A stretch of 64,000 nt of DNA from Allobosea sp. ASV33 (GTDB lineage: Bacteria > Pseudomonadota > Alphaproteobacteria > Rhizobiales > Beijerinckiaceae): NCBI RefSeq assembly GCF_016428755.1, contig NZ_JAELTI010000004.1, positions 1 through 64,000 on the forward strand, read 5' to 3'. The translations under genes and the position numbers were made by a program. Below, one piece after another: positions 1-64,000 of this stretch. Below the pieces are notes generated by a model. That model saw only the letters and a program-made list of their open reading frames with translations, did no database searches and was not told where the DNA came from. How positions within the stretch are numbered: position 1 is the first letter of the stretch; every line of letters starts with the position of its first letter.

Positions 1-189
1 GTCCGCGAAATCGTCTGGGTGCTCCAGAACGGGCGGGTGCTGCTGGAGCCGGCGGCGGCCTGCGTGGTGGCCGCGGCCGTGGCGCGCAAGGACAGCTTCA
101 GGCCCGACGAGCGGGTCTGCCTCGTGCTCTGCGGCTCGAATGTCGCGCTCGAGGATATCGAGGGCTGGCGCCAGAGCTTCGGCGCCTGA
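1..189 (+). CDS. C-terminal end of a PLP-dependent threonine/serine dehydratase-like enzyme (partial)
   Basis: The reading frame is open from the first base and stops with TGA at 187-189, giving the last 62 residues of a protein that begins outside the window. The segment has 'VLLEPAAACVVAA', then a charged stretch and 'VCLVLCGSNVALEDI'. This resembles the 'vEPsGAaalAAll...vvvlSGGNvd' end of fold-type II PLP enzymes such as threonine dehydratase and serine racemase. The catalytic lysine lies outside the window, so the substrate cannot be named. The family call rests on this C-terminal signature only. Confidence 0.6.
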   Translation, partial: VREIVWVLQNGRVLLEPAAACVVAAAVARKDSFRPDERVCLVLCGSNVALEDIEGWRQSFGA

Positions 190-219
190 ATCGCCCCGAA
201 CAGCATCCAGAAGCCGGCG

Positions 220-741
220 ATGAACGACCGACCGATCCCGACGCTGCAGACGCAGCGCCTCGTGCTGCGCCCCATGGTGGAGGCCGATTTTCCTGCCTAT
301 GCGGACTTCCTGGCCTCGCCGCGCGCGGCTGGGCTGGGCGGCCCGCTGTCGCAGCGGCAAGCCTGGGGCCTGTTCTGCCATGACATCGCCTGCTGGAGCC
401 TGTTCGGCCATGGCGCGCTGATGATCGACAGGCGCGCGGACGGCACCTGCGTCGGCCAGGTCGGCATCAGCCACGGCCCGCTCTTCCCGGAGAAGGAGCT
501 GGGCTGGCTGCTCTACGAGGGCCACGAAGGACAAGGCTACGCCGCCGAGGCAGCCTGCGCTTTGCGCGACTGGGCCATGCAGACACTCGGGCTGCGCGAG
601 CTGGTCAGTTATATCGCGCCGGACAATGCGGCTTCGATCGCCCTGGCCGAGCGGCTTGGTGCCGTCCGTGACCCGTTGGCCGACAGACCCGATCCGGACG
701 ACCTGGTCTATCGGCACAAGCTCGCGAACGCGCCCCGCTAA
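220..741 (+). CDS. GNAT family N-acetyltransferase (RimJ/RimL-like)
   Basis: The protein has 173 residues, the usual size of a single-domain GNAT enzyme, which moves an acetyl group from acetyl-CoA to an amine. The N-terminus has the RimJ/RimL-type opening 'LQTQRLVLRPM'. The acetyl-CoA-binding region reads 'EGHEGQGYAAEAACALRDWA', and a C-terminal 'NAASIALAERLGA' matches the conserved 'N.aSi.l.eklGf' helix. It starts 30 bases after the preceding gene on the same strand and may be co-transcribed with it. The acceptor (protein N-terminus, small amine or antibiotic) cannot be told from sequence. Confidence 0.85.
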   Translation: MNDRPIPTLQTQRLVLRPMVEADFPAYADFLASPRAAGLGGPLSQRQAWGLFCHDIACWSLFGHGALMIDRRADGTCVGQVGISHGPLFPEKELGWLLYEGHEGQGYAAEAACALRDWAMQTLGLRELVSYIAPDNAASIALAERLGAVRDPLADRPDPDDLVYRHKLANAPR

Positions 742-759
742 AGAGCGCGCCCGCCTTCG

Positions 760-1209
760 TCAATTGCCGTAGCGGGCAAGCCGGGCATAGCGGCTGCGCT
801 TGCTGGCCGAAGCGTAACGGCTGCGCTTGTGGCCGTACCAGGAGAGCTCGCGCTCGCCGATATCGGCATGCACCAGGCCGTTCGAGTAGGAACCGACGCC
901 GCCGACGCTGGCGAGCGCGCGGGCGGCAGCCGCTGCCTTGCGCGGCGAGGTCGCCATCGGCCGAAAATCGATCGCCTTGCCGCTGTAGTGCTGCGAGTGG
1001 CGGGCATGGCGGCCGCCGCAGGTCGAGGTGATCTGGATCGGGCCGATCTTCGCGACGAGTTCGGCGATCATCGCCTTCGTCTCGGGCTTGAGGCAGCCCA
1101 GGCCTTTGACCTGGGGCTGAAAGGAGATTTTTTCAGGCGTGACATCAGCGAGGGCGGCGGCAGGCAAGAAACCGCACAGTAACGCAAACAACGACAAGCG
1201 ACGCATCAT
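760..1209 (-). CDS. Exported M15-type (DUF882/YcbK-like) peptidase domain protein
   Basis: The 149-residue protein opens with a signal peptide ('MMRRLSLFALLCGFLPAAALA', likely cut after ALA), so it should act in the periplasm. The mature part carries a Peptidase_M15_3/DUF882-like core: 'STCGGRHARHSQHYSGKAID' supplies the His and Asp of the zinc motif, and 'GLVHADIGER' supplies the second His. The family cleaves or binds peptidoglycan stem peptides (D,D-carboxypeptidase fold). A basic, Tyr/Arg-rich tail follows residue 130. It lies tail to tail with the acetyltransferase gene. Enzymatic activity is inferred from the retained metal ligands. Confidence 0.75.
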   Translation of the reverse strand: MMRRLSLFALLCGFLPAAALADVTPEKISFQPQVKGLGCLKPETKAMIAELVAKIGPIQITSTCGGRHARHSQHYSGKAIDFRPMATSPRKAAAAARALASVGGVGSYSNGLVHADIGERELSWYGHKRSRYASASKRSRYARLARYGN

Positions 1210-1410
1210 CTACCAAACATGTAAGGGAAATTGGAAAGGATCAGGCCAGATAATCTCGATGGCCCGAGCGGATGCCGCCTCCGCTAATCGTGAAGCAAGG
1301 CCAAATCATGGCTGCGGTCTTTCCAGATTATTTCAGGCGCGTCATCCTGATCGCTCATGGCCCTTGGTCATGGCGCGATGATACAGGCGAGATTGGGTGG
1401 GGGAAACGCT

Positions 1411-1570
1411 GTCTTCCCGTGCGCGGTGCAGCGCGCAGCGGTGCGCCGCAGACACGGGACCGCGTAACGAGAAAGCGCCTCTCCTCGCGACTTCCGAGAA
1501 GGCGCTCTTTCCGGAGAGCGGTCCCGTGTCTGCGCAGCGGCATTCCATGCCGCAGCGCGCACGGGATGAC
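1411..1570. repeat. Repeat A copy 1 (long structured palindrome)
   Basis: An imperfect inverted repeat running from 'gtcttcccgtgcgcg' to 'cgcgcacgggatgac'. Internal arms 'cagacacgggaccgc' and 'gcggtcccgtgtctgcgc' let each half fold as well, so a cruciform or branched hairpin is possible. Its last 45 or so bases are repeated exactly at the end of copy 2, which points to local duplication. Confidence 0.75.
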
Positions 1571-1619
1571 CCGGTGGGTGGCAGGCGATCACGGAAACGG
1601 TGCGGAAGAAACCAGCACT

Positions 1620-1771
1620 GTCTTCCCGCGCGCGCTGCGGCATGGAATGCCCCTGCGCAGACGCGTGACGCGAAGGCGCCTATCCTCGCGGCCTCCGAGA
1701 AGGCGCCTTTTCCGGAGAACGGTCCCGTGTCTGCGCAGCGGCATTCCATGCCGCAGCGCGCACGGGATGAC
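1620..1771. repeat. Repeat A copy 2
   Basis: Same architecture as copy 1 and 49 bases away from it. The right half from 'ggtcccgtgtctgcgcagcg' onward is identical to copy 1. The left half differs, and a short piece before 'gcgtgacg' is missing relative to the other copies. Confidence 0.75.
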
Positions 1772-1909
1772 CCGGTGGAGAGCCCCGTCATTCCGCGAAG
1801 GCCCATCCCCTGCGCGCCACCGGCTTGGACAGGCGGGGTGCGGCTGGGCTAGCCTGCGCGACGGCACCCGCTTTCTGCGCGGTCGCCCCATACCATCTCA
1901 GAGGATACG

Positions 1910-3082
1910 ATGCCCAAGACCGACATCATCGCGGCGCTCACCCCCGAAATCACCGCGATCCGCCGCGACATCCATCGCCACCCCGAGCTGATGTACGACG
2001 TGCACCGGACCGCCGGCCTCGTCGCCGACAAGCTCCGGGAATGGGGCGTCGACGAAGTCGCCACCGGCGTGGGCCAGACCGGCGTGGTCGGCGTCATCAA
2101 GGGCAAGGGCCAGGATTCCGGTCGCGTCATCGCCATGCGCGCCGACATGGACGCGCTGCCGATCCACGAGGAGACCAATCTCCCGCACCGCTCGACCGTT
2201 CCCGGCAAGATGCATGCCTGCGGCCATGACGGCCATACCGCCATGCTGCTCGGCGCCGCCAAGTACCTGAGCGAGACCCGCGATTTCGACGGCACCGCCG
2301 TGCTGATCTTCCAGCCGGCCGAAGAGGGCGGCGCCGGCGCCAAGGCGATGATCGACGACGGGCTGATCACCCGCTTCGGCATCCAGGAAGTCTACGGCAT
2401 GCACAACAAGCCGGGCGTGCCCGTCGGCAAGTTCGAGATCCGCAAGGGTCCCGCGATGGCCGCGGCCGACCAGCTCCACATCAAGATCGAAGGCCTCGGG
2501 GGCCATGCGGCCGCGCCGCACCGCGTCAACGACCCGATCGTCGCCTCCTGCGCGCTGGTCTCGGCGCTGCAGACGGTTGCCTCGCGCAATGCCGATCCGC
2601 TCGACTCGATCGTCGTCTCGGTGACCGCGTTGAATGCCGGCGAGGCCTTCAACGTCATTCCGCAGACCGCGGAGATCAAGGGCTCGGTGCGCACGCTGAC
2701 GCCGGAGACCCGCGACCTCGCCGAGAAGCGCATCGCCGAGATCGTCGAGGGCGTGATGAAGGCCTTCGGCATGAAGTACCAGCTCAATTATCGCCGCGGC
2801 TATCCGGTGACCTTCAACCATGCCGGCCAGACCGATTTCGCCACCAGCGTTACGAAGGAGGCCTTCGGCTCGGACGCGATCAACACCGAGGTGCCGCCGA
2901 CCATGGGCTCGGAGGATTTCTCCTACATGCTGGAGGAGCGCCCCGGCGCCTTCATCAATATCGGCAACGGCGACTCGGCCGGCCTGCACAACCCGGCCTA
3001 CGAGTTCAACGATGCGGCGATCCCGGTGGGCGTGAACTACTGGGCGAGCCTCATCGAGATCGCGATGCCGCAGCGCGGCTGA
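1910..3082 (+). CDS. M20 family amidohydrolase (hippurate hydrolase/aminoacylase type)
   Basis: The 390-residue protein matches the usual length of the M20D group, cytoplasmic binuclear-metal enzymes that hydrolyse N-acyl amino acids or related amides. Visible motifs in order are 'DIHRHPEL' near residue 25, 'MRADMDALPI' near 80, the metal motif 'HACGHDGHTAMLL' near 105, 'FQPAEEGGAGA' with the catalytic Glu near 137, 'GHAAAPH' near 195, and 'MGSEDFSYM' near 337. All expected metal and catalytic residues are present. The FAD oxidoreductase starts 11 bases downstream, so the two probably form an operon. The acyl substrate is unknown. Confidence 0.9.
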   Translation: MPKTDIIAALTPEITAIRRDIHRHPELMYDVHRTAGLVADKLREWGVDEVATGVGQTGVVGVIKGKGQDSGRVIAMRADMDALPIHEETNLPHRSTVPGKMHACGHDGHTAMLLGAAKYLSETRDFDGTAVLIFQPAEEGGAGAKAMIDDGLITRFGIQEVYGMHNKPGVPVGKFEIRKGPAMAAADQLHIKIEGLGGHAAAPHRVNDPIVASCALVSALQTVASRNADPLDSIVVSVTALNAGEAFNVIPQTAEIKGSVRTLTPETRDLAEKRIAEIVEGVMKAFGMKYQLNYRRGYPVTFNHAGQTDFATSVTKEAFGSDAINTEVPPTMGSEDFSYMLEERPGAFINIGNGDSAGLHNPAYEFNDAAIPVGVNYWASLIEIAMPQRG

Positions 3083-3093
3083 CGGCACGGGCG

Positions 3094-4200
3094 ATGAGCG
3101 ACATCGATTGTCTGGTGATCGGGGCCGGCGTCGTCGGCCTCGCGGTTGCCCGCGAATTGGCGCTGGCCGGACGCGAGGTCGTCATCACCGAGGCTGCCGA
3201 GGGCATCGGCACCCAGACCTCGGCCCGCAATTCCGAGGTCATCCATGCCGGGATCTATTATCCGCCCGGCTCGCTGAAGGCCCGCGTCTGCGTCGCGGGC
3301 CGTGAGCTACTCTACCGCTACCTTGGGGAGCGCGGCTTGCCGCACAAGGCCTGCGGCAAGCTGATCGTCGCCACCTCCGAAGCCCAGAAGCCGGCGCTTG
3401 AGACGATCATGGCCCGCGCCAAGGCCTCGGGCGTAGACACGCTCCGCTGGCTCTCCGGCGCCGAGGCCAAGGCGATGGAGCCGGAAGTGCGCTGCGAGAT
3501 CGCGCTGCTCTCGCCCGAGACCGGCGTGGTCGACAGCCATGCGCTGATGCTGTCGCTGCTCGGCGAATGCGAGGCGGCCGGCGGCTCGCTTGCCTTGAAC
3601 ACGCCGATCACCGGCTGGCGGCGCGAGGCGGATGGCTTCAGCGTCGAATTCGGCGGCGACGATCCGGCGACCTACAGCGTGCGGACCGTGGTCAATTCAG
3701 CCGGCCACGGTGCGCCGAAGCTGCTCGGCCTGCTCGACGGTTTTCCGGCTGAGCATGTGCCGGTGCAGCATTATGCCAAGGGCAATTATTTCGCGCTGAC
3801 CGGCAAGCAGCCGTTCAGCCATCTGGTCTACCCGGTGCCGGAAGCGGCAGGTCTCGGCATCCACGCCACGATCGACATGGGCGGGCGGGTGAAGTTCGGG
3901 CCTGATGTCGAATGGGTCGAGCATGACCAGGATCTGGTGGTCGACCCTTCGCGGGCGGAGAAGTTCTACGCGGCGATCCGGACCTACTGGCCGGGGCTGG
4001 CGGATGGAGCTTTGGTCGCGGATTACGCCGGCATCCGGCCGAAGCTGCACGGGCCGACCGAACCGATGCCGGATTTCCGCATCGACGGACCTGAGGTGCA
4101 TGGCGTGGCGGAACTGGTCAACCTGCTCGGCATCGAGAGCCCGGGGCTGACCAGTTCGCTGGCGATCGCCGAGATGGTGCGCGAAAAACTCGCGGCGTGA
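3094..4200 (+). CDS. FAD-dependent oxidoreductase, L-2-hydroxyglutarate dehydrogenase-like
   Basis: The 368-residue protein belongs to the DAO superfamily. The N-terminal Rossmann FAD motif is 'VIGAGVVGLAVARELA', followed by 'ARNSEVIHAGIYYPPGSLKA', a strong signature of the L-2-hydroxyglutarate oxidase (LhgO) group. The C-terminal part has 'YAGIRPKL' and 'GIESPGLTSSLAIA', where the FAD dinucleotide fold closes. Known relatives oxidise 2-hydroxy acids and pass electrons to the quinone pool. It is somewhat shorter than LhgO proper, so the exact substrate is left open. It follows the M20 hydrolase by 11 bases, which suggests the two act on one substrate in sequence. Confidence 0.8.
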   Translation: MSDIDCLVIGAGVVGLAVARELALAGREVVITEAAEGIGTQTSARNSEVIHAGIYYPPGSLKARVCVAGRELLYRYLGERGLPHKACGKLIVATSEAQKPALETIMARAKASGVDTLRWLSGAEAKAMEPEVRCEIALLSPETGVVDSHALMLSLLGECEAAGGSLALNTPITGWRREADGFSVEFGGDDPATYSVRTVVNSAGHGAPKLLGLLDGFPAEHVPVQHYAKGNYFALTGKQPFSHLVYPVPEAAGLGIHATIDMGGRVKFGPDVEWVEHDQDLVVDPSRAEKFYAAIRTYWPGLADGALVADYAGIRPKLHGPTEPMPDFRIDGPEVHGVAELVNLLGIESPGLTSSLAIAEMVREKLAA

Positions 4201-4205
4201 AGGGT

Positions 4206-4338
4206 GTCTTCCCGCACGCGCTGCTGCACGCAGTGCTGCTGCGCAGATGCGGGATCGGCCTCAGGAAAAGGCGCCCTCTCGTCATACGGTCCCGTGTCTG
4301 CGCAGCAGCACTGCGTGCAGCAGCGCGCACGGGGTGAC
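4206..4338. repeat. Repeat A copy 3
   Basis: A palindrome starting 'gtcttcccgcacgcgctgct' and ending 'agcgcgcacggggtgac', with inner arms 'gcgcagatgcgggatc' and 'cggtcccgtgtctgcgc'. It fills the space between two convergent genes (the FAD oxidoreductase and eda) and could act as a transcription-ending structure for both. Confidence 0.75.
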
Positions 4339-4350
4339 AACCGCGAGTGA

Positions 4351-4995
4351 TTACCCCCGCGCCTTCACGAACGCTTCCTTCGCTTCACGCGCCAGCGTCT
4401 CGATCCGCTTCCAATCGCCGGCAGCGATCGCATCGGCGGGGACCAGCCAGGAGCCCCCGACGCAGATGACCTGAGGCAGGGCGAGATAATCGCCGAGGTT
4501 CTTCAAGCCGACGCCGCCGGTGGGACAGAAGGTCATCTGCGGGAACGGGCCGGAAAGCGCCTTCAGGGCCGGCGGGCCGCCGGCCTGCTCGGCCGGGAAG
4601 AACTTCGCGGTCGTGCGGCCGGCCGCGACGGCGCGCATGCAGTCGGAGGCGGTCGCGACGCCCGGCAGCCAGGGCAGGCCAGCCTTGCGCAGGGCTTCAT
4701 CGACGCTCTCGCTGAAGCCGGGGCTGACCACGGCCTGCGCGCCGGCATCCTTGACCTGCTGGGCCTGGGCGGGTGTGACCACCGTACCAGCCACGGCAAG
4801 TGCCTTCGGCACCGATTTCGCGATGGCCGCGAGGGCTTCCATCGCAGCGGGACGGCGCAGCGTGACCTCGACGACATCGATGCCGCCGGCGACCAGCGCA
4901 TGGGCGAGATCGACGGCGCGCGAGGCGTCCTCGATCACCACGACGGGGATCACGCCGCAGCTCTTCAACCGGGCAATCGCGGCAGTCTCGTCCAT
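4351..4995 (-). CDS. eda: 2-dehydro-3-deoxy-6-phosphogluconate (KDPG) aldolase
   Basis: KDPG aldolase splits KDPG into pyruvate and glyceraldehyde 3-phosphate, the last step of the Entner-Doudoroff pathway. The 214-residue protein has the class I aldolase motifs: 'VVEVTLR' with the catalytic Glu, 'VSPGFSE', 'WLPGVATASD', the Schiff-base lysine in 'AKFFPAEQAGG', and 'FCPTGGV'. The ATG at 4995 is preferred over an upstream TTG at 5010, because AAAGA lies at a suitable distance from the ATG while nothing resembling a ribosome site precedes the TTG. It is the last gene of zwf-pgl-eda and starts 39 bases after pgl. Confidence 0.93.
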   Translation of the reverse strand: MDETAAIARLKSCGVIPVVVIEDASRAVDLAHALVAGGIDVVEVTLRRPAAMEALAAIAKSVPKALAVAGTVVTPAQAQQVKDAGAQAVVSPGFSESVDEALRKAGLPWLPGVATASDCMRAVAAGRTTAKFFPAEQAGGPPALKALSGPFPQMTFCPTGGVGLKNLGDYLALPQVICVGGSWLVPADAIAAGDWKRIETLAREAKEAFVKARG

Positions 4996-5034
4996 GGCCT
5001 CGTCTTTCAATCGATTTGAACTGGAAACCGGGCT

Positions 5035-5721
5035 CTACTCCTTCGCCCAGTAGACGTCGAGCCCTCGCGCACTACCGAGCAGAAGATCGACCGGCAGCGG
5101 CTTCTGCTCGCGCTCGGGGGCGGCCTTCAGCACGGCTTCCTTGGCGGCGCCGGAGACGAGCAGGCTCGCCCAGCCCGCGCCGAGCAGGCGAGCCGGCGAG
5201 AGCGACAAGCGCGGCGGCAGGCCCGGCGGGCGCGCGACGACGATGCCGCTGTCCGGCACCGCGTTGAAGGCGGCTTCGGCACCGGGAAAGAGCGAGGCGA
5301 TATGCCCGTCCGCGCCCATGCCGCTGACGAGCAAGTCGATCTCGGGCAGCTCGGCCAGCTTCGCGCCAAGCACGGCGGCGGCAGCCTCAATGTCGCTGCC
5401 ATGATCGTGGAAGGACAGGAACGCGGCGCGCCCTGCGGCCAGCGGGGCAAATTGCGCGCGGATCATGCGCTCGTTCGAGGCTGCGTCATCGGCCGCGACG
5501 AAGCGCTCGTCGGTCGGCAGCAGCGTGACCTGCTCCCAGGCCAGGTCATGCTCGCCGAGCGCGGCGAGGAAGCCGGCCGGGGTCGTGCCACCGGGCACGG
5601 CGAGAAGCGCCCTGCCCTGCCCGTCGAGCAACGTTTTCAAGCGGATCGCGACGGCCTCTGCCAGTGCCTCCGAGGCATCGGCCAGCGTGGCGAAGCGGTG
5701 CCAGGCGAGCGGGCCGGCCAT
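5035..5721 (-). CDS. pgl: 6-phosphogluconolactonase
   Basis: The enzyme hydrolyses 6-phosphogluconolactone to 6-phosphogluconate, directly after Zwf. The 228-residue protein shows the family features 'LAVPGGTTP' near residue 43, 'LLPTDERFV' near 67, 'SNERMIR' and 'LVSGMGADGHIASLFPGA', with the catalytic His in the last motif. Its ATG shares a base with the zwf stop (TGATG at 5721), so the two genes are translationally coupled. Confidence 0.93.
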   Translation of the reverse strand: MAGPLAWHRFATLADASEALAEAVAIRLKTLLDGQGRALLAVPGGTTPAGFLAALGEHDLAWEQVTLLPTDERFVAADDAASNERMIRAQFAPLAAGRAAFLSFHDHGSDIEAAAAVLGAKLAELPEIDLLVSGMGADGHIASLFPGAEAAFNAVPDSGIVVARPPGLPPRLSLSPARLLGAGWASLLVSGAAKEAVLKAAPEREQKPLPVDLLLGSARGLDVYWAKE

Positions 5722-7223
5722 CAGACCAGATCCGGATCGGCCCAGGAACGGCCGTCACGCTCGATCAAGCCGATCGCCTGCGACGGGCCCCAGGAGCCGG
5801 CGGCATAGCGATGCGGATGCGGATAATAGTCCTGCCAGCCGGCGATGATCGGATCGACCCAGGTCCAGGCCTGCTCGACCTCGTCGCGATGCATGAACAG
5901 CGTCTGGTCGCCGCGGATCACGTCGGTCAGCAGGCGCTCATAGGCGTCCGGCGTGCGCTCGTCGAAGGCGGTGGAATAACGCAGGTCAAGCTGGCGCGGC
6001 ACGATCTTGAGCCGGCCGGAGCCCGGCACCTTCATCATCAACTGGAGTTGCACGCCGTCGTTCGGCTGCAGGCGGATGAAGAGGCGGTTGGCGTCGAGCC
6101 GGTCTCCGCCGCCATTGCCGAAGATCGAATGCGGCACCGGCTTGAAGGTGACGGCGATCTCGGAATAGCGCTGCGCCATGCGTTTTCCCGTGCGCAGGTA
6201 GATCGGCACGCCGGCCCAGCGCCAGTTGTCGACCTCGCAACGGATTGCGACGAAGGTCTCGGTGTTCGAGGCATGGCCGAGTTCATCGGCGTAGCCCTTG
6301 ACGCGCTGGCCGTCGATCTGGCCGGGTCCGTACTGCCCGCGCACGGTATAGCGCTGGACATCCGGCCCGACGATCGGGCGCAGCGCCTTCAAGACCTTGA
6401 TCTTCTCATCGCGGACGGCGCCTGCCTCCAGCATGTTCGGCGGCTCGATGGCGAAGAGGGTCAAGAGCTGCATGAGATGGTTCTGGACCATGTCGCGCAT
6501 ATGCCCGGACTTGTCGTAATAGCCGGCACGCTGCTCCAGGCCGACCGTCTCGGCCACGGTGATCTGGACATGATCGATGTCTCGGCTCGACCATGTCCGC
6601 TCGAACAGCGTGTTGGCGAAGCGCAGGACGAGCAGGTTCTGCACCGTCTCCTTGCCGAGATAATGATCGATCCGGTAGGTGCGGCTTTCCGGCAGGATGC
6701 GCGCGACGGCATCGTTGATCGCCCGGGCCGAAGCGAGATCGCGCCCGAGCGGCTTCTCCAGAATGACGCGCGAGGTCGGCGTCAGGATATCGGCCTTGGC
6801 GAGGTTCTCGCAGATCGGGATGAAGAGGTCGGGTGGCGTCGAGAGATAGAAGGAGCGGACGCGGTCGCTCTCGCCAAGCGCCTTCTTCAGGGTCTTGTAG
6901 GTCTCGGGCTTCAGTGCATCGAGCAGCACCATGGTCAGCCTGCGCAGGAAAGGCTCGACCTGATCCTTCGGGATGCCCTCCTCGTCGAGGCGCTTGGCGA
7001 TCTGCTTCGGCAGCCCTTCGACATCCTCCTCCTTGCGGACGATGGCGAGGATGCGGCTCTCGCCGGGCAGGACGCCCTCGCGGTTGCGCTGGGCCAGCGC
7101 CGGGAAGAGCTTGCGCAGGGCGAGATCGCCGCCCGCGCCGAAGATCACGAGATCGAAGGGCGGGACCGGCGTCCGCTCGGGAATAGTCTCGGGCCGAAGC
7201 ACGTTGTCCACGATGGCGTCCAT
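5721..7223 (-). CDS. zwf: Glucose-6-phosphate 1-dehydrogenase
   Basis: Zwf oxidises glucose 6-phosphate to 6-phosphogluconolactone with NAD(P)+, entering the Entner-Doudoroff and pentose phosphate routes. The 500-residue protein has the N-terminal coenzyme motif 'VIFGAGGDLALRKLFPAL', the conserved active-site block 'RIDHYLGKETVQNLLVLRFA', and 'EKPLGRDLASA'. The start chosen at 7223 (MDAIVDN) has AGGA four bases upstream. An in-frame extension to 7292 adds 23 low-complexity residues with no support. It is the first gene of the zwf-pgl-eda operon; edd is not in this window. Confidence 0.94.
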   Translation of the reverse strand: MDAIVDNVLRPETIPERTPVPPFDLVIFGAGGDLALRKLFPALAQRNREGVLPGESRILAIVRKEEDVEGLPKQIAKRLDEEGIPKDQVEPFLRRLTMVLLDALKPETYKTLKKALGESDRVRSFYLSTPPDLFIPICENLAKADILTPTSRVILEKPLGRDLASARAINDAVARILPESRTYRIDHYLGKETVQNLLVLRFANTLFERTWSSRDIDHVQITVAETVGLEQRAGYYDKSGHMRDMVQNHLMQLLTLFAIEPPNMLEAGAVRDEKIKVLKALRPIVGPDVQRYTVRGQYGPGQIDGQRVKGYADELGHASNTETFVAIRCEVDNWRWAGVPIYLRTGKRMAQRYSEIAVTFKPVPHSIFGNGGGDRLDANRLFIRLQPNDGVQLQLMMKVPGSGRLKIVPRQLDLRYSTAFDERTPDAYERLLTDVIRGDQTLFMHRDEVEQAWTWVDPIIAGWQDYYPHPHRYAAGSWGPSQAIGLIERDGRSWADPDLV

Positions 7224-7394
7224 AGGTCCTGTAACTCCGTCAGGCGGTGCCGGTTCGCTGGACCGGCGCGAAACCTCGCCAGCCGGTCGCAATCCGAACC
7301 GGACACGAAGCAGCTAGCGCAAGGCTGCGACCAGAGTGAGACGGATTTGCCGCGCTGCAAAGAGGGGGCGGCGCAGGGCCGCTGCCCTCATTGA

Positions 7395-8147
7395 TCAGCC
7401 CGCGCGCCGGAAGCCCGCGCTCGCGGTCAGCAATTGCTGGGCATAGGCCGTCTGCGGCTGGCGGGCGGCCAGCGTCTCGACCGTCATTTCCTCGACGGCG
7501 CGGCCGAACTGCATGACCAGCAGGCGCTCGCACATGTGCCCGACGACCGCGAGATCGTGGCTGACGAGGATATAGGTCAGCTTGCGCTCCTGCCGGAGCG
7601 CCGCGAGCAGGTTCAGCACCTCCGCCTGGATCGAGACGTCGAGCGCCGAGGTCGGCTCGTCCAGCAGCAGGATCGAGGGTTCGAGCACGAGAGCACGCGC
7701 GATCGCGACGCGCTGGCGCTGGCCGCCGGAGAGCTGGTGCGGATAGCGGAAGCGGAAGGAGGCCGGCAGGCCGACATCGGAAAGCGCCTTGCCGATCCGG
7801 GCCTCGGCGTCGCCGATGCCGTGGATGGCGAGCGGTTCGGCCAGCGTGTCGTCGACCGTCTTCTTGGGATGCAGCGAGCCATAGGGGTCCTGGAAGACCA
7901 TCTGGACATTGCGATAGAAGGCCTTGTCGCGGACCTTGGGCTGCACCGCGCCCTCGATCGCGACATTGCCGCTCCATTCCCGGTTGAGGCCGGAGAGCAC
8001 GCGCAGAACGGTCGACTTGCCCGAGCCGGACTCGCCGACGAGGCCGTAGCTCTCGCCCTTGCGGACATCGAAGGAGAGGTCCTTCACGACATGGGAATCG
8101 CCGAAGGAGACGTTGAGCTTGTCGACGGAGATCGCTGCGTTCGTCAT
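7395..8147 (-). CDS. Oligopeptide ABC transporter ATPase (DppF/OppF type)
   Basis: The 250-residue cytoplasmic ATPase energises the transporter encoded upstream. It has Walker A 'GESGSGKST' near residue 38, signature 'LSGGQRQRVAIARA', Walker B 'ILLLDEPTSALD' and the switch His in 'ILVSHD'. Its ATG at 8147 overlaps the TGA of the preceding ATPase gene (ATGA), which decides the start over a GTG at 8156. It is the last gene of a five-gene minus-strand operon: binding protein, two permeases, two ATPases. Substrate class (peptides or opines) is inferred from the family. Confidence 0.9.
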   Translation of the reverse strand: MTNAAISVDKLNVSFGDSHVVKDLSFDVRKGESYGLVGESGSGKSTVLRVLSGLNREWSGNVAIEGAVQPKVRDKAFYRNVQMVFQDPYGSLHPKKTVDDTLAEPLAIHGIGDAEARIGKALSDVGLPASFRFRYPHQLSGGQRQRVAIARALVLEPSILLLDEPTSALDVSIQAEVLNLLAALRQERKLTYILVSHDLAVVGHMCERLLVMQFGRAVEEMTVETLAARQPQTAYAQQLLTASAGFRRAG

Positions 8148-9001
8148 GCCAACCACGCCGGGTCACGGTTGAGGGTGGCGAGCTTCGCCCGGGGATGGTC
8201 GAGGTCCGGCAGGCATTCCAGCAGACCGAGCGTATAGGGATGGCGGCGGCTGCGCGCGGCGGTGTCGGCCAGTTCGGCCGCCGGCAGCGCCTCCATCACC
8301 TTGCCGCCATACATCACGATGACGCGGTCGCAGAAGGACTGCACCAGATGCAGGTCGTGGCTGATGAAGATCAGCCCCATGCCGCGCTCGGTGACGAGAT
8401 CGTCGAGGATCTTGAGGATCTGGAGCTGGACGGTGACGTCGAGCGCCGAGGTCGGCTCGTCGGCGATCAGGACCTCGGGCTCCGCGATCAGCATCATCGC
8501 GATCATGACGCGCTGGCCCATGCCGCCCGAGACCTCGTGCGGATAGAGGTCGTAGACGCGGGCGGGCTCGCGGATCTGCACCTGCTCCAGCATGGCGAGG
8601 CTGCGCTCGCGGGCCTCGCGGGCGCCGGCCTTGCGGTGGATGCGATAGGCCTCGGCGATCTGGCTGCCGACGGTCTCGACCGGGTTCAGCGAGAATTTCG
8701 GGTCCTGCATCACCATGGAGATATGACGGCCGCGAAGCTTGCGGCGCGCGCCCTTGTCCATGGTCGTCAGGTCCTGGCCGCGGAAGCGCATGCGGTCGGC
8801 GCTGACGGCGCCCGGATGCGGGATCAGGTCGAGAATGGCGCGGCCGGTCATCGACTTGCCCGAGCCGGACTCGCCGACGATGCCGAGCCGCTCGCGGCCG
8901 AGCGTGAAGGACAAGCCGCGCACGGCCCGGACGATGCCGGTCGGCGTGTGGAAATCGACCTTGAGATTGTCGATTTCGAGAAGAGGCTGTTCGCTCGTCA
9001 T
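8144..9001 (-). CDS. Oligopeptide ABC transporter ATPase (DppD/OppD type)
   Basis: A 285-residue ATPase with Walker A 'GESGSGKSMTGRAI', signature 'SGGMGQRVMIAMML', Walker B 'VLIADEPTSALD' and switch His 'FISHD'. Past residue 240 it has the C-terminal extension typical of OppD/DppD proteins ('HPYTLGLLECLPDL'). The ATG at 9001 has GGTGAG just upstream and follows the permease stop by four bases. The longer frame to 9058 would run into the permease gene and is rejected. Confidence 0.9.
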   Translation of the reverse strand: MTSEQPLLEIDNLKVDFHTPTGIVRAVRGLSFTLGRERLGIVGESGSGKSMTGRAILDLIPHPGAVSADRMRFRGQDLTTMDKGARRKLRGRHISMVMQDPKFSLNPVETVGSQIAEAYRIHRKAGAREARERSLAMLEQVQIREPARVYDLYPHEVSGGMGQRVMIAMMLIAEPEVLIADEPTSALDVTVQLQILKILDDLVTERGMGLIFISHDLHLVQSFCDRVIVMYGGKVMEALPAAELADTAARSRRHPYTLGLLECLPDLDHPRAKLATLNRDPAWLA

Positions 9002-9005
9002 CGGC

Positions 9006-9911
9006 TCACCTCGCATCCATGACGTCGCGGAGCCCGTCGCCGAGCAGGTTGAAGCCAAGCGCGACGATACAGATGGCGACGCCGGGGAAGGTCGCGACCC
9101 ACCACTGGTCGAAGATCTGCTCGCGACCGGCCGAGATCATCGCGCCCCATTCCGGCATGGGCGGCTGGGCGCCGAGGCCGAGGAAGCCGAGGCCGGCGGC
9201 GGTCAGGATGATGCCGGCCATGTCGAAGGTGGTGCGCACGATCAGCGAGGACATGCACATCGGCACGACATGCTTCCAGATGATGCGCGCCTGCGAGGCG
9301 CCCTGCAGGCGCATGGCTGCGATGTAGTCCTGGTTGCGGATCACCATCGTCTCGGCGCGGGCGACGCGGGCATAGGGCGGCCAGGTCGTGATCGCGATGG
9401 CGATGATGGCGTTGACGATGCCGGGGCCGAGCGCCGCGACGAAGGCCAGCGCCAGCACAAGGCGCGGGAAGGCGAGGAAGACGTCGGTGATGCGCATCAG
9501 CAACCGGTCGACCCAGCCGCCGTAATAGCCGGAGATCGCGCCGATCAACAGGCCGAAGGGGCCGACGGTGACGACGACCAGCAGCACGATCACCAGCGTG
9601 ATCCGCGTGCCGTAGACGATGCGGCTGAAGATGTCGCGGCCGAGCGCGTCGGTGCCGAACCAGTTGGTCGACGACGGCGGCAGAAGCCGCTTGTCGAGCG
9701 CCTGGGCGAGCGGGTCGAACGGCGCGATCAGAGGCGCGAAGGCGGCGATCAGCAGCAGCAGGACGATGATGGCGAGGCCCGCCACCGCCATCGGGTTGCG
9801 CTTGAAGGCGAGCCATTGCCGGTAGAGCTGGCCGAGGCGGGCCTGACGACGCGACTCAGGCGAGTCGCTGATCAGCCAGGCATGCAGGCCCGCGGAGGAG
9901 GTATCGCTCAT
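9006..9911 (-). CDS. Oligopeptide ABC transporter permease (DppC type)
   Basis: The 301-residue inner-membrane protein has an N-terminal soluble stretch, a first membrane helix at about residues 42-63, the motif 'NWFGTDALGRDIFSR', and then five more hydrophobic segments. The coupling (EAA) loop reads 'AAMRLQGASQARIIWKHVVP' and the conserved end is 'GFLGLGAQPPMPEWG'. It starts 12 bases after the DppB-type gene and forms the heterodimeric channel with it. Confidence 0.9.
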   Translation of the reverse strand: MSDTSSAGLHAWLISDSPESRRQARLGQLYRQWLAFKRNPMAVAGLAIIVLLLLIAAFAPLIAPFDPLAQALDKRLLPPSSTNWFGTDALGRDIFSRIVYGTRITLVIVLLVVVTVGPFGLLIGAISGYYGGWVDRLLMRITDVFLAFPRLVLALAFVAALGPGIVNAIIAIAITTWPPYARVARAETMVIRNQDYIAAMRLQGASQARIIWKHVVPMCMSSLIVRTTFDMAGIILTAAGLGFLGLGAQPPMPEWGAMISAGREQIFDQWWVATFPGVAICIVALGFNLLGDGLRDVMDAR

Positions 9912-9923
9912 AAATCCATCTCC

Positions 9924-10988
9924 TCAGCGCACGCGCGGATCGGCGAGGCGGCCGATGATGTCGGTCAGGAGATTGACCGCGATGAAGACGACGCCGACCA
10001 CCAGCGTGCCACCGAGCACCGCGTTCATGTCGGCGTTGAGCAGCGCATTGGTGAGATAGCGGCCAAGCCCCGGCCAGGCGAAGATCGTCTCGGTCAGCAC
10101 CGAGCCCTCCAGCAGATGCATGTAGGAGAGCGCGATCACGGTGAAGAGCGGCACGGCGGCGTTGCGCAAGGCGTGGCGCCAGATCACCGCGGTCTCGGAG
10201 ACACCCTTCACGCGGGCGGCGATGACATATTGCTGCTGCAGCTCGGTGATCATGAAACTGCGCGTCATGCGGCTGATATAGGCGACCGAGAGCAGGCCGA
10301 GCACCAGCGCAGGCAGGATCAGATGCGAGAAGGCGTCCCAGAACGCCTCCCATTCGCCCTCCAGCGCGGCGTCGATCATGATGATGCCGGTGCGGGTGGT
10401 GACGATGTCCTGCCAGACGACAGAGATGCGACCCGGGCCGGAGACCCAGCCGAGCTTGGCGTAGAACAGCAGCAGCGCCATCAGGCCGATCCAGAAGACC
10501 GGGACGGAATAGCCGACGAGGCCGACGACGCGGGCGACCTGGTCCTGCCAGCGGCCCTGGTTGACGGCGGCGAGGATGCCCAGCGGCACGCCGATGAGGA
10601 CGCCGATCAGCGTGCCGAGCGTGGCGAGCTCCAGCGTCGCCGGGAAGACGCGCTTGATGTCCTCGGTGACCGGGTTCGAGGTCAGCACGGAGGTGCCGAG
10701 ATTCCCGGTGAAGACCTTGCCGATATAGATGGCGAATTGCTGCCAGAGCGGCTTGTCGAGGCCGAGCTCGATGCGCGCCGCCTCATAGGTCTCGGGCTTG
10801 GCGTTGTCGCCGACGACGGCGAGCACCGGGTCGATCGGGATGACGCGGGCGATGAAGAAGGTGACCAGCAGCAGGCCGAACATGGTGATGACCACGGTCG
10901 TCAACTCGCGCGAGAGCGCACGGCCCCAGCGGCCGAGCCTTCCCGACGACGCCGCCTTGGCTGGGGGAGCTTGTGTCACGGCTGTCAT
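9924..10988 (-). CDS. Oligopeptide ABC transporter permease (DppB type)
   Basis: The 354-residue membrane protein has a first helix near residues 35-60, the DppB-type loop 'LGLDKPLWQQFAIYIGKVFT', 'NLGTSVLTSNPVTEDIKR', an EAA loop 'VIAARVKGVSETAVIWRHAL', and a C-terminal 'WPGLGRYLTNALLNADM'. The ATG at 10988 is chosen because GGAGGCGG lies just upstream. An in-frame extension to 11084 runs into the intergenic repeat. The binding-protein gene ends 210 bases upstream, with a hairpin and a palindromic repeat between them. Confidence 0.9.
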   Translation of the reverse strand: MTAVTQAPPAKAASSGRLGRWGRALSRELTTVVITMFGLLLVTFFIARVIPIDPVLAVVGDNAKPETYEAARIELGLDKPLWQQFAIYIGKVFTGNLGTSVLTSNPVTEDIKRVFPATLELATLGTLIGVLIGVPLGILAAVNQGRWQDQVARVVGLVGYSVPVFWIGLMALLLFYAKLGWVSGPGRISVVWQDIVTTRTGIIMIDAALEGEWEAFWDAFSHLILPALVLGLLSVAYISRMTRSFMITELQQQYVIAARVKGVSETAVIWRHALRNAAVPLFTVIALSYMHLLEGSVLTETIFAWPGLGRYLTNALLNADMNAVLGGTLVVGVVFIAVNLLTDIIGRLADPRVR

Positions 10989-11038
10989 GACCCGCCTCCG
11001 TTTCTTTGGCCTGATGCTCAGGCGGACCAATCTTGCGT

Positions 11039-11131
11039 CGTTCCGGGCAAGCCGCGAAAGCGGCGCCGATCCGGAATCCATCATAAGGCGCTGAGCTCTA
11101 CGACGGATTCCGGGTCAAGCCCGGAATGACG
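11039..11131. repeat. Repeat B copy 1 (ccgga/tccgg palindromic element)
   Basis: The element runs from 'cgttccgggcaagccgcg' to 'gggtcaagcccggaatgac', with inner 'ggaatccatca' and 'gacggattcc'. It can fold into a long hairpin in the transcript between the binding-protein and permease genes. Five copies of this general type occur in the window. Confidence 0.75.
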
Positions 11132-11150
11132 GTCTATCGAAATGAGGGAA

Positions 11151-11182
11151 GCCCGCCGCGGCTTTTCACGGTCGCGGCGGGC
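11151..11182 (-). terminator. Intercistronic hairpin after the binding-protein gene
   Basis: Perfect 10-bp arms GCCCGCCGCG and CGCGGCGGGC enclose a 12-base loop, 16 bases after the binding-protein stop. There is no run of T, so partial termination or mRNA 3'-end protection is more likely than full termination. Confidence 0.6.
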
Positions 11183-11198
11183 GTTCGAGGCTGAGGCC

Positions 11199-12791
11199 TC
11201 AGTTCTTGACGATGGTGGCGTAGCGATTGGTGTCCGAGGTCGGCCCGATCGCCCAGCCGTTGACGTTCTTGCGCTCGGCCGAAACCTCGACCTGCTGGAA
11301 CATGATGACGAAGGGCGAGACCTTCTGGTGCTCGCGCTGCAGAGCCTCATAGGTGGTCTTGCGCTTGTTGGCGTCTGATTCCAGCACGGCGCTCTGGGTG
11401 ACCTTGGTCATGTCCGGGATGTCCCAGGCATTGCGCCAGGCCAGCGTCTTCGACTTCGCGTCCTCGCCATTGTCCTCGTTGATGGCGAAGGTCTCGGCGT
11501 TGGTGTGCGGGTCGAGATAGTCCGGGCCCCACTGGCCGATATAGATGTCGTGGGTGCGGGCACGGTACTTGGTCAGGGTCTGCTTGCCGTCGCCGGGGAT
11601 GATCTCCAGCTTAACGCCGGCCTGGGCCCAGGTCGCCTGGATCGCCTGCGCGATGTCGGTGATCGGCGCGACCGAGCGGGTGTCCATGGTCACGGTGAAG
11701 CCGTTGGCGAGACCGGCCTTGGCGAGCAGCTCCTTCGCCTTGGCGACGTTGAGCGCATAGGGCTTGTCCGAGATCGCGCCGAGGAAGCCCTGCGGCAGGA
11801 AGGCCTCGTGACCCTTGTAGGTGCCCTCGAGGATGTTCTTCTCGATCGAGCCGTAATCGACCAGCAGCTTCAGCGCCTCGCGGACTTCGGGCTTGGCGAG
11901 GTTCGGGTTCTTCTGGTTCAGGCCGAGATAGAGGATGTAGCCCTTGTCGCCCTGGACGATCTTGATCGCGTCGTTCTTCTTGACGGCCTCGAGCTGGTCC
12001 TTCGAGAGGTTGCGGGCGATGTCGACGTCGCCCTTCTCGACGAGGAGGCGCTGCGAAGCGGGCTCCGCGACATGGCGCACGACGATGCGCTTGCTCTTCG
12101 GCGCGCCCTTGTACCAGTTTTCGTTGGCGTCGAGCGTGTACTGCTCGTTCGGACGGTAGCTGCGGACCTTGTAGGCGCCGGATCCGGCCGAGTTCAGCTT
12201 CAGCCAGCCATTGCCCCAGTCGCCGTCCTTCTCATTGGCCTTGACCAGCTTCGAGTCGACGATCGCGGCGACGCCGGAGGTCAGGCAGTTATAGAAGAAG
12301 GTCGGGGCGTAGGGCTTGGAAACCGTAATCTGGACGGTGTTCTCGTCGACCGCCTTGACCTTGTCGAGCACGTTCTCGGCGACGAAACCGAACTGGCGCA
12401 GGATGAAGCCCGGCGACTTGTTGAGGGTGACGGCGCGCTGGAAGGAATAGACCACGTCGGCCGCGGTCAGCGGGTTGCCGGAGTGGAACTTGACGCCCTT
12501 GCGCAGCTTGAAGGTGTAGGTCAGGCCGTCGGAGCCGACGCTCCAGCTCTCGGCAAGATCCGGGATCAGCTCGTTGTTCTTGGTGATATCGACGTTGATC
12601 AGCTTGTCGTAGACATTGGCGCCGACCTCGACGCCGGAAAATTCGAAGGCCTCGGCCGGATCGAGCGTGATGATGTCGTCGATCTGCTTGGCCATCACGA
12701 TCGTGTCCTTCGGCGTCTGCGCGAAGGCGGCGGTGGTCGACATCAGGGCCGCAAAGGCCGAAACCGCCATCAACTTGGCTACGTGACGCAT
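11199..12791 (-). CDS. Periplasmic peptide/opine-type ABC transporter substrate-binding protein (SBP family 5)
   Basis: The 530-residue protein has a signal peptide ('MRHVAKLMAVSAFAALMSTT' leading to AFAQ) and the family 5 features 'LAESWSVGSDGLTYTFKLRK' and 'FHSGNPLTAADVVYSFQRA'. It binds the substrate in the periplasm and delivers it to the permeases encoded downstream. The ATG at 12791 has GGGGAAA six bases upstream. The ATG at 12803 is possible but has no ribosome site. Longer frames run antisense into the next gene. It is the first gene of the operon and is divergent from the transglutaminase operon. Confidence 0.9.
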   Translation of the reverse strand: MRHVAKLMAVSAFAALMSTTAAFAQTPKDTIVMAKQIDDIITLDPAEAFEFSGVEVGANVYDKLINVDITKNNELIPDLAESWSVGSDGLTYTFKLRKGVKFHSGNPLTAADVVYSFQRAVTLNKSPGFILRQFGFVAENVLDKVKAVDENTVQITVSKPYAPTFFYNCLTSGVAAIVDSKLVKANEKDGDWGNGWLKLNSAGSGAYKVRSYRPNEQYTLDANENWYKGAPKSKRIVVRHVAEPASQRLLVEKGDVDIARNLSKDQLEAVKKNDAIKIVQGDKGYILYLGLNQKNPNLAKPEVREALKLLVDYGSIEKNILEGTYKGHEAFLPQGFLGAISDKPYALNVAKAKELLAKAGLANGFTVTMDTRSVAPITDIAQAIQATWAQAGVKLEIIPGDGKQTLTKYRARTHDIYIGQWGPDYLDPHTNAETFAINEDNGEDAKSKTLAWRNAWDIPDMTKVTQSAVLESDANKRKTTYEALQREHQKVSPFVIMFQQVEVSAERKNVNGWAIGPTSDTNRYATIVKN

Positions 12792-13037
12792 CGATTTCCC
12801 CATTGTTGGTGTTTCGCGGACGCTAGCCGCCCGTTGGGCGCTATCTGCAACCACTCGGCCTTGGCTGTCCAGTCGACCAACGGCGATGGAAAGGGCGCAA
12901 CGGTGCATTTTGCACATCTCTTGAGCAGAGCTGCCCCGTCCAGCACCGTCACGGCCCTGACGGCGCCTTGCGCATGCCGGCTGCCCCGCTAACCTGACGT
13001 TCCGGCGGCTTCCGCCGGCGAAAAGGGATGACGAAAC

Positions 13038-16000
13038 TTGGCCATCATCGCCGCGCTGAACCATCTCACCCATTACCGCTACGACCGGCCGGTCACGCTC
13101 GGGCCGCAGATCGTGCGCCTGCGGCCGGCGCCGCATTGCCGCGCCGCGATCCAGAGCTATTCGCTGAAGGTGACGCCGGCGCAGCATTTCGTGAACTGGC
13201 AGCAGGACCCCGCCGGCAACTGGCTGGCGCGCTTTGTCTTCCCAGAGCCGGTGACCGAATTCCGCATCGAGGTCGATGTCGTCACCGAATTGTCGATCAT
13301 CAACCCGTTCGACTTCTTCGTCGAGGCGCAGGCCGATACCTTCCCATTTGCCTATACGCCGGAGCAGACCGAGGAGCTTGCGCCCTATCTGGTGAAGGAA
13401 CCGGCCGGGCCGTTGCTTACGGCCTTCCTCGCCGAATTGCCGCGCGAGCCGATGAACACGGTCAACTTCATCGTTGACCTCAACGCCCGCCTGCAGCAGC
13501 GCATCGCCTATGGCATCCGCATGGAGCCCGGCGTGCAGGAGCCGGAGCATACGCTTTCGATCGGCTCGGGCTCCTGCCGCGACACGAGCTGGCTGCTGGT
13601 CCAGGCGCTCCGGCATCTCGGCCTCGCCGCGCGCTTCGTCTCCGGCTACCTGATCCAGATGAAGGCGGATATCGATCCGCTCGAAGGCCCGCGCGGCACG
13701 GACAAGGACTTCACCGACCTGCATGCCTGGGCCGAGGTCTATATCCCCGGCGCCGGCTGGGTCGGGCTCGATCCGACCTCGGGCCTGCTTACCGGCGAGG
13801 GCCACCTGCCGCTGGCGGCCACCGCGCATTACCGCGCGGCCGCGCCGGTCTCGGGCGTGGCGAGCTATGCCGAGACGAGCTTCGACTTCCAGATGAGCGT
13901 GACGCGCGTGCATGAGGTGCCGCGCATCACCCTGCCCTTCTCCGATGCGTCCTGGGCCGAGCTCGATGCGCTCGGCGAGAAGGTCGAGGCCGATCTCAAG
14001 GCGCAGGATGTCCGACTCACCATGGGCGGCGAGCCGACCTTCGTCTCGATCGACGACCAGACAGGCGAGGAATGGAACATCGCTGCCGTCGGACCGACCA
14101 AGCGCCAGCGCGCCGACACGCTGATCCGGCGGCTGCGCCAGCGTTTCGCGCCGGGCGGAATGCTGCATTACGGCCAGGGCAAATGGTATCCGGGCGAAAC
14201 CCTGCCGCGCTGGGCCTTCGCCTTGTACTGGCGCCGCGACGGCCAGCCGATCTGGCGTAATGCCGATCTCATCGCCCGCGAACCGGAAGCCCAGACCGGC
14301 GGCGACCGCGAGCTGGAGATCGCCGCGACCATCCGCGACGCCGAGGCGCTGGCGCAAGGGCTCTCCGAGAAGCTCGGCCTCGGCGCCGATTACGTCGTGC
14401 CGGCCTATGAGGATACCGGCGTCTGGCTGCTCAAGGAGGCGCAGCTTCCCGACAATGTCGACCCGCTCGATTCGCGCCTCTCCGATCCGGAGGAGCGCTC
14501 GCGAATGGCGCGGGTCTTCGAGCTCGGTCTCGGCAATCCGCGCGGCTATGTCATCCCGGTGCAGCGCTGGCAGGCCGGTGCGAGCGACCGCCGCTGGCGC
14601 TCGGAGAAATGGAAGCTGCGTCGCGGCAAGCTCTTCCTCGTGCCGGGCGATTCACCGGTCGGCTACCGCCTGCCATTGGGCTCGCTGCCGGTCGTACCCA
14701 AGGCCGAGTATCCGCATATCCATCCGCAGGACCCGCTGGAGCCGCGCCCGCCATTGGCGGCGGCCGGGCCGGCCGGAGCGAGCTGGACCGATCATCCCGA
14801 AGCGCGGCCGGCCGAACCGGCTTCCGAGGAGGAGCGGCCCGGCCCGGCGCAGATGAGCATCGGGGCCTCGGCCGCATCAGGCCCCGTCCAGGACCGGCGC
14901 GAGCAGGAGATCGGCGGCGATCATGTCCGCACCGCGCTCAGCCTCGAAATCCGCGACAACGTGCTCTGCGTCTTCCTGCCCCCGGTCGAACGGCTGGAGG
15001 ATTATCTCGACCTCGTCGCCTCCGTCGAAGCCGTGGCGGAAGAGCTCGGCCAGCCCGTGCATATCGAGGGCTATGCGCCGCCCTTCGACCCGCGCCTCGA
15101 CGTCATCAAGGTGACGCCCGATCCCGGCGTGATCGAGGTCAATATCCATCCGGCGACCGACTGGCGCGAGGCTGCGGCCATCACGCAGGGCGTCTATGAG
15201 GAGGCGCGGCTGGCGCGGCTCTGCGCGGAGAAGTTCATGGTCGACGGCCGCCATACCGGTACCGGCGGCGGCAACCATGTCGTGCTCGGCGGCGTGACGC
15301 CGGCCGACTCGCCCTTCCTGCGCCGGCCGGACCTGCTGAAGAGCATCATCCTCTACTGGAATCGGCACCCGTCGCTGTCCTACCTATTCTCCGGGCTGTT
15401 CATCGGCCCGACCAGCCAGGCACCGCGTATCGACGAAGCCCGGCAGGATGGGCTCTACGAACTGGAGATCGCGCTGGCGCAGGTGCCGAAGCCCGGCGAG
15501 AAGCCGATCCCGCTCTGGCTGGTCGATCGCCTGTTCCGCAACCTCCTGGTCGACGTCTCCGGCAACACGCACCGCACCGAAATCTGCATCGACAAGCTCT
15601 ACTCGCCTGACGGGCCGACCGGCCGGCTCGGGCTCGTCGAGTTCCGCGGCTTCGAGATGCCGCCGGATGCGCGGATGTCGCTCGCCCAGCAATTGCTGCT
15701 GCGGGCGCTGATCGCCTGGTTCTGGCGCGAGCCGCTGGAGGGCAAGCTGGTCCGGTGGGGCACGGCCCTGCATGACCGCTTCATGCTGCCGGAGATGGTG
15801 TGGCAGGATTTCAAGGACGTTCTCGGCGATCTCCAGCGCGCCGGCTACGCTTTCGATCCCGTCTGGTTCGAGGCGCAGGCCGAGTTCCGCTTCCCCTTCT
15901 TCGGCAAGGTTGCGCATGGCGGCGTCGAGATCGAGATCCGGCAGGCGCTCGAACCCTGGCATGTCATGGGCGAGGAAGGCGCGATCGGCGGCACGGTGCG

Positions 16001-16439
16001 CTATGTCGACAGCTCGATCGAACGCCTGCAGGTCAAGGCCACCGGCCTGGTGCCGGGCCGCCATCTCGTCACCTGCAACGGCCGGCGCCTGCCGATGACG
16101 CAGACCGGCACATCCGGCGAGGCCGTCGCGGCGGTGCGCTTCAAGGCGTGGCAGCCGGCGTCCGGCCTGCATCCGACCATCCCGGTCCATGCGCCCCTGA
16201 CCTTCGACATCGTCGATCTCTGGTCAGGCCGCTCGCTCGGCGGCTGCGTCTATCATGTCGCCCATCCCGGGGGTCGCAATTACGAGACACCCCCGGTCAA
16301 TTCCTACGAGGCGGAGGCAAGACGGCTCGCACGTTTCGAGTCGATCGGTCATAGTCCCGGCCCTCTGGCGATTCCGCCGGAGGAACGCAGCGCCGAATTC
16401 CCGCTCACGCTGGACTTGAGGCGCCCGACAGGGATTTAG
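13038..16439 (+). CDS. Transglutaminase-like protein fused to a DUF2126 putative amidoligase
   Basis: This 1133-residue two-part protein begins with a bacterial transglutaminase N-terminal region ('[20 protein letters not shown]'), then a transglutaminase core with an intact triad: Cys in '[12 protein letters not shown]' (about 179), His in 'DLHAWAEVY' (about 229) and Asp in 'GLDPTSGL' (about 245). From about residue 300 to the end it is DUF2126, described in Pfam as a putative amidoligase, with '[14 protein letters not shown]', '[13 protein letters not shown]' and '[12 protein letters not shown]'. The start is TTG at 13038 with AAAAGGGA upstream; no in-frame ATG fits. It leads a three-gene operon. 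Peptide-bond formation or cleavage is inferred; no substrate is known. Confidence 0.88.
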
Positions 16440-16447
16440 AGCGAAGC

Positions 16448-18970
16448 ATGCCGGTGCAGGGCCGCACCCGATCGGGACGCAGCAGGGCCGAGCGACGCGC
16501 GGCGCTGCTTGCCGGCTATCGCCCGCTGCCCGGCGTGTTCGACGAGTTCATCGACGGCAGCGGCAATGTACGCCCGCATTGGGAGCCGTTCCTGTCGGGA
16601 TGGTGCGCGTTGTCGCCCTCCGAATTGACCCAGCGCTTCGGGCTCGCCGACCGGCATGTCCGCGATACCGGCGTCTCCTATCGCGTCCATGGCGATATCG
16701 ACGAGCGCGATCCCGGCGTCGGCGAACGGGCCTGGCCGCTCTCGCATGTGCCGCTCGTCATACCCGAGGCGGAATGGCAGGTGATCGCGGCCGGCGTGAC
16801 GCAGCGCGCCGAACTGCTCTCCACCGTGCTCGACGACATCTACGGGCCGGGCGAATTGATCGCGGAAGGCCATTTGCCGGCCGCCGTCGTCACCGGCAGC
16901 CCGGATTACCTGCGCCCGCTGCACGGCATCGCGGGCGGTGGCACGCTCCAGCTATATGCCGCCGATCTCGGCCGTGGCCCGGACGGGCGCTGGTGGGTGC
17001 TGCAGGATCGCACACAGGCGCCGTCCGGCACCGGCTATGCGCTGGAGAACCGGCTGGCGCTGGCGCGCGCCTTTCCGGACATGTTCCGCAGCATGAATAT
17101 CGAGCGGCTGGCGGCCTTCTTCCAGAGCTTCCGGGCCGGGCTGGTCGCGCGCTCCAAGCGCGTCGAGCCGCGCATCGCGCTGCTGACGCCGGGTGCGCTC
17201 AACGAAAGCTATTTCGAGCAGGCCTATCTCGCACGCTATCTCGGCTTCCTGCTCGTCGAGGGCGGCGACCTGCTAATGCGCGACGGCCGGGTGCATGTGC
17301 GCACCATCGCCGGCCTGAAACGGGCCGACGTGATCTGGCGGCGCATCGACGGCGATTTCGCCGATCCGCTGGAGCTCAACTCGCGCTCGGCGCTCGGCGT
17401 CGCCGGGCTGGTCGAGGCCGTCAGGCAGGGCCAGGTCCGTGTCGCCAACGGGCTCGGCTCCGGCGTCGTCGAGGCGCGCGCCCTGATGGGCTTCCTGCCG
17501 GCGCTCGCCCGGCATGTGCTGGGCCGGGACCTGATCCTGCCGAATATCGCGACCTGGTGGTGCGGGCAGCCACGGGAACGCCGGACCGTGCTCGACCGGC
17601 TCGGCGAGATGAGCATCGCGCCAGCCTTCCGCGGCGCCGGCAACGGCGCGGATTCGACGCAGGTCGTCGCTGGGGAACTGCCGGAGACGGAGCGGGCGGC
17701 CCTGCGGGAACGCATCGAGGCGCGCGGCATGGACTATGTCGGGCAGGAGGTCGTCCGGCTCTCGACCATGCCGGTCTTCCAGAACGGGCGGCTCGAACCG
17801 CATCCGATGACGCTGCGCGTCTTCGCCGCCGCGACGCCGGACGGCTGGAAGGTGATGCCGGGCGGGTTCTGCCGCATTTCCGACGAGCCCGATGCCCGCG
17901 CCGTCAGCATGCGCAACGGCGTGCGTTCCAGCGACGTCTGGGTCACCTCGGAGGAGCCCGTCGCCCAGGTCAGCCTGCTGCCGACGCCGGACCGGGTCAG
18001 CATCCGCCGCGTCACCGGCACGCTGCCGAGCCGGGCCGCCGACAACCTGTTCTGGCTCGGGCGCTATCTGGAGCGCGGCGAGGCGACCTTGCGTCTCGTG
18101 CGTGCGCTGCTCGGCCGGCAGATCGATCCCGATCCGGCGCCGGGGCGCAACGACACGGTGCGCCAGCTCGCCGGCATGCTCGTCGCCTCCGGCGCCGCCC
18201 CGGGCGGGCAGGAGAAGCGGACGCCGGCAGCGCAGGCCTATGCCGCGATCTACAGCCTCGACGATTACGGCTCGGCCGCCGCTTCGCTGCGCGAAGCCCG
18301 GCGCACGGCGTCGGTCATCCGCGAGCGCCTCTCCGTCGATGCTTGGCGGCTGTTCGGCGATCTCCAGCACCAGCTCGACCCCGAGGACGGCCGCAAGCCG
18401 AGCGAGGGCGAGACCTACGAGATCGCCGACCGGGCGCTGAAATCGCTCGCCGCCTTTTCCGGCCTCGGCCAGGAGAACATGGTGCGCGGCAATGGCTGGC
18501 GCTTCCTCGATATCGGCCGGCGCCTGGAGCGCGGCATCGCGACCTGCCGCTTCGCCCGGCAACTTGCGGACAGCAACGCCTCCGGCGACAATCTGGACGC
18601 CTTGCTCGACCTGACGGATTCGCAGATCACCTACCGCTCGCGCTACCTGCTCGGCGCCAGCCTGCAGCCGGTGCTCGATCTCGTGATGCTCGATCCCTAC
18701 AATCCGCGCTCGGTCGCCTTCCAGGTCGAGCGGTTGGACACCGAGATCGCGAACCTGCCGGCGCTTGCCGATGACGGCATGCTGGAAGCGCCCCGCCGGT
18801 TGGTGCTGCGGCTCGCGGCCGATTGCCGGACGATGGAGGCGAGCCGACTCGACCGGACCAGCATCCTGCTGTTCGAGCAATTGCTGATGGGGCTCTCGGG
18901 CGCGATCGCCGATCGCTATTTCCTGCAGAACAGCGGCCCCGAAGGCTCGCGGATGACGAGCATCGCGTGA
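16448..18970 (+). CDS. Circularly permuted ATP-grasp protein fused to an alpha-E domain
   Basis: The 840-residue protein joins a circularly permuted ATP-grasp domain (DUF404/DUF407, about residues 70-480) to an alpha-helical alpha-E domain (DUF403, about 510-830). Visible pieces of the first are 'HLPAAVVTGSPDYLRP', 'WWVLQDRTQAPSGTGYALEN' and 'LPNIATWWCGQ'. The alpha-E part opens with 'SRAADNLFWLGRYLERGE' and has 'NPRSVAFQVERL' near its end. Many genomes encode the two domains separately. ATP-grasp enzymes ligate an acid to an amine through an acyl phosphate, so this is the likely ligase of the operon. It starts nine bases after the previous gene and overlaps the next by GTGA. Confidence 0.88.
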   Translation: MPVQGRTRSGRSRAERRAALLAGYRPLPGVFDEFIDGSGNVRPHWEPFLSGWCALSPSELTQRFGLADRHVRDTGVSYRVHGDIDERDPGVGERAWPLSHVPLVIPEAEWQVIAAGVTQRAELLSTVLDDIYGPGELIAEGHLPAAVVTGSPDYLRPLHGIAGGGTLQLYAADLGRGPDGRWWVLQDRTQAPSGTGYALENRLALARAFPDMFRSMNIERLAAFFQSFRAGLVARSKRVEPRIALLTPGALNESYFEQAYLARYLGFLLVEGGDLLMRDGRVHVRTIAGLKRADVIWRRIDGDFADPLELNSRSALGVAGLVEAVRQGQVRVANGLGSGVVEARALMGFLPALARHVLGRDLILPNIATWWCGQPRERRTVLDRLGEMSIAPAFRGAGNGADSTQVVAGELPETERAALRERIEARGMDYVGQEVVRLSTMPVFQNGRLEPHPMTLRVFAAATPDGWKVMPGGFCRISDEPDARAVSMRNGVRSSDVWVTSEEPVAQVSLLPTPDRVSIRRVTGTLPSRAADNLFWLGRYLERGEATLRLVRALLGRQIDPDPAPGRNDTVRQLAGMLVASGAAPGGQEKRTPAAQAYAAIYSLDDYGSAAASLREARRTASVIRERLSVDAWRLFGDLQHQLDPEDGRKPSEGETYEIADRALKSLAAFSGLGQENMVRGNGWRFLDIGRRLERGIATCRFARQLADSNASGDNLDALLDLTDSQITYRSRYLLGASLQPVLDLVMLDPYNPRSVAFQVERLDTEIANLPALADDGMLEAPRRLVLRLAADCRTMEASRLDRTSILLFEQLLMGLSGAIADRYFLQNSGPEGSRMTSIA

Positions 18971-19845
18971 TCTACGAGCTGCGCCACATCACCACCTACG
19001 GCTATAGCCGGCCGGTGCCCTTTTCCCGCTGCATCCTGCGATTGCTGCCGCGCGACGGCAACGGCCAGCGCGTGCTGAAGAGCGAATTGCTGATCACGCC
19101 CCGCCCGGCCGAGCGCAATAACGGCATCTGCTTCTTCGGCAACCAGATGACCACGATCACCATCACCAAGCCGCATCGCGAGCTGAAGCTCGAGATGCGG
19201 GCGCGGATCGAGGTCGACCGCCCGCTGCCGCCCCATGCCGGGCTGACGCGGAACTGGGAGGATGTCGCGGCGCTGGCCCTCGATTCCCGGAGCCTCGCGC
19301 CGGATTCGCCGGCGCATCATCTCTATCCCAGCCGGCTCGTGCCGCAGGTTCCGGTCGTGGTCGACTATGCGCGTTCGAGCTTCGAGGCGGGACGCCCCGT
19401 GCTGGAAGCGGCCTGCGAGCTGATGGCCCGGATCAGGCGCGATTTCACCTATGACCCCGAGGCGACGGAGGTGACGACGCCGCTGGCCGAGGCCTTCGAG
19501 CAGCGCCACGGCGTCTGCCAGGATTTCGCGCATATCATGATCGCCGGCCTGCGCGGCCTCGGCCTGCCGGCGGCCTATGTCTCCGGCTATATCCGCACCA
19601 TCCCCCCACCAGGCCAGAAGCGGCTCGAAGGCGCCGATGCCAGCCATGCCTGGGCGATGCTGTGGTGCGGGCCGGAGATCGGCTGGGTCGGGCTCGATCC
19701 GACCAATGATCTGATCGTCGCCGACGACCATATCGTCACCGCCTTCGGCCGCGACTATGCCGATGTCGCCCCGCTCGACGGCGTGGTGATCGGGCCGGGC
19801 ACGCAGAAGGTCGGCGTCGCCGTGGACGTCGTCCCGGTCGGCTGA
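18967..19845 (+). CDS. Transglutaminase family protein (stand-alone)
   Basis: A 292-residue protein with the transglutaminase N-terminal region ('YELRHITTYGYSRPVPFSRC') and a core with intact Cys ('HGVCQDFAHIMIAGLRGLGL', about residue 184), His ('DASHAWAMLW') and Asp ('GLDPTNDLIV'). The GTG start at 18967 overlaps the stop of the upstream gene (GTGA), indicating translational coupling. It has no signal peptide, so it acts in the cytoplasm, probably as a cysteine peptidase or acyltransferase on the ligase product. That role is inferred from the operon. Confidence 0.88.
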   Translation: MIYELRHITTYGYSRPVPFSRCILRLLPRDGNGQRVLKSELLITPRPAERNNGICFFGNQMTTITITKPHRELKLEMRARIEVDRPLPPHAGLTRNWEDVAALALDSRSLAPDSPAHHLYPSRLVPQVPVVVDYARSSFEAGRPVLEAACELMARIRRDFTYDPEATEVTTPLAEAFEQRHGVCQDFAHIMIAGLRGLGLPAAYVSGYIRTIPPPGQKRLEGADASHAWAMLWCGPEIGWVGLDPTNDLIVADDHIVTAFGRDYADVAPLDGVVIGPGTQKVGVAVDVVPVG

Positions 19846-19849
19846 GCCT

Positions 19850-20212
19850 TCAGGCCGCCGCTTCGGCCGCCTGAGGCTGCGGCGCGCGGGCATGCGCCTC
19901 GCCCCAGCTCTTCAGCGCCATGATCACCGGCTCCAGCGTCCGGCCCTTCGTCGACAGGCTGTATTCCACCCGCGGCGGCACTTCCGGATAGACGACGCGC
20001 ACGATCAGGCCGTCCGCCTCCAGCTCGCGCAACTGCGTCGTCAGCATGCGCTGGGTGACGCCGGGAATGCGCCGGCGGATCTCGTTGAAGCGCAAGGTGC
20101 CGCCCATCAGGTGATAGAGCGCGATGCCCTTCCACTTGCCGCCGATCAGGCCGAGCGCCGCCTCGACGGGGCAGCCGGCCGAACAATAGGGCTCCTGGAA
20201 GCGCGGCGGCAT
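19850..20212 (-). CDS. HxlR family winged-helix transcriptional regulator
   Basis: The 120-residue protein has the HxlR signature: an early Cys ('EPYCSAGCPVEAALGLIGGK'), 'LYHLMGGTLRFNEIRRRIPG', 'VTQRMLTTQLRELEADGLI' and the wing 'PEVPPRVEYSLSTKG'. The ATG at 20212 has AAGGA seven bases upstream. It is divergent from the quinone oxidoreductase-like gene across a 99-base gap. HxlR proteins often control a divergent redox gene and sense electrophiles through the N-terminal Cys; regulation of the neighbour is inferred from this arrangement. Confidence 0.88.
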   Translation of the reverse strand: MPPRFQEPYCSAGCPVEAALGLIGGKWKGIALYHLMGGTLRFNEIRRRIPGVTQRMLTTQLRELEADGLIVRVVYPEVPPRVEYSLSTKGRTLEPVIMALKSWGEAHARAPQPQAAEAAA

Positions 20213-20311
20213 GACGGTATCCTTTTCGACACTATAGGCTGAAATTGTGCGTTCTTGCGTGTTTTCAATGTTATGCGCATCTCGGCTGTATCGCAATGCA
20301 GGAGGGACGCC
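20213..20311. promoter_or_regulatory. Divergent promoter region between hxlR-type gene and oxidoreductase
   Basis: This 99-base gap must carry both promoters. It is richer in A/T than its surroundings ('gctgaaattgtgcg', 'ttttcaatgttatgcgc') and would hold the HxlR operator. No clear inverted repeat was found. Confidence 0.4.
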
Positions 20312-21325
20312 ATGCGCGCCGTCGGATATCGCCAATCGCAACCCATCACCGCCGAGACCAGCCTGATCGCTCTAGACCTGCCCGAGCCGAAGGCGGCCGG
20401 ACGCGACCTCTTGGTCGAGGTCAAGGCGATCTCGGTCAATCCGGTCGACACCAAGATCCGCGTCCGCAGCCAGCCGGCGGAAGGCCAGACCAGCGTGCTC
20501 GGCTGGGATGCGGCGGGCATCGTCAAGGCGGTTGGGCCGGAGGTGACCGGCTTCAAGCCGGGTGATGCCGTGTTCTATGCCGGGGCGATCGACCGACCGG
20601 GCTCGAATGCGGAATTCCATCTCGTCGACGAGCGCATCGTCGGGCCGAAGCCGAAGAGCCTCGGCTTCGCCGAAGCCGCCGCCCTGCCGCTGACCGCGAT
20701 CACCGCCTGGGAAATGCTGTTCGACCGGCTCGACATCCGCAAGCCCGTGCCCGGCGGGGCGCATGCCCTGCTCATCATCGGCGGCGCGGGCGGCGTCGGC
20801 TCGATCGCGATCCAGCTCGCGCGCCAGCTCACCGATGTGACAGTGATCGCCACCGCCTCACGGCCTGAAACCCGCGCCTGGGCGCAGGAACTCGGCGCGC
20901 ATCATGTCATCGACCACAGCAAGCCGTTGCCGGCGCAGGTCGCGGCGCTCGGCATCGGCGCGCCGGCCTTCGTCTTCTCGACGACGCATAGCGACACCCA
21001 TCTGGAGGGCATCGTCGAACTGATGGCGCCGCAGGGAAGGTTCGGCCTGATCGACGACCCGAAGACGCTCGATGTCAATCCGCTGAAGCGCAAGAGCCTG
21101 TCGCTGCACTGGGAGCTGATGTTCACGCGCTCGCTGTTCAAGACCGCGGACATGGGCGAGCAGGGCAAGCTCCTGGCCGAGGTCTCGCGGCTGGTCGATG
21201 AAGGCCAGATCCGCACGACGCTGGCCGAGCATTTCGGCACGATCAACGCGAGCAATCTCAAGCGGGCGCATGCCCTGATCGAGAGCAACCGCGCCAAGGG
21301 CAAGATCGTTCTGGAAGGCTTCTGA
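20312..21325 (+). CDS. Zinc-type alcohol dehydrogenase-like / NADPH:quinone oxidoreductase family protein
   Basis: The 337-residue protein belongs to the medium-chain dehydrogenase/reductase superfamily. It opens with a GroES-like domain ('VEVKAISVNPVDTKIR', 'LGWDAAGIVKAVG'), followed by an NAD(P)-binding fold with 'LLIIGGAGGVGSIAIQLAR'. The structural zinc cysteines are absent, as in the quinone oxidoreductase branch. It likely reduces quinones or enones with NADPH. The ATG at 20312 has GGAGGGA seven bases upstream. The divergent HxlR gene is its probable regulator. Confidence 0.87.
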   Translation: MRAVGYRQSQPITAETSLIALDLPEPKAAGRDLLVEVKAISVNPVDTKIRVRSQPAEGQTSVLGWDAAGIVKAVGPEVTGFKPGDAVFYAGAIDRPGSNAEFHLVDERIVGPKPKSLGFAEAAALPLTAITAWEMLFDRLDIRKPVPGGAHALLIIGGAGGVGSIAIQLARQLTDVTVIATASRPETRAWAQELGAHHVIDHSKPLPAQVAALGIGAPAFVFSTTHSDTHLEGIVELMAPQGRFGLIDDPKTLDVNPLKRKSLSLHWELMFTRSLFKTADMGEQGKLLAEVSRLVDEGQIRTTLAEHFGTINASNLKRAHALIESNRAKGKIVLEGF

Positions 21326-21332
21326 ACGAGAA

Positions 21333-21356
21333 GGGCCGCGCCTCGCGGCGCGGCCC
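21333..21356. terminator. Strong hairpin between convergent genes
   Basis: Perfect 10-bp arms GGGCCGCGCC and GGCGCGGCCC enclose the tetraloop TCGC, placed between the converging oxidoreductase and aldehyde dehydrogenase genes. It lacks a T-tract but could serve both directions. Confidence 0.7.
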
Positions 21357-21382
21357 TCGAATCGTCATCGGTTCCGAACCGA

Positions 21383-22828
21383 TCAGGCCAGCGTGTAGGC
21401 CGTCTTGACCGTGGTGTAGAACTCCTTGGCGTAGGCGCCCTGCTCGCGCGGGCCGTAGCTGGAACCCTTCCGGCCACCGAACGGGACGTGATAATCGACG
21501 CCCGCCGTCGGCAGGTTGACCATCACCATGCCGGCCTCGCTGTTGCGCTTGAAATGCGTCGCATGCTTCAGCGAGGTCGTGCAGATGCCGGAGGAGAGGC
21601 CGAACTCGGTATCGTTGGCGACGGCCAGCGCCTCGTCATAATCCTTGACGCGGACGATGTTGGCGACCGGTCCGAAGACCTCCTCGCGCGAGATGCGCAT
21701 GGCATTGGTGGTCTCGGTGAACAGCGCCGGCTGGAGGTAGAAGCCGGGGGTGTCGCGCTTCAGCAGCTCGCCGCCGAAGACCAGCTTGCCGCCCTCGTCC
21801 TTGGCGATCTGGATGTATTTCAGGTCCTGGTCGAGCTGGCTCTGGTCGACCACCGGGCCGATATGCGTGCCGGCCTTGAGCGCATCGTCGACGACGACGG
21901 TCTTGAGGCGCTCGATGCAGGCCTCGACGAATTTGTCGTGGATGCCGGCCTGGACGATCAGGCGCGAGGAGGCCGTGCAGCGCTGGCCGGTCGAGAAGAA
22001 GGCGCCGTTGACGGCGACCTCGACGGCGACCTTCAGATCGGCATCGTCGAGCACGACGAGCGGATTCTTGCCGCCCATCTCGAGCTGGACCTTCTTCATC
22101 GGGTTCGAGGCGATACAGGCAGCCGCGACCTTGCGGCCGGTCCCGACCGAGCCGGTGAAGGAGATGGCGGTGACGTCCTTGTGCTCCAGCAGCGCCTGGC
22201 CGACGACCGAGCCGCGGCCCATGACGAGATTGAGCGCGCCCTTGGGCAGGCCGGCGCGCTGGAGGATGTCGACCAGCGCCCAGGCCGAGCCCGGCACGAG
22301 ATCGGCCGGCTTGATGACGACGCAATTGCCCCAGGCCAGAGCCGGCGCGATCTTCCAGGCCGGGATCGCGATCGGGAAATTCCAGGGCGTGATCATGCCG
22401 ACGATGCCGACCGCCTCGCGGGTGATCTCGACGCCGACGCCGGGACGCACCGACGGAACCATCTCGCCGCCGAGGCGCAGGCACTCACCGGCGAAGAAAG
22501 CGAAGACCTGGCCGGCGCGGGTCGCCTCGCCGATGCCTTCGGCCAGCGTCTTGCCCTCCTCGCGCGCGAGCAGGCGGCCGAGCTCATCCTTGCGGGCGAG
22601 GATCTCGTCGGAGGCCTTCTTCAGGATGTCGTAGCGCTCCTGCGGGGTGGAGCGGCTCCAGGCCGGGAAGGCCGCCTTGGCGGCGGCGACCGCGTTGTTC
22701 AGGTCTTCGACCGAGCCTTGCGTGTACTCGCCGACCACGTCGTTCGTGTTCGAGGGGTTGATGTTGCGGGAGGCATTGGACCCGCCGGCCCATTCGCCGG
22801 CGATCAGGTTCTTGAAGGGCGCGTTCAT
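21383..22828 (-). CDS. NAD(P)+-dependent aldehyde dehydrogenase (alpha-ketoglutarate semialdehyde dehydrogenase-like)
   Basis: A 481-residue member of the aldehyde dehydrogenase superfamily. Motifs in order are 'GMITPWNFPIAIPAWK', 'FTGSVGTGRKVA' (coenzyme turn), 'QLEMGGKNPLVVLDDADL' with the general-base Glu, and 'FFSTGQRCTASSRLIV' with the nucleophilic Cys. The last resembles 2,5-dioxovalerate (alpha-ketoglutarate semialdehyde) dehydrogenases, but the substrate remains inference. The ATG at 22828 has GGGAGAA upstream and is preferred over an in-frame GTG at 22846. It appears to be transcribed alone. Confidence 0.9.
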   Translation of the reverse strand: MNAPFKNLIAGEWAGGSNASRNINPSNTNDVVGEYTQGSVEDLNNAVAAAKAAFPAWSRSTPQERYDILKKASDEILARKDELGRLLAREEGKTLAEGIGEATRAGQVFAFFAGECLRLGGEMVPSVRPGVGVEITREAVGIVGMITPWNFPIAIPAWKIAPALAWGNCVVIKPADLVPGSAWALVDILQRAGLPKGALNLVMGRGSVVGQALLEHKDVTAISFTGSVGTGRKVAAACIASNPMKKVQLEMGGKNPLVVLDDADLKVAVEVAVNGAFFSTGQRCTASSRLIVQAGIHDKFVEACIERLKTVVVDDALKAGTHIGPVVDQSQLDQDLKYIQIAKDEGGKLVFGGELLKRDTPGFYLQPALFTETTNAMRISREEVFGPVANIVRVKDYDEALAVANDTEFGLSSGICTTSLKHATHFKRNSEAGMVMVNLPTAGVDYHVPFGGRKGSSYGPREQGAYAKEFYTTVKTAYTLA

Positions 22829-22943
22829 CTGGTTCTCCCACGACACAGGTTCGTGGTTCGGGTGTTAGCGCCTTTGGGCCGGCAAGGCCAATACCCTACG
22901 GGCAGCCGGCTCCCCCGCGAGAGCATCGCAAGCTGCGGCGGAG

Positions 22944-23096
22944 CTATTTTTCCTTGATCGACAGCCCGTTCTTGCCGACCGAGATCTCGACGCCATCCGG
23001 CTGCTTCTTCTCCTGGTAGAGCGAATAGCCGGTCACCGCGAGCGCAGCGACGAGCACGAGGACGAGCACGACCAGAAGATTGCGCGAAGCGAGCAT
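22944..23096 (-). CDS. Small single-pass membrane protein (50 residues)
   Basis: The short protein has one strongly hydrophobic segment ('NLLVVLVLVLVAALAVTGYS', residues 6-25) after a basic start, then a short charged tail 'YQEKKQPDGVEISVGKNGLS'. The ATG at 23096 has AAGGA seven bases upstream. A perfect EcfG-type promoter lies 44 bases ahead of the start on the same strand, so it is probably a general-stress protein. I recognise no family and no function. Confidence 0.7.
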   Translation of the reverse strand: MLASRNLLVVLVLVLVAALAVTGYSLYQEKKQPDGVEISVGKNGLSIKEK

Positions 23097-23139
23097 GAAG
23101 TATCCTTGTCGAAGGCGGACGAACCGCGAGCCCGATCTC

Positions 23140-23164
23140 AACGCCGACCGGGCCGCGATGTTCC
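23140..23164 (-). promoter_or_regulatory. EcfG-type general-stress promoter for the 50-residue membrane protein
   Basis: On the minus strand GGAAC, 16 bases, then CGTT: an exact match to the alphaproteobacterial EcfG consensus. The -10 element is 44 bases before the ATG. Confidence 0.7.
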
Positions 23165-23175
23165 GCAGCGCGCCG

Positions 23176-23200
23176 GGAACGATGCAATCCGCCCGGCGTT
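23176..23200 (+). promoter_or_regulatory. EcfG-type general-stress promoter for the PNPOx-like gene
   Basis: On the plus strand GGAAC, 16 bases, CGTT, again exact. The -10 element lies 69 bases before the ATG at 23269. The -35 boxes of this promoter and its divergent partner are 11 bases apart. Confidence 0.7.
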
Positions 23201-23268
23201 GGCATGGCGCACGGATCGGTTCCATGCGAGGCTTGGCCGTGACAGGATCGCACCGGCAGGAGGTTGCC

Positions 23269-23757
23269 ATGCCCGACACCGAACTGCAGGAGCGCATCTG
23301 GTCGGCCCTCGCCGCCCATCCCGTCTACATGGTTTCGCTCGTCGCCGACGGCGATATCAAGACCCGGCCGATGTCGGGCCAGCTCGACCGCGACCACCAC
23401 CGCCTGCTCTTCATCACGCACCGGCATACCGGCATCATCGGCGCGGCGCTGCGTTCGCCTTCCGTCAACGTGGCGATCAGCCATGAGGACCGCAATTTCT
23501 ACGCCGCGATTTCCTGCTCGGCCTCCGAGGTGCCGGGCCGCGAGACGCTGCGCGCCGTCTGGACGCCGATGGCGAGCGCCTGGTTCCCGAACGGCCCCGA
23601 CGACCCCGACGCGACCCTGCTCGCGCTCACGCCGACCTCGGCCGAGATCTGGGACGGCCCGTCGAGCAGCGTGCTCGTCGCCTTCAAGCTGGCGACGGCC
23701 AAGATCCTCGGCCGCACGCCCGATCTCGGCGTCAACGCCACGATCGACATGCGCTGA
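23269..23757 (+). CDS. Pyridoxamine 5'-phosphate oxidase-like (general stress protein 26 type) protein
   Basis: The 162-residue protein shows the split-barrel flavin-binding fold: 'IWSALAAHPVYMVSLVADGD', 'TRPMSGQLDRDHHRLLFITH' and 'NVAISHEDRNFYAAISCSAS'. Relatives such as Bacillus general stress protein 26 bind FMN or similar cofactors, with no proven catalytic role. The ATG at 23269 has GGAGG seven bases upstream. The EcfG-type promoter in front fits a stress role. Confidence 0.82.
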   Translation: MPDTELQERIWSALAAHPVYMVSLVADGDIKTRPMSGQLDRDHHRLLFITHRHTGIIGAALRSPSVNVAISHEDRNFYAAISCSASEVPGRETLRAVWTPMASAWFPNGPDDPDATLLALTPTSAEIWDGPSSSVLVAFKLATAKILGRTPDLGVNATIDMR

Positions 23758-23763
23758 GCCCGG

Positions 23764-24411
23764 TCACGCTGGGTCGGAAGCCACCATCCTGCGGCCGAGC
23801 CAGGCCGTCGCGACGCCCGACCAGACGATGCCGAGGCACCAGCCGCCGAGGACGTCGGTCGGCCAGTGCACGCCGAGATAGATGCGGCTGAGGCCGATCA
23901 GGCCGGTCAAGATCACGGCCATCGCCATGCAGAAGCGGGCAATATCGGTTCGGCGCGAGGCAAGGCCGACGAAGCTCGCGATGGTCAGCAACGTCGCGGC
24001 CGAAAGGAAGGCATGGCCGCTGGGGAAACTCGCCGTGAAGGTCAAGGCCGCGTGCTCGACGATATCGGGCCGTTGCCGGGCGATCGTGATTTTCAGGACG
24101 GTGCTCGCCAGGAAGGCGGCGACGAGGCTGACGACGAGCCCGATCGCCAGATGGCGGTAGCCGCAGAGCCAGAGCGCGAGTGTCGCCGTCAGCGCCATGA
24201 AGAACAGGCCGACGAAGCTGCCGAGCGCGGTCATGTCGCGGACGGCTTCATGGAACCAGGCCGGGCCGAGCGGAACCGCGGGATTGGCGGCATCGCGGAA
24301 CAGCATGATCAGCGTGGTGTCGAAGGAGAATTTGTGCCCCGAGACGATCAGCAGCGCGAGGCCCAGGAAGACCAGGGCGGCGGCGGGAACCAGGATGCGA
24401 GGCTCGGGCAA
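23764..24411 (-). CDS. PAP2 family membrane phosphatase
   Basis: The inner-membrane protein of about 215 residues carries the full phosphatase signature: 'KITIARQRPD' (KxxxxxxRP), 'SFPSGHAFLSAATLL' (PSGH) and 'SRIYLGVHWPTDVLGGWCLG' (SRxxxxxHxxxD). About six hydrophobic segments surround these motifs. Family members dephosphorylate lipid phosphates such as undecaprenyl pyrophosphate or phosphatidic acid. No ATG fits; the TTG at 24411 has GGAGA nine bases upstream and is taken as the start. The lipid kinase gene lies just upstream on the same strand, suggesting a shared role in lipid phosphate turnover. Confidence 0.83.
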   Translation of the reverse strand: MPEPRILVPAAALVFLGLALLIVSGHKFSFDTTLIMLFRDAANPAVPLGPAWFHEAVRDMTALGSFVGLFFMALTATLALWLCGYRHLAIGLVVSLVAAFLASTVLKITIARQRPDIVEHAALTFTASFPSGHAFLSAATLLTIASFVGLASRRTDIARFCMAMAVILTGLIGLSRIYLGVHWPTDVLGGWCLGIVWSGVATAWLGRRMVASDPA

Positions 24412-24506
24412 CGAAGGCGATCTCCGACAGGTGTCGAGCTTGAGGTTAGCGGACGGCAGGCGATGTCGAAAAGACGGCGTTCTGCCGCTCCTGCGGCACC
24501 CGACTG

Positions 24507-25406
24507 TCAGGCCTGCGCCGGGCGGGCGGAAATCACCCGCAGCGCCTTGGGCAGCAGGCCGTAGCTCAACGGCCCCACCTTGCGCTCGACCTCGCCATCG
24601 AAGGTGATGTGCCCGCGCCGTTTGTCGCGCCGCATCAGCGTCACCGCATCGCCGGTGAAGGAGGTCAGGTTGTGCGAGTCGCGCCAACGGCCCGAGACCA
24701 CCGACAGCGCCGCCTTGCTGCGCGAGTAGAGACCGCCGGCATTGAGGACATGGACCTCGAAAATGCCGTCGTCGAGCCGGGGCCGCCGCCAGTCGGCGCC
24801 CTCGAAGCGATTGACCGTGACGAGCACGGCATCGGCCTCAACGATGCTGTGATCCGTGCCGACCTTAATGTCGAGCGTGACCGGCCGGGTGAACAGGATC
24901 GAGCGCGTCGCGGCGACACTGAACGCGGCGCTTCGGCTGAAGGGAAAGCGCCGGCGCGCATATTCGCGCTCGCGCGCCATCAGGCTGAAGAAGCCCATGC
25001 CGGAAAGCGAGTGGAACAGCCGGTCGTTGACGCGGCCGACATCCATCTCGACCGGCTCGCCCCGGCAGAGCGCCGCGATCTGCTGCTCCAGCGTGCCGGA
25101 GATTCCGAGGTCGCGGCCGAGCACGTTCACCGTGCCCATCGGCAGGATGCCGATCGGACGGTCAGCCTGGATCAGGACCGGCAAGGCGCCGTTGATCGTG
25201 CCGTCGCCGCCGGCAAGGACCGGCATCGCGTGGCGATCCGAGATCGCCAGCGAAAGCGCATCGTCGATCTCGCGCGGAGGCACGAGGCGGATCTCCGTGC
25301 CGCAGCCATGGTTGGCGAAAGCTGCTTTAAGCCGCGCGACGAAAGCATCCGCGCCGGCCTCGAGGACGGTTCCGGCGCGGGCATTGACGACGATCGTGTA
25401 GCGCAT
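24507..25406 (-). CDS. Diacylglycerol kinase family lipid kinase
   Basis: The 299-residue protein opens with the DAGK catalytic fold 'YTIVVNARAGTV', has the glycine-rich nucleotide motif 'PVLAGGDGTINGALPVLI', 'PIGILPMGTVNVLGRDLGI' and a C-terminal 'TFDGEVERKVGPLSYGLLPK'. Members phosphorylate diacylglycerol, sphingosine-like or related lipids. It probably works with the PAP2 phosphatase gene 95 bases downstream. The lipid substrate cannot be read from the sequence. Confidence 0.87.
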   Translation of the reverse strand: MRYTIVVNARAGTVLEAGADAFVARLKAAFANHGCGTEIRLVPPREIDDALSLAISDRHAMPVLAGGDGTINGALPVLIQADRPIGILPMGTVNVLGRDLGISGTLEQQIAALCRGEPVEMDVGRVNDRLFHSLSGMGFFSLMAREREYARRRFPFSRSAAFSVAATRSILFTRPVTLDIKVGTDHSIVEADAVLVTVNRFEGADWRRPRLDDGIFEVHVLNAGGLYSRSKAALSVVSGRWRDSHNLTSFTGDAVTLMRRDKRRGHITFDGEVERKVGPLSYGLLPKALRVISARPAQA

Positions 25407-25450
25407 GGTGCTGGGGTAGATGGGTGGCGTTCGACCACGCGCAAGGGCGC

Positions 25451-26338
25451 TTACGCGGCGGCCGGGCGGGCGTCGAACTGTTCCGACATCGCCGGCACCA
25501 GAGGCATCGACACGTCCTCCACCTCCTCGGTAACGACCTCGAAACGCTGCAGCGTATGGGTACCGAAGGAGCTGATCATGGCGACATCGGTGGCGTCGCG
25601 GCCGCGAGCGATGACCACGCGGCCGATGCGCGGCTCGTTATGGCGGGCATCGAATGTGTACCAGCGCCCGCCGAGGAAGACCTCGAACCATGCGTTGAAA
25701 TCCATCGGCGCCGGATCGGGCGCCACGCCGATATCGCCGAGATAGCCGTTGCAGTAGCGCGCCGGGATGTTCATGCAGCGGCAGAGCGCGACGGCGAGAT
25801 GCGCGAAGTCGCGGCAGACGCCGATACGCTCCTCGAAAGCCTCGGCGGCCGTGCGGGTATTTCGGGCGAAATGATAGCCGAAGGTCAGGTGATTGTGGAC
25901 GAAGTCGACGATTGCCTGCACGCGCGGCCAGCCCGGCTGAACAAGCCCGAACAGGCTCCAGGCCTGGTCGTAGAGCTTGTCCGTTTCGCAATAGCGGCTG
26001 CCGAGCAGATACATGAGGGCTGCATCGGGGAGACGCGACGGCGATATTTCGCGGGCCGCCGGATTGACGACATCGGGCTCGCCGGAATCGTGGACGATGC
26101 CCTGCGATTCCAGGCGGATGCCACCAGGGGGCGCGACCATGCGGCGGCGAATGTTGCCGAAGGCGTCGAGATCCTGCGTCATCGCGATCGGCAAGGAGGG
26201 ATCGGCGAGCGCGGTCAGCTTCATCTCATCCGGCGTCGTCAGATCGTGGCGGCGCGACGGGTGAACATCGAGCAGCGTGATCAACGGCATGTCATGGGCA
26301 CAGACCAACTCGATCCGATAGCCGTAACGGATGCGCAT
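25451..26338 (-). CDS. Transglutaminase-like family protein with a changed catalytic His position
   Basis: A 295-residue protein with the transglutaminase layout: N-terminal beta region, then 'IGVCRDFAHLAVALCRCMNI' with the catalytic Cys, and 'WYTFDARHNEPRIGR' with the Asp. Where active members have 'DFHAW', this one reads 'MDFNAWFEVFL', so the catalytic His is Asn. The fold is clear but hydrolase or transferase activity is doubtful. It is the third transglutaminase-fold gene in 13 kb, though not part of the 13-20 kb operon. Confidence 0.82.
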   Translation of the reverse strand: MRIRYGYRIELVCAHDMPLITLLDVHPSRRHDLTTPDEMKLTALADPSLPIAMTQDLDAFGNIRRRMVAPPGGIRLESQGIVHDSGEPDVVNPAAREISPSRLPDAALMYLLGSRYCETDKLYDQAWSLFGLVQPGWPRVQAIVDFVHNHLTFGYHFARNTRTAAEAFEERIGVCRDFAHLAVALCRCMNIPARYCNGYLGDIGVAPDPAPMDFNAWFEVFLGGRWYTFDARHNEPRIGRVVIARGRDATDVAMISSFGTHTLQRFEVVTEEVEDVSMPLVPAMSEQFDARPAAA

Positions 26339-26507
26339 CTCGCCTTCTCCTGATTGAGGGCCGGACCGCTTCGCTCAGGGGCTGCTGCGGATCATCGGGC
26401 GTCGTCTTCCCCCAGCGGCTAGACGCACGAAGAGGTGCTGCTGTTCCCAGAGGGCGGTGAAAAATACGCGATCCGCCGCAAATTCAGGCGTTTTGCGAAG
26501 AGCACCA

Positions 26508-26538
26508 AAAAGAAGATGCGGGCCTTTCGGCCCGCATC
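26508..26538 (-). terminator. Rho-independent terminator of the PRC-barrel gene
   Basis: Read on the minus strand, 10-bp arms GATGCGGGCC and GGCCCGCATC around GAAA are followed by TTCTTTTT. It sits about 180 bases beyond the PRC-barrel stop codon. Confidence 0.8.
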
Positions 26539-26589
26539 CCGCCGCCACGACGGTTCGGCTGGGGGGATAGCAACCGCCGCGACCTGCGC

Positions 26590-26638
26590 CTGGATCGATT
26601 CCGCCTTTCCTCAAAAAGCGGAATCGATTCAAATCCAG
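26590..26638. repeat. Imperfect palindrome 'ctggatcgattccgc...gcggaatcgattcaaatccag'
   Basis: A 10-bp core TCGATTCCGC (26595-26604) pairs with GCGGAATCGA (26618-26627) around a 13-base loop, and outer CTGGAT/ATCCAG extend it. This may be a repeat element or part of the 3' untranslated region of the PRC-barrel transcript. Confidence 0.55.
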
Positions 26639-26716
26639 ATTTGTCGCGTCTTCGCTGGCGGGAGTTTGGGCTCGTCTCGCGAACCGATATCCGCTTCGCG
26701 CGAAAACGCGCGGCTG

Positions 26717-27115
26717 CTACATCATCCAGTAGGGCATCGTGCCGTAGTAGTCGTGGACACGCTTGCCGTAAGCCTTGTCCTCCCAGTCGGGCTCGCCTTC
26801 GCTATCGTACATCGGCGCGGCCTCGAGCTGTTCCTTGGTCAGCGGAACGACATAGCCGCCGCGCTGCGTGTCGTAGTCGAGCACGCTCCAGGGGATCGGG
26901 TGATACTTCTCGCCCAACCCGAGGAAACCGCCGAAGGACATGATGGCGTAGGCGACCTTGCCCGTCAGCTTGTCGAGCATCACGTCGTAGATCTCGCCGA
27001 GATGATCGCCGCCCGCATTGTAGACATCCGTACCGGCGACGCGGGCACCCGCAATGAGCGGATTGGCGGTCGCAGCAGCGGCTGTCGAGCTGGCAGTCAT
27101 GGGAACATCTGTCAT
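26717..27115 (-). CDS. PRC-barrel domain protein
   Basis: The 132-residue protein has an Ala/Thr-rich leader, then a PRC-barrel domain from about residue 20 ('GTDVYNAGGDHLGEIYDVML', 'GKVAYAIMSFGGFLGLGEKY', 'HPIPWSVLDYD') and a Tyr/Met-rich end 'YYGTMPYWMM'. PRC-barrel proteins bind partner proteins or RNA-processing factors; in rhizobia such stand-alone forms are often stress-linked. A near-consensus EcfG promoter lies 66 bases upstream, and a glycine-zipper lipoprotein gene is divergent from it. Confidence 0.85.
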   Translation of the reverse strand: MTDVPMTASSTAAAATANPLIAGARVAGTDVYNAGGDHLGEIYDVMLDKLTGKVAYAIMSFGGFLGLGEKYHPIPWSVLDYDTQRGGYVVPLTKEQLEAAPMYDSEGEPDWEDKAYGKRVHDYYGTMPYWMM

Positions 27116-27180
27116 CGTCTTCCCCCTTGTGTCGCAATGGGATGCCGGAGAAAGCGCCCTCCGGCGGGACTTGCCTCTTC

Positions 27181-27205
27181 AACCGATGCTGCGGCGATAG
27201 GTTCC
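27181..27205 (-). promoter_or_regulatory. Near-consensus EcfG-type promoter for the PRC-barrel gene
   Basis: Minus strand GGAAC, 16 bases, GGTT (consensus CGTT, one mismatch). The -10 box is 66 bases before the ATG at 27115. Confidence 0.5.
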
Positions 27206-27302
27206 GGCAGGCCGGCGAATTTTCGCGGCCCTCGTGCCGACACAATGCCCGCCTCCCCAATGATGACCGGGCCAAAGCGGCGATGGTCTCCCGCCCTACG
27301 GC

Positions 27303-27327
27303 GGAACTTAAGCCGTCGGGGGCTGTT
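27303..27327 (+). promoter_or_regulatory. Near-consensus EcfG-type promoter for the glycine-zipper lipoprotein
   Basis: Plus strand GGAAC, 16 bases, TGTT (one mismatch to CGTT), with the -10 box 44 bases before the ATG at 27371. Confidence 0.5.
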
Positions 27328-27370
27328 TGGTGCTTCGAGCGACTCGTTATCTCATGGAGGAGGAGAGGTC

Positions 27371-27637
27371 ATGATCATCAAGAAGCTAATGCTCGTCGCG
27401 GCGTTGGGTGCCGCTCTCGGCGCCTGTACCGCCCGCGAACAGAATGCCGGCACGGGCGCGCTGGTCGGCGCGGGCGCCGGCGCCATCATCGGCGGAGCAG
27501 CCACCGGACGCGCCGGCGGCGCCCTGGCCGGTGCCGCGATTGGCGGCGCGAGCGGCGCGATCATCGGCGGCGCGGCAACGCCGCAGCGCTGTTACGGGCG
27601 CGACGAATGGGGCCGCCGCTACGTCTACGACTGCTGA
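27371..27637 (+). CDS. Glycine-zipper lipoprotein (88 residues)
   Basis: A lipoprotein signal ends in the lipobox 'LGAC' at residue 18, so Cys 19 or the adjacent Cys should be lipidated. A repetitive glycine-zipper region 'GALVGAGAGAIIGGAATGRA' follows, repeated as 'GALAGAAIGGASGAIIGGAA', and then a short aromatic/basic end 'CYGRDEWGRRYVYDC' with two Cys. This is the 17-kDa surface antigen/YMGG-like class of outer-membrane stress lipoproteins. The ATG has a GAGGAGGAG ribosome site. A likely EcfG promoter is upstream and a terminator follows. Confidence 0.82.
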   Translation: MIIKKLMLVAALGAALGACTAREQNAGTGALVGAGAGAIIGGAATGRAGGALAGAAIGGASGAIIGGAATPQRCYGRDEWGRRYVYDC

Positions 27638-27656
27638 GGCAGCATCACCTAAAACG

Positions 27657-27687
27657 AAGGCCCGCCCGACCGGCGGGCCTTTTCTTT
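27657..27687 (+). terminator. Rho-independent terminator of the lipoprotein gene
   Basis: 10-bp arms AAGGCCCGCC and GGCGGGCCTT with a 5-base loop, followed by TTCTTTT, 20 bases after the stop codon. Confidence 0.88.
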
Positions 27688-27713
27688 TGCGGAGAGCGTG
27701 AGGCGCGCTGCTC

Positions 27714-28463
27714 TCAGGCGGCCCCATACGGTCCGAAGCGCCCGACGAAGCGGTGGCGGAAGCCCGGATAGAGCAGGCGCACCGCCGTCACCGGATGCGA
27801 CTGGTTCCAGGTCCGCCGCTCGACCAGCAGGCAGGGCTCGCCGACCGCGATGTCGAGCAATGCCGCCTGCTCCTCCCCTGCCCCGATCGCACTAATCGCA
27901 TGCTCGGCCTGCGACCAGAGGCTATGCTGCAGCAGCCAGTCGCCCGGCGGCGTCTCGGCGAAGTTCTCATCCGCCAGTCCGGTCACGCCGGCAGCATGGA
28001 TGACGCGCTCCTCCAGAACATGCGGCTTGCCGTCAGCCCGGTGCAGCACGATGAGATGCGCCACCTTGTCGGAGCGCTTCAGGCCGAACAGCTCGGCGAC
28101 CTCCGGCGAAGGCCGGCCGTCGGTGCGCGCCAGCACCTCATACGCGTAAGCTTGGCCGAGCTGGCGCACCTCTTCCGGGATCGAGAGGATGTCGAGCATG
28201 GCGTGGCTCGCCGGCGGCGTCGCGACCACGGTTCCCGAGCGGCGGCGGCGGGTAATCAGCCCCTCGCGGGCAAGCTGTACCAGAGCGCGATGCACGGTCA
28301 TGCGCGATGCGCCAAGCTGCTCCATCAGCGCATGCTCCGGCGGCACGCTCGTGCCGGGCTGCCATTCCCCGCTGACGACGAGATCGCGGATCGCCCGCCG
28401 GATCTGGTCATAGACCGGCCCGGCACCGTCCAGTTTCACCGCGTCGAGCCGGGTTTCCGTCAT
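27714..28463 (-). CDS. hutC: Histidine utilisation repressor HutC (GntR family, UTRA effector domain)
   Basis: The 249-residue protein has an N-terminal GntR winged helix ('PVYDQIRRAIRDLVVSGEW', 'ASRMTVHRALVQLAREGLI', 'RRRRSGTVVA') and a C-terminal UTRA domain ('KVAHLIVLHRADGKPHVLEE', 'WNQSHPVTAVRLLYPG'), the HutC arrangement. HutC represses hut genes until urocanate binds. It follows hutF by 12 bases on the minus strand and is probably autoregulated from the hutF-hutI operator region. Two palindromes there, and one at 43.1 kb, are the proposed binding sites. Confidence 0.93.
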   Translation of the reverse strand: MTETRLDAVKLDGAGPVYDQIRRAIRDLVVSGEWQPGTSVPPEHALMEQLGASRMTVHRALVQLAREGLITRRRRSGTVVATPPASHAMLDILSIPEEVRQLGQAYAYEVLARTDGRPSPEVAELFGLKRSDKVAHLIVLHRADGKPHVLEERVIHAAGVTGLADENFAETPPGDWLLQHSLWSQAEHAISAIGAGEEQAALLDIAVGEPCLLVERRTWNQSHPVTAVRLLYPGFRHRFVGRFGPYGAA

Positions 28464-28475
28464 CGTCGTCCCTGG

Positions 28476-29843
28476 TTACTCCGCTGCGAGCAGGCGCCGC
28501 ATCACGCTGGCGAAGCGCGCGCGCACCGAATCGCGGGCGAGATGGCGCCCCTCGGCCACCACCCTCCTGCCACCGACGACGACATCGCGCAAAGGCATGG
28601 CGTTGGCGGCGAAGATCGCGCTGTCGACCGCCTCGGCGCCGGAGCGGCCGACGAGGGCCGGATGATCGGTATCGAGCGTGATGAAATCGGCGCGGTGGCC
28701 GGGCGCGATGGCGCCGATGGCACGGCCGCAGGCCCGCGCGCCGCCGGCACAAGCGGCCTGCCAGAGCGCGAGACCGGTCGAAGCCTTCTCCTCGGCGAAG
28801 AGCGCGCGGCGACGATCCCGCAGGCGCTGCGAGTATTCGAGCTGGCGCAGTTCCGAGCCGGCATCGATCTGGATGTTGGAATCGCTGCCGACGCCATAGG
28901 CGCCGCCCGCTTGGGCATAGCGAATGCCATCGAAGATGCCGTCGCCGAGGCTGGACTCGGTGATCGGGCACAGCCCAGCCACTGCGCCGCTGCGCGCGAT
29001 GCCGTTCCGCTCGGAATCGCTCAGATGCGTCGCGTGGATCAGGCACCAGCGCTTGTCGAGCGGGATCGTGTCCATCAGCAGTTCGACCGGGCGCTTGCCG
29101 GTGATCTTCAGGCTGGCCTCGACCTCCGGCACCTGCTCGGCGACATGGATATGTACGGGATCGTTCGGGCGCAGCGAGGAGACCCAATCGAGATCGTCGA
29201 GCGCGACCGCGCGCAGTGAATGCGGGGCGACGCCGAGCCGCGCGTCCGGCAGGTCGCGGATCGCGGTGGCGCTGCCTTCGAGCAGGCGCTGATAGGCGTC
29301 GCGCTCGTTGACGAAGCGGCGCTGGCCGTGGACCGAGGGCGCCTGCCCGAAATTGCCGAAGCGATAGAGCACCGGCAGAAGCGTGAGGCCGAGGCCGGTT
29401 TCCTGCGCGGCCGAGGCGATCGCCTGCCCCATCGTCGCGATATTGGCGTAGGCGCCCCCGTCCTTGTCGTGATGGAGATAGTGGAACTCGGCGAGCGCAG
29501 TGAAGCCGCCTTCCAGCATCTCGACGAAGGCCTGCGCGGCAATGGCCTGCACGTCATCGGGATCGAGCCGGTCGAGGAAGCGGTACATCACCTCGCGCCA
29601 GGTCCAGAAGGAATCCTCCGGCGCGCCGCGGCGCTCGGACAAGCCGGCCATGCCGCGCTGGAAGGCATGGCTGTGCAGGTTCGGCATGCCGGGCAGAGCG
29701 ATCCCTGAGAAGCTGTGCTGATCCCCTGCTGGCTTCACCCCTGTCTCAACGGACGCGATCGTGCCCTCGACAATGGTCAGCTTCACATCGCTGGCAAAAC
29801 CTTCGGGCAGAAGAGCCTCGGCCAGATGCAGGGTCTCGGTCAC
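28476..29843 (-). CDS. hutF: Formimidoylglutamate deiminase
   Basis: HutF converts N-formimidoyl-glutamate to N-formylglutamate and ammonia. The 455-residue amidohydrolase has the metal motif 'GMPNLHSHAFQRGMAGLSER', 'HIHVAEQVPEVE', 'LIHATHLSDSE' and 'GVGSDSNIQIDAGSELRQLE', all typical of HutF. The GTG at 29843 has GGAG eight bases upstream. Longer frames starting at TTG 29885 or ATG 29879 would begin inside the operator palindrome and are rejected. It is divergent from hutI and upstream of hutC. Confidence 0.93.
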   Translation of the reverse strand: MTETLHLAEALLPEGFASDVKLTIVEGTIASVETGVKPAGDQHSFSGIALPGMPNLHSHAFQRGMAGLSERRGAPEDSFWTWREVMYRFLDRLDPDDVQAIAAQAFVEMLEGGFTALAEFHYLHHDKDGGAYANIATMGQAIASAAQETGLGLTLLPVLYRFGNFGQAPSVHGQRRFVNERDAYQRLLEGSATAIRDLPDARLGVAPHSLRAVALDDLDWVSSLRPNDPVHIHVAEQVPEVEASLKITGKRPVELLMDTIPLDKRWCLIHATHLSDSERNGIARSGAVAGLCPITESSLGDGIFDGIRYAQAGGAYGVGSDSNIQIDAGSELRQLEYSQRLRDRRRALFAEEKASTGLALWQAACAGGARACGRAIGAIAPGHRADFITLDTDHPALVGRSGAEAVDSAIFAANAMPLRDVVVGGRRVVAEGRHLARDSVRARFASVMRRLLAAE

Positions 29844-29871
29844 CGTTTCGCTCCGTCGCTCGCTGGCGCTC

Positions 29872-29887
29872 AATTGCATATGCAAAT
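29872..29887. promoter_or_regulatory. Proposed HutC operator O1
   Basis: AATTGCATATGCAAAT, with the perfect 12-bp palindrome TTGCATATGCAA at 29874-29885, lies on the hutF side of the divergent hut region. HutC regulators bind short inverted repeats of this kind; binding here is inferred from position and recurrence. Confidence 0.75.
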
Positions 29888-29892
29888 ACCAC

Positions 29893-29922
29893 TTGCCAAT
29901 TGCATATGCAATTGGATAGCAT
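29893..29922 (+). promoter_or_regulatory. Candidate sigma-70 promoter of the hutI operon
   Basis: TTGCCA (29893-29898), 18 bases, TAGCAT (29917-29922). The spacer is almost entirely operator O2, so a bound repressor would block RNA polymerase. Confidence 0.5.
29896..29915. promoter_or_regulatory. Proposed HutC operator O2
   Basis: The 20-bp perfect palindrome CCAATTGCATATGCAATTGG contains the same 12-bp core as O1. The two cores are 26 bases apart centre to centre, about two and a half helical turns. Confidence 0.8.
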
Positions 29923-29956
29923 GGCCTGATATCAAAGAGTAGCGGGAGGACGCACG

Positions 29957-31189
29957 GTGGCGAAAGCGCCTGGTGAAGCGATTGTCTGCGACAAGCTCTG
30001 GACGAATGCGCGGCTGGCGACGATGTCGGCCGCGATCGATGCGCCCTATGGTGCGATCGAGGACGGCGTCATCGCCGCCCGCGACGGACGCATCGTCTAT
30101 GCCGGGCCGCGCAGCGCGGCGCCCTCCTTCCAGGCGGCCGAGACCATCGACTGCGCGGGACGCTGGATCACGCCCGGCCTGATCGATTGCCACACCCATC
30201 TCGTCTATGGCGGCGACCGGGCGCACGAGTTCGAACTGCGCCTGCAGGGCGCGACCTATGAGGAGATCGCGCGGGCCGGCGGCGGCATCCTCTCCACCGT
30301 CAAGGCGACGCGCGAGGCGAGCGAGGATGCGCTCTTCGCCTCCGCCGACCGGCGCCTCGCCGCGCTGATGGCCGAGGGCGTCACCACCGTCGAGATCAAG
30401 TCCGGCTACGGGCTGGAGCAGCAGGCGGAGCTCAAGCAACTGCGCGTCGCCCGCCGGATCGGCCGCGAGCGCCCTGTCACCGTCCGCACCACCTTCCTCG
30501 GCGCCCATGCCGTGCCGCCGGAATACAAGGGGCGGTCGGGCGACTACACCGCGCTCGTCGCCGGGCCGCTGCTCGATGCCGTCGCGACCGAGGGTCTGGC
30601 GGATGCGGTCGACGTCTTCTGCGAGGGCATCGCCTTCTCGCCCCACGAGACCAAGGCAGTATTCGAGGCCGCCAAGGCCAAGGGCCTCGCGATCAAGATC
30701 CATGCCGAGCAGCTCTCCAACCTGCATGGCGCCAAGCTCGCAGCCGAGATGGGCGCACTCTCCGCCGACCACCTCGAATATCTCGACGAGGACGGCGTCA
30801 TCGCCATGGCCAAGGCCGGTACGGTCGCGGTCGTGCTGCCGGGCGCCTTCTACTTCCTGCGCGAGACGCAGAAGCCGCCGATCGAACTGATGCGCAAGCA
30901 TGGCGCGGCGATCGCACTCGCGACCGACGCCAATCCCGGCTCCTCGCCGCTGACCTCCCCGCTGCTGGTGCTCAACATGGCCTGCACGCTCTTCCGCATG
31001 ACACCGGAAGAGGCTCTTGCCGGCCTCACCCGCAACGCCGCGACCGCGCTCGGCCTGCAGGACGAAATCGGCACGCTCGAATCCGGCAAGCGCTGCGATC
31101 TCGCGATCTGGGAGATCGAGCGCCCGGCCGAACTCGCCTACCGCATCGGTTTCAATCCCCTTCACACCCGCATCTGGAACGGACAATGA
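29957..31189 (+). CDS. hutI: Imidazolonepropionase
   Basis: HutI opens the ring of imidazolone-5-propionate to give formimidoylglutamate. The 410-residue amidohydrolase has the metal motif '[20 protein letters not shown]', then '[20 protein letters not shown]', 'EIKSGYGL', '[11 protein letters not shown]', 'KIHAEQLSN' and '[12 protein letters not shown]'. The GTG start at 29957 has GGGAGGA seven bases upstream. It leads hutI-hutH-hutG-hutU and overlaps hutH by ATGA. Confidence 0.95.
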
Positions 31190-32718
31190 TCACGGTTTCG
31201 CTGAACCCGGGCGCAGCACATCTCACCGATTGGCGCGCGATCCTCGACGGCGCCGTCGCCTCGCTCAGTGGTGAGAGCGCGAAGAACATCGCCTCCGGCC
31301 AGAAGATCGTCGAGGAGATCGTCGCTGCCGGCACCGTGACCTATGGCGTCAATACCGGCTTCGGCAAGCTCGCCAGCGTGCGCATCGCCGATGCCGATCT
31401 CGCCAAGCTCCAGAGCAACCTGATCCTCTCGCATGCGGTCGGCACCGGCCCGGCCCTGCCCGACGGTGTCGTCCGCCTGCTGCTGGCGATGAAGGCGGCG
31501 AGCCTGGCGCGCGGCGCCTCCGGCGTGCGCCCCGTCGTTATCGAAGCGCTGACTAACGCGCTCAAGGCCGACGCCCTGCCGGTGATCCCGGCCAAGGGCT
31601 CGGTGGGCGCCTCCGGCGACCTCGCGCCGCTCGCCCATATGACCGCAGCCCTGATGGGCTACGGCGAGATCCGCCTGAAGGGCGAGACGCTTCCGGCGGC
31701 AGATGCCCTCAAGCGTGCGGGCCTCGCCACGCTGGCACTCGGCGCCAAGGAAGGCCTCGCGCTGATCAACGGCACGCAGGTCTCGACCACGCTGGCGCTC
31801 ACGGGCTTGGCCGCCATCGCCCGCGTCTTCGACGCCGCGCTCGTCGCCGGCGCGCTCTCGGTCGATGCGCTCAAGGGCTCCGATACTCCGTTCGACCCGC
31901 GCATCCAGACTCTGCGCGGTCAGCCCGGCCAGATCAAGGTCGCCAAGATCCTGCTCGACCTGATCGCCGGCAGCGCGATCCGCGAGAGCCATCGCCATGG
32001 CGATACGAAGGTGCAGGACCCCTATTCGCTCCGCTGCCAGCCGCAGGTGATGGGCGCGGTTCATGGGCTGCTGGCGAATGTCGCCGCGACACTCTCCATC
32101 GAGGCCAACGCGGTCACCGACAATCCGCTGGTGCTCGGCCCCGGCGAGATTGTCTCGGGCGGCAATTTCCACGCCGAGCCGGTCGCCTTCGCCGCCGATA
32201 TCCTGGCGATGGCCGTCTGCGAGATCGGCAACCTCTCGGAGCGCCGCATGGCGCTGCTGGTCGACCCCGTGATGAGCGGCCTGCCGCCCTTCCTCGCCCG
32301 CGATGCCGGCCTGAACTCGGGCTTCATGATCGCGCAGGTCACCGCTGCCGCGCTCGCCTCCGAGAACAAGCAGAAGGCTTATCCGGCTTCGGTCGACACC
32401 ATCCCGACCTCGGCCAACCAGGAAGACCATGTCTCGATGGCGACGCATGGCGCCTTCCGCTTGATCGACATGGCGAAGAACGCGGCCAGCATCATCGGCG
32501 TCGAACTGATGGCGGCGGCGGAGGCGATCGAGCATCACCGCCCGCTCAAGACCAGCGCGCGCCTGGAGCCGGTGCTCGCGCTGCTGCGCAGCAAGATCGC
32601 GCCGCTCACCGAGGACCGCTATCTCGCCCCCGACCTCGCGGCCGCGACCGAGTTCGTGCTCTCCGGCGCCGTCGGCAAGGCAGCCGGCCTCGACAGCTTC
32701 GCCGAGTGCAGCGCATGA
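31186..32718 (+). CDS. hutH: Histidine ammonia-lyase
   Basis: HutH deaminates L-histidine to urocanate, the first step of the pathway. The 510-residue protein has the self-forming MIO cofactor triad Ala-Ser-Gly at residues 142-144 ('[16 protein letters not shown]'), the catalytic-loop motif '[12 protein letters not shown]', '[17 protein letters not shown]' and '[15 protein letters not shown]'. Length is normal for the family. Start and stop overlap the flanking hut genes by ATGA, showing tight translational coupling. Confidence 0.96.
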
Positions 32719-33524
32719 GCGCCGAGACCGTCACGGTCACGCGGGGCTCGTCCCCGCTGATCCTCTCGATGCCGCATCCCGGCACCGGCCTTCCGCCGGA
32801 GGTCGCGGCGCAGCTCAACGAACGCGGAAAGCTGGTCGAGGATACTGACTGGCATATGCGCCAGCTCTACGGCTTCGCCGCGCCGTTCGAGCCCACAATC
32901 GTCGAGGCGCAGCTCTCGCGCTTCGTCATCGACCTCAACCGCGACCCGTCCGGCGTCTCGCTCTATCCGGGCCAGGCGACGACCGAGCTCGTTCCGAGCA
33001 CGACCTTCGACGGCGCGCCGATCTGGCAGAAGGCTCCGGACGCGAACGAGATCGAGCGGCGCAAGGCAGCTTATTTCCAGCCCTATCACACGGCGCTGGC
33101 CGCCGAGATCGAACGGGTGAAGGCCGAGCACGGCTATTGCGTGCTGTGGGACTGCCACTCGATCAAGTCGGTGATCCCGCGCCTGTTTCCGGGCACGCTG
33201 CCGATACTGAACCTCGGCACCAATTCCGGCCAGAGCTGCGCCGGGAGCGTCGAGGCCGCCGCCGTCACCGCGATGGCCGGCCATCCCCTGACCCAGATCG
33301 CCAATGGTCGCTTCAAGGGCGGCTGGATCACGCGCCATTACGGGCGCCCCTCCGAGCGCGTTCACGCGCTCCAGATGGAAATCGCGCTCTCGGCCTATCT
33401 GACCGACGAGACCGCGCCCTGGACCTTCGACGCGCCGAAGGCCGCCGCCTTGCAAACCGCCTTGTCAGCCATCATCGCCGCCGCCCTCGACGCGGCCAAG
33501 GAACTCGAACGGAGCCGTTCATGA
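32715..33524 (+). CDS. hutG: N-formylglutamate deformylase
   Basis: HutG hydrolyses N-formylglutamate to glutamate and formate, the last step after HutF. The 269-residue protein has the N-formylglutamate amidohydrolase fold: '[14 protein letters not shown]' with a metal ligand near the N-terminus, '[13 protein letters not shown]', '[18 protein letters not shown]' and 'LWDCHSIKS'. The ATG at 32715 overlaps the hutH stop (ATGA) and is preferred over GTG at 32706. It overlaps hutU by ATGA. Confidence 0.93.
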
Positions 33525-35188
33525 CCCGCCTGGACAATACCCGCGTCATCCGCCCCGCCACCGGCACCGAACTCAGCGCCAAGAGCTGGCTGACCGAGGC
33601 ACCGCTGCGCATGCTGATGAACAACCTGCATCCCGATGTCGCCGAGAACCCGCAGGAGCTCGTGGTCTATGGCGGCATCGGCCGCGCCGCCCGCTCCTGG
33701 GAGGATTACGACCGCATCGTCGCGACCTTGCGCCAGCTCGAGGCCGACGAGACCCTGCTCGTCCAGTCCGGCAAGCCGGTTGGCGTGTTCCGCACCCACA
33801 AGGACGCGCCGCGCGTCCTGATCGCCAATTCGAACCTCGTGCCGCATTGGGCCAACTGGGATCATTTCAACGAGCTCGATAAGAAGGGGCTCGCGATGTA
33901 CGGCCAGATGACGGCCGGTTCCTGGATCTATATCGGCACGCAAGGGATCGTGCAGGGCACCTACGAGACCTTCGTCGAGGCCGGGCGCCAGCATTATGGC
34001 GGCAATCTCAAGGGAAAATGGGTCCTGACCGGCGGCCTCGGCGGTATGGGCGGCGCCCAGCCGCTGGCCGCGGTGATGGCCGGCGCCTCCTGCCTCGCCG
34101 TCGAGTGCAATCCCGATTCGATCGATTTCCGCCTGCGCACCCGCTATCTCGACGAGAAGGCCGGGACGCTCGACGAGGCGCTGGAGATGATCGCCCGCTG
34201 GACCAAAAACGGCGAGGCGAAGTCGGTCGGACTGCTCGGCAACTGCGCCGAGATCCTGCCCGAGATGGTCCGCCGCGGCATCCGCCCGGACATGGTCACC
34301 GACCAGACCTCGGCGCATGACCCGATCAACGGCTACCTGCCGAAGGGCTGGACCATGGGCCAGTGGAAGCAGGCGCGCGAAGCCAATCCGAAGTCGGTCG
34401 AGACCGCGGCCCGCGCCTCGATGCGCGAGCATGTCGAGGCGATGATCGCCTTCCAGGACATGGGCATCCCGACCTTCGACTATGGCAACAACATCCGCCA
34501 GGTCGCCAAGGACGAGGGGCTGGAGAACGCCTTCGCCTTCCCGGGCTTCGTGCCGGCCTATATCCGCCCGCTGTTCTGCCGCGGCATCGGCCCGTTCCGC
34601 TGGGCGGCCCTCTCGGGCGATCCGGAGGACATCTACAAGACCGACGCCAAGGTGAAGGAACTGCTGCCCGACAACAAGCACCTGCACAACTGGCTCGACA
34701 TGGCGCGCGAGCGCATCGCGTTCCAGGGCGTGCCGGCGCGCATCTGCTGGGTCGGCCTCGGCGATCGCCACCGCCTCGGGCTCGCCTTCAACGAGATGGT
34801 CAGGACCGGCGAGCTCAAGGCGCCGGTCGTGATCGGCCGCGACCATCTCGATTCCGGCTCGGTCGCCTCGCCGAACCGCGAGACCGAAGCGATGAAGGAC
34901 GGCTCGGATGCCGTCTCCGACTGGCCGCTGCTCAACGCCCTGCTCAACACGGCCTCGGGCGCGACCTGGGTCTCGCTGCACCATGGCGGCGGCGTCGGTA
35001 TGGGCTTCTCGCAGCATGCGGGCGTGGTGATCTGCGCCGACGGCACCGACGATGCGGCCGCCCGCCTCTCGCGCGTGCTCTGGAACGACCCGGCGACGGG
35101 CGTGATGCGTCATGCCGATGCCGGCTACGACATCGCGCTGGACTGCGCCCGCGAGAAGGGGCTCAACCTGCCGGGGATTTTGGGCTGA
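33521..35188 (+). CDS. hutU: Urocanate hydratase
   Basis: Urocanase adds water to urocanate to form imidazolone propionate and uses tightly bound NAD+ as an electrophile. The 555-residue protein has the expected length, the NAD-binding motif '[20 protein letters not shown]', the family block '[18 protein letters not shown]' and '[18 protein letters not shown]' near the C-terminus. It begins by ATGA overlap with hutG. A repeat B element lies between it and hutD. Confidence 0.95.
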
Positions 35189-35199
35189 GGAACCTCCTT

Positions 35200-35319
35200 G
35201 TCATTCCGGACGCCCAAAGGGCGAACCCGGAAGCCACGACTGGGTGTGACGCCTTGACCAGGGCGGCCTCGCCCGGTCGTGGGTTCCGGGTTCTCCGCTG
35301 CGCGGAGCCCCGGAATGAC
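35200..35319. repeat. Repeat B copy 2, between hutU and hutD
   Basis: It begins 'gtcattccggacgcccaaag' and ends 'ggagccccggaatgac', with inner arms 'aacccggaagccacgac' and 'gtcgtgggttccgggtt'. The whole element can form a branched hairpin and may lower hutD expression relative to hutU. Confidence 0.75.
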
Positions 35320-35351
35320 AAGTGTTCCGCTTGAATTCGAAGGAGTCTGCC

Positions 35352-35915
35352 ATGCGCATCATCCGCGCCGCCGATTGCAAGGTCATGCCGTGGAAGAACG
35401 GCGGCGGCACCACGACCGAAATCGCGGCGGCGCCTGAAGGCGCCTCGCTCGGCGATTTCGATTGGCGGATATCGATGGCCCATGTGGGCGCCGACGGACC
35501 GTTCTCGTCCTTTCCCGGCATCGACCGAACGCTGTCCGTGCTGACCGGCAATGGCATCCGGCTGGCCTTTGGCGATGGCGAGACGGTTTCGCTCGACCGC
35601 GCGACCGCACCGTTCTTCTTCGCCGCCGACCGGGCGGTGGACGGGGTGCTGGTCGATGGAGCGATCGACGACCTCAATGTGATGAGCCGCCGCGGGGCGT
35701 GGAGCCATAGCGTCGAGCGCCTGAGCGGCGGATCGCATGAGATCGCGGTTGAGCGTGGCGTGCTGGTCCTGGTGGCTCGGCATGGAGAGTGGCAGGTGAA
35801 TGGAGCTGCTCTGGCGGCTGGAGATAGCGCTGTCTTAGAAGCGCCCGTCACCGCAAAGCTCGCTGCCCAGAATGGCGGCGAGCTGTTCGTCGTGAAGCTA
35901 ACCTCACAAGCCTGA
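35352..35915 (+). CDS. hutD: HutD family protein
   Basis: The 187-residue protein matches the HutD/Ves cupin-like family: 'MPWKNGGGTTTEIAAAPEGA', 'DFDWRISMAHVGADGPFSSF', 'PGIDRTLSVLTGNGI' and a late 'WSHSVERLSGG'. HutD has no proven enzymatic role; in Pseudomonas it is thought to act as a governor that limits hut expression, possibly by binding a pathway intermediate. The ATG at 35352 has AAGGAG nine bases upstream. It probably belongs to the hutI operon. Confidence 0.88.
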   Translation: MRIIRAADCKVMPWKNGGGTTTEIAAAPEGASLGDFDWRISMAHVGADGPFSSFPGIDRTLSVLTGNGIRLAFGDGETVSLDRATAPFFFAADRAVDGVLVDGAIDDLNVMSRRGAWSHSVERLSGGSHEIAVERGVLVLVARHGEWQVNGAALAAGDSAVLEAPVTAKLAAQNGGELFVVKLTSQA

Positions 35916-35920
35916 ACTCC

Positions 35921-36023
35921 GTCATTCCGGCCAAGCCGCGCCAGCGGCGCAGAGCCGAAATCCATCGTAGAGCACATCGCCCTTCGATGGATTCCGGGTC
36001 TCCCTTTGGTCGCCCGGAATGAC
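35921..36023. repeat. Repeat B copy 3
   Basis: It runs from 'gtcattccggccaagccgcg' to 'ggtcgcccggaatgac', with inner 'gaaatccatcgtag' and 'cgatggattccggg'. It lies between the converging hutD and citrate synthase genes. Confidence 0.75.
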
Positions 36024-36038
36024 GCGCGAGTGGGCGGC

Positions 36039-37118
36039 TCAGGCCGCCTGGCGCGGCTGCGGGCCGACATAGACCGATTGCGGGCGGATCAGACGGCCGC
36101 CGGCGATCTGCTCCTTGGCATGGGCGAGCCAGCCCATCGTCCGGCCCAACGCGAAGACACAAGTGAAAGAGTCCGGCGTGAAACCGAGCGCCTCCAGCAG
36201 CAGCGCCGTGTAGAACTCGACATTGGTCTCCAGCGTCCGGTTGGGCTTGCGCTCGCGCAGGATGGCGAGCGCCGCCTGCTCCACCGCCTCGGCCAATGCG
36301 AGGCGCCCGCTATCGGCGCCGAGCCGGCGGATCGCGCCCTTCAACGCATCCGCGCGCGGATCGCGCACACGATAGATGCGGTGACCGAAGCCCATAAGGC
36401 GATCGCCGCGATCGAGCGCCGTCTCCAGCCAGTTCCGGGCATTGGCGGGCGAGCCGATCGCATCGAGCATCTCGATGACCGGGCCGGGCGCGCCGCCATG
36501 GAGCGGGCCTTTGAGCGCGCCGATGCCGGCGAGCACCGCCGAAACCAGCCCGGCGCGGGTCGAGGCGACAACGCGCGACGCGAAGGTCGAGGCGTTGAGG
36601 CCGTGATCGGCGACAGTCACCAGATAGGTGTCGAGCGCCGCCGCCTGCTGCTTCGTCGGCGCCTTGCCCGTCAGCATGCGCAATGTGTCGGCCGCCTGCG
36701 ACAGCGACGGATCAGGCGCGATCGGCGCGAGACCTTGCCGCAGACGCAGGGACGCAGCCGTGAACACGGCCGGCGCCGCCAGCAGCCGCAGGACCGTGCC
36801 GGCATCCTCACCATCGGGAATCAGCGCTGTCATCGCGCGGATCATCTCGACCGGGGCGAGCGTGAGAGGGACGACAGCTTTCCGCACCACGGACTCGAAC
36901 AGCTCCTGCCGCGCCGCGCCGAGCGCTGCGGCTAAGTCCTTCATGGCGGGCAGGTCCGGCACGAAGCCGTCAAGCATCAGCGCGGCCATCTCCTCGAAGG
37001 AGGTATGGCCCGCGAGCTCATCGAGGCTGTGGCCGCGCATCACCAGCCGGCCCGCCGCTCCATCGACTTCCGAGAGCACGGTATGGGCGGCAACGACATC
37101 TTCAAGGCCATCGGACAT
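36039..37118 (-). CDS. Citrate synthase/2-methylcitrate synthase family protein
   Basis: A 359-residue protein of the short bacterial citrate synthase type, which condenses oxaloacetate with acetyl- or propionyl-CoA. Active-site features are 'DHGLNASTFASRVVAST', 'KGPLHGGAPGPVIEML' and 'GFGHRIYRVRDPRADAL', plus the terminal 'GGRLIRPQSVYVGP'. The catalytic Asp position ('NVDFY' in standard enzymes) reads 'TNVEFYTALLLE', a Glu. The ATG at 37118 has GAGGAGAA upstream. It is divergent from the HTH-citrate synthase gene and shares a palindromic intergenic region with it. Probably not the main TCA-cycle enzyme. Confidence 0.87.
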   Translation of the reverse strand: MSDGLEDVVAAHTVLSEVDGAAGRLVMRGHSLDELAGHTSFEEMAALMLDGFVPDLPAMKDLAAALGAARQELFESVVRKAVVPLTLAPVEMIRAMTALIPDGEDAGTVLRLLAAPAVFTAASLRLRQGLAPIAPDPSLSQAADTLRMLTGKAPTKQQAAALDTYLVTVADHGLNASTFASRVVASTRAGLVSAVLAGIGALKGPLHGGAPGPVIEMLDAIGSPANARNWLETALDRGDRLMGFGHRIYRVRDPRADALKGAIRRLGADSGRLALAEAVEQAALAILRERKPNRTLETNVEFYTALLLEALGFTPDSFTCVFALGRTMGWLAHAKEQIAGGRLIRPQSVYVGPQPRQAA

Positions 37119-37144
37119 GGCGGTTCTCCTCAACATCTGAGGCC

Positions 37145-37183
37145 TTGAAGATTGATAGCCTCGCCGATAGAATCAATCTTGAA
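37145..37183. promoter_or_regulatory. Candidate operator between divergent citrate synthase genes
   Basis: TTGAAGATTGAT (37145-37156) and ATCAATCTTGAA (37172-37183) form a 12-bp inverted repeat with one mismatch around 15 bases. A related half site ATAATCAATAT follows at about 37189. The likely binder is the HTH-citrate synthase encoded next to it. Confidence 0.6.
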
Positions 37184-37206
37184 CAATATAATCAATATAT
37201 TTTCCC

Positions 37207-38346
37207 ATGACCGACTGGCTGACAGCGCAACAGGTGATGCAGCGGCTCGGGCTGAAGCCGCAGACGCTCTACGCCTATGTCAGCCGCGGGCTGATCGAGG
37301 CGCGCGGCGATGCGGGCGACTCGCGCCGCCGGCTCTACCGGGCCGAGGATGTGGCGCGGCTGGAGCATCGCAAGGCGCGGGGGCGGAAACCGGCAGCCAT
37401 CGCAGAGGATGCGATCGCCTTCGGCGAGCCGATCCTGGCCTCCGGCATCGCCACGATCCAGCGCGGCAAGCTCTGGTATCGCGGACAGGATGCCGAAAAG
37501 CTGGCCGAGACGGCGAAGCTGGAGGATGTCGCGCGGCTGCTCTGGGATTGCGGCTCGCAGCGCTTTCCGCCGCTATTCACGATCGTGCCGGAGGCGCCGG
37601 CCCGACAGCGCATGTTCGCGGTGATCGCCGCGCGCGCCGCCAGCGACCCCGCCATGGCCGGCCGCACCAAGAAGGCGCTCTATCTGGAAGCCGCCTCCGT
37701 CATCGACTCGCTCGTCGACGCCATCGCCGGGCGGCCGGGCCAGGGGCCGATCCATCACCGGCTGGCGCAGGCCTGGGGCTGCGACGAACGCGGTGCCGAC
37801 CTGATCCGCCGCGCTCTGGTGCTGCTCGCCGACCATGAGCTCAACGCCTCGACCTTCGCGGTCAGGGTCGCGGCCTCGACACGCGCCTCGCTCGCGGCCT
37901 GCATCCTGGCCGGGCTCGCGACGCTGTCGGGACCGCTGCATGGCGGGATGACCCCGCGGGTGCTCGGGCTGATGCGCGAGATCGCCAGTGAGGGCGTCGA
38001 GATGGCGGTCTCTGCCCGGCTGGCGACCGGCATGCCCCTGCCCGGTTTCGGCCATCCGCTCTATCCGGACGGCGATGCGCGGGCACGGGCGCTACTCACG
38101 GCCTTCTCGCTACCACCGGCCTATGAGGAGACGCGCCGGGCTGTGACGGCGCTGACCGGCGAGGAGCCGAATATCGACTTCGTGCTGACGGCAATCGCGA
38201 CTGAACTCGGGCTTGCGCCGGATGTGCCGTTCCAACTCTTCGCCGCGGCACGCTGCGCCGGCTGGATCGCGCATGCGCTGGAGCAAGGTGAGACCGGACG
38301 CCTGATCCGGCCTCGCGCCCGCTATGTCGGGCCGGAGCCGGCCTAG
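37207..38346 (+). CDS. Citrate synthase family protein with N-terminal MerR-like DNA-binding domain
   Basis: Residues 1-55 form a MerR-type helix-turn-helix ('LTAQQVMQRLGLKPQTLYAY', 'SRRRLYRAEDVARLEHRKA'). From about residue 70 to the end of the 379-residue protein lies a complete citrate synthase fold with 'SGPLHGGMTPRVLGLM', 'GFGHPLYPDGDARARALL', 'NIDFVLTAIATELG' and 'GRLIRPRARYVGP'. The motif after the second active-site His, 'YRxxDPR' in true enzymes, is 'YPDGDARA', so an Arg that contacts oxaloacetate is lost. It may be a transcription factor that senses a CoA or oxo-acid metabolite and regulates the divergent citrate synthase gene. Confidence 0.85.
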   Translation: MTDWLTAQQVMQRLGLKPQTLYAYVSRGLIEARGDAGDSRRRLYRAEDVARLEHRKARGRKPAAIAEDAIAFGEPILASGIATIQRGKLWYRGQDAEKLAETAKLEDVARLLWDCGSQRFPPLFTIVPEAPARQRMFAVIAARAASDPAMAGRTKKALYLEAASVIDSLVDAIAGRPGQGPIHHRLAQAWGCDERGADLIRRALVLLADHELNASTFAVRVAASTRASLAACILAGLATLSGPLHGGMTPRVLGLMREIASEGVEMAVSARLATGMPLPGFGHPLYPDGDARARALLTAFSLPPAYEETRRAVTALTGEEPNIDFVLTAIATELGLAPDVPFQLFAAARCAGWIAHALEQGETGRLIRPRARYVGPEPA

Positions 38347-38360
38347 GCCGGCTCGAAGAC

Positions 38361-38406
38361 TTTGTCATTCCGGGGCTTCGCGGAGCGAAGAACCCGGAAT
38401 GACAAA
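38361..38406. repeat. Short repeat B hairpin
   Basis: TTTGTCATTCCGGG pairs with CCCGGAATGACAAA around a small inner stem. It lies between the converging HTH-citrate synthase and CFA genes and is flanked by T and A runs, so it can terminate transcription in both directions. Confidence 0.75.
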
Positions 38407-38430
38407 GGTGGTGCTGTTAGAAGCCGCCAT

Positions 38431-39672
38431 CTAAGCCGGCTCGGCGACCTTCGCTTGCGTCGCCTTCCGTCCAAGCTCGGCCTCACGCTCCGCGATATAG
38501 CCGCGCGTGATCGGCAGGCCGTCGAGCTTCTTGGCGAGCTGGAACTGGAACACCACCAGATCGTCATGTCGGAAGCTCGCCTCGCAGGCGGCGAGATAGA
38601 ACTCCCACATCCGGGCGAAGCGCTCGTCATACATCGCCACCGCCTCGTCGCGCCGGGCGAGGAAGTTCTCGCGCCACACCTTCAGCGTCTCGGCATAATG
38701 CAAGCGCAGCACCTCGACATCGGTGATGACGAGCCCCTCCTGCTCGACCGCCGCTGCAACCTCCGACATGGCGGGGATATAGCCGCCCGGAAAGATGTAT
38801 TTGGCGATGAAGGGATTGGTCGCGCCGGGCGGGGTCGAGCGGCCGATCGTATGGACCAGCGCGACGCCATCGTCGCTCAGCAATTCCCGGATCTTGCGGA
38901 AATAGTCGCGGTAATAGCCGACGCCGACATGCTCGAACATGCCGACCGAGACGATGCGGTCGAAGGGCTCGTTCAGGTGGCGGTAATCCTGCAGGCGGAA
39001 TTCGACCGGCAGGCCGGATTCGGCGCCACGCTGCCGGGCGATGGCGAGTTGCTCCTCGGAAAGCGTGATACCGGTGACCGAGGCGCCGGTCTCGCCGGCG
39101 ATCGAGAGCGCCATGCCGCCCCAGCCGCAGCCGATATCGAGCACGCGCTGGCCGGGCTTGAGATCGAGCTTACCCATGATGTGGCGCTTCTTGGCGACCT
39201 GTGCTTCGGCCAGCGTCATATCGGGCTCTGCAAAATAGGCGCAGGAATACTGCATGTCCGGATCGAGGAAGAGCCGGAAGAAGTCGCTCTTGAGATCGTA
39301 GTGATGCGCGACATTGCGCCGGGCGAGCGCTGGCGTGTTGTGCTGGTGAAAGCGGCGCACCGCGGTGCGCAGCCCCTCCAGGACCTTGCCCCAGCCCTTA
39401 GGGCGGGCGCGGTGCACGGCGGCGACGAGCGCATCGAGCAGGTCGTAGAGCGAGCCCTGCTCGACCACGACGCGGCCGTCCATCACGGCCTCGCCGAGGG
39501 CGAGCTCGGGATTGAGCGCGAGTTTCAGTTCCGTCGGCGAATCCACGATGCGCATGCGCAATCGGGGCGCGGCGCCCTGCCCGACGGATTGCAATGTCCC
39601 GTCGGGAAATACGACATCGATACGTGGCTCGATCGCGAGCCGAGACAACATTCTGGCGATCAGCGAATGCAT
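38431..39672 (-). CDS. Cyclopropane-fatty-acyl-phospholipid synthase family methyltransferase
   Basis: The 413-residue enzyme uses S-adenosylmethionine to add a methylene group to unsaturated acyl chains of membrane lipids. It has an N-terminal lipid-binding region, then the methyltransferase core 'RVLDIGCGWGGMALSIAGE' near residue 177, 'VTGITLSEEQLAIA', 'VSVGMFEHVGVGYYRDYFRK' and the C-terminal 'WEFYLAACEASFRHDDLVVF'. A perfect EcfG-type promoter lies 100 bases upstream of the ATG, which agrees with CFA formation as a stress response. Confidence 0.9.
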   Translation of the reverse strand: MHSLIARMLSRLAIEPRIDVVFPDGTLQSVGQGAAPRLRMRIVDSPTELKLALNPELALGEAVMDGRVVVEQGSLYDLLDALVAAVHRARPKGWGKVLEGLRTAVRRFHQHNTPALARRNVAHHYDLKSDFFRLFLDPDMQYSCAYFAEPDMTLAEAQVAKKRHIMGKLDLKPGQRVLDIGCGWGGMALSIAGETGASVTGITLSEEQLAIARQRGAESGLPVEFRLQDYRHLNEPFDRIVSVGMFEHVGVGYYRDYFRKIRELLSDDGVALVHTIGRSTPPGATNPFIAKYIFPGGYIPAMSEVAAAVEQEGLVITDVEVLRLHYAETLKVWRENFLARRDEAVAMYDERFARMWEFYLAACEASFRHDDLVVFQFQLAKKLDGLPITRGYIAEREAELGRKATQAKVAEPA

Positions 39673-39773
39673 TGGCCCTACCTTCGGCAGCGCCCCTTTC
39701 GCTCAAGATGGCAATTTGCCACGCAGCCGTAACGGCCTTTAAGCGCAAGGCAGCCCTTCGCCTGCGACATGAC

Positions 39774-39798
39774 AACGCAGGCAAGGTCACCCGGTTCC
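39774..39798 (-). promoter_or_regulatory. EcfG-type promoter of the CFA methyltransferase gene
   Basis: Minus strand GGAAC, 16 bases, CGTT, an exact match. The -10 box is about 100 bases before the ATG at 39672, giving a leader of roughly 90 bases. Confidence 0.65.
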
Positions 39799-39825
39799 GC
39801 TACGGAAGCATGGCGGGCCGTCCGG

Positions 39826-40605
39826 TTAGTGATCCGCCGCGATCACCTCCGCGCGTATCTCCTCGACCAGCCGCTCCTTCAGGGCGACGAATTCCGGGGT
39901 CGTCTTGATGGTGTAGGGCCGCGGATGCGGCAGATCCACCGCGATATCGGCCTTGATCCGCCCCGGGCGCTTGCTCATCACCACGACTCGAGAGCCGACG
40001 AAGATCGCCTCTTCGATGTCATGGGTGACGAAGAGCACGGTCTTCTGCTCGCGCTCCCAGATGCCGAGCAGCATTTCCTGCATCAGGGCGCGGGTCTGGT
40101 TGTCGAGCGCGCCGAAGGGCTCGTCAAGCAAGAGGATTTTCGGGTCGTTGGCCAGCGCGCGGGCGATCGCCGTGCGCTGCTGCATGCCGCCGGAAAGCTG
40201 TTTCGGAAAATGGTCGACGAAGCTGCCCAGACCGACGCGCACCGCCCAGTCCCGCGCGATCTTCAGGCGCTCGGCTTCGGCCAAGCCCTTCTCGCGCAGG
40301 CCAAAGGCGATGTTCTGCTGCACCGTCAGCCAAGGAAAGAGCGTGTAGCTCTGGAAGACGAAGCCGCGATCGGCGCCTGGCCCCACGACGGCAGAGCCGT
40401 CGAGCAGAACGCGCCCCTCGCTCGCCGTCTCCAGCCCGCCGATGATGCGCAGCAAGGTCGACTTGCCGCAGCCGGAGGGGCCGAGGATGGTGATGAAGTC
40501 GTTGTCGGCGACAGTGAGCGAGGTCGGCATCAGGGCGCGCGTCGGCTCAGCCCCGCGCTGCCCTGCGAAGACCTTGCCGACATTCTCGATGACAAGCTTG
40601 CTCAT
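39826..40605 (-). CDS. NitT/TauT-type ABC transporter ATPase
   Basis: A 259-residue ATPase of the nitrate/taurine/sulfonate importer group with Walker A 'GPSGCGKSTLLRIIGG', Q-loop 'FVFQSYTLFPWLTVQQNIAF', signature 'LSGGMQQRTAIARALA', Walker B 'ILLLDEPFGALD' and switch His 'VTHDIEEA'. The ATG at 40605 overlaps the permease stop (ATGA) and is chosen over a GTG at 40617. It is the last gene of the transporter locus. HutC control of the locus is proposed from the operator at 43.1 kb. Confidence 0.9.
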   Translation of the reverse strand: MSKLVIENVGKVFAGQRGAEPTRALMPTSLTVADNDFITILGPSGCGKSTLLRIIGGLETASEGRVLLDGSAVVGPGADRGFVFQSYTLFPWLTVQQNIAFGLREKGLAEAERLKIARDWAVRVGLGSFVDHFPKQLSGGMQQRTAIARALANDPKILLLDEPFGALDNQTRALMQEMLLGIWEREQKTVLFVTHDIEEAIFVGSRVVVMSKRPGRIKADIAVDLPHPRPYTIKTTPEFVALKERLVEEIRAEVIAADH

Positions 40606-41375
40606 GCGCGCGCCCACGGAAACAGGCGCTGGTTGACCGCCTTGAAGAGGAAATCGGAGACGAGGCCGATCAGGCCGATGACGATGATGCCGAAGATGAT
40701 CTGCCCGGTGTTCAGCAGCGCCTGGCTGTCGGTGATCATGTGCCCAATGCCGGAGGACGAACCGATCAGCTCGGCGACGATGACATAGGTCCAGGCCCAG
40801 CCGAGGACGAGGCGGAAGATTTCGGCGATCTCGGGCGCGGCGTTCGGCAGCATCACGCGGCGCACCACGGAGCTGTCGGTCGCGCCCAGCGTGTAGGCGG
40901 CGTCGACGAGGTCGCGCCGGATCGAGCCGACCGAGACCGCAATCATCAGGATGAGCTGGAAGACCGAGCCGATGAAGATGACGAGCAGCTTCTGCGTCTC
41001 GCCGATGCCGGCCCAGAGGATCAGCAGCGGGATGAAGGCCGAGGCTGGCAGATAGCGCGCGAAGGAGACGAAGGGCTCCAGGAAGGCCTCGACCGGCTTG
41101 TAGGCGCCCATCAGGATGCCGATCGGCAGGGCGACCATGACGGCGATGACGAAGCCGCCGACGACGCGCCAGATCGTCATCAGAATGTCGAAGCTGAAGC
41201 CGTAGCGGACCATCAGGTTGTAGCCTTCGCCGACCATGGTCAGCGGATCGGCCAGGAAGAGGCGCTGGACATAGCCGCCGAAGGTCGCGACCGACCAGAG
41301 CGCGACGAAGAGCGCGAAGAAGGCCAGGCCATAGCCGATACGGGCCGAGGCCGAGACGGGTTGCAAGGGTCTCAT
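40602..41375 (-). CDS. NitT/TauT-type ABC transporter permease
   Basis: The 257-residue inner-membrane protein has about six hydrophobic segments and the BPD-transporter loop 'DAAYTLGATDSSVVRRVMLP'. The other typical blocks are 'FARYLPASAFIPLLILWAGI' and 'SSSGIGHMITDSQ'. It overlaps mug upstream and the ATPase gene downstream by ATGA on each side, so translation of all three is coupled. Confidence 0.9.
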   Translation of the reverse strand: MRPLQPVSASARIGYGLAFFALFVALWSVATFGGYVQRLFLADPLTMVGEGYNLMVRYGFSFDILMTIWRVVGGFVIAVMVALPIGILMGAYKPVEAFLEPFVSFARYLPASAFIPLLILWAGIGETQKLLVIFIGSVFQLILMIAVSVGSIRRDLVDAAYTLGATDSSVVRRVMLPNAAPEIAEIFRLVLGWAWTYVIVAELIGSSSGIGHMITDSQALLNTGQIIFGIIVIGLIGLVSDFLFKAVNQRLFPWARA

Positions 41376-41908
41376 CGCGATTGGATTCCGGTCATGGCCA
41401 TGGCCAGTTGCTTCCAGGGTTCGATCGACCAGAAGCCGGCGGCGGCGCCGGAGGTCGAGGGCAGGATGTAGATGTCGGCGTCGGCCAGTCTGTGCGCCTG
41501 CGGCCCGTAGGCGAGCCGGCCCTCGCGGATGCCGAGAGCGGCCTGCGCCGCACGCTTGCCGTTGAAGGCGAGGATGCGGGGCCGATTCGCAGCGATCCGC
41601 TCGACGAAGCCGGCCACGTCGAAATGGTCGCCGCGCAGCGCGGAATCCGGGCCCGAGCTGCGCTTGGCGACATCGGTCAGGCCGATGCCGTAGCGCAGGA
41701 TGGTCCGGAACTCCTCCGGCCGAAGCCTCTCCGGTACAAGCCCGATCTCATGAAGCACCGGCCAGAACTTGTTGCCCGGCCCGGCATAATAGGCGCCGAG
41801 CCTGGCCGAGGCGGCGCCGGCCTGCGTGCCGCAGAAAACGACATGCAGGCCGGGCTCCAGAACATCCGGGAGGATGTCGCCGTTTACGCGATCAAGATCC
41901 GCTGTCAT
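41372..41908 (-). CDS. mug: Mismatch-specific uracil/thymine DNA glycosylase family protein (Mug-like)
   Basis: The 178-residue protein has the Mug/TDG fold: 'VVFCGTQAGAASARLGAYYA', 'GPGNKFWPVLHEIGL', 'GIGLTDVAKRSSG', 'ILAFNGKRAA' and 'YILPSTSGAAAGF'. E. coli Mug has 'GINPG' with a catalytic Asn where this protein has 'GTQAG', so the base-excision mechanism may differ. Its stop overlaps the permease start (ATGA), placing a DNA-repair-type gene inside a transporter operon. Its ATG lies in the edge of the repeat C element. Confidence 0.82.
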   Translation of the reverse strand: MTADLDRVNGDILPDVLEPGLHVVFCGTQAGAASARLGAYYAGPGNKFWPVLHEIGLVPERLRPEEFRTILRYGIGLTDVAKRSSGPDSALRGDHFDVAGFVERIAANRPRILAFNGKRAAQAALGIREGRLAYGPQAHRLADADIYILPSTSGAAAGFWSIEPWKQLAMAMTGIQSR

Positions 41909-42025
41909 CCCGCAGCCTTCATCCTGAGGAGCCGCGAAGCGGCGTCTCGAAGGATGCTCCAGATGGTTCCCGAACCTCCTGAAACATCCTTCGAGACGGC
42001 CCTTGCGGGCCTCCTCAGGATGAGG
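41904..42025. repeat. Repeat C, 'catcctgagga...tcctcaggatg' palindrome
   Basis: 'ttcatcctgaggagccgcg' with 'gcgtctcgaaggatg' on the left mirrors 'catccttcgagacggccc' and 'gcctcctcaggatgagg' on the right. This type is common in Rhizobiales genomes (from memory). It separates the binding-protein gene from mug and the permease, and its left end supplies the mug start codon. Confidence 0.78.
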
Positions 42026-42055
42026 ACTTGCGGAGATCTCAAGCAGCCCCGGGCC

Positions 42056-43015
42056 TCACTTGCCGGCGACGAAGCGCGTATCGACCAGCGAAGCGAAATC
42101 AGGCTTCGTCTTGATCAGGCCGACCTCCAGCAGCACATCGGCCGCCTTGGCGTTGAAGGCCTGCCACTCGCCTGAGAAGAAGGTCTTGTTGCCCTCGGCA
42201 TCCGACCAGCGCAGATAGCCGGCCGACTTGCCGAACTGCTCGCCGGTCTGCTTCACGTCGGCGCCCATGATCTCATAGGCCTTGGCCTGCTCCGCCTTGA
42301 TCATGGCGAGCGCATCGAAATAGCTCTTGGTCAGCGCAGCCGCCGCCTTCTCGTCGACGAGGAAGGCGGGCGTGCAGCCGAACGTGTCCATCACCATCGG
42401 ATAGTCGAGCGTGGTGGCGATGATCTTGCCGGCATCCGGCTTCTCGCGCACCGTCGAGAGATAGGGCTCATAGGTCAGCGCCGCGTCGTTCTGGCCGGCG
42501 ATGAAGGCCTGCGCAGCCGGGCCGGGCTCCATGTTGACGACCTTGACGTCCTTCACCGAGAGGCCGTTCTCCTTGAGCATCCAGGCCAGGGCGAAATAGG
42601 GCGAGGTGCCGGGCGCGGAAGCCGCAACGGTCTTGCCCTTCAGATCCTTGATCGAGGCGATGTCCTTGCGCACGACCATGCCGTCGGCGCCGTAGCTCTT
42701 GTCGAGCTGGAAGATCTGCTTGGTCTTGATGCCGGCGGCATCCCAGACCAGCCAGGTCTCGACCGTGGTCGCGGCGCACTGGACGTCGCCCGAGGCGATG
42801 GCGAGGTGGCGGTCCTTCTGCGGGATCTTCTTGATGGTGACGTCGAGACCATTCTTGGCGAAGATGCCGGCTTCCTTGGCCAGCACCAGCGGCGCGAAGC
42901 CTGTCCAGCCGGAAATGCCGATATTGACCTTGGTCTGCGCCTGGGCGCCGCCTGCCGCGAGAAGCGCCGCAAGGCCAAAACCGACCGCCGCGCCGGTGCG
43001 CTTGAAAACTGCCAT
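42056..43015 (-). CDS. NitT/TauT-type periplasmic substrate-binding protein (NMT1/SsuA-like)
   Basis: The 319-residue protein has a signal peptide ending AQA at residue 26, then the family blocks 'NIGISGWTGFAPLVLAKEAG', 'IFAKNGLDVTIKKIP', 'LKGKTVAASAPGTSPYFALA' and 'AQAFIAGQNDAALTYEPYLS'. Relatives bind taurine, nitrate, sulfonates or pyrimidine precursors. The ATG at 43015 has GGAAGGG eight bases upstream. A copy of the hut operator core lies about 100 bases upstream, so histidine, urocanate or another imidazole compound is a testable substrate. Confidence 0.87.
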   Translation of the reverse strand: MAVFKRTGAAVGFGLAALLAAGGAQAQTKVNIGISGWTGFAPLVLAKEAGIFAKNGLDVTIKKIPQKDRHLAIASGDVQCAATTVETWLVWDAAGIKTKQIFQLDKSYGADGMVVRKDIASIKDLKGKTVAASAPGTSPYFALAWMLKENGLSVKDVKVVNMEPGPAAQAFIAGQNDAALTYEPYLSTVREKPDAGKIIATTLDYPMVMDTFGCTPAFLVDEKAAAALTKSYFDALAMIKAEQAKAYEIMGADVKQTGEQFGKSAGYLRWSDAEGNKTFFSGEWQAFNAKAADVLLEVGLIKTKPDFASLVDTRFVAGK

Positions 43016-43111
43016 GATTGAAACCCTTCCCCTGCTTTTGGGCTGACGCCTCACTGCGACGCCTAGACGTCATTCGTGCTGCGATGCAACCTTCGTTCCA
43101 AGACAACCTAA

Positions 43112-43123
43112 TTGCATATGCAA
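43112..43123. promoter_or_regulatory. Proposed third HutC operator
   Basis: The perfect palindrome TTGCATATGCAA, within AATTGCATATGCAAA, is identical to the O1 context over 15 bases. It lies in the divergent region between the binding-protein gene (-) and the ThDP enzyme gene (+). Confidence 0.7.
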
Positions 43124-43257
43124 ACACGTCAAGCGGCCGATCAGCGCCGCTTGGGGAAGTCATGACATTCTCTCGTTTGACAGGGCAGAGGGAATTTCCT
43201 CCTCTTCCGCCCGCCGGCGCGTAGACGCCCTTATTTCTTTCGAGTCGAGGTTTTCCA

Positions 43258-44814
43258 ATGAACGGCGCCGACCGCCTTTGCGACACGCTTCTGATCAACG
43301 GCGTCGATACCTGCTTCGCCAATCCCGGAACCTCCGAGATGCATTTCGTCGCGGCGCTCGACCGCAAGCCGGAGATGCGCTGCGTGCTCGGCCTGTTCGA
43401 GGGCGTGGTGACCGGTGCGGCCGACGGCTATGCCCGCATGGCCGACAAGCCGGCGGCGACGCTGCTGCATTGCGGCCCCGGCATGGCGAACGCGCTCGCC
43501 AACATGCACAATGCCCGGCGCGCCCGCACGCCGATGATCAATGTCGTCGGCGATCACGCGACCTATCACCTCCAGCATGACGCGCCGCTGACCAGCGATA
43601 TCGAGAGCCTGGCCGAGCCGATGTCGCATTTCGTCCGCCGCATCGCGACGCCGGAGGATGTCGGCCCGGCGATCGGCGAAGCCTATGTCGCCTCGCTGAC
43701 CCTACCCGGCGTCACCACCGTGATCCTGCCGGCGGACTGCGCCTGGGGCAGCGTCGAGCCCGCCACGCTGAAGCCGACCGAGTTGCCGGCGCTGAAGAAC
43801 GTCGATGGCGCGACGATCCGCGAGGTCGCGGCCGGCCTGCGCAAGCACGGCAAGCGCGGCGCGATCATGCTGACCGGCCTCGCGCTCCGCGAAAAGCCGA
43901 TGGAGATGGCCGCCCGCATCTGCGCCGTGACCGGCGCCCAGATCTTCAGCCAGATGTCGAACGGGCGCATCCAGCGCGGCGCCGGCCGCGTCGCCATGCC
44001 CAAGGTGTTCTATCCGATCGACAAGGCGCTCGAGCAGCTCAAGGACGTCGATTATCTCGTGCTTGTCGGCGCGCAGGTTCCGGTCGGCTTCTTCGCCTAT
44101 CCCGGCAAGCCCGGCCGCCTGATCCATGACGGCTGCGAGGTCGCCAAGCTCGCGATCTCCGGCGACGACCTGCCGGCCGCGATCACCGCGCTCGCCGAGG
44201 AGATGGGCGCGACCAAGACGGCGCCGCTCTACATCGCCCCGGCGCGCAAGGAGCAGCCCGGCCTGCCGACCGGCAAGCTCGATGCCGACAAGGCCTGCGC
44301 CATCGTCTCGGCCCTGCTGCCGGAGAACTGCATCGTCTGCGACGAGTCGGTCTCGTCCGGCCGCAGCTTTTACTACGACTGCCACAGCGCGCCGCAGCAC
44401 GACTATATCCAGCTCACCGGCGGCGCGATCGGCGAAGGCATTCCGCTCGCCATCGGCGCCGCCGTCGCCTGCCCCGACCGCAAGGTCATCGGCATGCAAG
44501 CCGACGGTTCGGGCATGTACACGGTGCAGGGCCTGTGGACGCAGGCGCGTGAGAACCTCGACATCGTCACCGTCGTCTTCGCCAACCGGACCTACCAGAT
44601 CCTGCATGGCGAGATGCGCGCCGTCGGCGTCAACGATTTCGGCCGCAACGCCACGCTGATGCTGAACATCGACGAGCCGGCGCTGGACTGGGTGATGATG
44701 GCCAAGGGCATGGGCGTCGAAGCGGCGCGGGCCACAACCGCCGAGGAGTTCACCAGCCTGTTCAAGGCGGCGCTGAGCCGGAAGGGGCCGTTCCTGATCG
44801 AAGCGGCGATCTGA
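43258..44814 (+). CDS. Thiamine-diphosphate-dependent enzyme, acetolactate synthase large subunit/benzoylformate decarboxylase family
   Basis: The 518-residue protein has the three-domain ThDP enzyme layout. The N-terminal domain holds the catalytic Glu in 'GLFEGVVTGAADGYARMADK' (Glu 48). The cofactor-binding motif near residue 420 reads 'QADGSGMYTVQGLWTQA' and ends 'VVFANRTYQIL', a variant of GDG...NN. Family members join or decarboxylate 2-oxo acids; the substrate is unknown. It is divergent from the NitT/TauT binding-protein gene and shares the proposed HutC operator. The ATG has GAGG seven bases upstream. Confidence 0.85.
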   Translation: MNGADRLCDTLLINGVDTCFANPGTSEMHFVAALDRKPEMRCVLGLFEGVVTGAADGYARMADKPAATLLHCGPGMANALANMHNARRARTPMINVVGDHATYHLQHDAPLTSDIESLAEPMSHFVRRIATPEDVGPAIGEAYVASLTLPGVTTVILPADCAWGSVEPATLKPTELPALKNVDGATIREVAAGLRKHGKRGAIMLTGLALREKPMEMAARICAVTGAQIFSQMSNGRIQRGAGRVAMPKVFYPIDKALEQLKDVDYLVLVGAQVPVGFFAYPGKPGRLIHDGCEVAKLAISGDDLPAAITALAEEMGATKTAPLYIAPARKEQPGLPTGKLDADKACAIVSALLPENCIVCDESVSSGRSFYYDCHSAPQHDYIQLTGGAIGEGIPLAIGAAVACPDRKVIGMQADGSGMYTVQGLWTQARENLDIVTVVFANRTYQILHGEMRAVGVNDFGRNATLMLNIDEPALDWVMMAKGMGVEAARATTAEEFTSLFKAALSRKGPFLIEAAI

Positions 44815-44839
44815 GCTGCATCGAGCAGCACTGAAGGGC

Positions 44840-44972
44840 GTCATCCCGCACGCGCCGCGGCACGTCAGTGCTGCGGCGCAGATGCGGGATCATTCCCCGG
44901 AAAGGCGCCTTCTCGTCGCGCGGTCCCGTGTCTGCGCAGCGGCATTTCATGCCGCAGCGCGCACGGGATGAC
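44840..44972. repeat. Repeat A copy 4
   Basis: It runs from 'gtcatcccgcacgcgccgcg' to 'gcgcgcacgggatgac', with inner arms 'gcgcagatgcgggatc' and 'ggtcccgtgtctgcgc'. It lies between converging ThDP enzyme and deacetylase genes. Confidence 0.78.
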
Positions 44973-44998
44973 AGCGGTAATCCCAGAAAAGACAGGCG

Positions 44999-46042
44999 CT
45001 ACTTGAACCCGCCCAGGAACGCGTCGAGGCAATCGCCGATCGCCTCCATGGCGTATCCGCCCTCCTGCACCACCAGCGTCGGCAGGTCGAAACCCTTCAC
45101 CTGCCGACCGATCGTGCCGAAGTCCGAAGCCTCCAGCTTCAAGACGCCGATCGGGTCGTCCTTGTGGGCATCGTAGCCGAGCGCGATCACCACGACCTCG
45201 GCGCCGAAATTGCGGATCGCCTTGCCGGCCTCGGCGACGGCGGCCTCCATCGCGGCGCCGCCGGCACCATGCGCCAGCGGCAGGTTGAGGTTGAAGCCCT
45301 CGCCAGGGCCGTTGCCGCGCTCGTCGGCATAGCCGGTGAAGAACGGGTAGTAGTTGGCTGGGTCGGCATGGACCGAAATCGTCAGCACGTCGTTGCGGCG
45401 ATAGAAGATCTGCTGCGTGCCGTCGCCGTGATGGGCATCGACGTCGAGGATTGCAACCTTGCCGAATTTCGAGCGCAGGCGCTGGGCCGCGATCGCGGTG
45501 TTGTTGAGATAGCAGAAGCCGGTGGCGCGATCGGCGCGGGCATGGTGGCCGGACGGGCGGCAGAGCGAGTAGACGGCGCGCTCGCCGGCCAGAATCGCAT
45601 CGGCTGCGGAGACCGCCGTCTCCGACGAGCGCAACGTCGAGTGCCAGCAATGCTCGCCGATCGGCACCGAGAGATCACCGAGATACCAGCCGAGCTGGCC
45701 GATGAAGCCGGTCGGGCGGCAAGGCGGGCGGACATCCTCGTCCGGGCGCCCGCTCCAATACGGGAAGGTGCTCGGCCAGACCTCCGGGCCGCGCTCGGCC
45801 GGCAGGTCCTGCCAGTGCGCCCAGGCGGTTTCGAGGAATGTGACGAAGCCGGAATCGTGGATCGCCAGGACCGGCTCCTTGCCATGCGCCGCCGGCTTCT
45901 CCGGCGCGATACCGTGTTTCCCGAGCGCGCCAAGCAGGCGCTCCGTCCGCTCCGGCAGGTCCTTGGGGGCCACGACCTTGCCGAAGCGCATGTACTGCTG
46001 GGGATCGTGAAGGGCTTGGTCGGGGTGATAGAAGGCGCGCAT
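44999..46042 (-). CDS. Histone deacetylase family protein (acetylpolyamine amidohydrolase type)
   Basis: The 347-residue zinc hydrolase removes acetyl groups from acetylated polyamines or similar amines. Key residues are 'SLCRPSGHHARADRATGFCY' with the two catalytic His, 'ILDVDAHHGDGTQQIFY' with zinc ligands Asp and His, 'ALGYDAHKDDPIG' with the third ligand, and 'VVQEGGYAMEAIG' with the transition-state Tyr. The size and the long N-terminal loop fit acetylpolyamine amidohydrolases rather than AcuC. It lies downstream of the TetR gene on the same strand. Confidence 0.9.
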   Translation of the reverse strand: MRAFYHPDQALHDPQQYMRFGKVVAPKDLPERTERLLGALGKHGIAPEKPAAHGKEPVLAIHDSGFVTFLETAWAHWQDLPAERGPEVWPSTFPYWSGRPDEDVRPPCRPTGFIGQLGWYLGDLSVPIGEHCWHSTLRSSETAVSAADAILAGERAVYSLCRPSGHHARADRATGFCYLNNTAIAAQRLRSKFGKVAILDVDAHHGDGTQQIFYRRNDVLTISVHADPANYYPFFTGYADERGNGPGEGFNLNLPLAHGAGGAAMEAAVAEAGKAIRNFGAEVVVIALGYDAHKDDPIGVLKLEASDFGTIGRQVKGFDLPTLVVQEGGYAMEAIGDCLDAFLGGFK

Positions 46043-46169
46043 CAGGCGAAGAATCCTCGTCAGATCGCGAGGCGACCGTCAGCCCCGCGCCGGGGATGCT
46101 AGCAATCGCCGGAGCATCGGTCAGCCATGGCGATGCCGCCCGCCCCTGCGTGGAAGGCGGGACTACCGG

Positions 46170-46766
46170 TCAATGCGGCGAGAGCAGCGCCACGAATTCG
46201 CGCGCCAGCGCGTCGATCGCATGGCGCTCCGGCCGGTACCAATCGGTCGAGCCGTTGAGCGCGCCGAGGAGGAAGAGCCTGAGCACATCCGGCGAATTGC
46301 CGGCCGGCATGCCGCCAGCTTCCTGCCATTCGGCGATCAGGCGGCGCCAGACATCCTCATAGGCGCGGCGCACGGCCCGCACGCTTTCCGGCACCGGCGC
46401 CGCACCGAAGGTGAAGACCTTGATGCTGGCCGAGGTGTAATCGCCATGGCCGTGCAGGGCGCAGAGATGCGCGCGGATCGCCGCCTCCAGCCGCACGCGC
46501 GGCGAGGCATCCTCCTCCGCGGCGAGCGCAGCGACGACCGCCTCATGGACGAAGCGCACGCCATCGTTGACGACCGCCTCGACGATCTCCTCCTTCGAGC
46601 CAAAATGGTAATAGAGGCTCGCCTTGCGGATGCCGACCGCCTCGGCGATCTCGCGCAAGGTGGTCTGGTGGTAGCCGCCGCCGCGCAGCAGCCGCGCGGC
46701 ATGGTCGAGGATCAGCCGGCGCGAGCCGCCTTCGGCGGCTGGCCGGGTGGTTGGCGCGTCATTCAT
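46170..46766 (-). CDS. TetR/AcrR family transcriptional regulator
   Basis: The 198-residue protein has the TetR DNA-binding domain 'ILDHAARLLRGGGYHQTTLR' and 'EIAEAVGIRKASLYYHFGSK' in residues 17-60, then an all-helical ligand domain. It sits between the acyl-CoA dehydrogenase gene (upstream) and the deacetylase gene (downstream) on the same strand and may control either. Its start lies five bases from repeat A copy 5, whose edge GGGATGA is the only ribosome-site-like sequence. Confidence 0.88.
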   Translation of the reverse strand: MNDAPTTRPAAEGGSRRLILDHAARLLRGGGYHQTTLREIAEAVGIRKASLYYHFGSKEEIVEAVVNDGVRFVHEAVVAALAAEEDASPRVRLEAAIRAHLCALHGHGDYTSASIKVFTFGAAPVPESVRAVRRAYEDVWRRLIAEWQEAGGMPAGNSPDVLRLFLLGALNGSTDWYRPERHAIDALAREFVALLSPH

Positions 46767-46771
46767 AGAGT

Positions 46772-46904
46772 GTCATCCCGTGCGCGCTGCGGCGCGCAGT
46801 GCCGCTGCGCAGACACGGGACCGCGTGACGAGAAGGCGCCTTCTCCGGGAGACGGTCCCGTGTCTGCGCAGCAGCGTTTCACGCTGCGGCGCGCACGGGA
46901 TGAC
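46772..46904. repeat. Repeat A copy 5
   Basis: It runs from 'gtcatcccgtgcgcgctgcg' to 'gcgcgcacgggatgac', with inner 'cagacacgggaccgcg' and 'cggtcccgtgtctg'. It fills the gap between the acyl-CoA dehydrogenase stop and the TetR start. Confidence 0.78.
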
Positions 46905-46917
46905 AGGCGCCTCTGGT

Positions 46918-48096
46918 TCACAGCCGCTTCGCCACTTCCTCGAGCATCACCTCGGTCGCGCCGCCGCCGATCGCCTGGACGCGGGCGTCGCGGGTCATGC
47001 GCTCGATCGCGCTTTCGCGCATGTAGCCCATGCCGCCATGGAACTGCAGGCAATCGTACATCACTTCGTTGACCAGCTCGCCGCAATAGGCCTTGGCCAT
47101 CGAGACCTCGCGGGTGGCGTCGAAGCCCTGCGCATCGAGCCAAGCGGCGTGATAGACGAGCTGGCGCCCGGCCTCGACCTTACCCGCAAGCTCGGCCAGA
47201 CGCTGGCGGATCGCCTGCTTCTCCCAGAGTGGCGCGCCGAAGGCTTTTCGGGTCTTCACATAGTCCAGCGTGAAATCGATCGCGGCCTGCGCCTCGCCCA
47301 TCGCCATGGCGCCGATCACGGTGCGCTCGTTCTGGAAATTGCTCATGATCGCGTAGAAGCCGCGCCCCTCCTGCCCGAGCAGGTTCTCGGCCGGCACCTT
47401 GCAATCGACGAAGGAGAGCTCGGCCGTATCGGACGAGCGCCAGCCATGCTTGTCGAGCGCGCGCGAGACCGAGAAGCCCGGCGTGCCCTTCTCGACGACG
47501 AAGATCGAGACCGATTGCGAGGGCCGCCCCTGCGGGTCGGTCTTGGCGGCGACGCAGTAGAGATCCGCATGGACGCCGTTGGTGATGAACATCTTGGCGC
47601 CGTTGAGGACGTAATGGTCGCCCTCGCGCCGCGCCGTGGTGCGGATGCCCTTCACGTCCGAGCCCGCATCAGGCTCGGTGACGGCGACCGCGACGATCTT
47701 CTCGCCGGCGATGATGCCGGGCAGGTATTTGTCCTTCTGCGCCTGATTGCCGGCATTGGCGATATGGACCGAGGCCATGTCGGTATGGACCAGCGCGGTG
47801 ATCGCGACGCCGGAGAAGGTCGAGCGGCCCAGTTCCTCGGCCAGCACGACGGTCGCCATCATATCCATCTCGGAACCGCCGTAGTCGGCGGGATAGCGGA
47901 TGCCGAAGAAGCCGAGCTCGCCCATCCTGCGCAGCACGGCGCGCGGGACGAAACCATCCTCCTCCCATTGCAGGGCATGCGGCTTGATCTCGGTCTCGAC
48001 GAAGCGGCGGACCTGGTCGCGCAGCGCCTCATGCTCCTCGGTGAAGTAAGGCGAACGGCGCGCGCCCTCCGCGACAAGCTTTCCGCCTGATGACAT
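46918..48096 (-). CDS. Acyl-CoA dehydrogenase
   Basis: The 392-residue FAD enzyme introduces a double bond at C2-C3 of acyl-CoA thioesters. Motifs are 'YPADYGGSEMDMMATVVLAE', 'AVTEPDAGSDVKGIRTTA', 'GAKMFITNGVHADLYCVAAK', and 'QFHGGMGYMRESAIERMTRD' with the likely catalytic Glu. The ATG at 48096 has GGGAGAAGG upstream and is preferred over ATG 48117. Acyl chain preference is unknown. The nearby TetR gene is a candidate regulator. Confidence 0.91.
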   Translation of the reverse strand: MSSGGKLVAEGARRSPYFTEEHEALRDQVRRFVETEIKPHALQWEEDGFVPRAVLRRMGELGFFGIRYPADYGGSEMDMMATVVLAEELGRSTFSGVAITALVHTDMASVHIANAGNQAQKDKYLPGIIAGEKIVAVAVTEPDAGSDVKGIRTTARREGDHYVLNGAKMFITNGVHADLYCVAAKTDPQGRPSQSVSIFVVEKGTPGFSVSRALDKHGWRSSDTAELSFVDCKVPAENLLGQEGRGFYAIMSNFQNERTVIGAMAMGEAQAAIDFTLDYVKTRKAFGAPLWEKQAIRQRLAELAGKVEAGRQLVYHAAWLDAQGFDATREVSMAKAYCGELVNEVMYDCLQFHGGMGYMRESAIERMTRDARVQAIGGGATEVMLEEVAKRL

Positions 48097-48195
48097 CGCC
48101 TTCTCCCGTTCCTGCATCGCATCACCGCGCAGCTACCTGCCGGACGGTAGGTGAACGAGATGCCAAGATCAAGCTAACGGCATTCCCAGGCGATG

Positions 48196-49329
48196 TCAGG
48201 CAACGTCATCCCAATGCGCGACCATGCTGCGGCCCTTGCCGGCGCGCTTGGCGCCATAGAGCGCCTGGTCGGCGGCGCGCGTGAGCACCTCGACCGTCCA
48301 ATGCCCGGCATCCTGCTCCGACTTGACGGAGACCCCGACGCTGGCGCCGACCGAGACCAGTTGACCAGCCAGCATGAACGGCGCCTTGACGACCGAGACC
48401 GCCCGTTCGGCAACCTCCGAGAGCGCGACCGCATCGGCAACGCCGCGCACGACAAGAGCGAACTCGTCGCCGCCGAGCCGCGCCACGCTGTCGCCGGGGC
48501 GGACGACGCCCTTCAGCCGCATCGCGACCTGTTGCAGCAGCTCGTCGCCGGCCTGGTGGCCATGGCGATCGTTGATCAGCTTAAAGCCGTCGAGATCGAG
48601 CAGCAGGAGGCCGAGCGCCTCGCCGCTCTCGCCGGCCTCGCGCAGCACACGGTCGAGCCCCCGGCGATTCACGAGCCCGGTCAACGGGTCGTGGCTCGCG
48701 GCGAAGTCGAGCTCCCGACGCACCATCAGCAACTCCTCGAACTGGCCGATGATGTGATCGGAACTCTCGTAGATCGAATAGAGATAGACGAGGAGAAGCA
48801 CGCTGAGCGCCTGATAGAGCGGATCGCCCGAGACGAGGAAGGCGACGACCAGCGTACCGATCGCGATCGTCGAGAGCACGGCGCAGATCCAGTAGCGCAA
48901 GGTGCGCAGATAGGATCCGGCCGTCAGCGCCATGGTCAGTCCGAGGCTGAGCACGAAGCCGCCGGCATGGTCCACGGCCGCGGCGGTCAGAGTCAGCGCG
49001 GCGATAACGAGCGTGAAGGCGAAGGCGGTATAGGCGTAGCCCGCCTCCCAGCGCCGGGCCTCGGCAAGCGTGAGCTTGCGCGCGGGGTCGCGCCGCTTGA
49101 AGCCGACGATATTGGCGATGCGCGCCAACGTCGTCGCGACGCCGGCTGCCGTCAGCCACCAGAAGACCGCCTCGCCCGTCTGCACGGCCATGATGGCGGA
49201 GCCGACGATCAGCCCGGCCGCGATGCAGAGAATCTGAGGCAGGGCCGCGAAGAGACGCGAGATGATCTCGATCTCGATATCCGCGGGCAACTGCGCGGCG
49301 CGTTTGCGGGGCCTCATCAGCAGATGCAT
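48196..49329 (-). CDS. Membrane-bound diguanylate cyclase (GGDEF)
   Basis: The 377-residue protein makes the second messenger c-di-GMP. Residues about 25-185 hold five or six membrane helices, and the GGDEF domain covers about 210-370. The active site is 'RLGGDEFALVV', and the inhibitory I-site RxxD is present as 'RPGD' exactly five residues ahead, so feedback inhibition by c-di-GMP is expected. Other landmarks are 'FAASHDPLTGLVNRRGLDRV' and 'LLDLDGFKLINDRHGHQAGD'. An internal Met at 49317 is an alternative start. Confidence 0.92.
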   Translation of the reverse strand: MHLLMRPRKRAAQLPADIEIEIISRLFAALPQILCIAAGLIVGSAIMAVQTGEAVFWWLTAAGVATTLARIANIVGFKRRDPARKLTLAEARRWEAGYAYTAFAFTLVIAALTLTAAAVDHAGGFVLSLGLTMALTAGSYLRTLRYWICAVLSTIAIGTLVVAFLVSGDPLYQALSVLLLVYLYSIYESSDHIIGQFEELLMVRRELDFAASHDPLTGLVNRRGLDRVLREAGESGEALGLLLLDLDGFKLINDRHGHQAGDELLQQVAMRLKGVVRPGDSVARLGGDEFALVVRGVADAVALSEVAERAVSVVKAPFMLAGQLVSVGASVGVSVKSEQDAGHWTVEVLTRAADQALYGAKRAGKGRSMVAHWDDVA

Positions 49330-49419
49330 GGCGCATGGCTCTACGCGCGAGGCTCTAAGAACCCGTCAGCCCGATCCCGGGCATTTTAGGGATCGCCCGG
49401 CGCGATGCGATCCCTACGC

Positions 49420-49449
49420 AAAAAAGAGGGGCCGGCGCGTGCCAGCCCC
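49420..49449 (-). terminator. Rho-independent terminator of the small secreted protein gene
   Basis: On the minus strand GGGGCTGGC and GCCGGCCCC (one G-T pair) around ACGC are followed by TCTTTTTT, 38 bases after the stop at 49487. Confidence 0.85.
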
Positions 49450-49486
49450 ATTCCAAGTTTCATGTGGGGATGTCGGAAACGCGGCG

Positions 49487-49771
49487 TCAGTTGCAGCCGC
49501 AGCCATGGCCGAGACCGCCAAGCAGGCCGCCGACGAGGCCGTTCTTGCTGACGATCGCCTTCACCGGCGCGACGATGCCGATCTTGTTGCCGTTGGCGAT
49601 GCCGTTGCCGCTAAGGACGCTGACATTGTTGAGCGCATTGATCTTGACGCCCGACACCGCGGTGGTCACCGGGGCGACGATACCGCCGATCAGCGAGCCG
49701 CCACGCCCACCGGCCATGGCCGGAGAAACGGCGAAAGCTGCAACCGTAGCGAGAACAATCACGTATTTCAT
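49487..49771 (-). CDS. Small secreted glycine-rich protein (94 residues)
   Basis: It has a clear signal peptide 'MKYVIVLATVAAFAVSPAMA', then a short glycine-rich start 'GGRGGSLIGGIVAPVTT', a middle with several Asn and two similar 'GIVAP' segments, and a C-terminal 'GLVGGLLGGLGHGCGCN'. The ATG at 49771 has GGGAGAAG four bases upstream, and a strong terminator follows. I recognise no family. It faces an outer-membrane barrel gene across an AT-rich gap. Confidence 0.75.
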   Translation of the reverse strand: MKYVIVLATVAAFAVSPAMAGGRGGSLIGGIVAPVTTAVSGVKINALNNVSVLSGNGIANGNKIGIVAPVKAIVSKNGLVGGLLGGLGHGCGCN

Positions 49772-50030
49772 CTTGCTTCTCCCTGTCTTCGCCTCCGGGC
49801 CGGAAGCGACAACACTCGTATAAGTTGCAACAACTAGATAAGACAACTTTGTCTCCACATTAACCATACCGGGTAAAGTTAACCCGCATCTCGGGACATA
49901 CTTACAGCAACTCGGCGAATTCAATACGCAGCGAACTGAATAACACAAACTGCAATTTACAGTAATAATTAAGATATTTCCAATTCATTAACCAATATCA
50001 TCGCATGATCACGACAGAATTGGTGAGACT
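49772..50030. promoter_or_regulatory. AT-rich divergent regulatory region
   Basis: About 230 bases are much richer in A/T than the rest of the window ('gtaataattaagatatttcc', 'aattcattaaccaatatc'). It contains repeated TTAAC motifs but no clean inverted repeat. It separates the small secreted protein from the barrel protein and should hold both promoters. Such islands are typical targets of MucR/Ros-type silencers in this order; that is inference. Confidence 0.5.
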
Positions 50031-51209
50031 ATGGCGGTAGCGACGCGCATCATCATCCTTTCAGCCCTAGCCCTGCATTCGCCATCTGCGCTGGCGACCG
50101 AGGCATCCGGCGAAGAGAGGGAAAGCTCGATCGCCGTCATCGGGCTTCGCGGCGGCTTCGACAGCAATCCGGCCGGCATCCAGGGCGCAAAGGGCACTCC
50201 CGTCGTCACGACCTATGCAACCTGGGATTATCTTCACGGTACGTTGCAGGACGGCTACGGGCTGAACCTCTCGCTGGTCGAGACGCAGTACGACCCGCGC
50301 GCGCTCGCCTCGGCCCGCGCCCATTCGCTGACGCTGAAGCACGGTTTCAGCCTGGGCGATGCGAGCGCGCTCCAATCCTCCTTGTCAGTCAATAACGAGC
50401 AGAGCTGGTCGCGCCGGAAGAGCAGCCTGGCCTGGCGCGAGCGCCTCGACCATGGCATCGGCCCGTTCCGCCTCTTTGCCAGCGGGGAGGCGCGCCTCAC
50501 CGCACTGAACGAGCGCAATGTCTTCAATCTCGGCGACTTCCTGCCACGCGACGAAAATTTCGGCACGCTCGGGCTGACGGCCGGCGCGGCCTGGCGCTCG
50601 GGCGAGACCGAGATCGGCCTCTCCTTCAGCGCCTCGCGCGTCCATTACATCGAAGGCGTCGACTATCTCGGCTTCCGGCGCGACCATAACCGGCTGCAGC
50701 CCAACCTGTTCTTCTCGACGGTGCTGGGCGGGGCCGCGATCGAAGGCTCGCTGTCGCCGTTCCGGGCCTATTTCCCGGAGAAGGAATTCGATGCGGTCGA
50801 GAGCCTGCTCTACACGGCAAAGCTGCGCCTGCCCTATGAGCGCTTCACGCTCGATCTCGGCTCGGCCCGCACGGTGGAGGACACCACCCTACCTTTCTCC
50901 GTCATCAATGTGACGACGGCGCATGAGGCGAAGCTGACGGCCCGGATCGACGACGACAATGCCATCAGCCTTTCCGCTCGCCGCAAGACCGACGATTATG
51001 TCGGGCTCGATGCCCGCTCGGACCAGAAGGGCATCGGCATTGATTACCAGCGCAGCTTAAGCAAGGGCTTCACCGCCACGGCCTCCGGCGCCTGGCGCAA
51101 GACCAAGGAGACCGGGCTCACGCCGGTGACCTCGTTCAGCGTCATGCTCGGCCTGCAGAAGCAGCTCGACTTGAGCCGCATCGGCAAGCCGGAGAAGAGC
51201 GGCGGGTAG
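50031..51209 (+). CDS. Outer-membrane beta-barrel protein
   Basis: The 392-residue protein has a signal peptide ('ATRIIILSALALHSPSALA') followed by alternating hydrophobic/polar strands with aromatic girdles, for example 'TYATWDYLHGTLQDGYGLNL' and 'FRLFASGEARLTALNERNVF'. The pattern fits a barrel of about 16-18 strands. The opening 'VIGLRGGFDSNPAG' resembles outer-membrane proteins that are often linked to surface polysaccharide or porin-like roles. No specific family was identified. It is divergent from the small secreted protein. Confidence 0.7.
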   Translation: MAVATRIIILSALALHSPSALATEASGEERESSIAVIGLRGGFDSNPAGIQGAKGTPVVTTYATWDYLHGTLQDGYGLNLSLVETQYDPRALASARAHSLTLKHGFSLGDASALQSSLSVNNEQSWSRRKSSLAWRERLDHGIGPFRLFASGEARLTALNERNVFNLGDFLPRDENFGTLGLTAGAAWRSGETEIGLSFSASRVHYIEGVDYLGFRRDHNRLQPNLFFSTVLGGAAIEGSLSPFRAYFPEKEFDAVESLLYTAKLRLPYERFTLDLGSARTVEDTTLPFSVINVTTAHEAKLTARIDDDNAISLSARRKTDDYVGLDARSDQKGIGIDYQRSLSKGFTATASGAWRKTKETGLTPVTSFSVMLGLQKQLDLSRIGKPEKSGG

Positions 51210-51220
51210 ACCGCTCCGCC

Positions 51221-52189
51221 TCAATAGCGGCGCGTGCTCTCCGTCCCGAGATAGCAGATGCCTTCGCCGGGCTTGGCCTTGGGATTGGGGAAGATGATGA
51301 AGCCGTCGCGCGGCATCGCCACGACCGTGCCATCCGCGCGGCGGGCAATCGGCGTGCCCTTGGCGACGCGGTCGCCAGTCTTCCAAGTGCCCTCGACGCG
51401 GTCGCCCTCGGCCTCGCAGATGACGAGATCGTCCATGTGGACGACGACGCGCTTTTCGGGAGCCGGTGGCGCCTCGTCGGTCAGCCCGAGATGGGCCAGC
51501 ACGTTGCGGATCGCCTTGTAGCCGACATCGACGGAGGCCGGGTCCTCGTGGCGGCCGCATTCGAGCGTCACGCCATAGCCACCGGCGAAGCGCATGAATT
51601 CCGTCGTGCCGAAGCCTTCGGTGACGGCGAGCCGCGGCAGGTTCAGTCGCTCGCGCGCCGCGATCAGCCGGACATAGATGTCGAGCCAGCCATGGATCAT
51701 CAGGTCGACGCCGAGGCAGGCGGCGAAGGCGGCCTCGGCCGCGCCATGGCGGAAGGGTTCGAGCGTGCCGCGATTGTCGTCCGGGCCGAAGAAGACGAAG
51801 GGCACGCCCTCCCCGGTGAAGGAGTGGACGTCGAGCAGCATGTCGTGCTGGCGCAGGATGGCGGAGAGGCGGTTGCCGATCCGGTCCTCGTTGTCCTCTG
51901 GCTGCGGCCGCTCGCGCAGGTCGCGATTGAGGTTGCGGTCACCCTCGCGGGTGTTCTGCCTGTAGGCCTTGGGATTGGCGACGGGCAGGAAGGTGACCTC
52001 GCCACGCTGGACCACGACGCGGCCGGCGCGGCAATCCTCGATCACGCGGGCGATGGCGTTCGGGCCGCAGGTCTCGTTGCCGTGGACGGCGCCGGAAACG
52101 AGGAGCTTCGGCCCCGCCTTCAACCCGTGGAAGCGAATGGTTTCGAGCGGCGGATCGATCAGGTCTTCGGGCGTTTCTTGGGTCGTCAT
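51221..52189 (-). CDS. Succinylglutamate desuccinylase/aspartoacylase family zinc hydrolase
   Basis: The 322-residue zinc-dependent amidohydrolase removes an acyl group from an N-acyl amino acid. The zinc motif is 'SGAVHGNETCGPNAIARVIE' (H-x2-E), with 'NPKAYRQNTREGDRNLNRDL' holding the substrate Arg, and a third ligand His in 'MLLDVHSFTGEG'. A C-terminal beta domain follows from about residue 235. It starts 11 bases after the DppC-type permease gene, so it is part of the transporter operon. Confidence 0.87.
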   Translation of the reverse strand: MTTQETPEDLIDPPLETIRFHGLKAGPKLLVSGAVHGNETCGPNAIARVIEDCRAGRVVVQRGEVTFLPVANPKAYRQNTREGDRNLNRDLRERPQPEDNEDRIGNRLSAILRQHDMLLDVHSFTGEGVPFVFFGPDDNRGTLEPFRHGAAEAAFAACLGVDLMIHGWLDIYVRLIAARERLNLPRLAVTEGFGTTEFMRFAGGYGVTLECGRHEDPASVDVGYKAIRNVLAHLGLTDEAPPAPEKRVVVHMDDLVICEAEGDRVEGTWKTGDRVAKGTPIARRADGTVVAMPRDGFIIFPNPKAKPGEGICYLGTESTRRY

Positions 52190-52200
52190 CGGTCTGTCTG

Positions 52201-53022
52201 TCAGGCTTTGCGAAGCTGGGAGTGAGGGTCGAGAATGTCGCGCAGGCCGTCACCCAGCAGGTTGAGGCCGAGCACGGTGAGGAAGATCGCAAGCCCGGGG
52301 AAGATCGAGATCCAGGGCGCGGTTGAGATCTGGTCGCGCGCATCGGAGAGCATCGAGCCCCAGCTCGGGAAGGGCGGGCGGATGCCGAGGCCGAGGAAGG
52401 AGAGCGAGGCCTCCGCCAGCACGGCGCCGCCCATGCCGAGCGTGCCGATGACGATGATCGGGCCGGCGATATTGGGCAGGATCTGCGTCAGCATGATGCG
52501 GAAGGTGCCATAGCCGAGCGAGCGCGCCGCCTCGACATAGCCGAGTTGCTTGACCGAGAGCGTCGCGGCACGGGTCAGGCGACAGGTGAAGGACCAGTTG
52601 GTCAGCCCGAGCGCGATCAGCAAGCTGGTCAGGCCGGGATTGAGGATCGCCATGATCGCCAGCGCGAAGACCAGCGAGGGAATGGCGAGCATCATGTTGG
52701 TGAGGCCGTTGACGAAATCGTCCCACCAGCCGCCCCAATAGGCGGCCGAGAGGCCGAGCGCCACGCCGATGCAGGTGTTGATCAATTGCGAGACGATGCC
52801 GACCGTCAGCGAGATGCGCGCGCCGTAGAGCACGCGGCTATAGATGTCGCGGCCCTGCGCATCGGTGCCGAACCAGAATTCCGAGCCCGGCGGGATCTCG
52901 GCGTTCATGAGGTTGGCGTCCATGACCGGGTCGGTATGGGCAAGCCAGGGCGCGAAGATGCCGCCGGCGACGACGAGCGCGAAGCAGGCGCCGCCGATCC
53001 AGAGATTGGCACGGAACTTCAT
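52201..53022 (-). CDS. Oligopeptide ABC transporter permease (DppC type), second locus
   Basis: A 273-residue membrane protein with 'EFWFGTDAQGRDIYSRVLYG', an EAA loop 'EAARSLGYGTFRIMLTQILP', and 'LSFLGLGIRPPFPSWG'. It shows six likely membrane segments, and it starts 13 bases after the DppB-type gene. No ATPase gene accompanies this transporter in the window. Confidence 0.9.
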   Translation of the reverse strand: MKFRANLWIGGACFALVVAGGIFAPWLAHTDPVMDANLMNAEIPPGSEFWFGTDAQGRDIYSRVLYGARISLTVGIVSQLINTCIGVALGLSAAYWGGWWDDFVNGLTNMMLAIPSLVFALAIMAILNPGLTSLLIALGLTNWSFTCRLTRAATLSVKQLGYVEAARSLGYGTFRIMLTQILPNIAGPIIVIGTLGMGGAVLAEASLSFLGLGIRPPFPSWGSMLSDARDQISTAPWISIFPGLAIFLTVLGLNLLGDGLRDILDPHSQLRKA

Positions 53023-53035
53023 GGGCGCGTGCCTC

Positions 53036-53971
53036 TCAGCTGTACTTGATGCGTGGATCGACGATCGCGCAGAGCACGTCGACGGCGATGTTCACGACGA
53101 GGAAGAAGAGCACGATCGTCAGGATGCAGCCCTGCACCACCGGGATGTCGCGCCAGGTGACGCTGTCGACCAGAAGCGAGCCGAGGCCCGGCCAGGCGAA
53201 GAGCTTCTCGACGACCACAGCCTGGCCGAGCACCGAGCCGAATTGCAGGCCAAGCGTGGTCAGGATGATGACGAGCGCGTTGCGGGCGACATGCCAGCGC
53301 ATGACGCGATAGCCGCTCGCGCCCTTGGCGCGCGCGGTCCGGACGAAATCGGCATGCATGATCTCGAGCACAGCTGCGCGCGAGGTGCGCGCCAGCAAGG
53401 CCAGCGGCGAGACGCCGAGCGCGATCGCCGGCAGCACGATGTAGCGCGGATTGCCGTCACCATAGCCGAAGCTGGGGAACCAGCCGAGCGTGAGCGCAAA
53501 GCCGTACATCAGGAGCAGGCCGAGCCAGAACATCGGCAGCGACAGGCCCGAGACCGCGAAGACCATCGAGAGCATATCGACCCAACTGCCTGGCTTCAGC
53601 GCCGCGAAGAAGCCGAGCGGCACGCCGATGACGATGGCGAAGAGCATGGCAGCCAGCGCGAGCTGAAGGCTCGGCCAGAGCCGCTCGCCGATCAGGTGGG
53701 TCACCGGCTGGCGGGTGCGGAAGGAATCGCCGAGGTCGAAGGTCGCGAGGCCGCCGACATATTTGGCGAAGCGCAGCGGCAGCGGGTCGTTCAGCCCGAA
53801 CTGCTCGTTCATGCGCGCGATCGTCGCGGCGTCGATATTGCTGCGCCCGTCGGCCATCTGGCTGGTGGCGAAATTGCCGGGGATGACACTGAACATCACG
53901 AAGATCAGCGCCGCGACCGCCAGCAGGATCGGTATCGCCTGCAGCAGGCGGCGCAAGACATAGGGCAACAT
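53036..53971 (-). CDS. Oligopeptide ABC transporter permease (DppB type), second locus
   Basis: The 311-residue protein has a first helix at about residues 9-30, then 'MNEQFGLNDPLPLRFAKYVG', 'FDLGDSFRTRQPVTHLIGER', an EAA loop 'RTARAKGASGYRVMRWHVAR' and 'FAWPGLGSLLVDSVTWRD'. The ATG at 53971 has AGGAG seven bases upstream; a longer frame to 54217 reads through repeat sequence and is rejected. The binding-protein gene lies 259 bases upstream, separated by repeat B. Confidence 0.9.
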   Translation of the reverse strand: MLPYVLRRLLQAIPILLAVAALIFVMFSVIPGNFATSQMADGRSNIDAATIARMNEQFGLNDPLPLRFAKYVGGLATFDLGDSFRTRQPVTHLIGERLWPSLQLALAAMLFAIVIGVPLGFFAALKPGSWVDMLSMVFAVSGLSLPMFWLGLLLMYGFALTLGWFPSFGYGDGNPRYIVLPAIALGVSPLALLARTSRAAVLEIMHADFVRTARAKGASGYRVMRWHVARNALVIILTTLGLQFGSVLGQAVVVEKLFAWPGLGSLLVDSVTWRDIPVVQGCILTIVLFFLVVNIAVDVLCAIVDPRIKYS

Positions 53972-54083
53972 GGCGAGAACTCCTGACCGCCGCTGTGCGG
54001 GGGCGCCGTTCGATCCCGGCAGACGCCGAAAAAGCGGATCAAACCCGACCCATGACACATGGTGACCGCGGAAAACCGGATCG

Positions 54084-54176
54084 ACATTCCGGGCTTGACC
54101 CGGAATCCATCGCAGAGCGCGACGCCCTTCGATGGATTCAGGATCAGCGCCGCTGACGCGGCTTGTCCGGAATGAC
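54084..54176. repeat. Repeat B copy between binding-protein and permease genes
   Basis: 'acattccgggcttgacccgg' with 'aatccatcgcag' on the left pairs with 'cgatggattcagg' and 'gcttgtccggaatgac' on the right. It sits in the same position, relative to the transporter genes, as the copy at 11039-11131. Confidence 0.78.
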
Positions 54177-54230
54177 GGAGATGCTTCCGCCATCCGGGCC
54201 GGTAGCCCGGATGGCAAGATTCAACCGCGC

Positions 54231-55832
54231 TTACTTCGCCGCGGGCGAGGAAGCGTCGACCCAGAGGTCCTCGTAGCGCTGCAGCGCTAGCTCGGTCGCG
54301 TTCGGCTGCAGGCCGTGCAGCCAGGGCTGATAGGCCAGGACCGCCTTGTTGTAGTTGAAGAACCAGACCGGGGCTTCTTCCTGCAGCAGGTTGTTGGCCT
54401 TCTTCAGCAGGTCGAGCTGCTTGGCGGCATCGGTCTCGGCCGAAGCGTCGTCGATCAGCTTGTCGAAGGCCGCGTTCTTGAAGGTGGTATAGTTGCAGGA
54501 CGAACGCGGCGTCGACGAGTGGAAGCATTTCAGCGCCGTCAGCGAGTCGGGGCCCGAGGTGTTCGACCAGATATAGGACTGGAAGTCACCGCCGACGACG
54601 ACGCCGCCGAGCGCCGAGGTCTCGACCGGCTTGACCTTCACCTTGATGCCGACCTTGGCGAGCATCGGGATCGTCGCCTCGACGATCGGAACGCCCCAGC
54701 TCTCGTTCGGAGTGGCCGTCCATTCGAACTCGAAGCCGTCGGGATAGCCGGCCTCGGCCAGGAGCTTCTTGGCCTTCTCGGGATCGAAGGCGTAGGGCTT
54801 GGCGTCCTTGTCGAAAGCCGGCGAGGAGAGCGGCAGCCAGCTCACCGCGCGATAGGCCTTGTCGCGGACGAGGCGCTTGATGATCAGCTCACTGTCGATC
54901 GCATAGTTGATCGCCTGGCGGACGCGCTTGTCGGAGAAGGGCTTGAAGGACGGGTTCATGCCCATGTTGCGGGTGAAGACCTCGGCGACTTCGAGGATGC
55001 CCTTCGAGAGGTTCGCGTCGGCCTTGTAAGCGACATACTGGGTCGAGCCCAGGATCGAGACGTCGATCTCCTTGTTGCGGAAGGCGACGTCGCGCGCCGC
55101 AGCCTCGCCCATCGGCGAGATCACCAGCTTGTCGGCATAGGGCTTGCCGGCCTGGTAGTATTTCTCCCAGCGCTCGAAGACCATGCGCGAGCCGGGGACG
55201 TGCTCGACGAACTTGAACGGGCCGAGGCCGATCGGCTTGTTGAAGAAGTCCGGCGCCTGCGCCTCCTTGGCCGGCATGATCGCCGTGGTCGCGCTGAACA
55301 GGAAATAGCCGGGATCGGCCTTGTCGGTCAGCGTCATCTCCAGGGTGTAATCGTCGATCTTCTTGAGACCGGAGATTTCCTTGGCCTGGCCCTTCTGGAC
55401 ATCGGTCGCGCCGACGACGCGGGCGATATAGCGCGCGCCGGGATAGTTTTTCGCGCCGTCCATCAGGCGGGTATAGGACCAGATGATGTCGTCGGCCGTC
55501 ATCTTGCGGCCGTTATGGAAGAGCGCGTCGTCGCGCAGCTTGTAGGTATAGGTCTTGCCGTCGGGCGAGACCGTCACGCTCTTGGCGAGGTCGAGCGCCG
55601 GCTTGCCGGCCTGCGCATCCCATTTGTAGAGCATGCTGTGCAGCGCATAGCCGTAGATCTCGTCCTGGATCTGGTTCGAGACGTGGCTGTCATTGCTGAC
55701 GAAGGACGCGCCATAGGGCGCCGTGAAGCGGATCGTCCCGCCGCGGCGCGGCTCCTGGGCCTGCGCCGAGATGGTAAAGGCCGCCAGCGTCAGCGCGGTC
55801 GCAAAGGCCAATTTCTTCAACAACACGATCAT
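54231..55832 (-). CDS. Periplasmic peptide-type ABC transporter substrate-binding protein, second locus
   Basis: The 533-residue SBP family 5 protein has a signal peptide ending 'AFTISAQAQ', then 'AKSVTVSPDGKTYTYKLRDD', 'ALFHNGRKMTADDIIWSYTR' and 'YPDGFEFEWTATPNESWG'. GGGAGGA directly abuts the ATG at 55832, which leaves no spacing; the in-frame GTG at 55826 lies six bases away and may be the true start. The upstream hydrolases and downstream desuccinylase suggest amide or peptide substrates. Confidence 0.9.
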   Translation of the reverse strand: MIVLLKKLAFATALTLAAFTISAQAQEPRRGGTIRFTAPYGASFVSNDSHVSNQIQDEIYGYALHSMLYKWDAQAGKPALDLAKSVTVSPDGKTYTYKLRDDALFHNGRKMTADDIIWSYTRLMDGAKNYPGARYIARVVGATDVQKGQAKEISGLKKIDDYTLEMTLTDKADPGYFLFSATTAIMPAKEAQAPDFFNKPIGLGPFKFVEHVPGSRMVFERWEKYYQAGKPYADKLVISPMGEAAARDVAFRNKEIDVSILGSTQYVAYKADANLSKGILEVAEVFTRNMGMNPSFKPFSDKRVRQAINYAIDSELIIKRLVRDKAYRAVSWLPLSSPAFDKDAKPYAFDPEKAKKLLAEAGYPDGFEFEWTATPNESWGVPIVEATIPMLAKVGIKVKVKPVETSALGGVVVGGDFQSYIWSNTSGPDSLTALKCFHSSTPRSSCNYTTFKNAAFDKLIDDASAETDAAKQLDLLKKANNLLQEEAPVWFFNYNKAVLAYQPWLHGLQPNATELALQRYEDLWVDASSPAAK

Positions 55833-55932
55833 TCCTCCCGTTTATCCGCTCCGGCTGATCCGGAGTTGTTTGCTTTCAAGTGAAACCATAACGGCTTTGC
55901 CGCGCTTGTCTTCCCCCACGCCGTCAAATCTC

Positions 55933-55973
55933 CGGAGCAGCTCCGCAATTCAGAAGGGCGCGGGTCTGCTCCG
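55933..55973. repeat. Inverted repeat upstream of the second binding-protein gene
   Basis: CGGAGCAG (55933-55940) and CTGCTCCG (55966-55973) are separated by 25 bases, and the left arm is itself part of the short palindrome CGGAGCAGCTCCG. It lies 100 bases before the binding-protein start and may be an operator. Confidence 0.4.
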
Positions 55974-56031
55974 AATTTTTTTCGCATTTTCTTCACGAAA
56001 ACCGATCGTCTCCGCTCGAAAATGCCCTCGC

Positions 56032-57651
56032 TCAAGCCCGCTCGTAGACGACTTCGCCACCGAGGATGGTGAGATCGCAGCTTGTGTCCTTGAGGATATC
56101 GGCCGGCGCGGCGGTGAGCAGGTCGCGCGAGAACACAGCGACATCGGCCAGGAAGCCCGGCGCGAGCTTGCCCTTCACCTTTTCCTGCTTCTGGGAGAAG
56201 GCGCCGAACTCGGTATAGGCCTGCAGCGCTTCCTCGATCGAGACGCGCTGGGCCGCATCCATCACCGTGCCCTTCCAGGTCTCGCGCGTCAGCATGGTGT
56301 GGAAGTTCGGGAAGGGGTTGGGGTCGCAGACCGGCGCGTCGCTGCCCGTCGCCGGCTTCAGGCCGAGGTCGAACCAGGTGCGGAACGGATAGCTCGGCAG
56401 AGCACGCTCGGGGCCCAGTACCTTCACATAGGCATCGCCGAAATCATGGATGAAGACCTGCTGCGGGCAGGGATAGATGCCGGCCTTGACCATGCGCTCG
56501 TGCTGGGCCGGGGTAGAGAAGCCGCAATGCTCGATGCGGTGGCGCCGGTCCGGATCGGGATAGGCGGCGAGCGCCTTCTCATAGGCCGTGATCAACTGCT
56601 CGATCGCGGCATCGCCGATGGCGTGGCAGGCGAGCTGATAGCCCTTCTTGTGGGCGTCGAGCACCATGCGTTCGAGCTCGGCATCCTCCCACATCCAGAC
56701 GCCGGTGGTCTTGTCCTCGCCGAGATAGGGCTCGGTCATCCAGGCGGTGCGGCCACCGGCCGAGCCGTCCAGGAAGAGCTTGACCGCGCCGATCATCAGC
56801 ATCTCGTCGCCGGTGCCGGAGATCAGGCCGGCGTCGTAGCAATCAGGCACGATCGAGCGGCCATCGTCACCCAGCAGCGTCAGCCAGGTGCGGACCGGCA
56901 GGCGCCCGTCGCGCTTGGCCCGATGATAGGCCGCGATCTCGCGGAAACCGCCCTTCTGGCCGACGGCAGCATCCATGCAACTGGTGATGCCGAGCGAGAG
57001 CAGATACTGCCCGCCTCGCTCGATGCCGGCGATGATGTCTTCTTCCGTCGCGGCGGGAATCGCCGCCTGGACCGGCGCGCGTGCGTTCTCGGCAAGCAGT
57101 CCGGTGAGCCGCCCGTTCTGCTGTTCGATCAGGCCGCCCTGCGGCGTCGGCGATTGCTCGTCGATGCCGCCGAGGCGCAGCGCCTCCGAGTTGCAGATCG
57201 CGATATGGCCGCAGGCGCGCACCAGCATCACCGGATTGTTCGGCGCCGCGCGGTCGAGCTCCTCGCGATAGGGATGGCGGCCGGTGTCGAGCTTGGTCTG
57301 GTCGTAGCCGCGCGAGAGGATCCATTCGCCGGGCTTGGACTGGGCGGCGCGGGCTGCGATCGCGCCGAGCAGCGCTTCGAGCGTCGGCGCGGCCTCCGGC
57401 TTGGAATCGACCCAGCCCATGGTCATGCCGAGCGAGACCAGATGCAGATGCGAGTCGTTGAGGCCCGGCGTCGCCAGCCGGCCCTTGAGATCGATGACGC
57501 GGGTCTTCGGCCCGATCAGCGGCTTGATCTCGGCATCGCTGCCGGCTGCCAGCACTTTGTCGCGGAAGATCGCCAGCGCCTCGACGACGCCCTCCTCGCG
57601 CCCGCACCAGATCGGCCCGTTGCGCAATACGATATCGGCCTGAATCGCCAT
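56032..57651 (-). CDS. Amidohydrolase family protein (YtcJ/NfdA-like)
   Basis: The 539-residue metal-dependent hydrolase has 'ATPGLNDSHLHLVSLGMTMG' near residue 60, 'GEWILSRGYDQTKLDTGRHP', 'LACHAIGDAAIEQLITAYEK' with a metal His, 'RRHRIEHCGFSTPAQHERM' and 'ATGSDAPVCDPNPF' with the catalytic Asp. Known relatives include N-substituted formamide deformylase. It probably hydrolyses an amide or formamide delivered by the adjacent transporter. It follows the M81 peptidase gene by 45 bases. Confidence 0.88.
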   Translation of the reverse strand: MAIQADIVLRNGPIWCGREEGVVEALAIFRDKVLAAGSDAEIKPLIGPKTRVIDLKGRLATPGLNDSHLHLVSLGMTMGWVDSKPEAAPTLEALLGAIAARAAQSKPGEWILSRGYDQTKLDTGRHPYREELDRAAPNNPVMLVRACGHIAICNSEALRLGGIDEQSPTPQGGLIEQQNGRLTGLLAENARAPVQAAIPAATEEDIIAGIERGGQYLLSLGITSCMDAAVGQKGGFREIAAYHRAKRDGRLPVRTWLTLLGDDGRSIVPDCYDAGLISGTGDEMLMIGAVKLFLDGSAGGRTAWMTEPYLGEDKTTGVWMWEDAELERMVLDAHKKGYQLACHAIGDAAIEQLITAYEKALAAYPDPDRRHRIEHCGFSTPAQHERMVKAGIYPCPQQVFIHDFGDAYVKVLGPERALPSYPFRTWFDLGLKPATGSDAPVCDPNPFPNFHTMLTRETWKGTVMDAAQRVSIEEALQAYTEFGAFSQKQEKVKGKLAPGFLADVAVFSRDLLTAAPADILKDTSCDLTILGGEVVYERA

Positions 57652-57696
57652 GGTGTTCTCCTCAAGTCCAGTCGTCGCGGCTCCTGAGAGCGGCGG

Positions 57697-59178
57697 TCAG
57701 ATATCGTCGAGCGGGAAGATCGGGCGGCGCACCTTCTTGTAGGGCCGCTCCTTGAAATTGCGCGTCGAGAGCGCGCCGGTATCGACCTCCAGTACCTCGC
57801 GCGCGATCGGCTCGAAGGCGGCGCGGAAATGCTGCATCGACTTGACGATCACCGTCGATTTCCGGGTCGGGTCGACGCCGAGCGAGGTGAACTGCGCGAG
57901 GTCCGTCGCCTGGCCGTTATGGGTGATGACGATGATCTCGACATCGTCGACGCGCAGCAGGGCCGAGAGCCCGTAATTGCGCCAGACGCCGCCGGCCATC
58001 GGGCCATGGCAGAGGAAATAACCGTCCGTTATGGCGACGACATGGGCGTCGAGATCGAGCGGGCCGCCGCCCATGCTCGGATCGACCTTGCCTCCGAGCT
58101 TGATCCGGCCGCGCTTGCCGACGCCGATCGCCTGCGCGGCGAGCACGGCCTCGGGGTCGTTGATCGCGTGGAAGCCGACATTCTTCAATCCGGCATCGAG
58201 CACCGCGCGCAGCAGGTTGGTCGCATCGCCATAGGCGCCGGAGCCGGGATTGTCTGAATAGTCCGAGATCACGACCGGCTTGTAGCCGGGCTTGCCCGTA
58301 TCGGCCTCGCCGGCCTTGGCGCGGGCCATGGCCTCGGCCAGCGGCGTGAAATGGATCGAGGAGAAGCGGCGCTGCTCCCAGGCATAGTCCATCAGCTCTT
58401 CGGCGATCGTCTGAGCCTTGCCGCGATCATCGGCGGTAACTGCGATCGAGGGGCCGATATCGTGGACGTCGGCCGAGGAGAAGCCAGCCTGGACACTGAC
58501 GACGAGCGCATCGCCGGAGGCTTCCAGCACATCGCCACGGCGCAGCAATTCGAGGAAGGGCGGCGAGGTCGTGCGCCCGCCATCGAGCGCGTAGAGGATC
58601 GGGCGCCGGGCGAGCGCGACCTTGGGCTTGATCTCGCCCTTCATCGCGCGCTGCAGCAGTTCGGCCGCCTGCCAGGTCCGCTCGTATTGGTCGATATGGG
58701 GATAGGTGCGGTAGGAGATCAGCGCATTGGCATTGTCGGCCATGAGCTGCGTGACCGTGGCGTGCAGATCGAGCACCGCGACGACGGGAACATCAGGTCC
58801 GATGCGCTTGCGCAGGCGCGCCAACAATTCGCCCTCGCCGTCATCCGAGCTTTCCGTCGCCATGGCGCCGTGGAGATGCAGCAGCACGCCGTCGACGCCC
58901 GAGGCGGCATCGACGATCTGGCCGGCGAAGAGGTCGAAGGCGTGGTCGGTGACGCGGCCGGACGGGTTGGCACCGGTCACCAGCGGGTGGACAAGGCTCC
59001 AGCCGAATTTGTCTTCTGCCTCGAACGCTGCACCCATCGAAGTGCGCGTGCCACGGAAGGCGCCGGGGATCTCGTTGTCCCTGAAAGCGCCATGCGCCCT
59101 GAAGGTAGCTTCGTCCGTGAGCTGAACACTGAAGGTGTTCGTCTCATGCATGAACTCGGCGATCAAAACGCGCGGCAC
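57697..59178 (-). CDS. M81 family metallopeptidase (MlrC-like)
   Basis: The 493-residue protein matches the M81 family, which includes microcystinase C (MlrC): 'LIAEFMHETNTFSVQLTDEA', 'VDGVLLHLHGAMATESSDDG', 'VVAVLDLHATVTQLMADNAN', 'YRTYPHIDQYERT' and 'VISDYSDNPGSGAYGDATNL'. MlrC cleaves linear peptides containing unusual amino acids. The GTG at 59178 has GGGGAGA five bases upstream and is preferred over a TTG at 59205. It is the first gene of the hydrolase-transporter group. Confidence 0.87.
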   Translation of the reverse strand: MPRVLIAEFMHETNTFSVQLTDEATFRAHGAFRDNEIPGAFRGTRTSMGAAFEAEDKFGWSLVHPLVTGANPSGRVTDHAFDLFAGQIVDAASGVDGVLLHLHGAMATESSDDGEGELLARLRKRIGPDVPVVAVLDLHATVTQLMADNANALISYRTYPHIDQYERTWQAAELLQRAMKGEIKPKVALARRPILYALDGGRTTSPPFLELLRRGDVLEASGDALVVSVQAGFSSADVHDIGPSIAVTADDRGKAQTIAEELMDYAWEQRRFSSIHFTPLAEAMARAKAGEADTGKPGYKPVVISDYSDNPGSGAYGDATNLLRAVLDAGLKNVGFHAINDPEAVLAAQAIGVGKRGRIKLGGKVDPSMGGGPLDLDAHVVAITDGYFLCHGPMAGGVWRNYGLSALLRVDDVEIIVITHNGQATDLAQFTSLGVDPTRKSTVIVKSMQHFRAAFEPIAREVLEVDTGALSTRNFKERPYKKVRRPIFPLDDI

Positions 59179-59315
59179 TATCGTCTCCCCAAATAAATCG
59201 TTCAATTTTTTTGACAGTTTGGGCGAGCCACCTGTGATCTGGCCACTGATTTTCGCGCATACGTCCCCAGAAGCCGGCGCGCTTGTCGAAGCGTGGTGAA
59301 TATGCTCGACTGAAC

Positions 59316-59341
59316 GGAACCAATTGGACGATGGCGCCGTT
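59316..59341 (+). promoter_or_regulatory. EcfG-type promoter of topoisomerase IB
   Basis: GGAAC, 17 bases, CGTT, an exact consensus match, 30 bases before the ATG at 59371. Confidence 0.72.
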
Positions 59342-59370
59342 TTCGCAGCGGACCCCTGCGAGCGCCGCCC

Positions 59371-60393
59371 ATGCCGGTTTCCTCCGACGCTAAACGCCCT
59401 TCCTCGACGACGCGACTGCGCCGCGTTTCGTCAGACGAACTCACGATCCGCCGCATCCGCCACGGCCGCTCCTTCGGCTATCGCGATGCGGAAGGCCGCA
59501 AGATCAGCGACGAGGAGACGCTGGCCCGCATTCGCTCGCTGGCGATCCCGCCGGCCTATCAGGACGTCCGTATCGCAGCCGATCCGCGGGCTCATCTGCA
59601 GGCGATCGGCCATGACGAGGCCGGCCGCATCCAGCATCGCTACCATCCCGATTGGGAGAAGGTGCGCGAGCGGCGCAAGCTCAAGCGGCTCGCCCGCCTG
59701 ATCGAAGCCCTGCCGAAGCTGCGCGCCCGCATCGCTGCCGACGTCAAGGCGCGAACGCTATCACGCGACAAGGCGCTGGCCTGCGCCGCCGCCATCATCG
59801 ACCGCGGCCATCTGCGCGTCGGCAACGAAACCTATGCCAGGAAGAATGGCAGCCACGGCACCTCGACCCTGCTCAAACGCCATGTCTCGCTGACGGGCAC
59901 GCGGGTCGCGCTGCATTTCCGCGGCAAGAGCGGCAAGGAGATTTCCTGCGTGATCGACGATGCGCCGCTGGCGCGTGCGATCGCGCGGATCACCACCCTG
60001 CCCGGCCGGCGCCTGCTGCAACATCGGAGCGAAGACGGCTCCGTCGCGCCAATCCATGCGTCCGAGATCAACGCCTATCTCAAACGCGCCTGCGGCTTGC
60101 CGGTCAGCAGCAAGGACCTGCGCATGCTCGCCGCCAATGCAGCCGCAGCCGAACTGCTGCTCGCCGGCGAGGCGGTGGCGAGCGAAGCCGGACGCAAGCG
60201 CCAGCTCGCCGATATCATGCGCTCGATCTCGGAGAAGCTGGTCAACACGCCGGCCGTCGTCCGAAAGAGCTATGTCCACGCGATCGTCATCGACGCCTAT
60301 GCCAGCGGCCGCCTGCAGAAGACCTATGCGAAGGCGCGCGCCAAGCCCGGCTGTTCGCGCATCGAGCGCGCGCTTGGGCTGCTGGCAGCCTGA
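59371..60393 (+). CDS. DNA topoisomerase IB (eukaryotic/poxvirus-like)
   Basis: The 340-residue enzyme relaxes supercoils by a transient 3'-phosphotyrosine nick. It has an N-terminal DNA-binding part with 'LAIPPAYQDVRIAADPRAHL' and 'GRIQHRYHPDWEKVRERRKL'. The catalytic part has 'RGHLRVGNETYARKNGSHGT' with the first active-site Arg, 'KDLRMLAANAAAAELLL' with a later Arg, and 'NTPAVVRKSYVHAIVI' with the nucleophilic Tyr. A perfect EcfG-type promoter lies 30 bases upstream of the start, so expression should rise under general stress. Confidence 0.92.
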   Translation: MPVSSDAKRPSSTTRLRRVSSDELTIRRIRHGRSFGYRDAEGRKISDEETLARIRSLAIPPAYQDVRIAADPRAHLQAIGHDEAGRIQHRYHPDWEKVRERRKLKRLARLIEALPKLRARIAADVKARTLSRDKALACAAAIIDRGHLRVGNETYARKNGSHGTSTLLKRHVSLTGTRVALHFRGKSGKEISCVIDDAPLARAIARITTLPGRRLLQHRSEDGSVAPIHASEINAYLKRACGLPVSSKDLRMLAANAAAAELLLAGEAVASEAGRKRQLADIMRSISEKLVNTPAVVRKSYVHAIVIDAYASGRLQKTYAKARAKPGCSRIERALGLLAA

Positions 60394-60455
60394 CATCGCG
60401 GGAACAATGCCGCCGCTGAGAGCTTGCTCCTGAAACCCTTCAAAGGAGAGCCGCT

Positions 60456-60749
60456 ATGGCCCAGATCGACAAAAAGAGCGAAAATCCCGCACGGCTCGAA
60501 GACGTGCCCACGCCTATCGATGCCAGCCAGAGCGTCCTCGACGCCGACCTCGCCGAGAGCCGTCGCGTCAGCGACCGCACCAATGTCCATGATGCCGGCA
60601 GCGACGCCAACGACACGCCGGACGGGCTGACGGAATCGGAAGAGGCCGTGCGGCAGGCAGCCGAGGACGTGCCGGTGGGCCGGCCGCTGCGCGGCAACAC
60701 CGAGTCGATCCCGGTTTTCGATCGCGGCTCGCTGCCGCCGAAGATCTGA
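60456..60749 (+). CDS. Small acidic hypothetical protein (97 residues)
   Basis: The protein is hydrophilic and Asp/Glu/Ser-rich ('IDASQSVLDADLAESRRVSD', 'GLTESEEAVRQAAEDVPVGR'), has no membrane segment or signal and is probably disordered. The ATG has AAAGGAGAG six bases upstream. It lies 62 bases after topoisomerase IB and may share its stress promoter. I recognise no family. Confidence 0.7.
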   Translation: MAQIDKKSENPARLEDVPTPIDASQSVLDADLAESRRVSDRTNVHDAGSDANDTPDGLTESEEAVRQAAEDVPVGRPLRGNTESIPVFDRGSLPPKI

Positions 60750-60768
60750 GCCCGGGGAAGGCAGCCCG

Positions 60769-60918
60769 ATGACTGGCGATTGGGGCTTCGTCGTCTGGAT
60801 CCTGCTGATCGGCGTTCCGATCGGGATCGTACTGTCGACTATGTGGGCGCGCTCGCGCGATGCGGGAGGCGCCATGCTCGACAAGCCTGGTGCCGACGAT
60901 CCGCGCGATCCCATCTAG
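60769..60918 (+). CDS. Small membrane protein (49 residues)
   Basis: A short frame with ATG at 60769 and TAG at 60918. Residues 7-24 form one hydrophobic segment ('FVVWILLIGVPIGIVLST'), followed by a polar tail 'GGAMLDKPGADDPRDPI'. GGGGAAGG lies seven bases upstream, and it follows the previous gene by 19 bases. This layout supports a real membrane microprotein; its function is unknown. Confidence 0.6.
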   Translation: MTGDWGFVVWILLIGVPIGIVLSTMWARSRDAGGAMLDKPGADDPRDPI

Positions 60919-61009
60919 CCGCGGGCGGAGCCGTCGCTGCCCGGCCGACCCACTGCCGTCGCGCAACACATTCCCATTGTTCGGCTTTTCCTTTTTCGAC
61001 TTTTATCCG

Positions 61010-61035
61010 GGAACCGGGAGGCCCGATTCGGCGTT
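61010..61035 (+). promoter_or_regulatory. EcfG-type promoter of the 68-residue protein
   Basis: GGAAC, 17 bases, CGTT, an exact match, 35 bases before the ATG at 61070. Confidence 0.68.
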
Positions 61036-61069
61036 CCGTCGCCGCTGAATCTTCGCGGCGGAGGCGGAT

Positions 61070-61276
61070 ATGGACGAAGAGAGGATCACGCGGATCGCGC
61101 GGGCGATGTGCCGGGCGGCACGGCTCGACCCCGACAAGCCGGCCGGCAATGCCGGCCCCTACACGATGTCGATGCGGGAGCCGGGCCACGAGACGCCGCA
61201 GCCCGCCTGGATGCTGTTTCGCCGCGAGGCGGCCCTGTTCGCGACGCGCCATCGCGACGTCGCCGTCCGGCTCTGA
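61070..61276 (+). CDS. Small hypothetical protein (68 residues)
   Basis: The protein has a basic N-terminal helix ('MDEERITRIARAMCRAARLD'), a proline-rich middle and a C-terminal helix ('WMLFRREAALFATRHRDVAV'). The ATG has GGCGGAGG a few bases upstream. An EcfG-type promoter precedes it and a terminator follows, so it is probably a single stress-induced gene. No family was recognised. Confidence 0.68.
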   Translation: MDEERITRIARAMCRAARLDPDKPAGNAGPYTMSMREPGHETPQPAWMLFRREAALFATRHRDVAVRL

Positions 61277-61327
61277 GACAATTTCGGAAGCGGCCACTCG
61301 CCTGCATGCGACGGTGGCTATCACGAG

Positions 61328-61362
61328 GCCCGGCCCTCCCTGCGGAGGCCGGGCTTCTTATT
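61328..61362 (+). terminator. Terminator after the 68-residue protein gene
   Basis: Arms GCCCGGCCCTCC and GGAGGCCGGGC (one bulge) with loop CTGC, followed by TTCTTATT. It ends 12 bases before the hemC stop, so it may also act for hemC transcripts. Confidence 0.75.
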
Positions 61363-61373
61363 GTGCCGCTCGA

Positions 61374-62312
61374 CTACAGCGACTTGAAGCTCGGATAATG
61401 ACTGCGATAGCTCTTTTCGAGGATCGCAACGCCGCCCCGTTCCTTCAGAGTCTGCGCGACAGAGAGGCCGAGCTGGCGCGCCTGATCCGGCGGCGCGCTC
61501 TGATCAGCGACGACGCGCTCCGTGCCTTCGATCGAGGTCACCTGCGCGTGCAGCGTCAGGCGACCATCCTGCCAGGTCGCGCAGGCGCCGACCGGCAGGC
61601 TGCAGCCAGCCCCCAGCGCATGCATCATCTCGCGCTCGGCCTCGGCCTCTGCGCGGGCCTTCGGACATTCGATCGCCTTCAGCACCTCGATCACCGCCGT
61701 ATCCTCGGCGCGGGCTTCGAGCCCGAGCGCGCCCTGTCCCACCGCATAGGGGAAGAGCGAAGGCGCGAGCACCTCCGAGGATGCGCCGTCCATACCAAGC
61801 CGGCGCAGGCCGGCATGGGCGAGAATGACGGCATCGAGCGCGTCCTCGCCACCGATCTTGGCGAGGCGCGGCCCGACATTGCCGCGGATCGGGACGACGG
61901 TGACGTCCGGCCGCAGGTTCAGGATCTGGGCGCGGCGGCGCAGCGAGCCCGTGCCGACGCGCGCACCCTGGCGCAGCGAGTCCATGGTCGCGCCGCAGAG
62001 CGCATCGCGCGGGTCCTCGCGCGGCGGCACCGAGGCGAGCACGAGGCCCTCATGCAAGGTGGTCGGCAGGTCCTTCAGCGAATGGACGACGAAATCGACC
62101 TCGCGCTTGACCAATTGCTGCTCGTGCTCGACGGCGAAGACGCCGACCATGCCGAACTGGTGGAACTCGGAAACGCGGTCGCGATCGGCGATCGTGGCGA
62201 TCTGGCAAAGGGTGAATTCCGTCTGCGGAAACTTCTCCCGGATCAGACCCATGACGTGGTTGGTCTGGGCCATCGCCAGCGGGCTGCGGCGCGTGCCGAT
62301 CCTCAGATGCAT
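61374..62312 (-). CDS. hemC: Hydroxymethylbilane synthase (porphobilinogen deaminase)
   Basis: HemC joins four porphobilinogen molecules into hydroxymethylbilane on the way to haem and related tetrapyrroles. The 312-residue protein has 'IGTRRSPLAMAQTNHVMGL', 'VVHSLKDLPT' with the catalytic Asp, 'VGTGSLRRRAQIL' with substrate-binding Arg, 'PIRGNVGPRLAKI' and the dipyrromethane-cofactor Cys in 'GAGCSLPVGA'. The usual 'GGKGLF' loop is 'GMVGVF', so it is a divergent member. The ATG at 62312 begins the recognisable protein. Confidence 0.88.
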   Translation of the reverse strand: MHLRIGTRRSPLAMAQTNHVMGLIREKFPQTEFTLCQIATIADRDRVSEFHQFGMVGVFAVEHEQQLVKREVDFVVHSLKDLPTTLHEGLVLASVPPREDPRDALCGATMDSLRQGARVGTGSLRRRAQILNLRPDVTVVPIRGNVGPRLAKIGGEDALDAVILAHAGLRRLGMDGASSEVLAPSLFPYAVGQGALGLEARAEDTAVIEVLKAIECPKARAEAEAEREMMHALGAGCSLPVGACATWQDGRLTLHAQVTSIEGTERVVADQSAPPDQARQLGLSVAQTLKERGGVAILEKSYRSHYPSFKSL

Positions 62313-62418
62313 GATCTCAAAACTTTCGGGTCCTGTCCGGCCGGGCCGGTTATTGCGGCGGTCTATAACAGGGGGGCGCCGGGCTGACGAGTGCGGCGCA
62401 AGCCCAAGCTGCGCTGGA

Positions 62419-63885
62419 TCAATCGCGGGCGGCTGCCGGCCGGCCCTGCTGCCGCATCGTCGCCATCGCCTGCCTCAGCACCTCGATGACGCGCGGGTCG
62501 CGCGACTGGGCGACGTTGAAGCGCATGAAGCTGCCGGCCGTCTGGGCGACGCTGAAGACATTGCCGGGCGCCAGCACCACGCCCTGCATCACGGCGAGTT
62601 GCGCCAGTTCGGCGGAATCGATGCCTTCAGGCAAGCGGCACCAGAGATAGAAGCCGCCGCGCGGCATCAGCCAGGGGCGAATCCCGAGCGTTTCAAGCCT
62701 TGCGGCGACCTCGCGCCGCGCCTGGGCGAGGCGGCGGTGCAGCTCTTCCATATGCTTGCGGTAGCTTCCGCCGGCGAGAACACCCGCCAGCAATTCCGTC
62801 GAGACCGGACTGGGGCCGCCGAAATTGGTCGCGACCTGCAGGTCGACGAGCCCTTCGATCCAGTCGGAGCGCGCAGCGATATAGCCGCAGCGCGTGGCGG
62901 CCGATAGCGTCTTCGAAAAGCTGCCGATCCGGATGACACGCTCCAGCCCGTCGAGCGCCGCCAATCGCGACGACGATTCCGGCTCGAAATCGGCGAAGAT
63001 GTCGTCCTCGACGATGATCATGTCGTTGGCAGCGGCGGCGCTGAGAACGCGAAAGGCGGCCTGCGGCGACAGGCCGGCGCCGGTCGGGTTGTGCAATCCG
63101 GAATTGGTCAGGTAGAGGCGCGGGCGCTCGGCCGCCACGACGGTCTCGAACGCCGTGATGTCCGGACCCGAGGGCGTATAGGGCACGCTCAGCACACGCA
63201 CCTGATGCGCTCGCAGCAACGCCTGGAAGTTGAAGTAGCAGGGATCGTCGACGAGGACGGCGTCGCCCGGCCGCAGCAGGAAACGGCAGATCAGGTCGAG
63301 CGCCTGCGTGCCCGAGCCGGTCAGCATGAGCTGTTCCGGCGCAACCGCGAGCCCGGCCTCGGCGAAGCGCCCGAGCAGGAGCCGGCGCAGGACGGAAGCG
63401 CCGCGCGTGCCGCCGTAATCGGTGAGGATCGCGCCATCGGCACGGGCCAGCGCCCGGAAGCCGCGGCGCAAGGCCTCGTCCGGCATCCAGTCGGGCGGGA
63501 GCCAGCCGCAGCCCGGCTTCAGCGCACCGGGCTCGGCATCGAGCGACTGGCGCGAGACCCAGAACGGATCGACGGCGAGTTCCTGCGGCGAAGCGGCCTG
63601 CGTCAGCGCCAATGGCGGCAGGCCACCGCCGGTGACATAGAAGCCCGAGCCCTGGCGCGCGCGGATCAGCCCCTCGGCGGCGAGACGGTCATAGGCCTCG
63701 ACGACGGTGGAGGGCGAGACCTTCATCGTGGTGGCGAAGCGGCGGATCGAGGGCAAGCGATCGCCAGGCGCCAGCGCCCGTGCCGCCAACCGGCCGCGGA
63801 TCGCGGCCATCACAGCGTCGGTGCGCGTCGATACGGCTCCGCTCCCAAAGAGTGTATGGTCATTCATAGCCATACAGTTTGCCAT
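62419..63885 (-). CDS. MocR-type regulator (GntR winged helix plus aminotransferase-like domain)
   Basis: The 488-residue protein has a GntR DNA-binding domain at about residues 20-88 ('MAAIRGRLAARALAPGDRLP', 'VSPSTVVEAYDRLAAEGLIR'). A fold-type I aminotransferase domain follows, with 'LTGSGTQALDLICRFLLRPG', 'LTNSGLHNPTGAG' and the PLP lysine in 'IGSFSKTLSAATRCGYIA'. Such proteins sense PLP or amino compounds and usually regulate a divergent gene. The start is uncertain between ATGs at 63885, 63873 and 63867; no ribosome site separates them. Confidence 0.85.
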   Translation of the reverse strand: MANCMAMNDHTLFGSGAVSTRTDAVMAAIRGRLAARALAPGDRLPSIRRFATTMKVSPSTVVEAYDRLAAEGLIRARQGSGFYVTGGGLPPLALTQAASPQELAVDPFWVSRQSLDAEPGALKPGCGWLPPDWMPDEALRRGFRALARADGAILTDYGGTRGASVLRRLLLGRFAEAGLAVAPEQLMLTGSGTQALDLICRFLLRPGDAVLVDDPCYFNFQALLRAHQVRVLSVPYTPSGPDITAFETVVAAERPRLYLTNSGLHNPTGAGLSPQAAFRVLSAAAANDMIIVEDDIFADFEPESSSRLAALDGLERVIRIGSFSKTLSAATRCGYIAARSDWIEGLVDLQVATNFGGPSPVSTELLAGVLAGGSYRKHMEELHRRLAQARREVAARLETLGIRPWLMPRGGFYLWCRLPEGIDSAELAQLAVMQGVVLAPGNVFSVAQTAGSFMRFNVAQSRDPRVIEVLRQAMATMRQQGRPAAARD

Positions 63886-63895
63886 GAATGTATCG
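63853..63895. promoter_or_regulatory. Overlapping inverted repeats at the MocR-type gene start
   Basis: TGTATGG (63853-63859) and CCATACA (63870-63876) form a perfect inverted repeat around ten bases. CATTCATAGC and GCCATGAATG form a second one in the same stretch. This is a probable autoregulatory site overlapping the possible start codons. Confidence 0.5.
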
Positions 63896-63965
63896 TTCTG
63901 TCGCTGGCTTCGTCAGGCCCTCACGCCTAGAGCACGGCTTCCCGCGAAAGGGCAGGACAGGTCAC

Positions 63966-64000
63966 ATGATGAAGGATTGGGGCGGCAAGGGCTGGGGCAG
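63966..64000 (+). CDS. Start of an unidentified protein (partial)
   Basis: A frame opens with ATGATG at 63966 and continues past the window end; the visible start is 'MMKDWGGKGWG', rich in Gly and Trp. GGACAGG lies upstream. It is divergent from the MocR-type regulator and may be its target. Too little is visible to name it. Confidence 0.35.
   Translation, partial: MMKDWGGKGWG

Follow-up and report, generated by a model that had tools for sequence, protein, structure and literature searches.

Does a NitT/TauT-type ABC importer encoded away from a complete set of histidine utilization (hut) genes answer to the repressor of those genes, and what would it then bring into the cell? The locus raises this question through a 12-bp palindrome, TTGCATATGCAA. 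A sequence-only reading of the window (the whole stretch of 64,000 nucleotides analyzed here) had placed two copies of it between hutF and hutI and another between the genes of a NitT/TauT-type binding protein and a ThDP enzyme, and had taken the third copy for a HutC operator. Exact copies were found at all three places (O1, O2 and O3; Table 1), and the 15-mer AATTGCATATGCAAA, claimed to be shared by O1 and the third site, was the same at O1 and at 43110.

The window carries a complete hut cluster, in which the minus strand encodes hutC and hutF, and the plus strand hutI-hutH-hutG-hutU together with a HutD-like gene. HutC exceeded the curated cut-off of TIGR02018, and its gene lies inside the cluster, adjoining hutF. 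The HutD-like gene scored under its model's cut-off; the gene at the matching position next to hutU is annotated as HutD family in locus L009, and the homologue in L333 is Pfam HutD. O3 is intergenic, with the binding-protein gene on its left and the ThDP-enzyme gene, of the PRK07586 family, on its right. An NMT1-type binding protein, an SsuB/TauB-like ATPase and an SsuC/TauC-like permease encoded in one operon make up the NitT/TauT-type importer. The earlier gene calls around the sites (hutF, hutI, binding protein and ThDP enzyme) thus all agreed with the family models.

Table 1. Features of the window, in window positions, and operator copies before livH in other genomes
Feature	Positions	Strand	Remarks
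hutC, GntR/HutC-family repressor, 249 aa	27714..28463	-	TIGR02018 273.2 bits, cut-off 220
hutF, formimidoylglutamate deiminase	28476..29843	-	TIGR02022; start codon by eye
O1, predicted HutC operator	29874..29885	.	between hutF and hutI
O2, predicted HutC operator	29900..29911	.	between hutF and hutI, 26 bp from O1
hutI, imidazolonepropionase	29957..31189	+	TIGR01224
hutH, histidine ammonia-lyase	31186..32718	+	
hutG, N-formylglutamate deformylase	32706..33524	+	
hutU, urocanate hydratase	33521..35188	+	TIGR01228 966 bits; start codon by eye
hutD-like (Ves/HutD) gene	35322..35915	+	PRK11396 75 bits, under cut-off
ABC ATP-binding protein of transporter	39826..40617	-	SsuB/TauB-like
ABC permease of transporter	40602..41375	-	SsuC/TauC-like
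Uracil/mismatch DNA-glycosylase-like gene	41372..41908	-	between binding protein and permease
Inverted GC-rich repeats	~41915-42040		between binding-protein and glycosylase genes
NitT/TauT-type substrate-binding protein, 319 aa	42056..43015	-	Pfam NMT1, NMT1_2
Sigma54-like -24/-12 element TGGAACGAAGGTTGCA	43085..43100	-	~25 bp downstream of O3; 11/12 to the consensus given in the text
O3, third predicted HutC operator, TTGCATATGCAA	43112..43123	-	centre 102 bp before binding-protein start codon
-35-like TTGACG	43128..43133	-	conserved, abuts O3
ThDP-enzyme and histone-deacetylase-domain protein genes	43258-46042		
Exact operator copies before livH (other genomes)	L243:4015, L245:3994, L246:3993, L247:3976		branched-chain amino acid importer operon

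The palindrome was rare. In the 401 contigs (5,661,286 bases) of this Bosea-like genome, TTGCATATGCAA occurred three times, every copy inside the window, and the reversed control pattern occurred nowhere in the same contigs. Allowing up to two mismatches in the window revealed no copy beyond the three exact ones. The rarity claimed earlier stood, but the figure given for it (0.004 copies per 64 kb) was too high, as the expectation for independent bases at the window's 66.9% G+C is 0.00045. In dinucleotide shuffles of the window, matches with up to two mismatches averaged 0.83, and three or more were seen in 5 of 100 shuffles, a looser criterion than that satisfied by the real matches, which were all exact.

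We compared 61 genomes of the genus, including our own, sampled evenly from a larger set. Fifty-four had a HutC match, 59 a match to the binding protein and 59 a ThDP homologue, some of the last being 50-56% paralogues. HutC and the binding protein occurred together in 53 genomes, and in every one a site preceded the binding-protein start by 91-112 bp (exact in 10, one mismatch in 36 and two in 7), always of the kind TTGC[AC]TA[TG]GCA[AT]; in one of them, G191, where the protein match began late, the site was read from the sequence at a distance of 104. In the six genomes that encode the binding protein and lack HutC, the 400 bp searched contained no such site, the best matches having 3-5 mismatches at scattered positions. 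On the hut side, at least one site was present between hutF and hutI in 52/52 HutC-containing genomes fetched, as a pair in 43 (spaced 26 bp in 24 and 27 bp in 19) and singly in 9. Outside those 52, our own genome has the pair and G167 has a pair on another contig, after a contig break. The 53/53 count bears out the earlier expectation that the palindrome would be conserved upstream of orthologous transporters.

The six genomes without HutC measure 3.2-3.9 Mb, resemble one another and encode binding proteins 75-76% identical to that of the window. They look like one lineage, and the absence of the site from all six may represent one single loss event. All six kept hutU, as did G176, which has neither HutC nor the binding protein. 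Since genomes without HutC retain both hutU and the binding protein, HutC is not required for the retention of this pair. In two small-genome members of the genus, L333 and L335, hutF, hutI, hutH and hutU were kept without HutC and without the operator; their hutF-hutI junctions, fetched whole, contained no site, and no regulator was found among 6 reading frames scanned of the 58 listed for L333.

Outside the genus, two operator types occurred. In a sample of 149 genomes of the family, HutC passed the chosen cut-off in 16, of which 10 lie beyond the genus; nine of these ten had the binding protein, and a HutC-type palindrome lay upstream of it in 9/9. The operator has T or C as its base 4, and this base was the same at hut and transporter in all five family genomes readable at both. 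Two genomes of the sister genus g19 (G019, G059) were of the C type at both loci, and G036, G074 and G051 were of the T type at both (TTGTCTA[TG]ACAA, TTGTATAGACAA and similar); G018, G058, G090 and G115 had no hut-side site in the stretch read. T-type sites at both hut and transporter were further found in 13 named loci, 10 chromosomal or contig and 3 on plasmids (nine of the Microvirga group, L048, L052-L054, L056, L061-L063 and L066; L073; and L009, L337 and L338), and on the Enterobacter plasmid L011. One strand encodes hutC and, after it, the transporter in Bradyrhizobium, where a T-type operator precedes hutF. This agreement of operator type indicates that one protein, HutC, probably reads both places. 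The C/T switch probably happened once; with a single switch, the agreement is strong for the linkage, yet it represents few independent events.

An isolated exact 12-mer carried little information outside the lineage. Among 18 non-genus family stretches with an exact match (each of about 3 kb at most and from a different genome, a second place in G139 being left out), 17 contained neither a hut nor a transporter gene. The exception, L115 of the sister genus g19, had the match at hutF/hutI.

The genus is one lineage, and its shared sites could in principle be chance or neutrally inherited copies of an AT-rich palindrome; we give this a negligible probability, as only 0.04 copies are expected per genome, the core and its trailing TTA were nearly invariant in 52 aligned promoters while much else had diverged, and other genera repeat the placement with a different operator. 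A chance origin was rejected on the copies in the window, those in the whole genome and the expectation figures together. Weaker HutC-like paralogues (33-42% identity) do occur in 4/61 genomes, and a GntR regulator other than HutC might recognize all three copies. This is very improbable, however, as HutC is encoded beside O1 and O2, the site is found where HutC is present, and the register equals that of the Pseudomonas HutC operator (TGTA-N2-TACA against TGCA-TA-TGCA; PMC12977541).

More attention is due to the gene on the other side of O3. The site lies between divergent genes, and most Bosea loci have the ThDP gene alongside, so that the site might serve the ThDP gene, or both genes equally, with the transporter incidental. 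The spacing argues otherwise: the distance to the binding protein was nearly constant, whereas that to the ThDP gene ranged over 135-293 bp in named loci with the gene within 600 bp, and exceeded 600 bp in L041. The site also precedes the transporter in genera with no ThDP gene detected beside it. G163 encodes HutC, has its hut operators in pairs and keeps the ThDP and HDAC-like genes intact, but no binding protein was found (searched to E 1e-40); the 11 kb around its ThDP gene contained no permease or ATPase of the transporter type and no site at 11/12 or better. Because this genome, a single one, keeps the ThDP gene and HutC and has neither binding protein nor site, we assign the O3-type site to the transporter. 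The spacing and G163 disfavor the palindrome as operator of the ThDP gene instead, and we regard a primary or equal role there as unlikely; an additional effect on that gene may exist. As proposed at the outset, the site lies in the divergent region between both genes; it belongs to the transporter and not to the ThDP gene. With site counts of 53/53 and 0/6 in the presence and absence of HutC, the missing site in G163 and the agreement at base 4, the proposed link between HutC and the transporter gained strong support, and HutC very probably controls the transporter through O3, as far as comparison of genomes can tell. In most Bosea loci, the ThDP enzyme and a histone-deacetylase-domain protein neighbor the transporter.

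Sigma54 promoters follow the consensus TGGCACG-N4-TTGCW, with GG and GC 10 bases apart. Alignment of 52 genus promoters revealed conserved islands, among them CTTGAC, the operator with its TTA, and TGGAACGAAG[GC]TTGC[AT] about 25 bp beyond. The sigma54-like pattern scored at least 10/12 in 52/52 of these promoters, but the window has 4 such patterns against a Markov mean of 5.2; since such patterns are common by number, it is the conservation that counts as evidence. The pattern reached 11/12 in both g19 genomes, was present in 2/6 genomes without HutC, and was mostly missing from the T-type genera. Alternatively, CTTGAC may be the -35 box of a sigma70 promoter that has O3 as part of its spacer and overlaps the sigma54-like element. 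Under the sigma54 or the sigma70 reading, O3 is placed where bound HutC would block transcription of the transporter. In Pseudomonas, a GntR/HutC repressor likewise acts at a palindrome of the same register, and its footprint overlaps the sigma54 promoter at PhutU or the sigma70 promoter at PhutF (PMC12977541).

All three window operators are of the GC-N4-GC and not of the GT-N4-AC type. HutC-subfamily sites are described as mostly GT and AC spaced 4 nt apart, with listed exceptions (PMC4494728), and the Pseudomonas operator given above has this form. The Bosea operator keeps its register and changes T:A to C:G in each half. We read GC-N4-GC as the variant operator of a HutC that scores within TIGR02018, not as the site of another family. 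We compared 36 HutC proteins of the C type with 35 of the T type, sets that are related by descent and omit L087 and L011; in the DNA-binding region, 12 positions tell the two apart. Thirty of the T-type proteins were typed by a site in their own locus, four (G018, G058, G090, G115) by the transporter site only, and L068, whose locus has no operator site, by kinship. Position 58, in the recognition helix, was His in 36/36 C-type proteins and Asn (33/35) or Ser (2/35) in T-type proteins. The Burkholderiales locus L087 combines His58 with a T-type site, TTGTCTATACAA, which indicates that residue 58 alone is insufficient to set the operator. Favorable predicted contacts in the published analysis include Asn-A and His-G, and its amino acid-base correlations for the HutC subfamily fall at positions 28, 39, 43 and 62 (PMC4494728). 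By our alignment to FadR, residue 58 is position 42 in that numbering and lies outside the correlated set; the paper thus backs residue 58 in general terms only.

We lean towards the view that, in the ancestor of Bosea and its sister genus, HutC would have changed its specificity from GT-N4-AC to GC-N4-GC together with matching changes at its targets (the hutF/hutI pair, the NitT/TauT-type importer and, in some species, livHMGF), that this coincided with the Asn-to-His change at position 58, and that the importer marks out a NitT/TauT-type family specialized for histidine or urocanate. What is new in this work is the operator switch; within the open-licence PMC literature, we found no report of a TGCATATGCA HutC operator. 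The changed operator offers a clear natural example of a repressor that shifted its DNA specificity along with its small regulon, with few candidate residues.

As to function, we consider it very likely that HutC represses both the hut genes and the importer, that urocanate releases it, and that the importer feeds the pathway. HutC would repress the hut genes via O1 and O2, and it would bind O3 as an operator 15 kb from its own gene and repress the importer from within or right beside the importer's promoter. Upon entry of histidine, HutH would make urocanate, urocanate would release HutC, and importer and catabolic genes would be induced together. Binding and repression at these sites we infer from the genome comparisons; the role of urocanate as inducer is taken from Pseudomonas, in which urocanate is reported to relieve HutC (PMC8871633, PMC12977541).

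The genomic setting of the orthologues informs the choice of substrate. They lie in hut clusters of Bradyrhizobium, Microvirga, Rhizobium, Comamonadaceae and an Enterobacter plasmid; in Rhodococcus they adjoin hutH, and in Comamonadaceae hutC-hutH-hutU. The stretch included a hut gene in 52 of the 80 named orthologue loci, and in 45 of the 80 a degenerate operator matching at 12/12 lay upstream, compared with about 1.3 expected from overall density. No hut gene was seen in 28, some of them cut by contig ends, and the stretches of Phreatobacter L050 and L058, among others, contained neither hut genes nor operator. The location of orthologues inside hut clusters supports a histidine-pathway substrate, as had been suggested from the window, and we think it likely that the importer carries one. 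Histidine would be the likelier substrate, ahead of urocanate, and we put the chance that it is histidine somewhat above even.

Structure did not give the substrate. The closest solved relative of the binding protein by sequence was 3qsl (E 2e-10), too distant for the ligand to be read from it, and by fold the protein matches the TauA/SsuA class as a whole. Among solved proteins with this fold, the ligands are taurine, sulfonates, pyrimidines, nitrate, bicarbonate or PQQ. That variety would fit a transporter under HutC with a cargo that is neither histidine nor urocanate, for example another nitrogen source, HutC being a wider nitrogen regulator; so would the action of Pseudomonas HutC beyond hut, as at ntrBC (PMC12977541, PMC8871633), and the exact site before livHMGF in 4/61 genomes of the genus. 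We hold this to be improbable, given that orthologues are embedded in hut clusters of several distant groups, including Rhodococcus and Comamonadaceae. A histidine-pathway substrate remains our preferred reading.

Leyn et al. (2016, PMC5343134) predicted a novel HutC-regulated ABC histidine importer, HisXYZ, in Comamonadaceae, Ralstonia and Rhizobiales. As here, HutC controls both a hut operon and an ABC importer in that prediction, and orthologues of the window's importer lie in hut clusters of Rhizobiales and on a Comamonadaceae plasmid. The available text of PMC5343134 does not name the transporter family or mention the C-type operator; taxonomically, the prediction fits our orthologues closely. 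In our Rhizobiales loci, HutC site and hut linkage were both present, whereas the Comamonadaceae plasmid L336 had the linkage without a 12/12 degenerate site in its locus. The window importer is probably the HisXYZ of Leyn et al., and the regulatory link is probably a rediscovery of the 2016 prediction. The gene names hisXYZ are also used for a Gram-positive histidine importer (PMC9413887). HutXWV/HutXYZ and HisJMPQ, other histidine ABC importers linked to HutC, are listed as distinct systems (PMC5343134), and the TauA/SsuA (NMT1) fold of the window's binding protein sets it apart from them. Pseudomonas, besides its TGTA-N2-TACA operator, differs in using HutT and HutXWV, which are not of the NitT/TauT type (PMC8871633, PMC12977541). 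TauA/SsuA proteins themselves (6ssy, 3ksx) take sulfonate-type ligands and share 19-20% identity with the window's protein, which stayed below the cut-offs of TIGR01728 and TIGR01729. In the open-licence PMC literature, we found neither the NitT/TauT assignment nor the dependence tests nor the operator switch. The usual annotation of NitT/TauT-type binding proteins is as binders of nitrate, taurine or sulfonate; a well delimited orthologous group tied to histidine use would correct this for many bacteria that live in soil or with plants and for plasmids of enterobacteria.

On plasmids, an orthologous binding protein (at least 60% identity) was present on 63 records, 56 of them from enterobacteria (Klebsiella 30, Enterobacter 14, Escherichia 11, Leclercia 1). 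The Enterobacter plasmid L011 carries an accessory hutG-I-C / hutF-D cluster with the transporter and T-type HutC operators. On two Rhizobium plasmids, a second hutC-like gene directly follows the transporter (L337:11511, L338:11513), besides the one beside hutF.

Copies of the palindrome also occurred before other genes of the genus. Exact TTGCATATGCAA was found 164-169 bp before livH of a livHMGF-like operon in G132, G052, G011 and G194, making livHMGF a possible further HutC target in some members. G170 has an extra exact site (L244:4046) between a NitT/TauT-like binding-protein gene (3050-4057, minus strand) and a LysR-type regulator gene. Sites with one mismatch were seen at five other places in our own genome, none matching the livH query.

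Within the transporter operon, the DNA-glycosylase-like gene overlaps the permease start. It is present in many, not all, Bosea loci and was absent, at the identity threshold used, from all non-Bosea loci compared; we take it to be a lineage-specific passenger of the operon. Upstream of it, the inverted GC-rich repeats CATCCTGAGGAG.../...CTCCTCAGGATG look, by eye, like a REP-type element or an attenuator.
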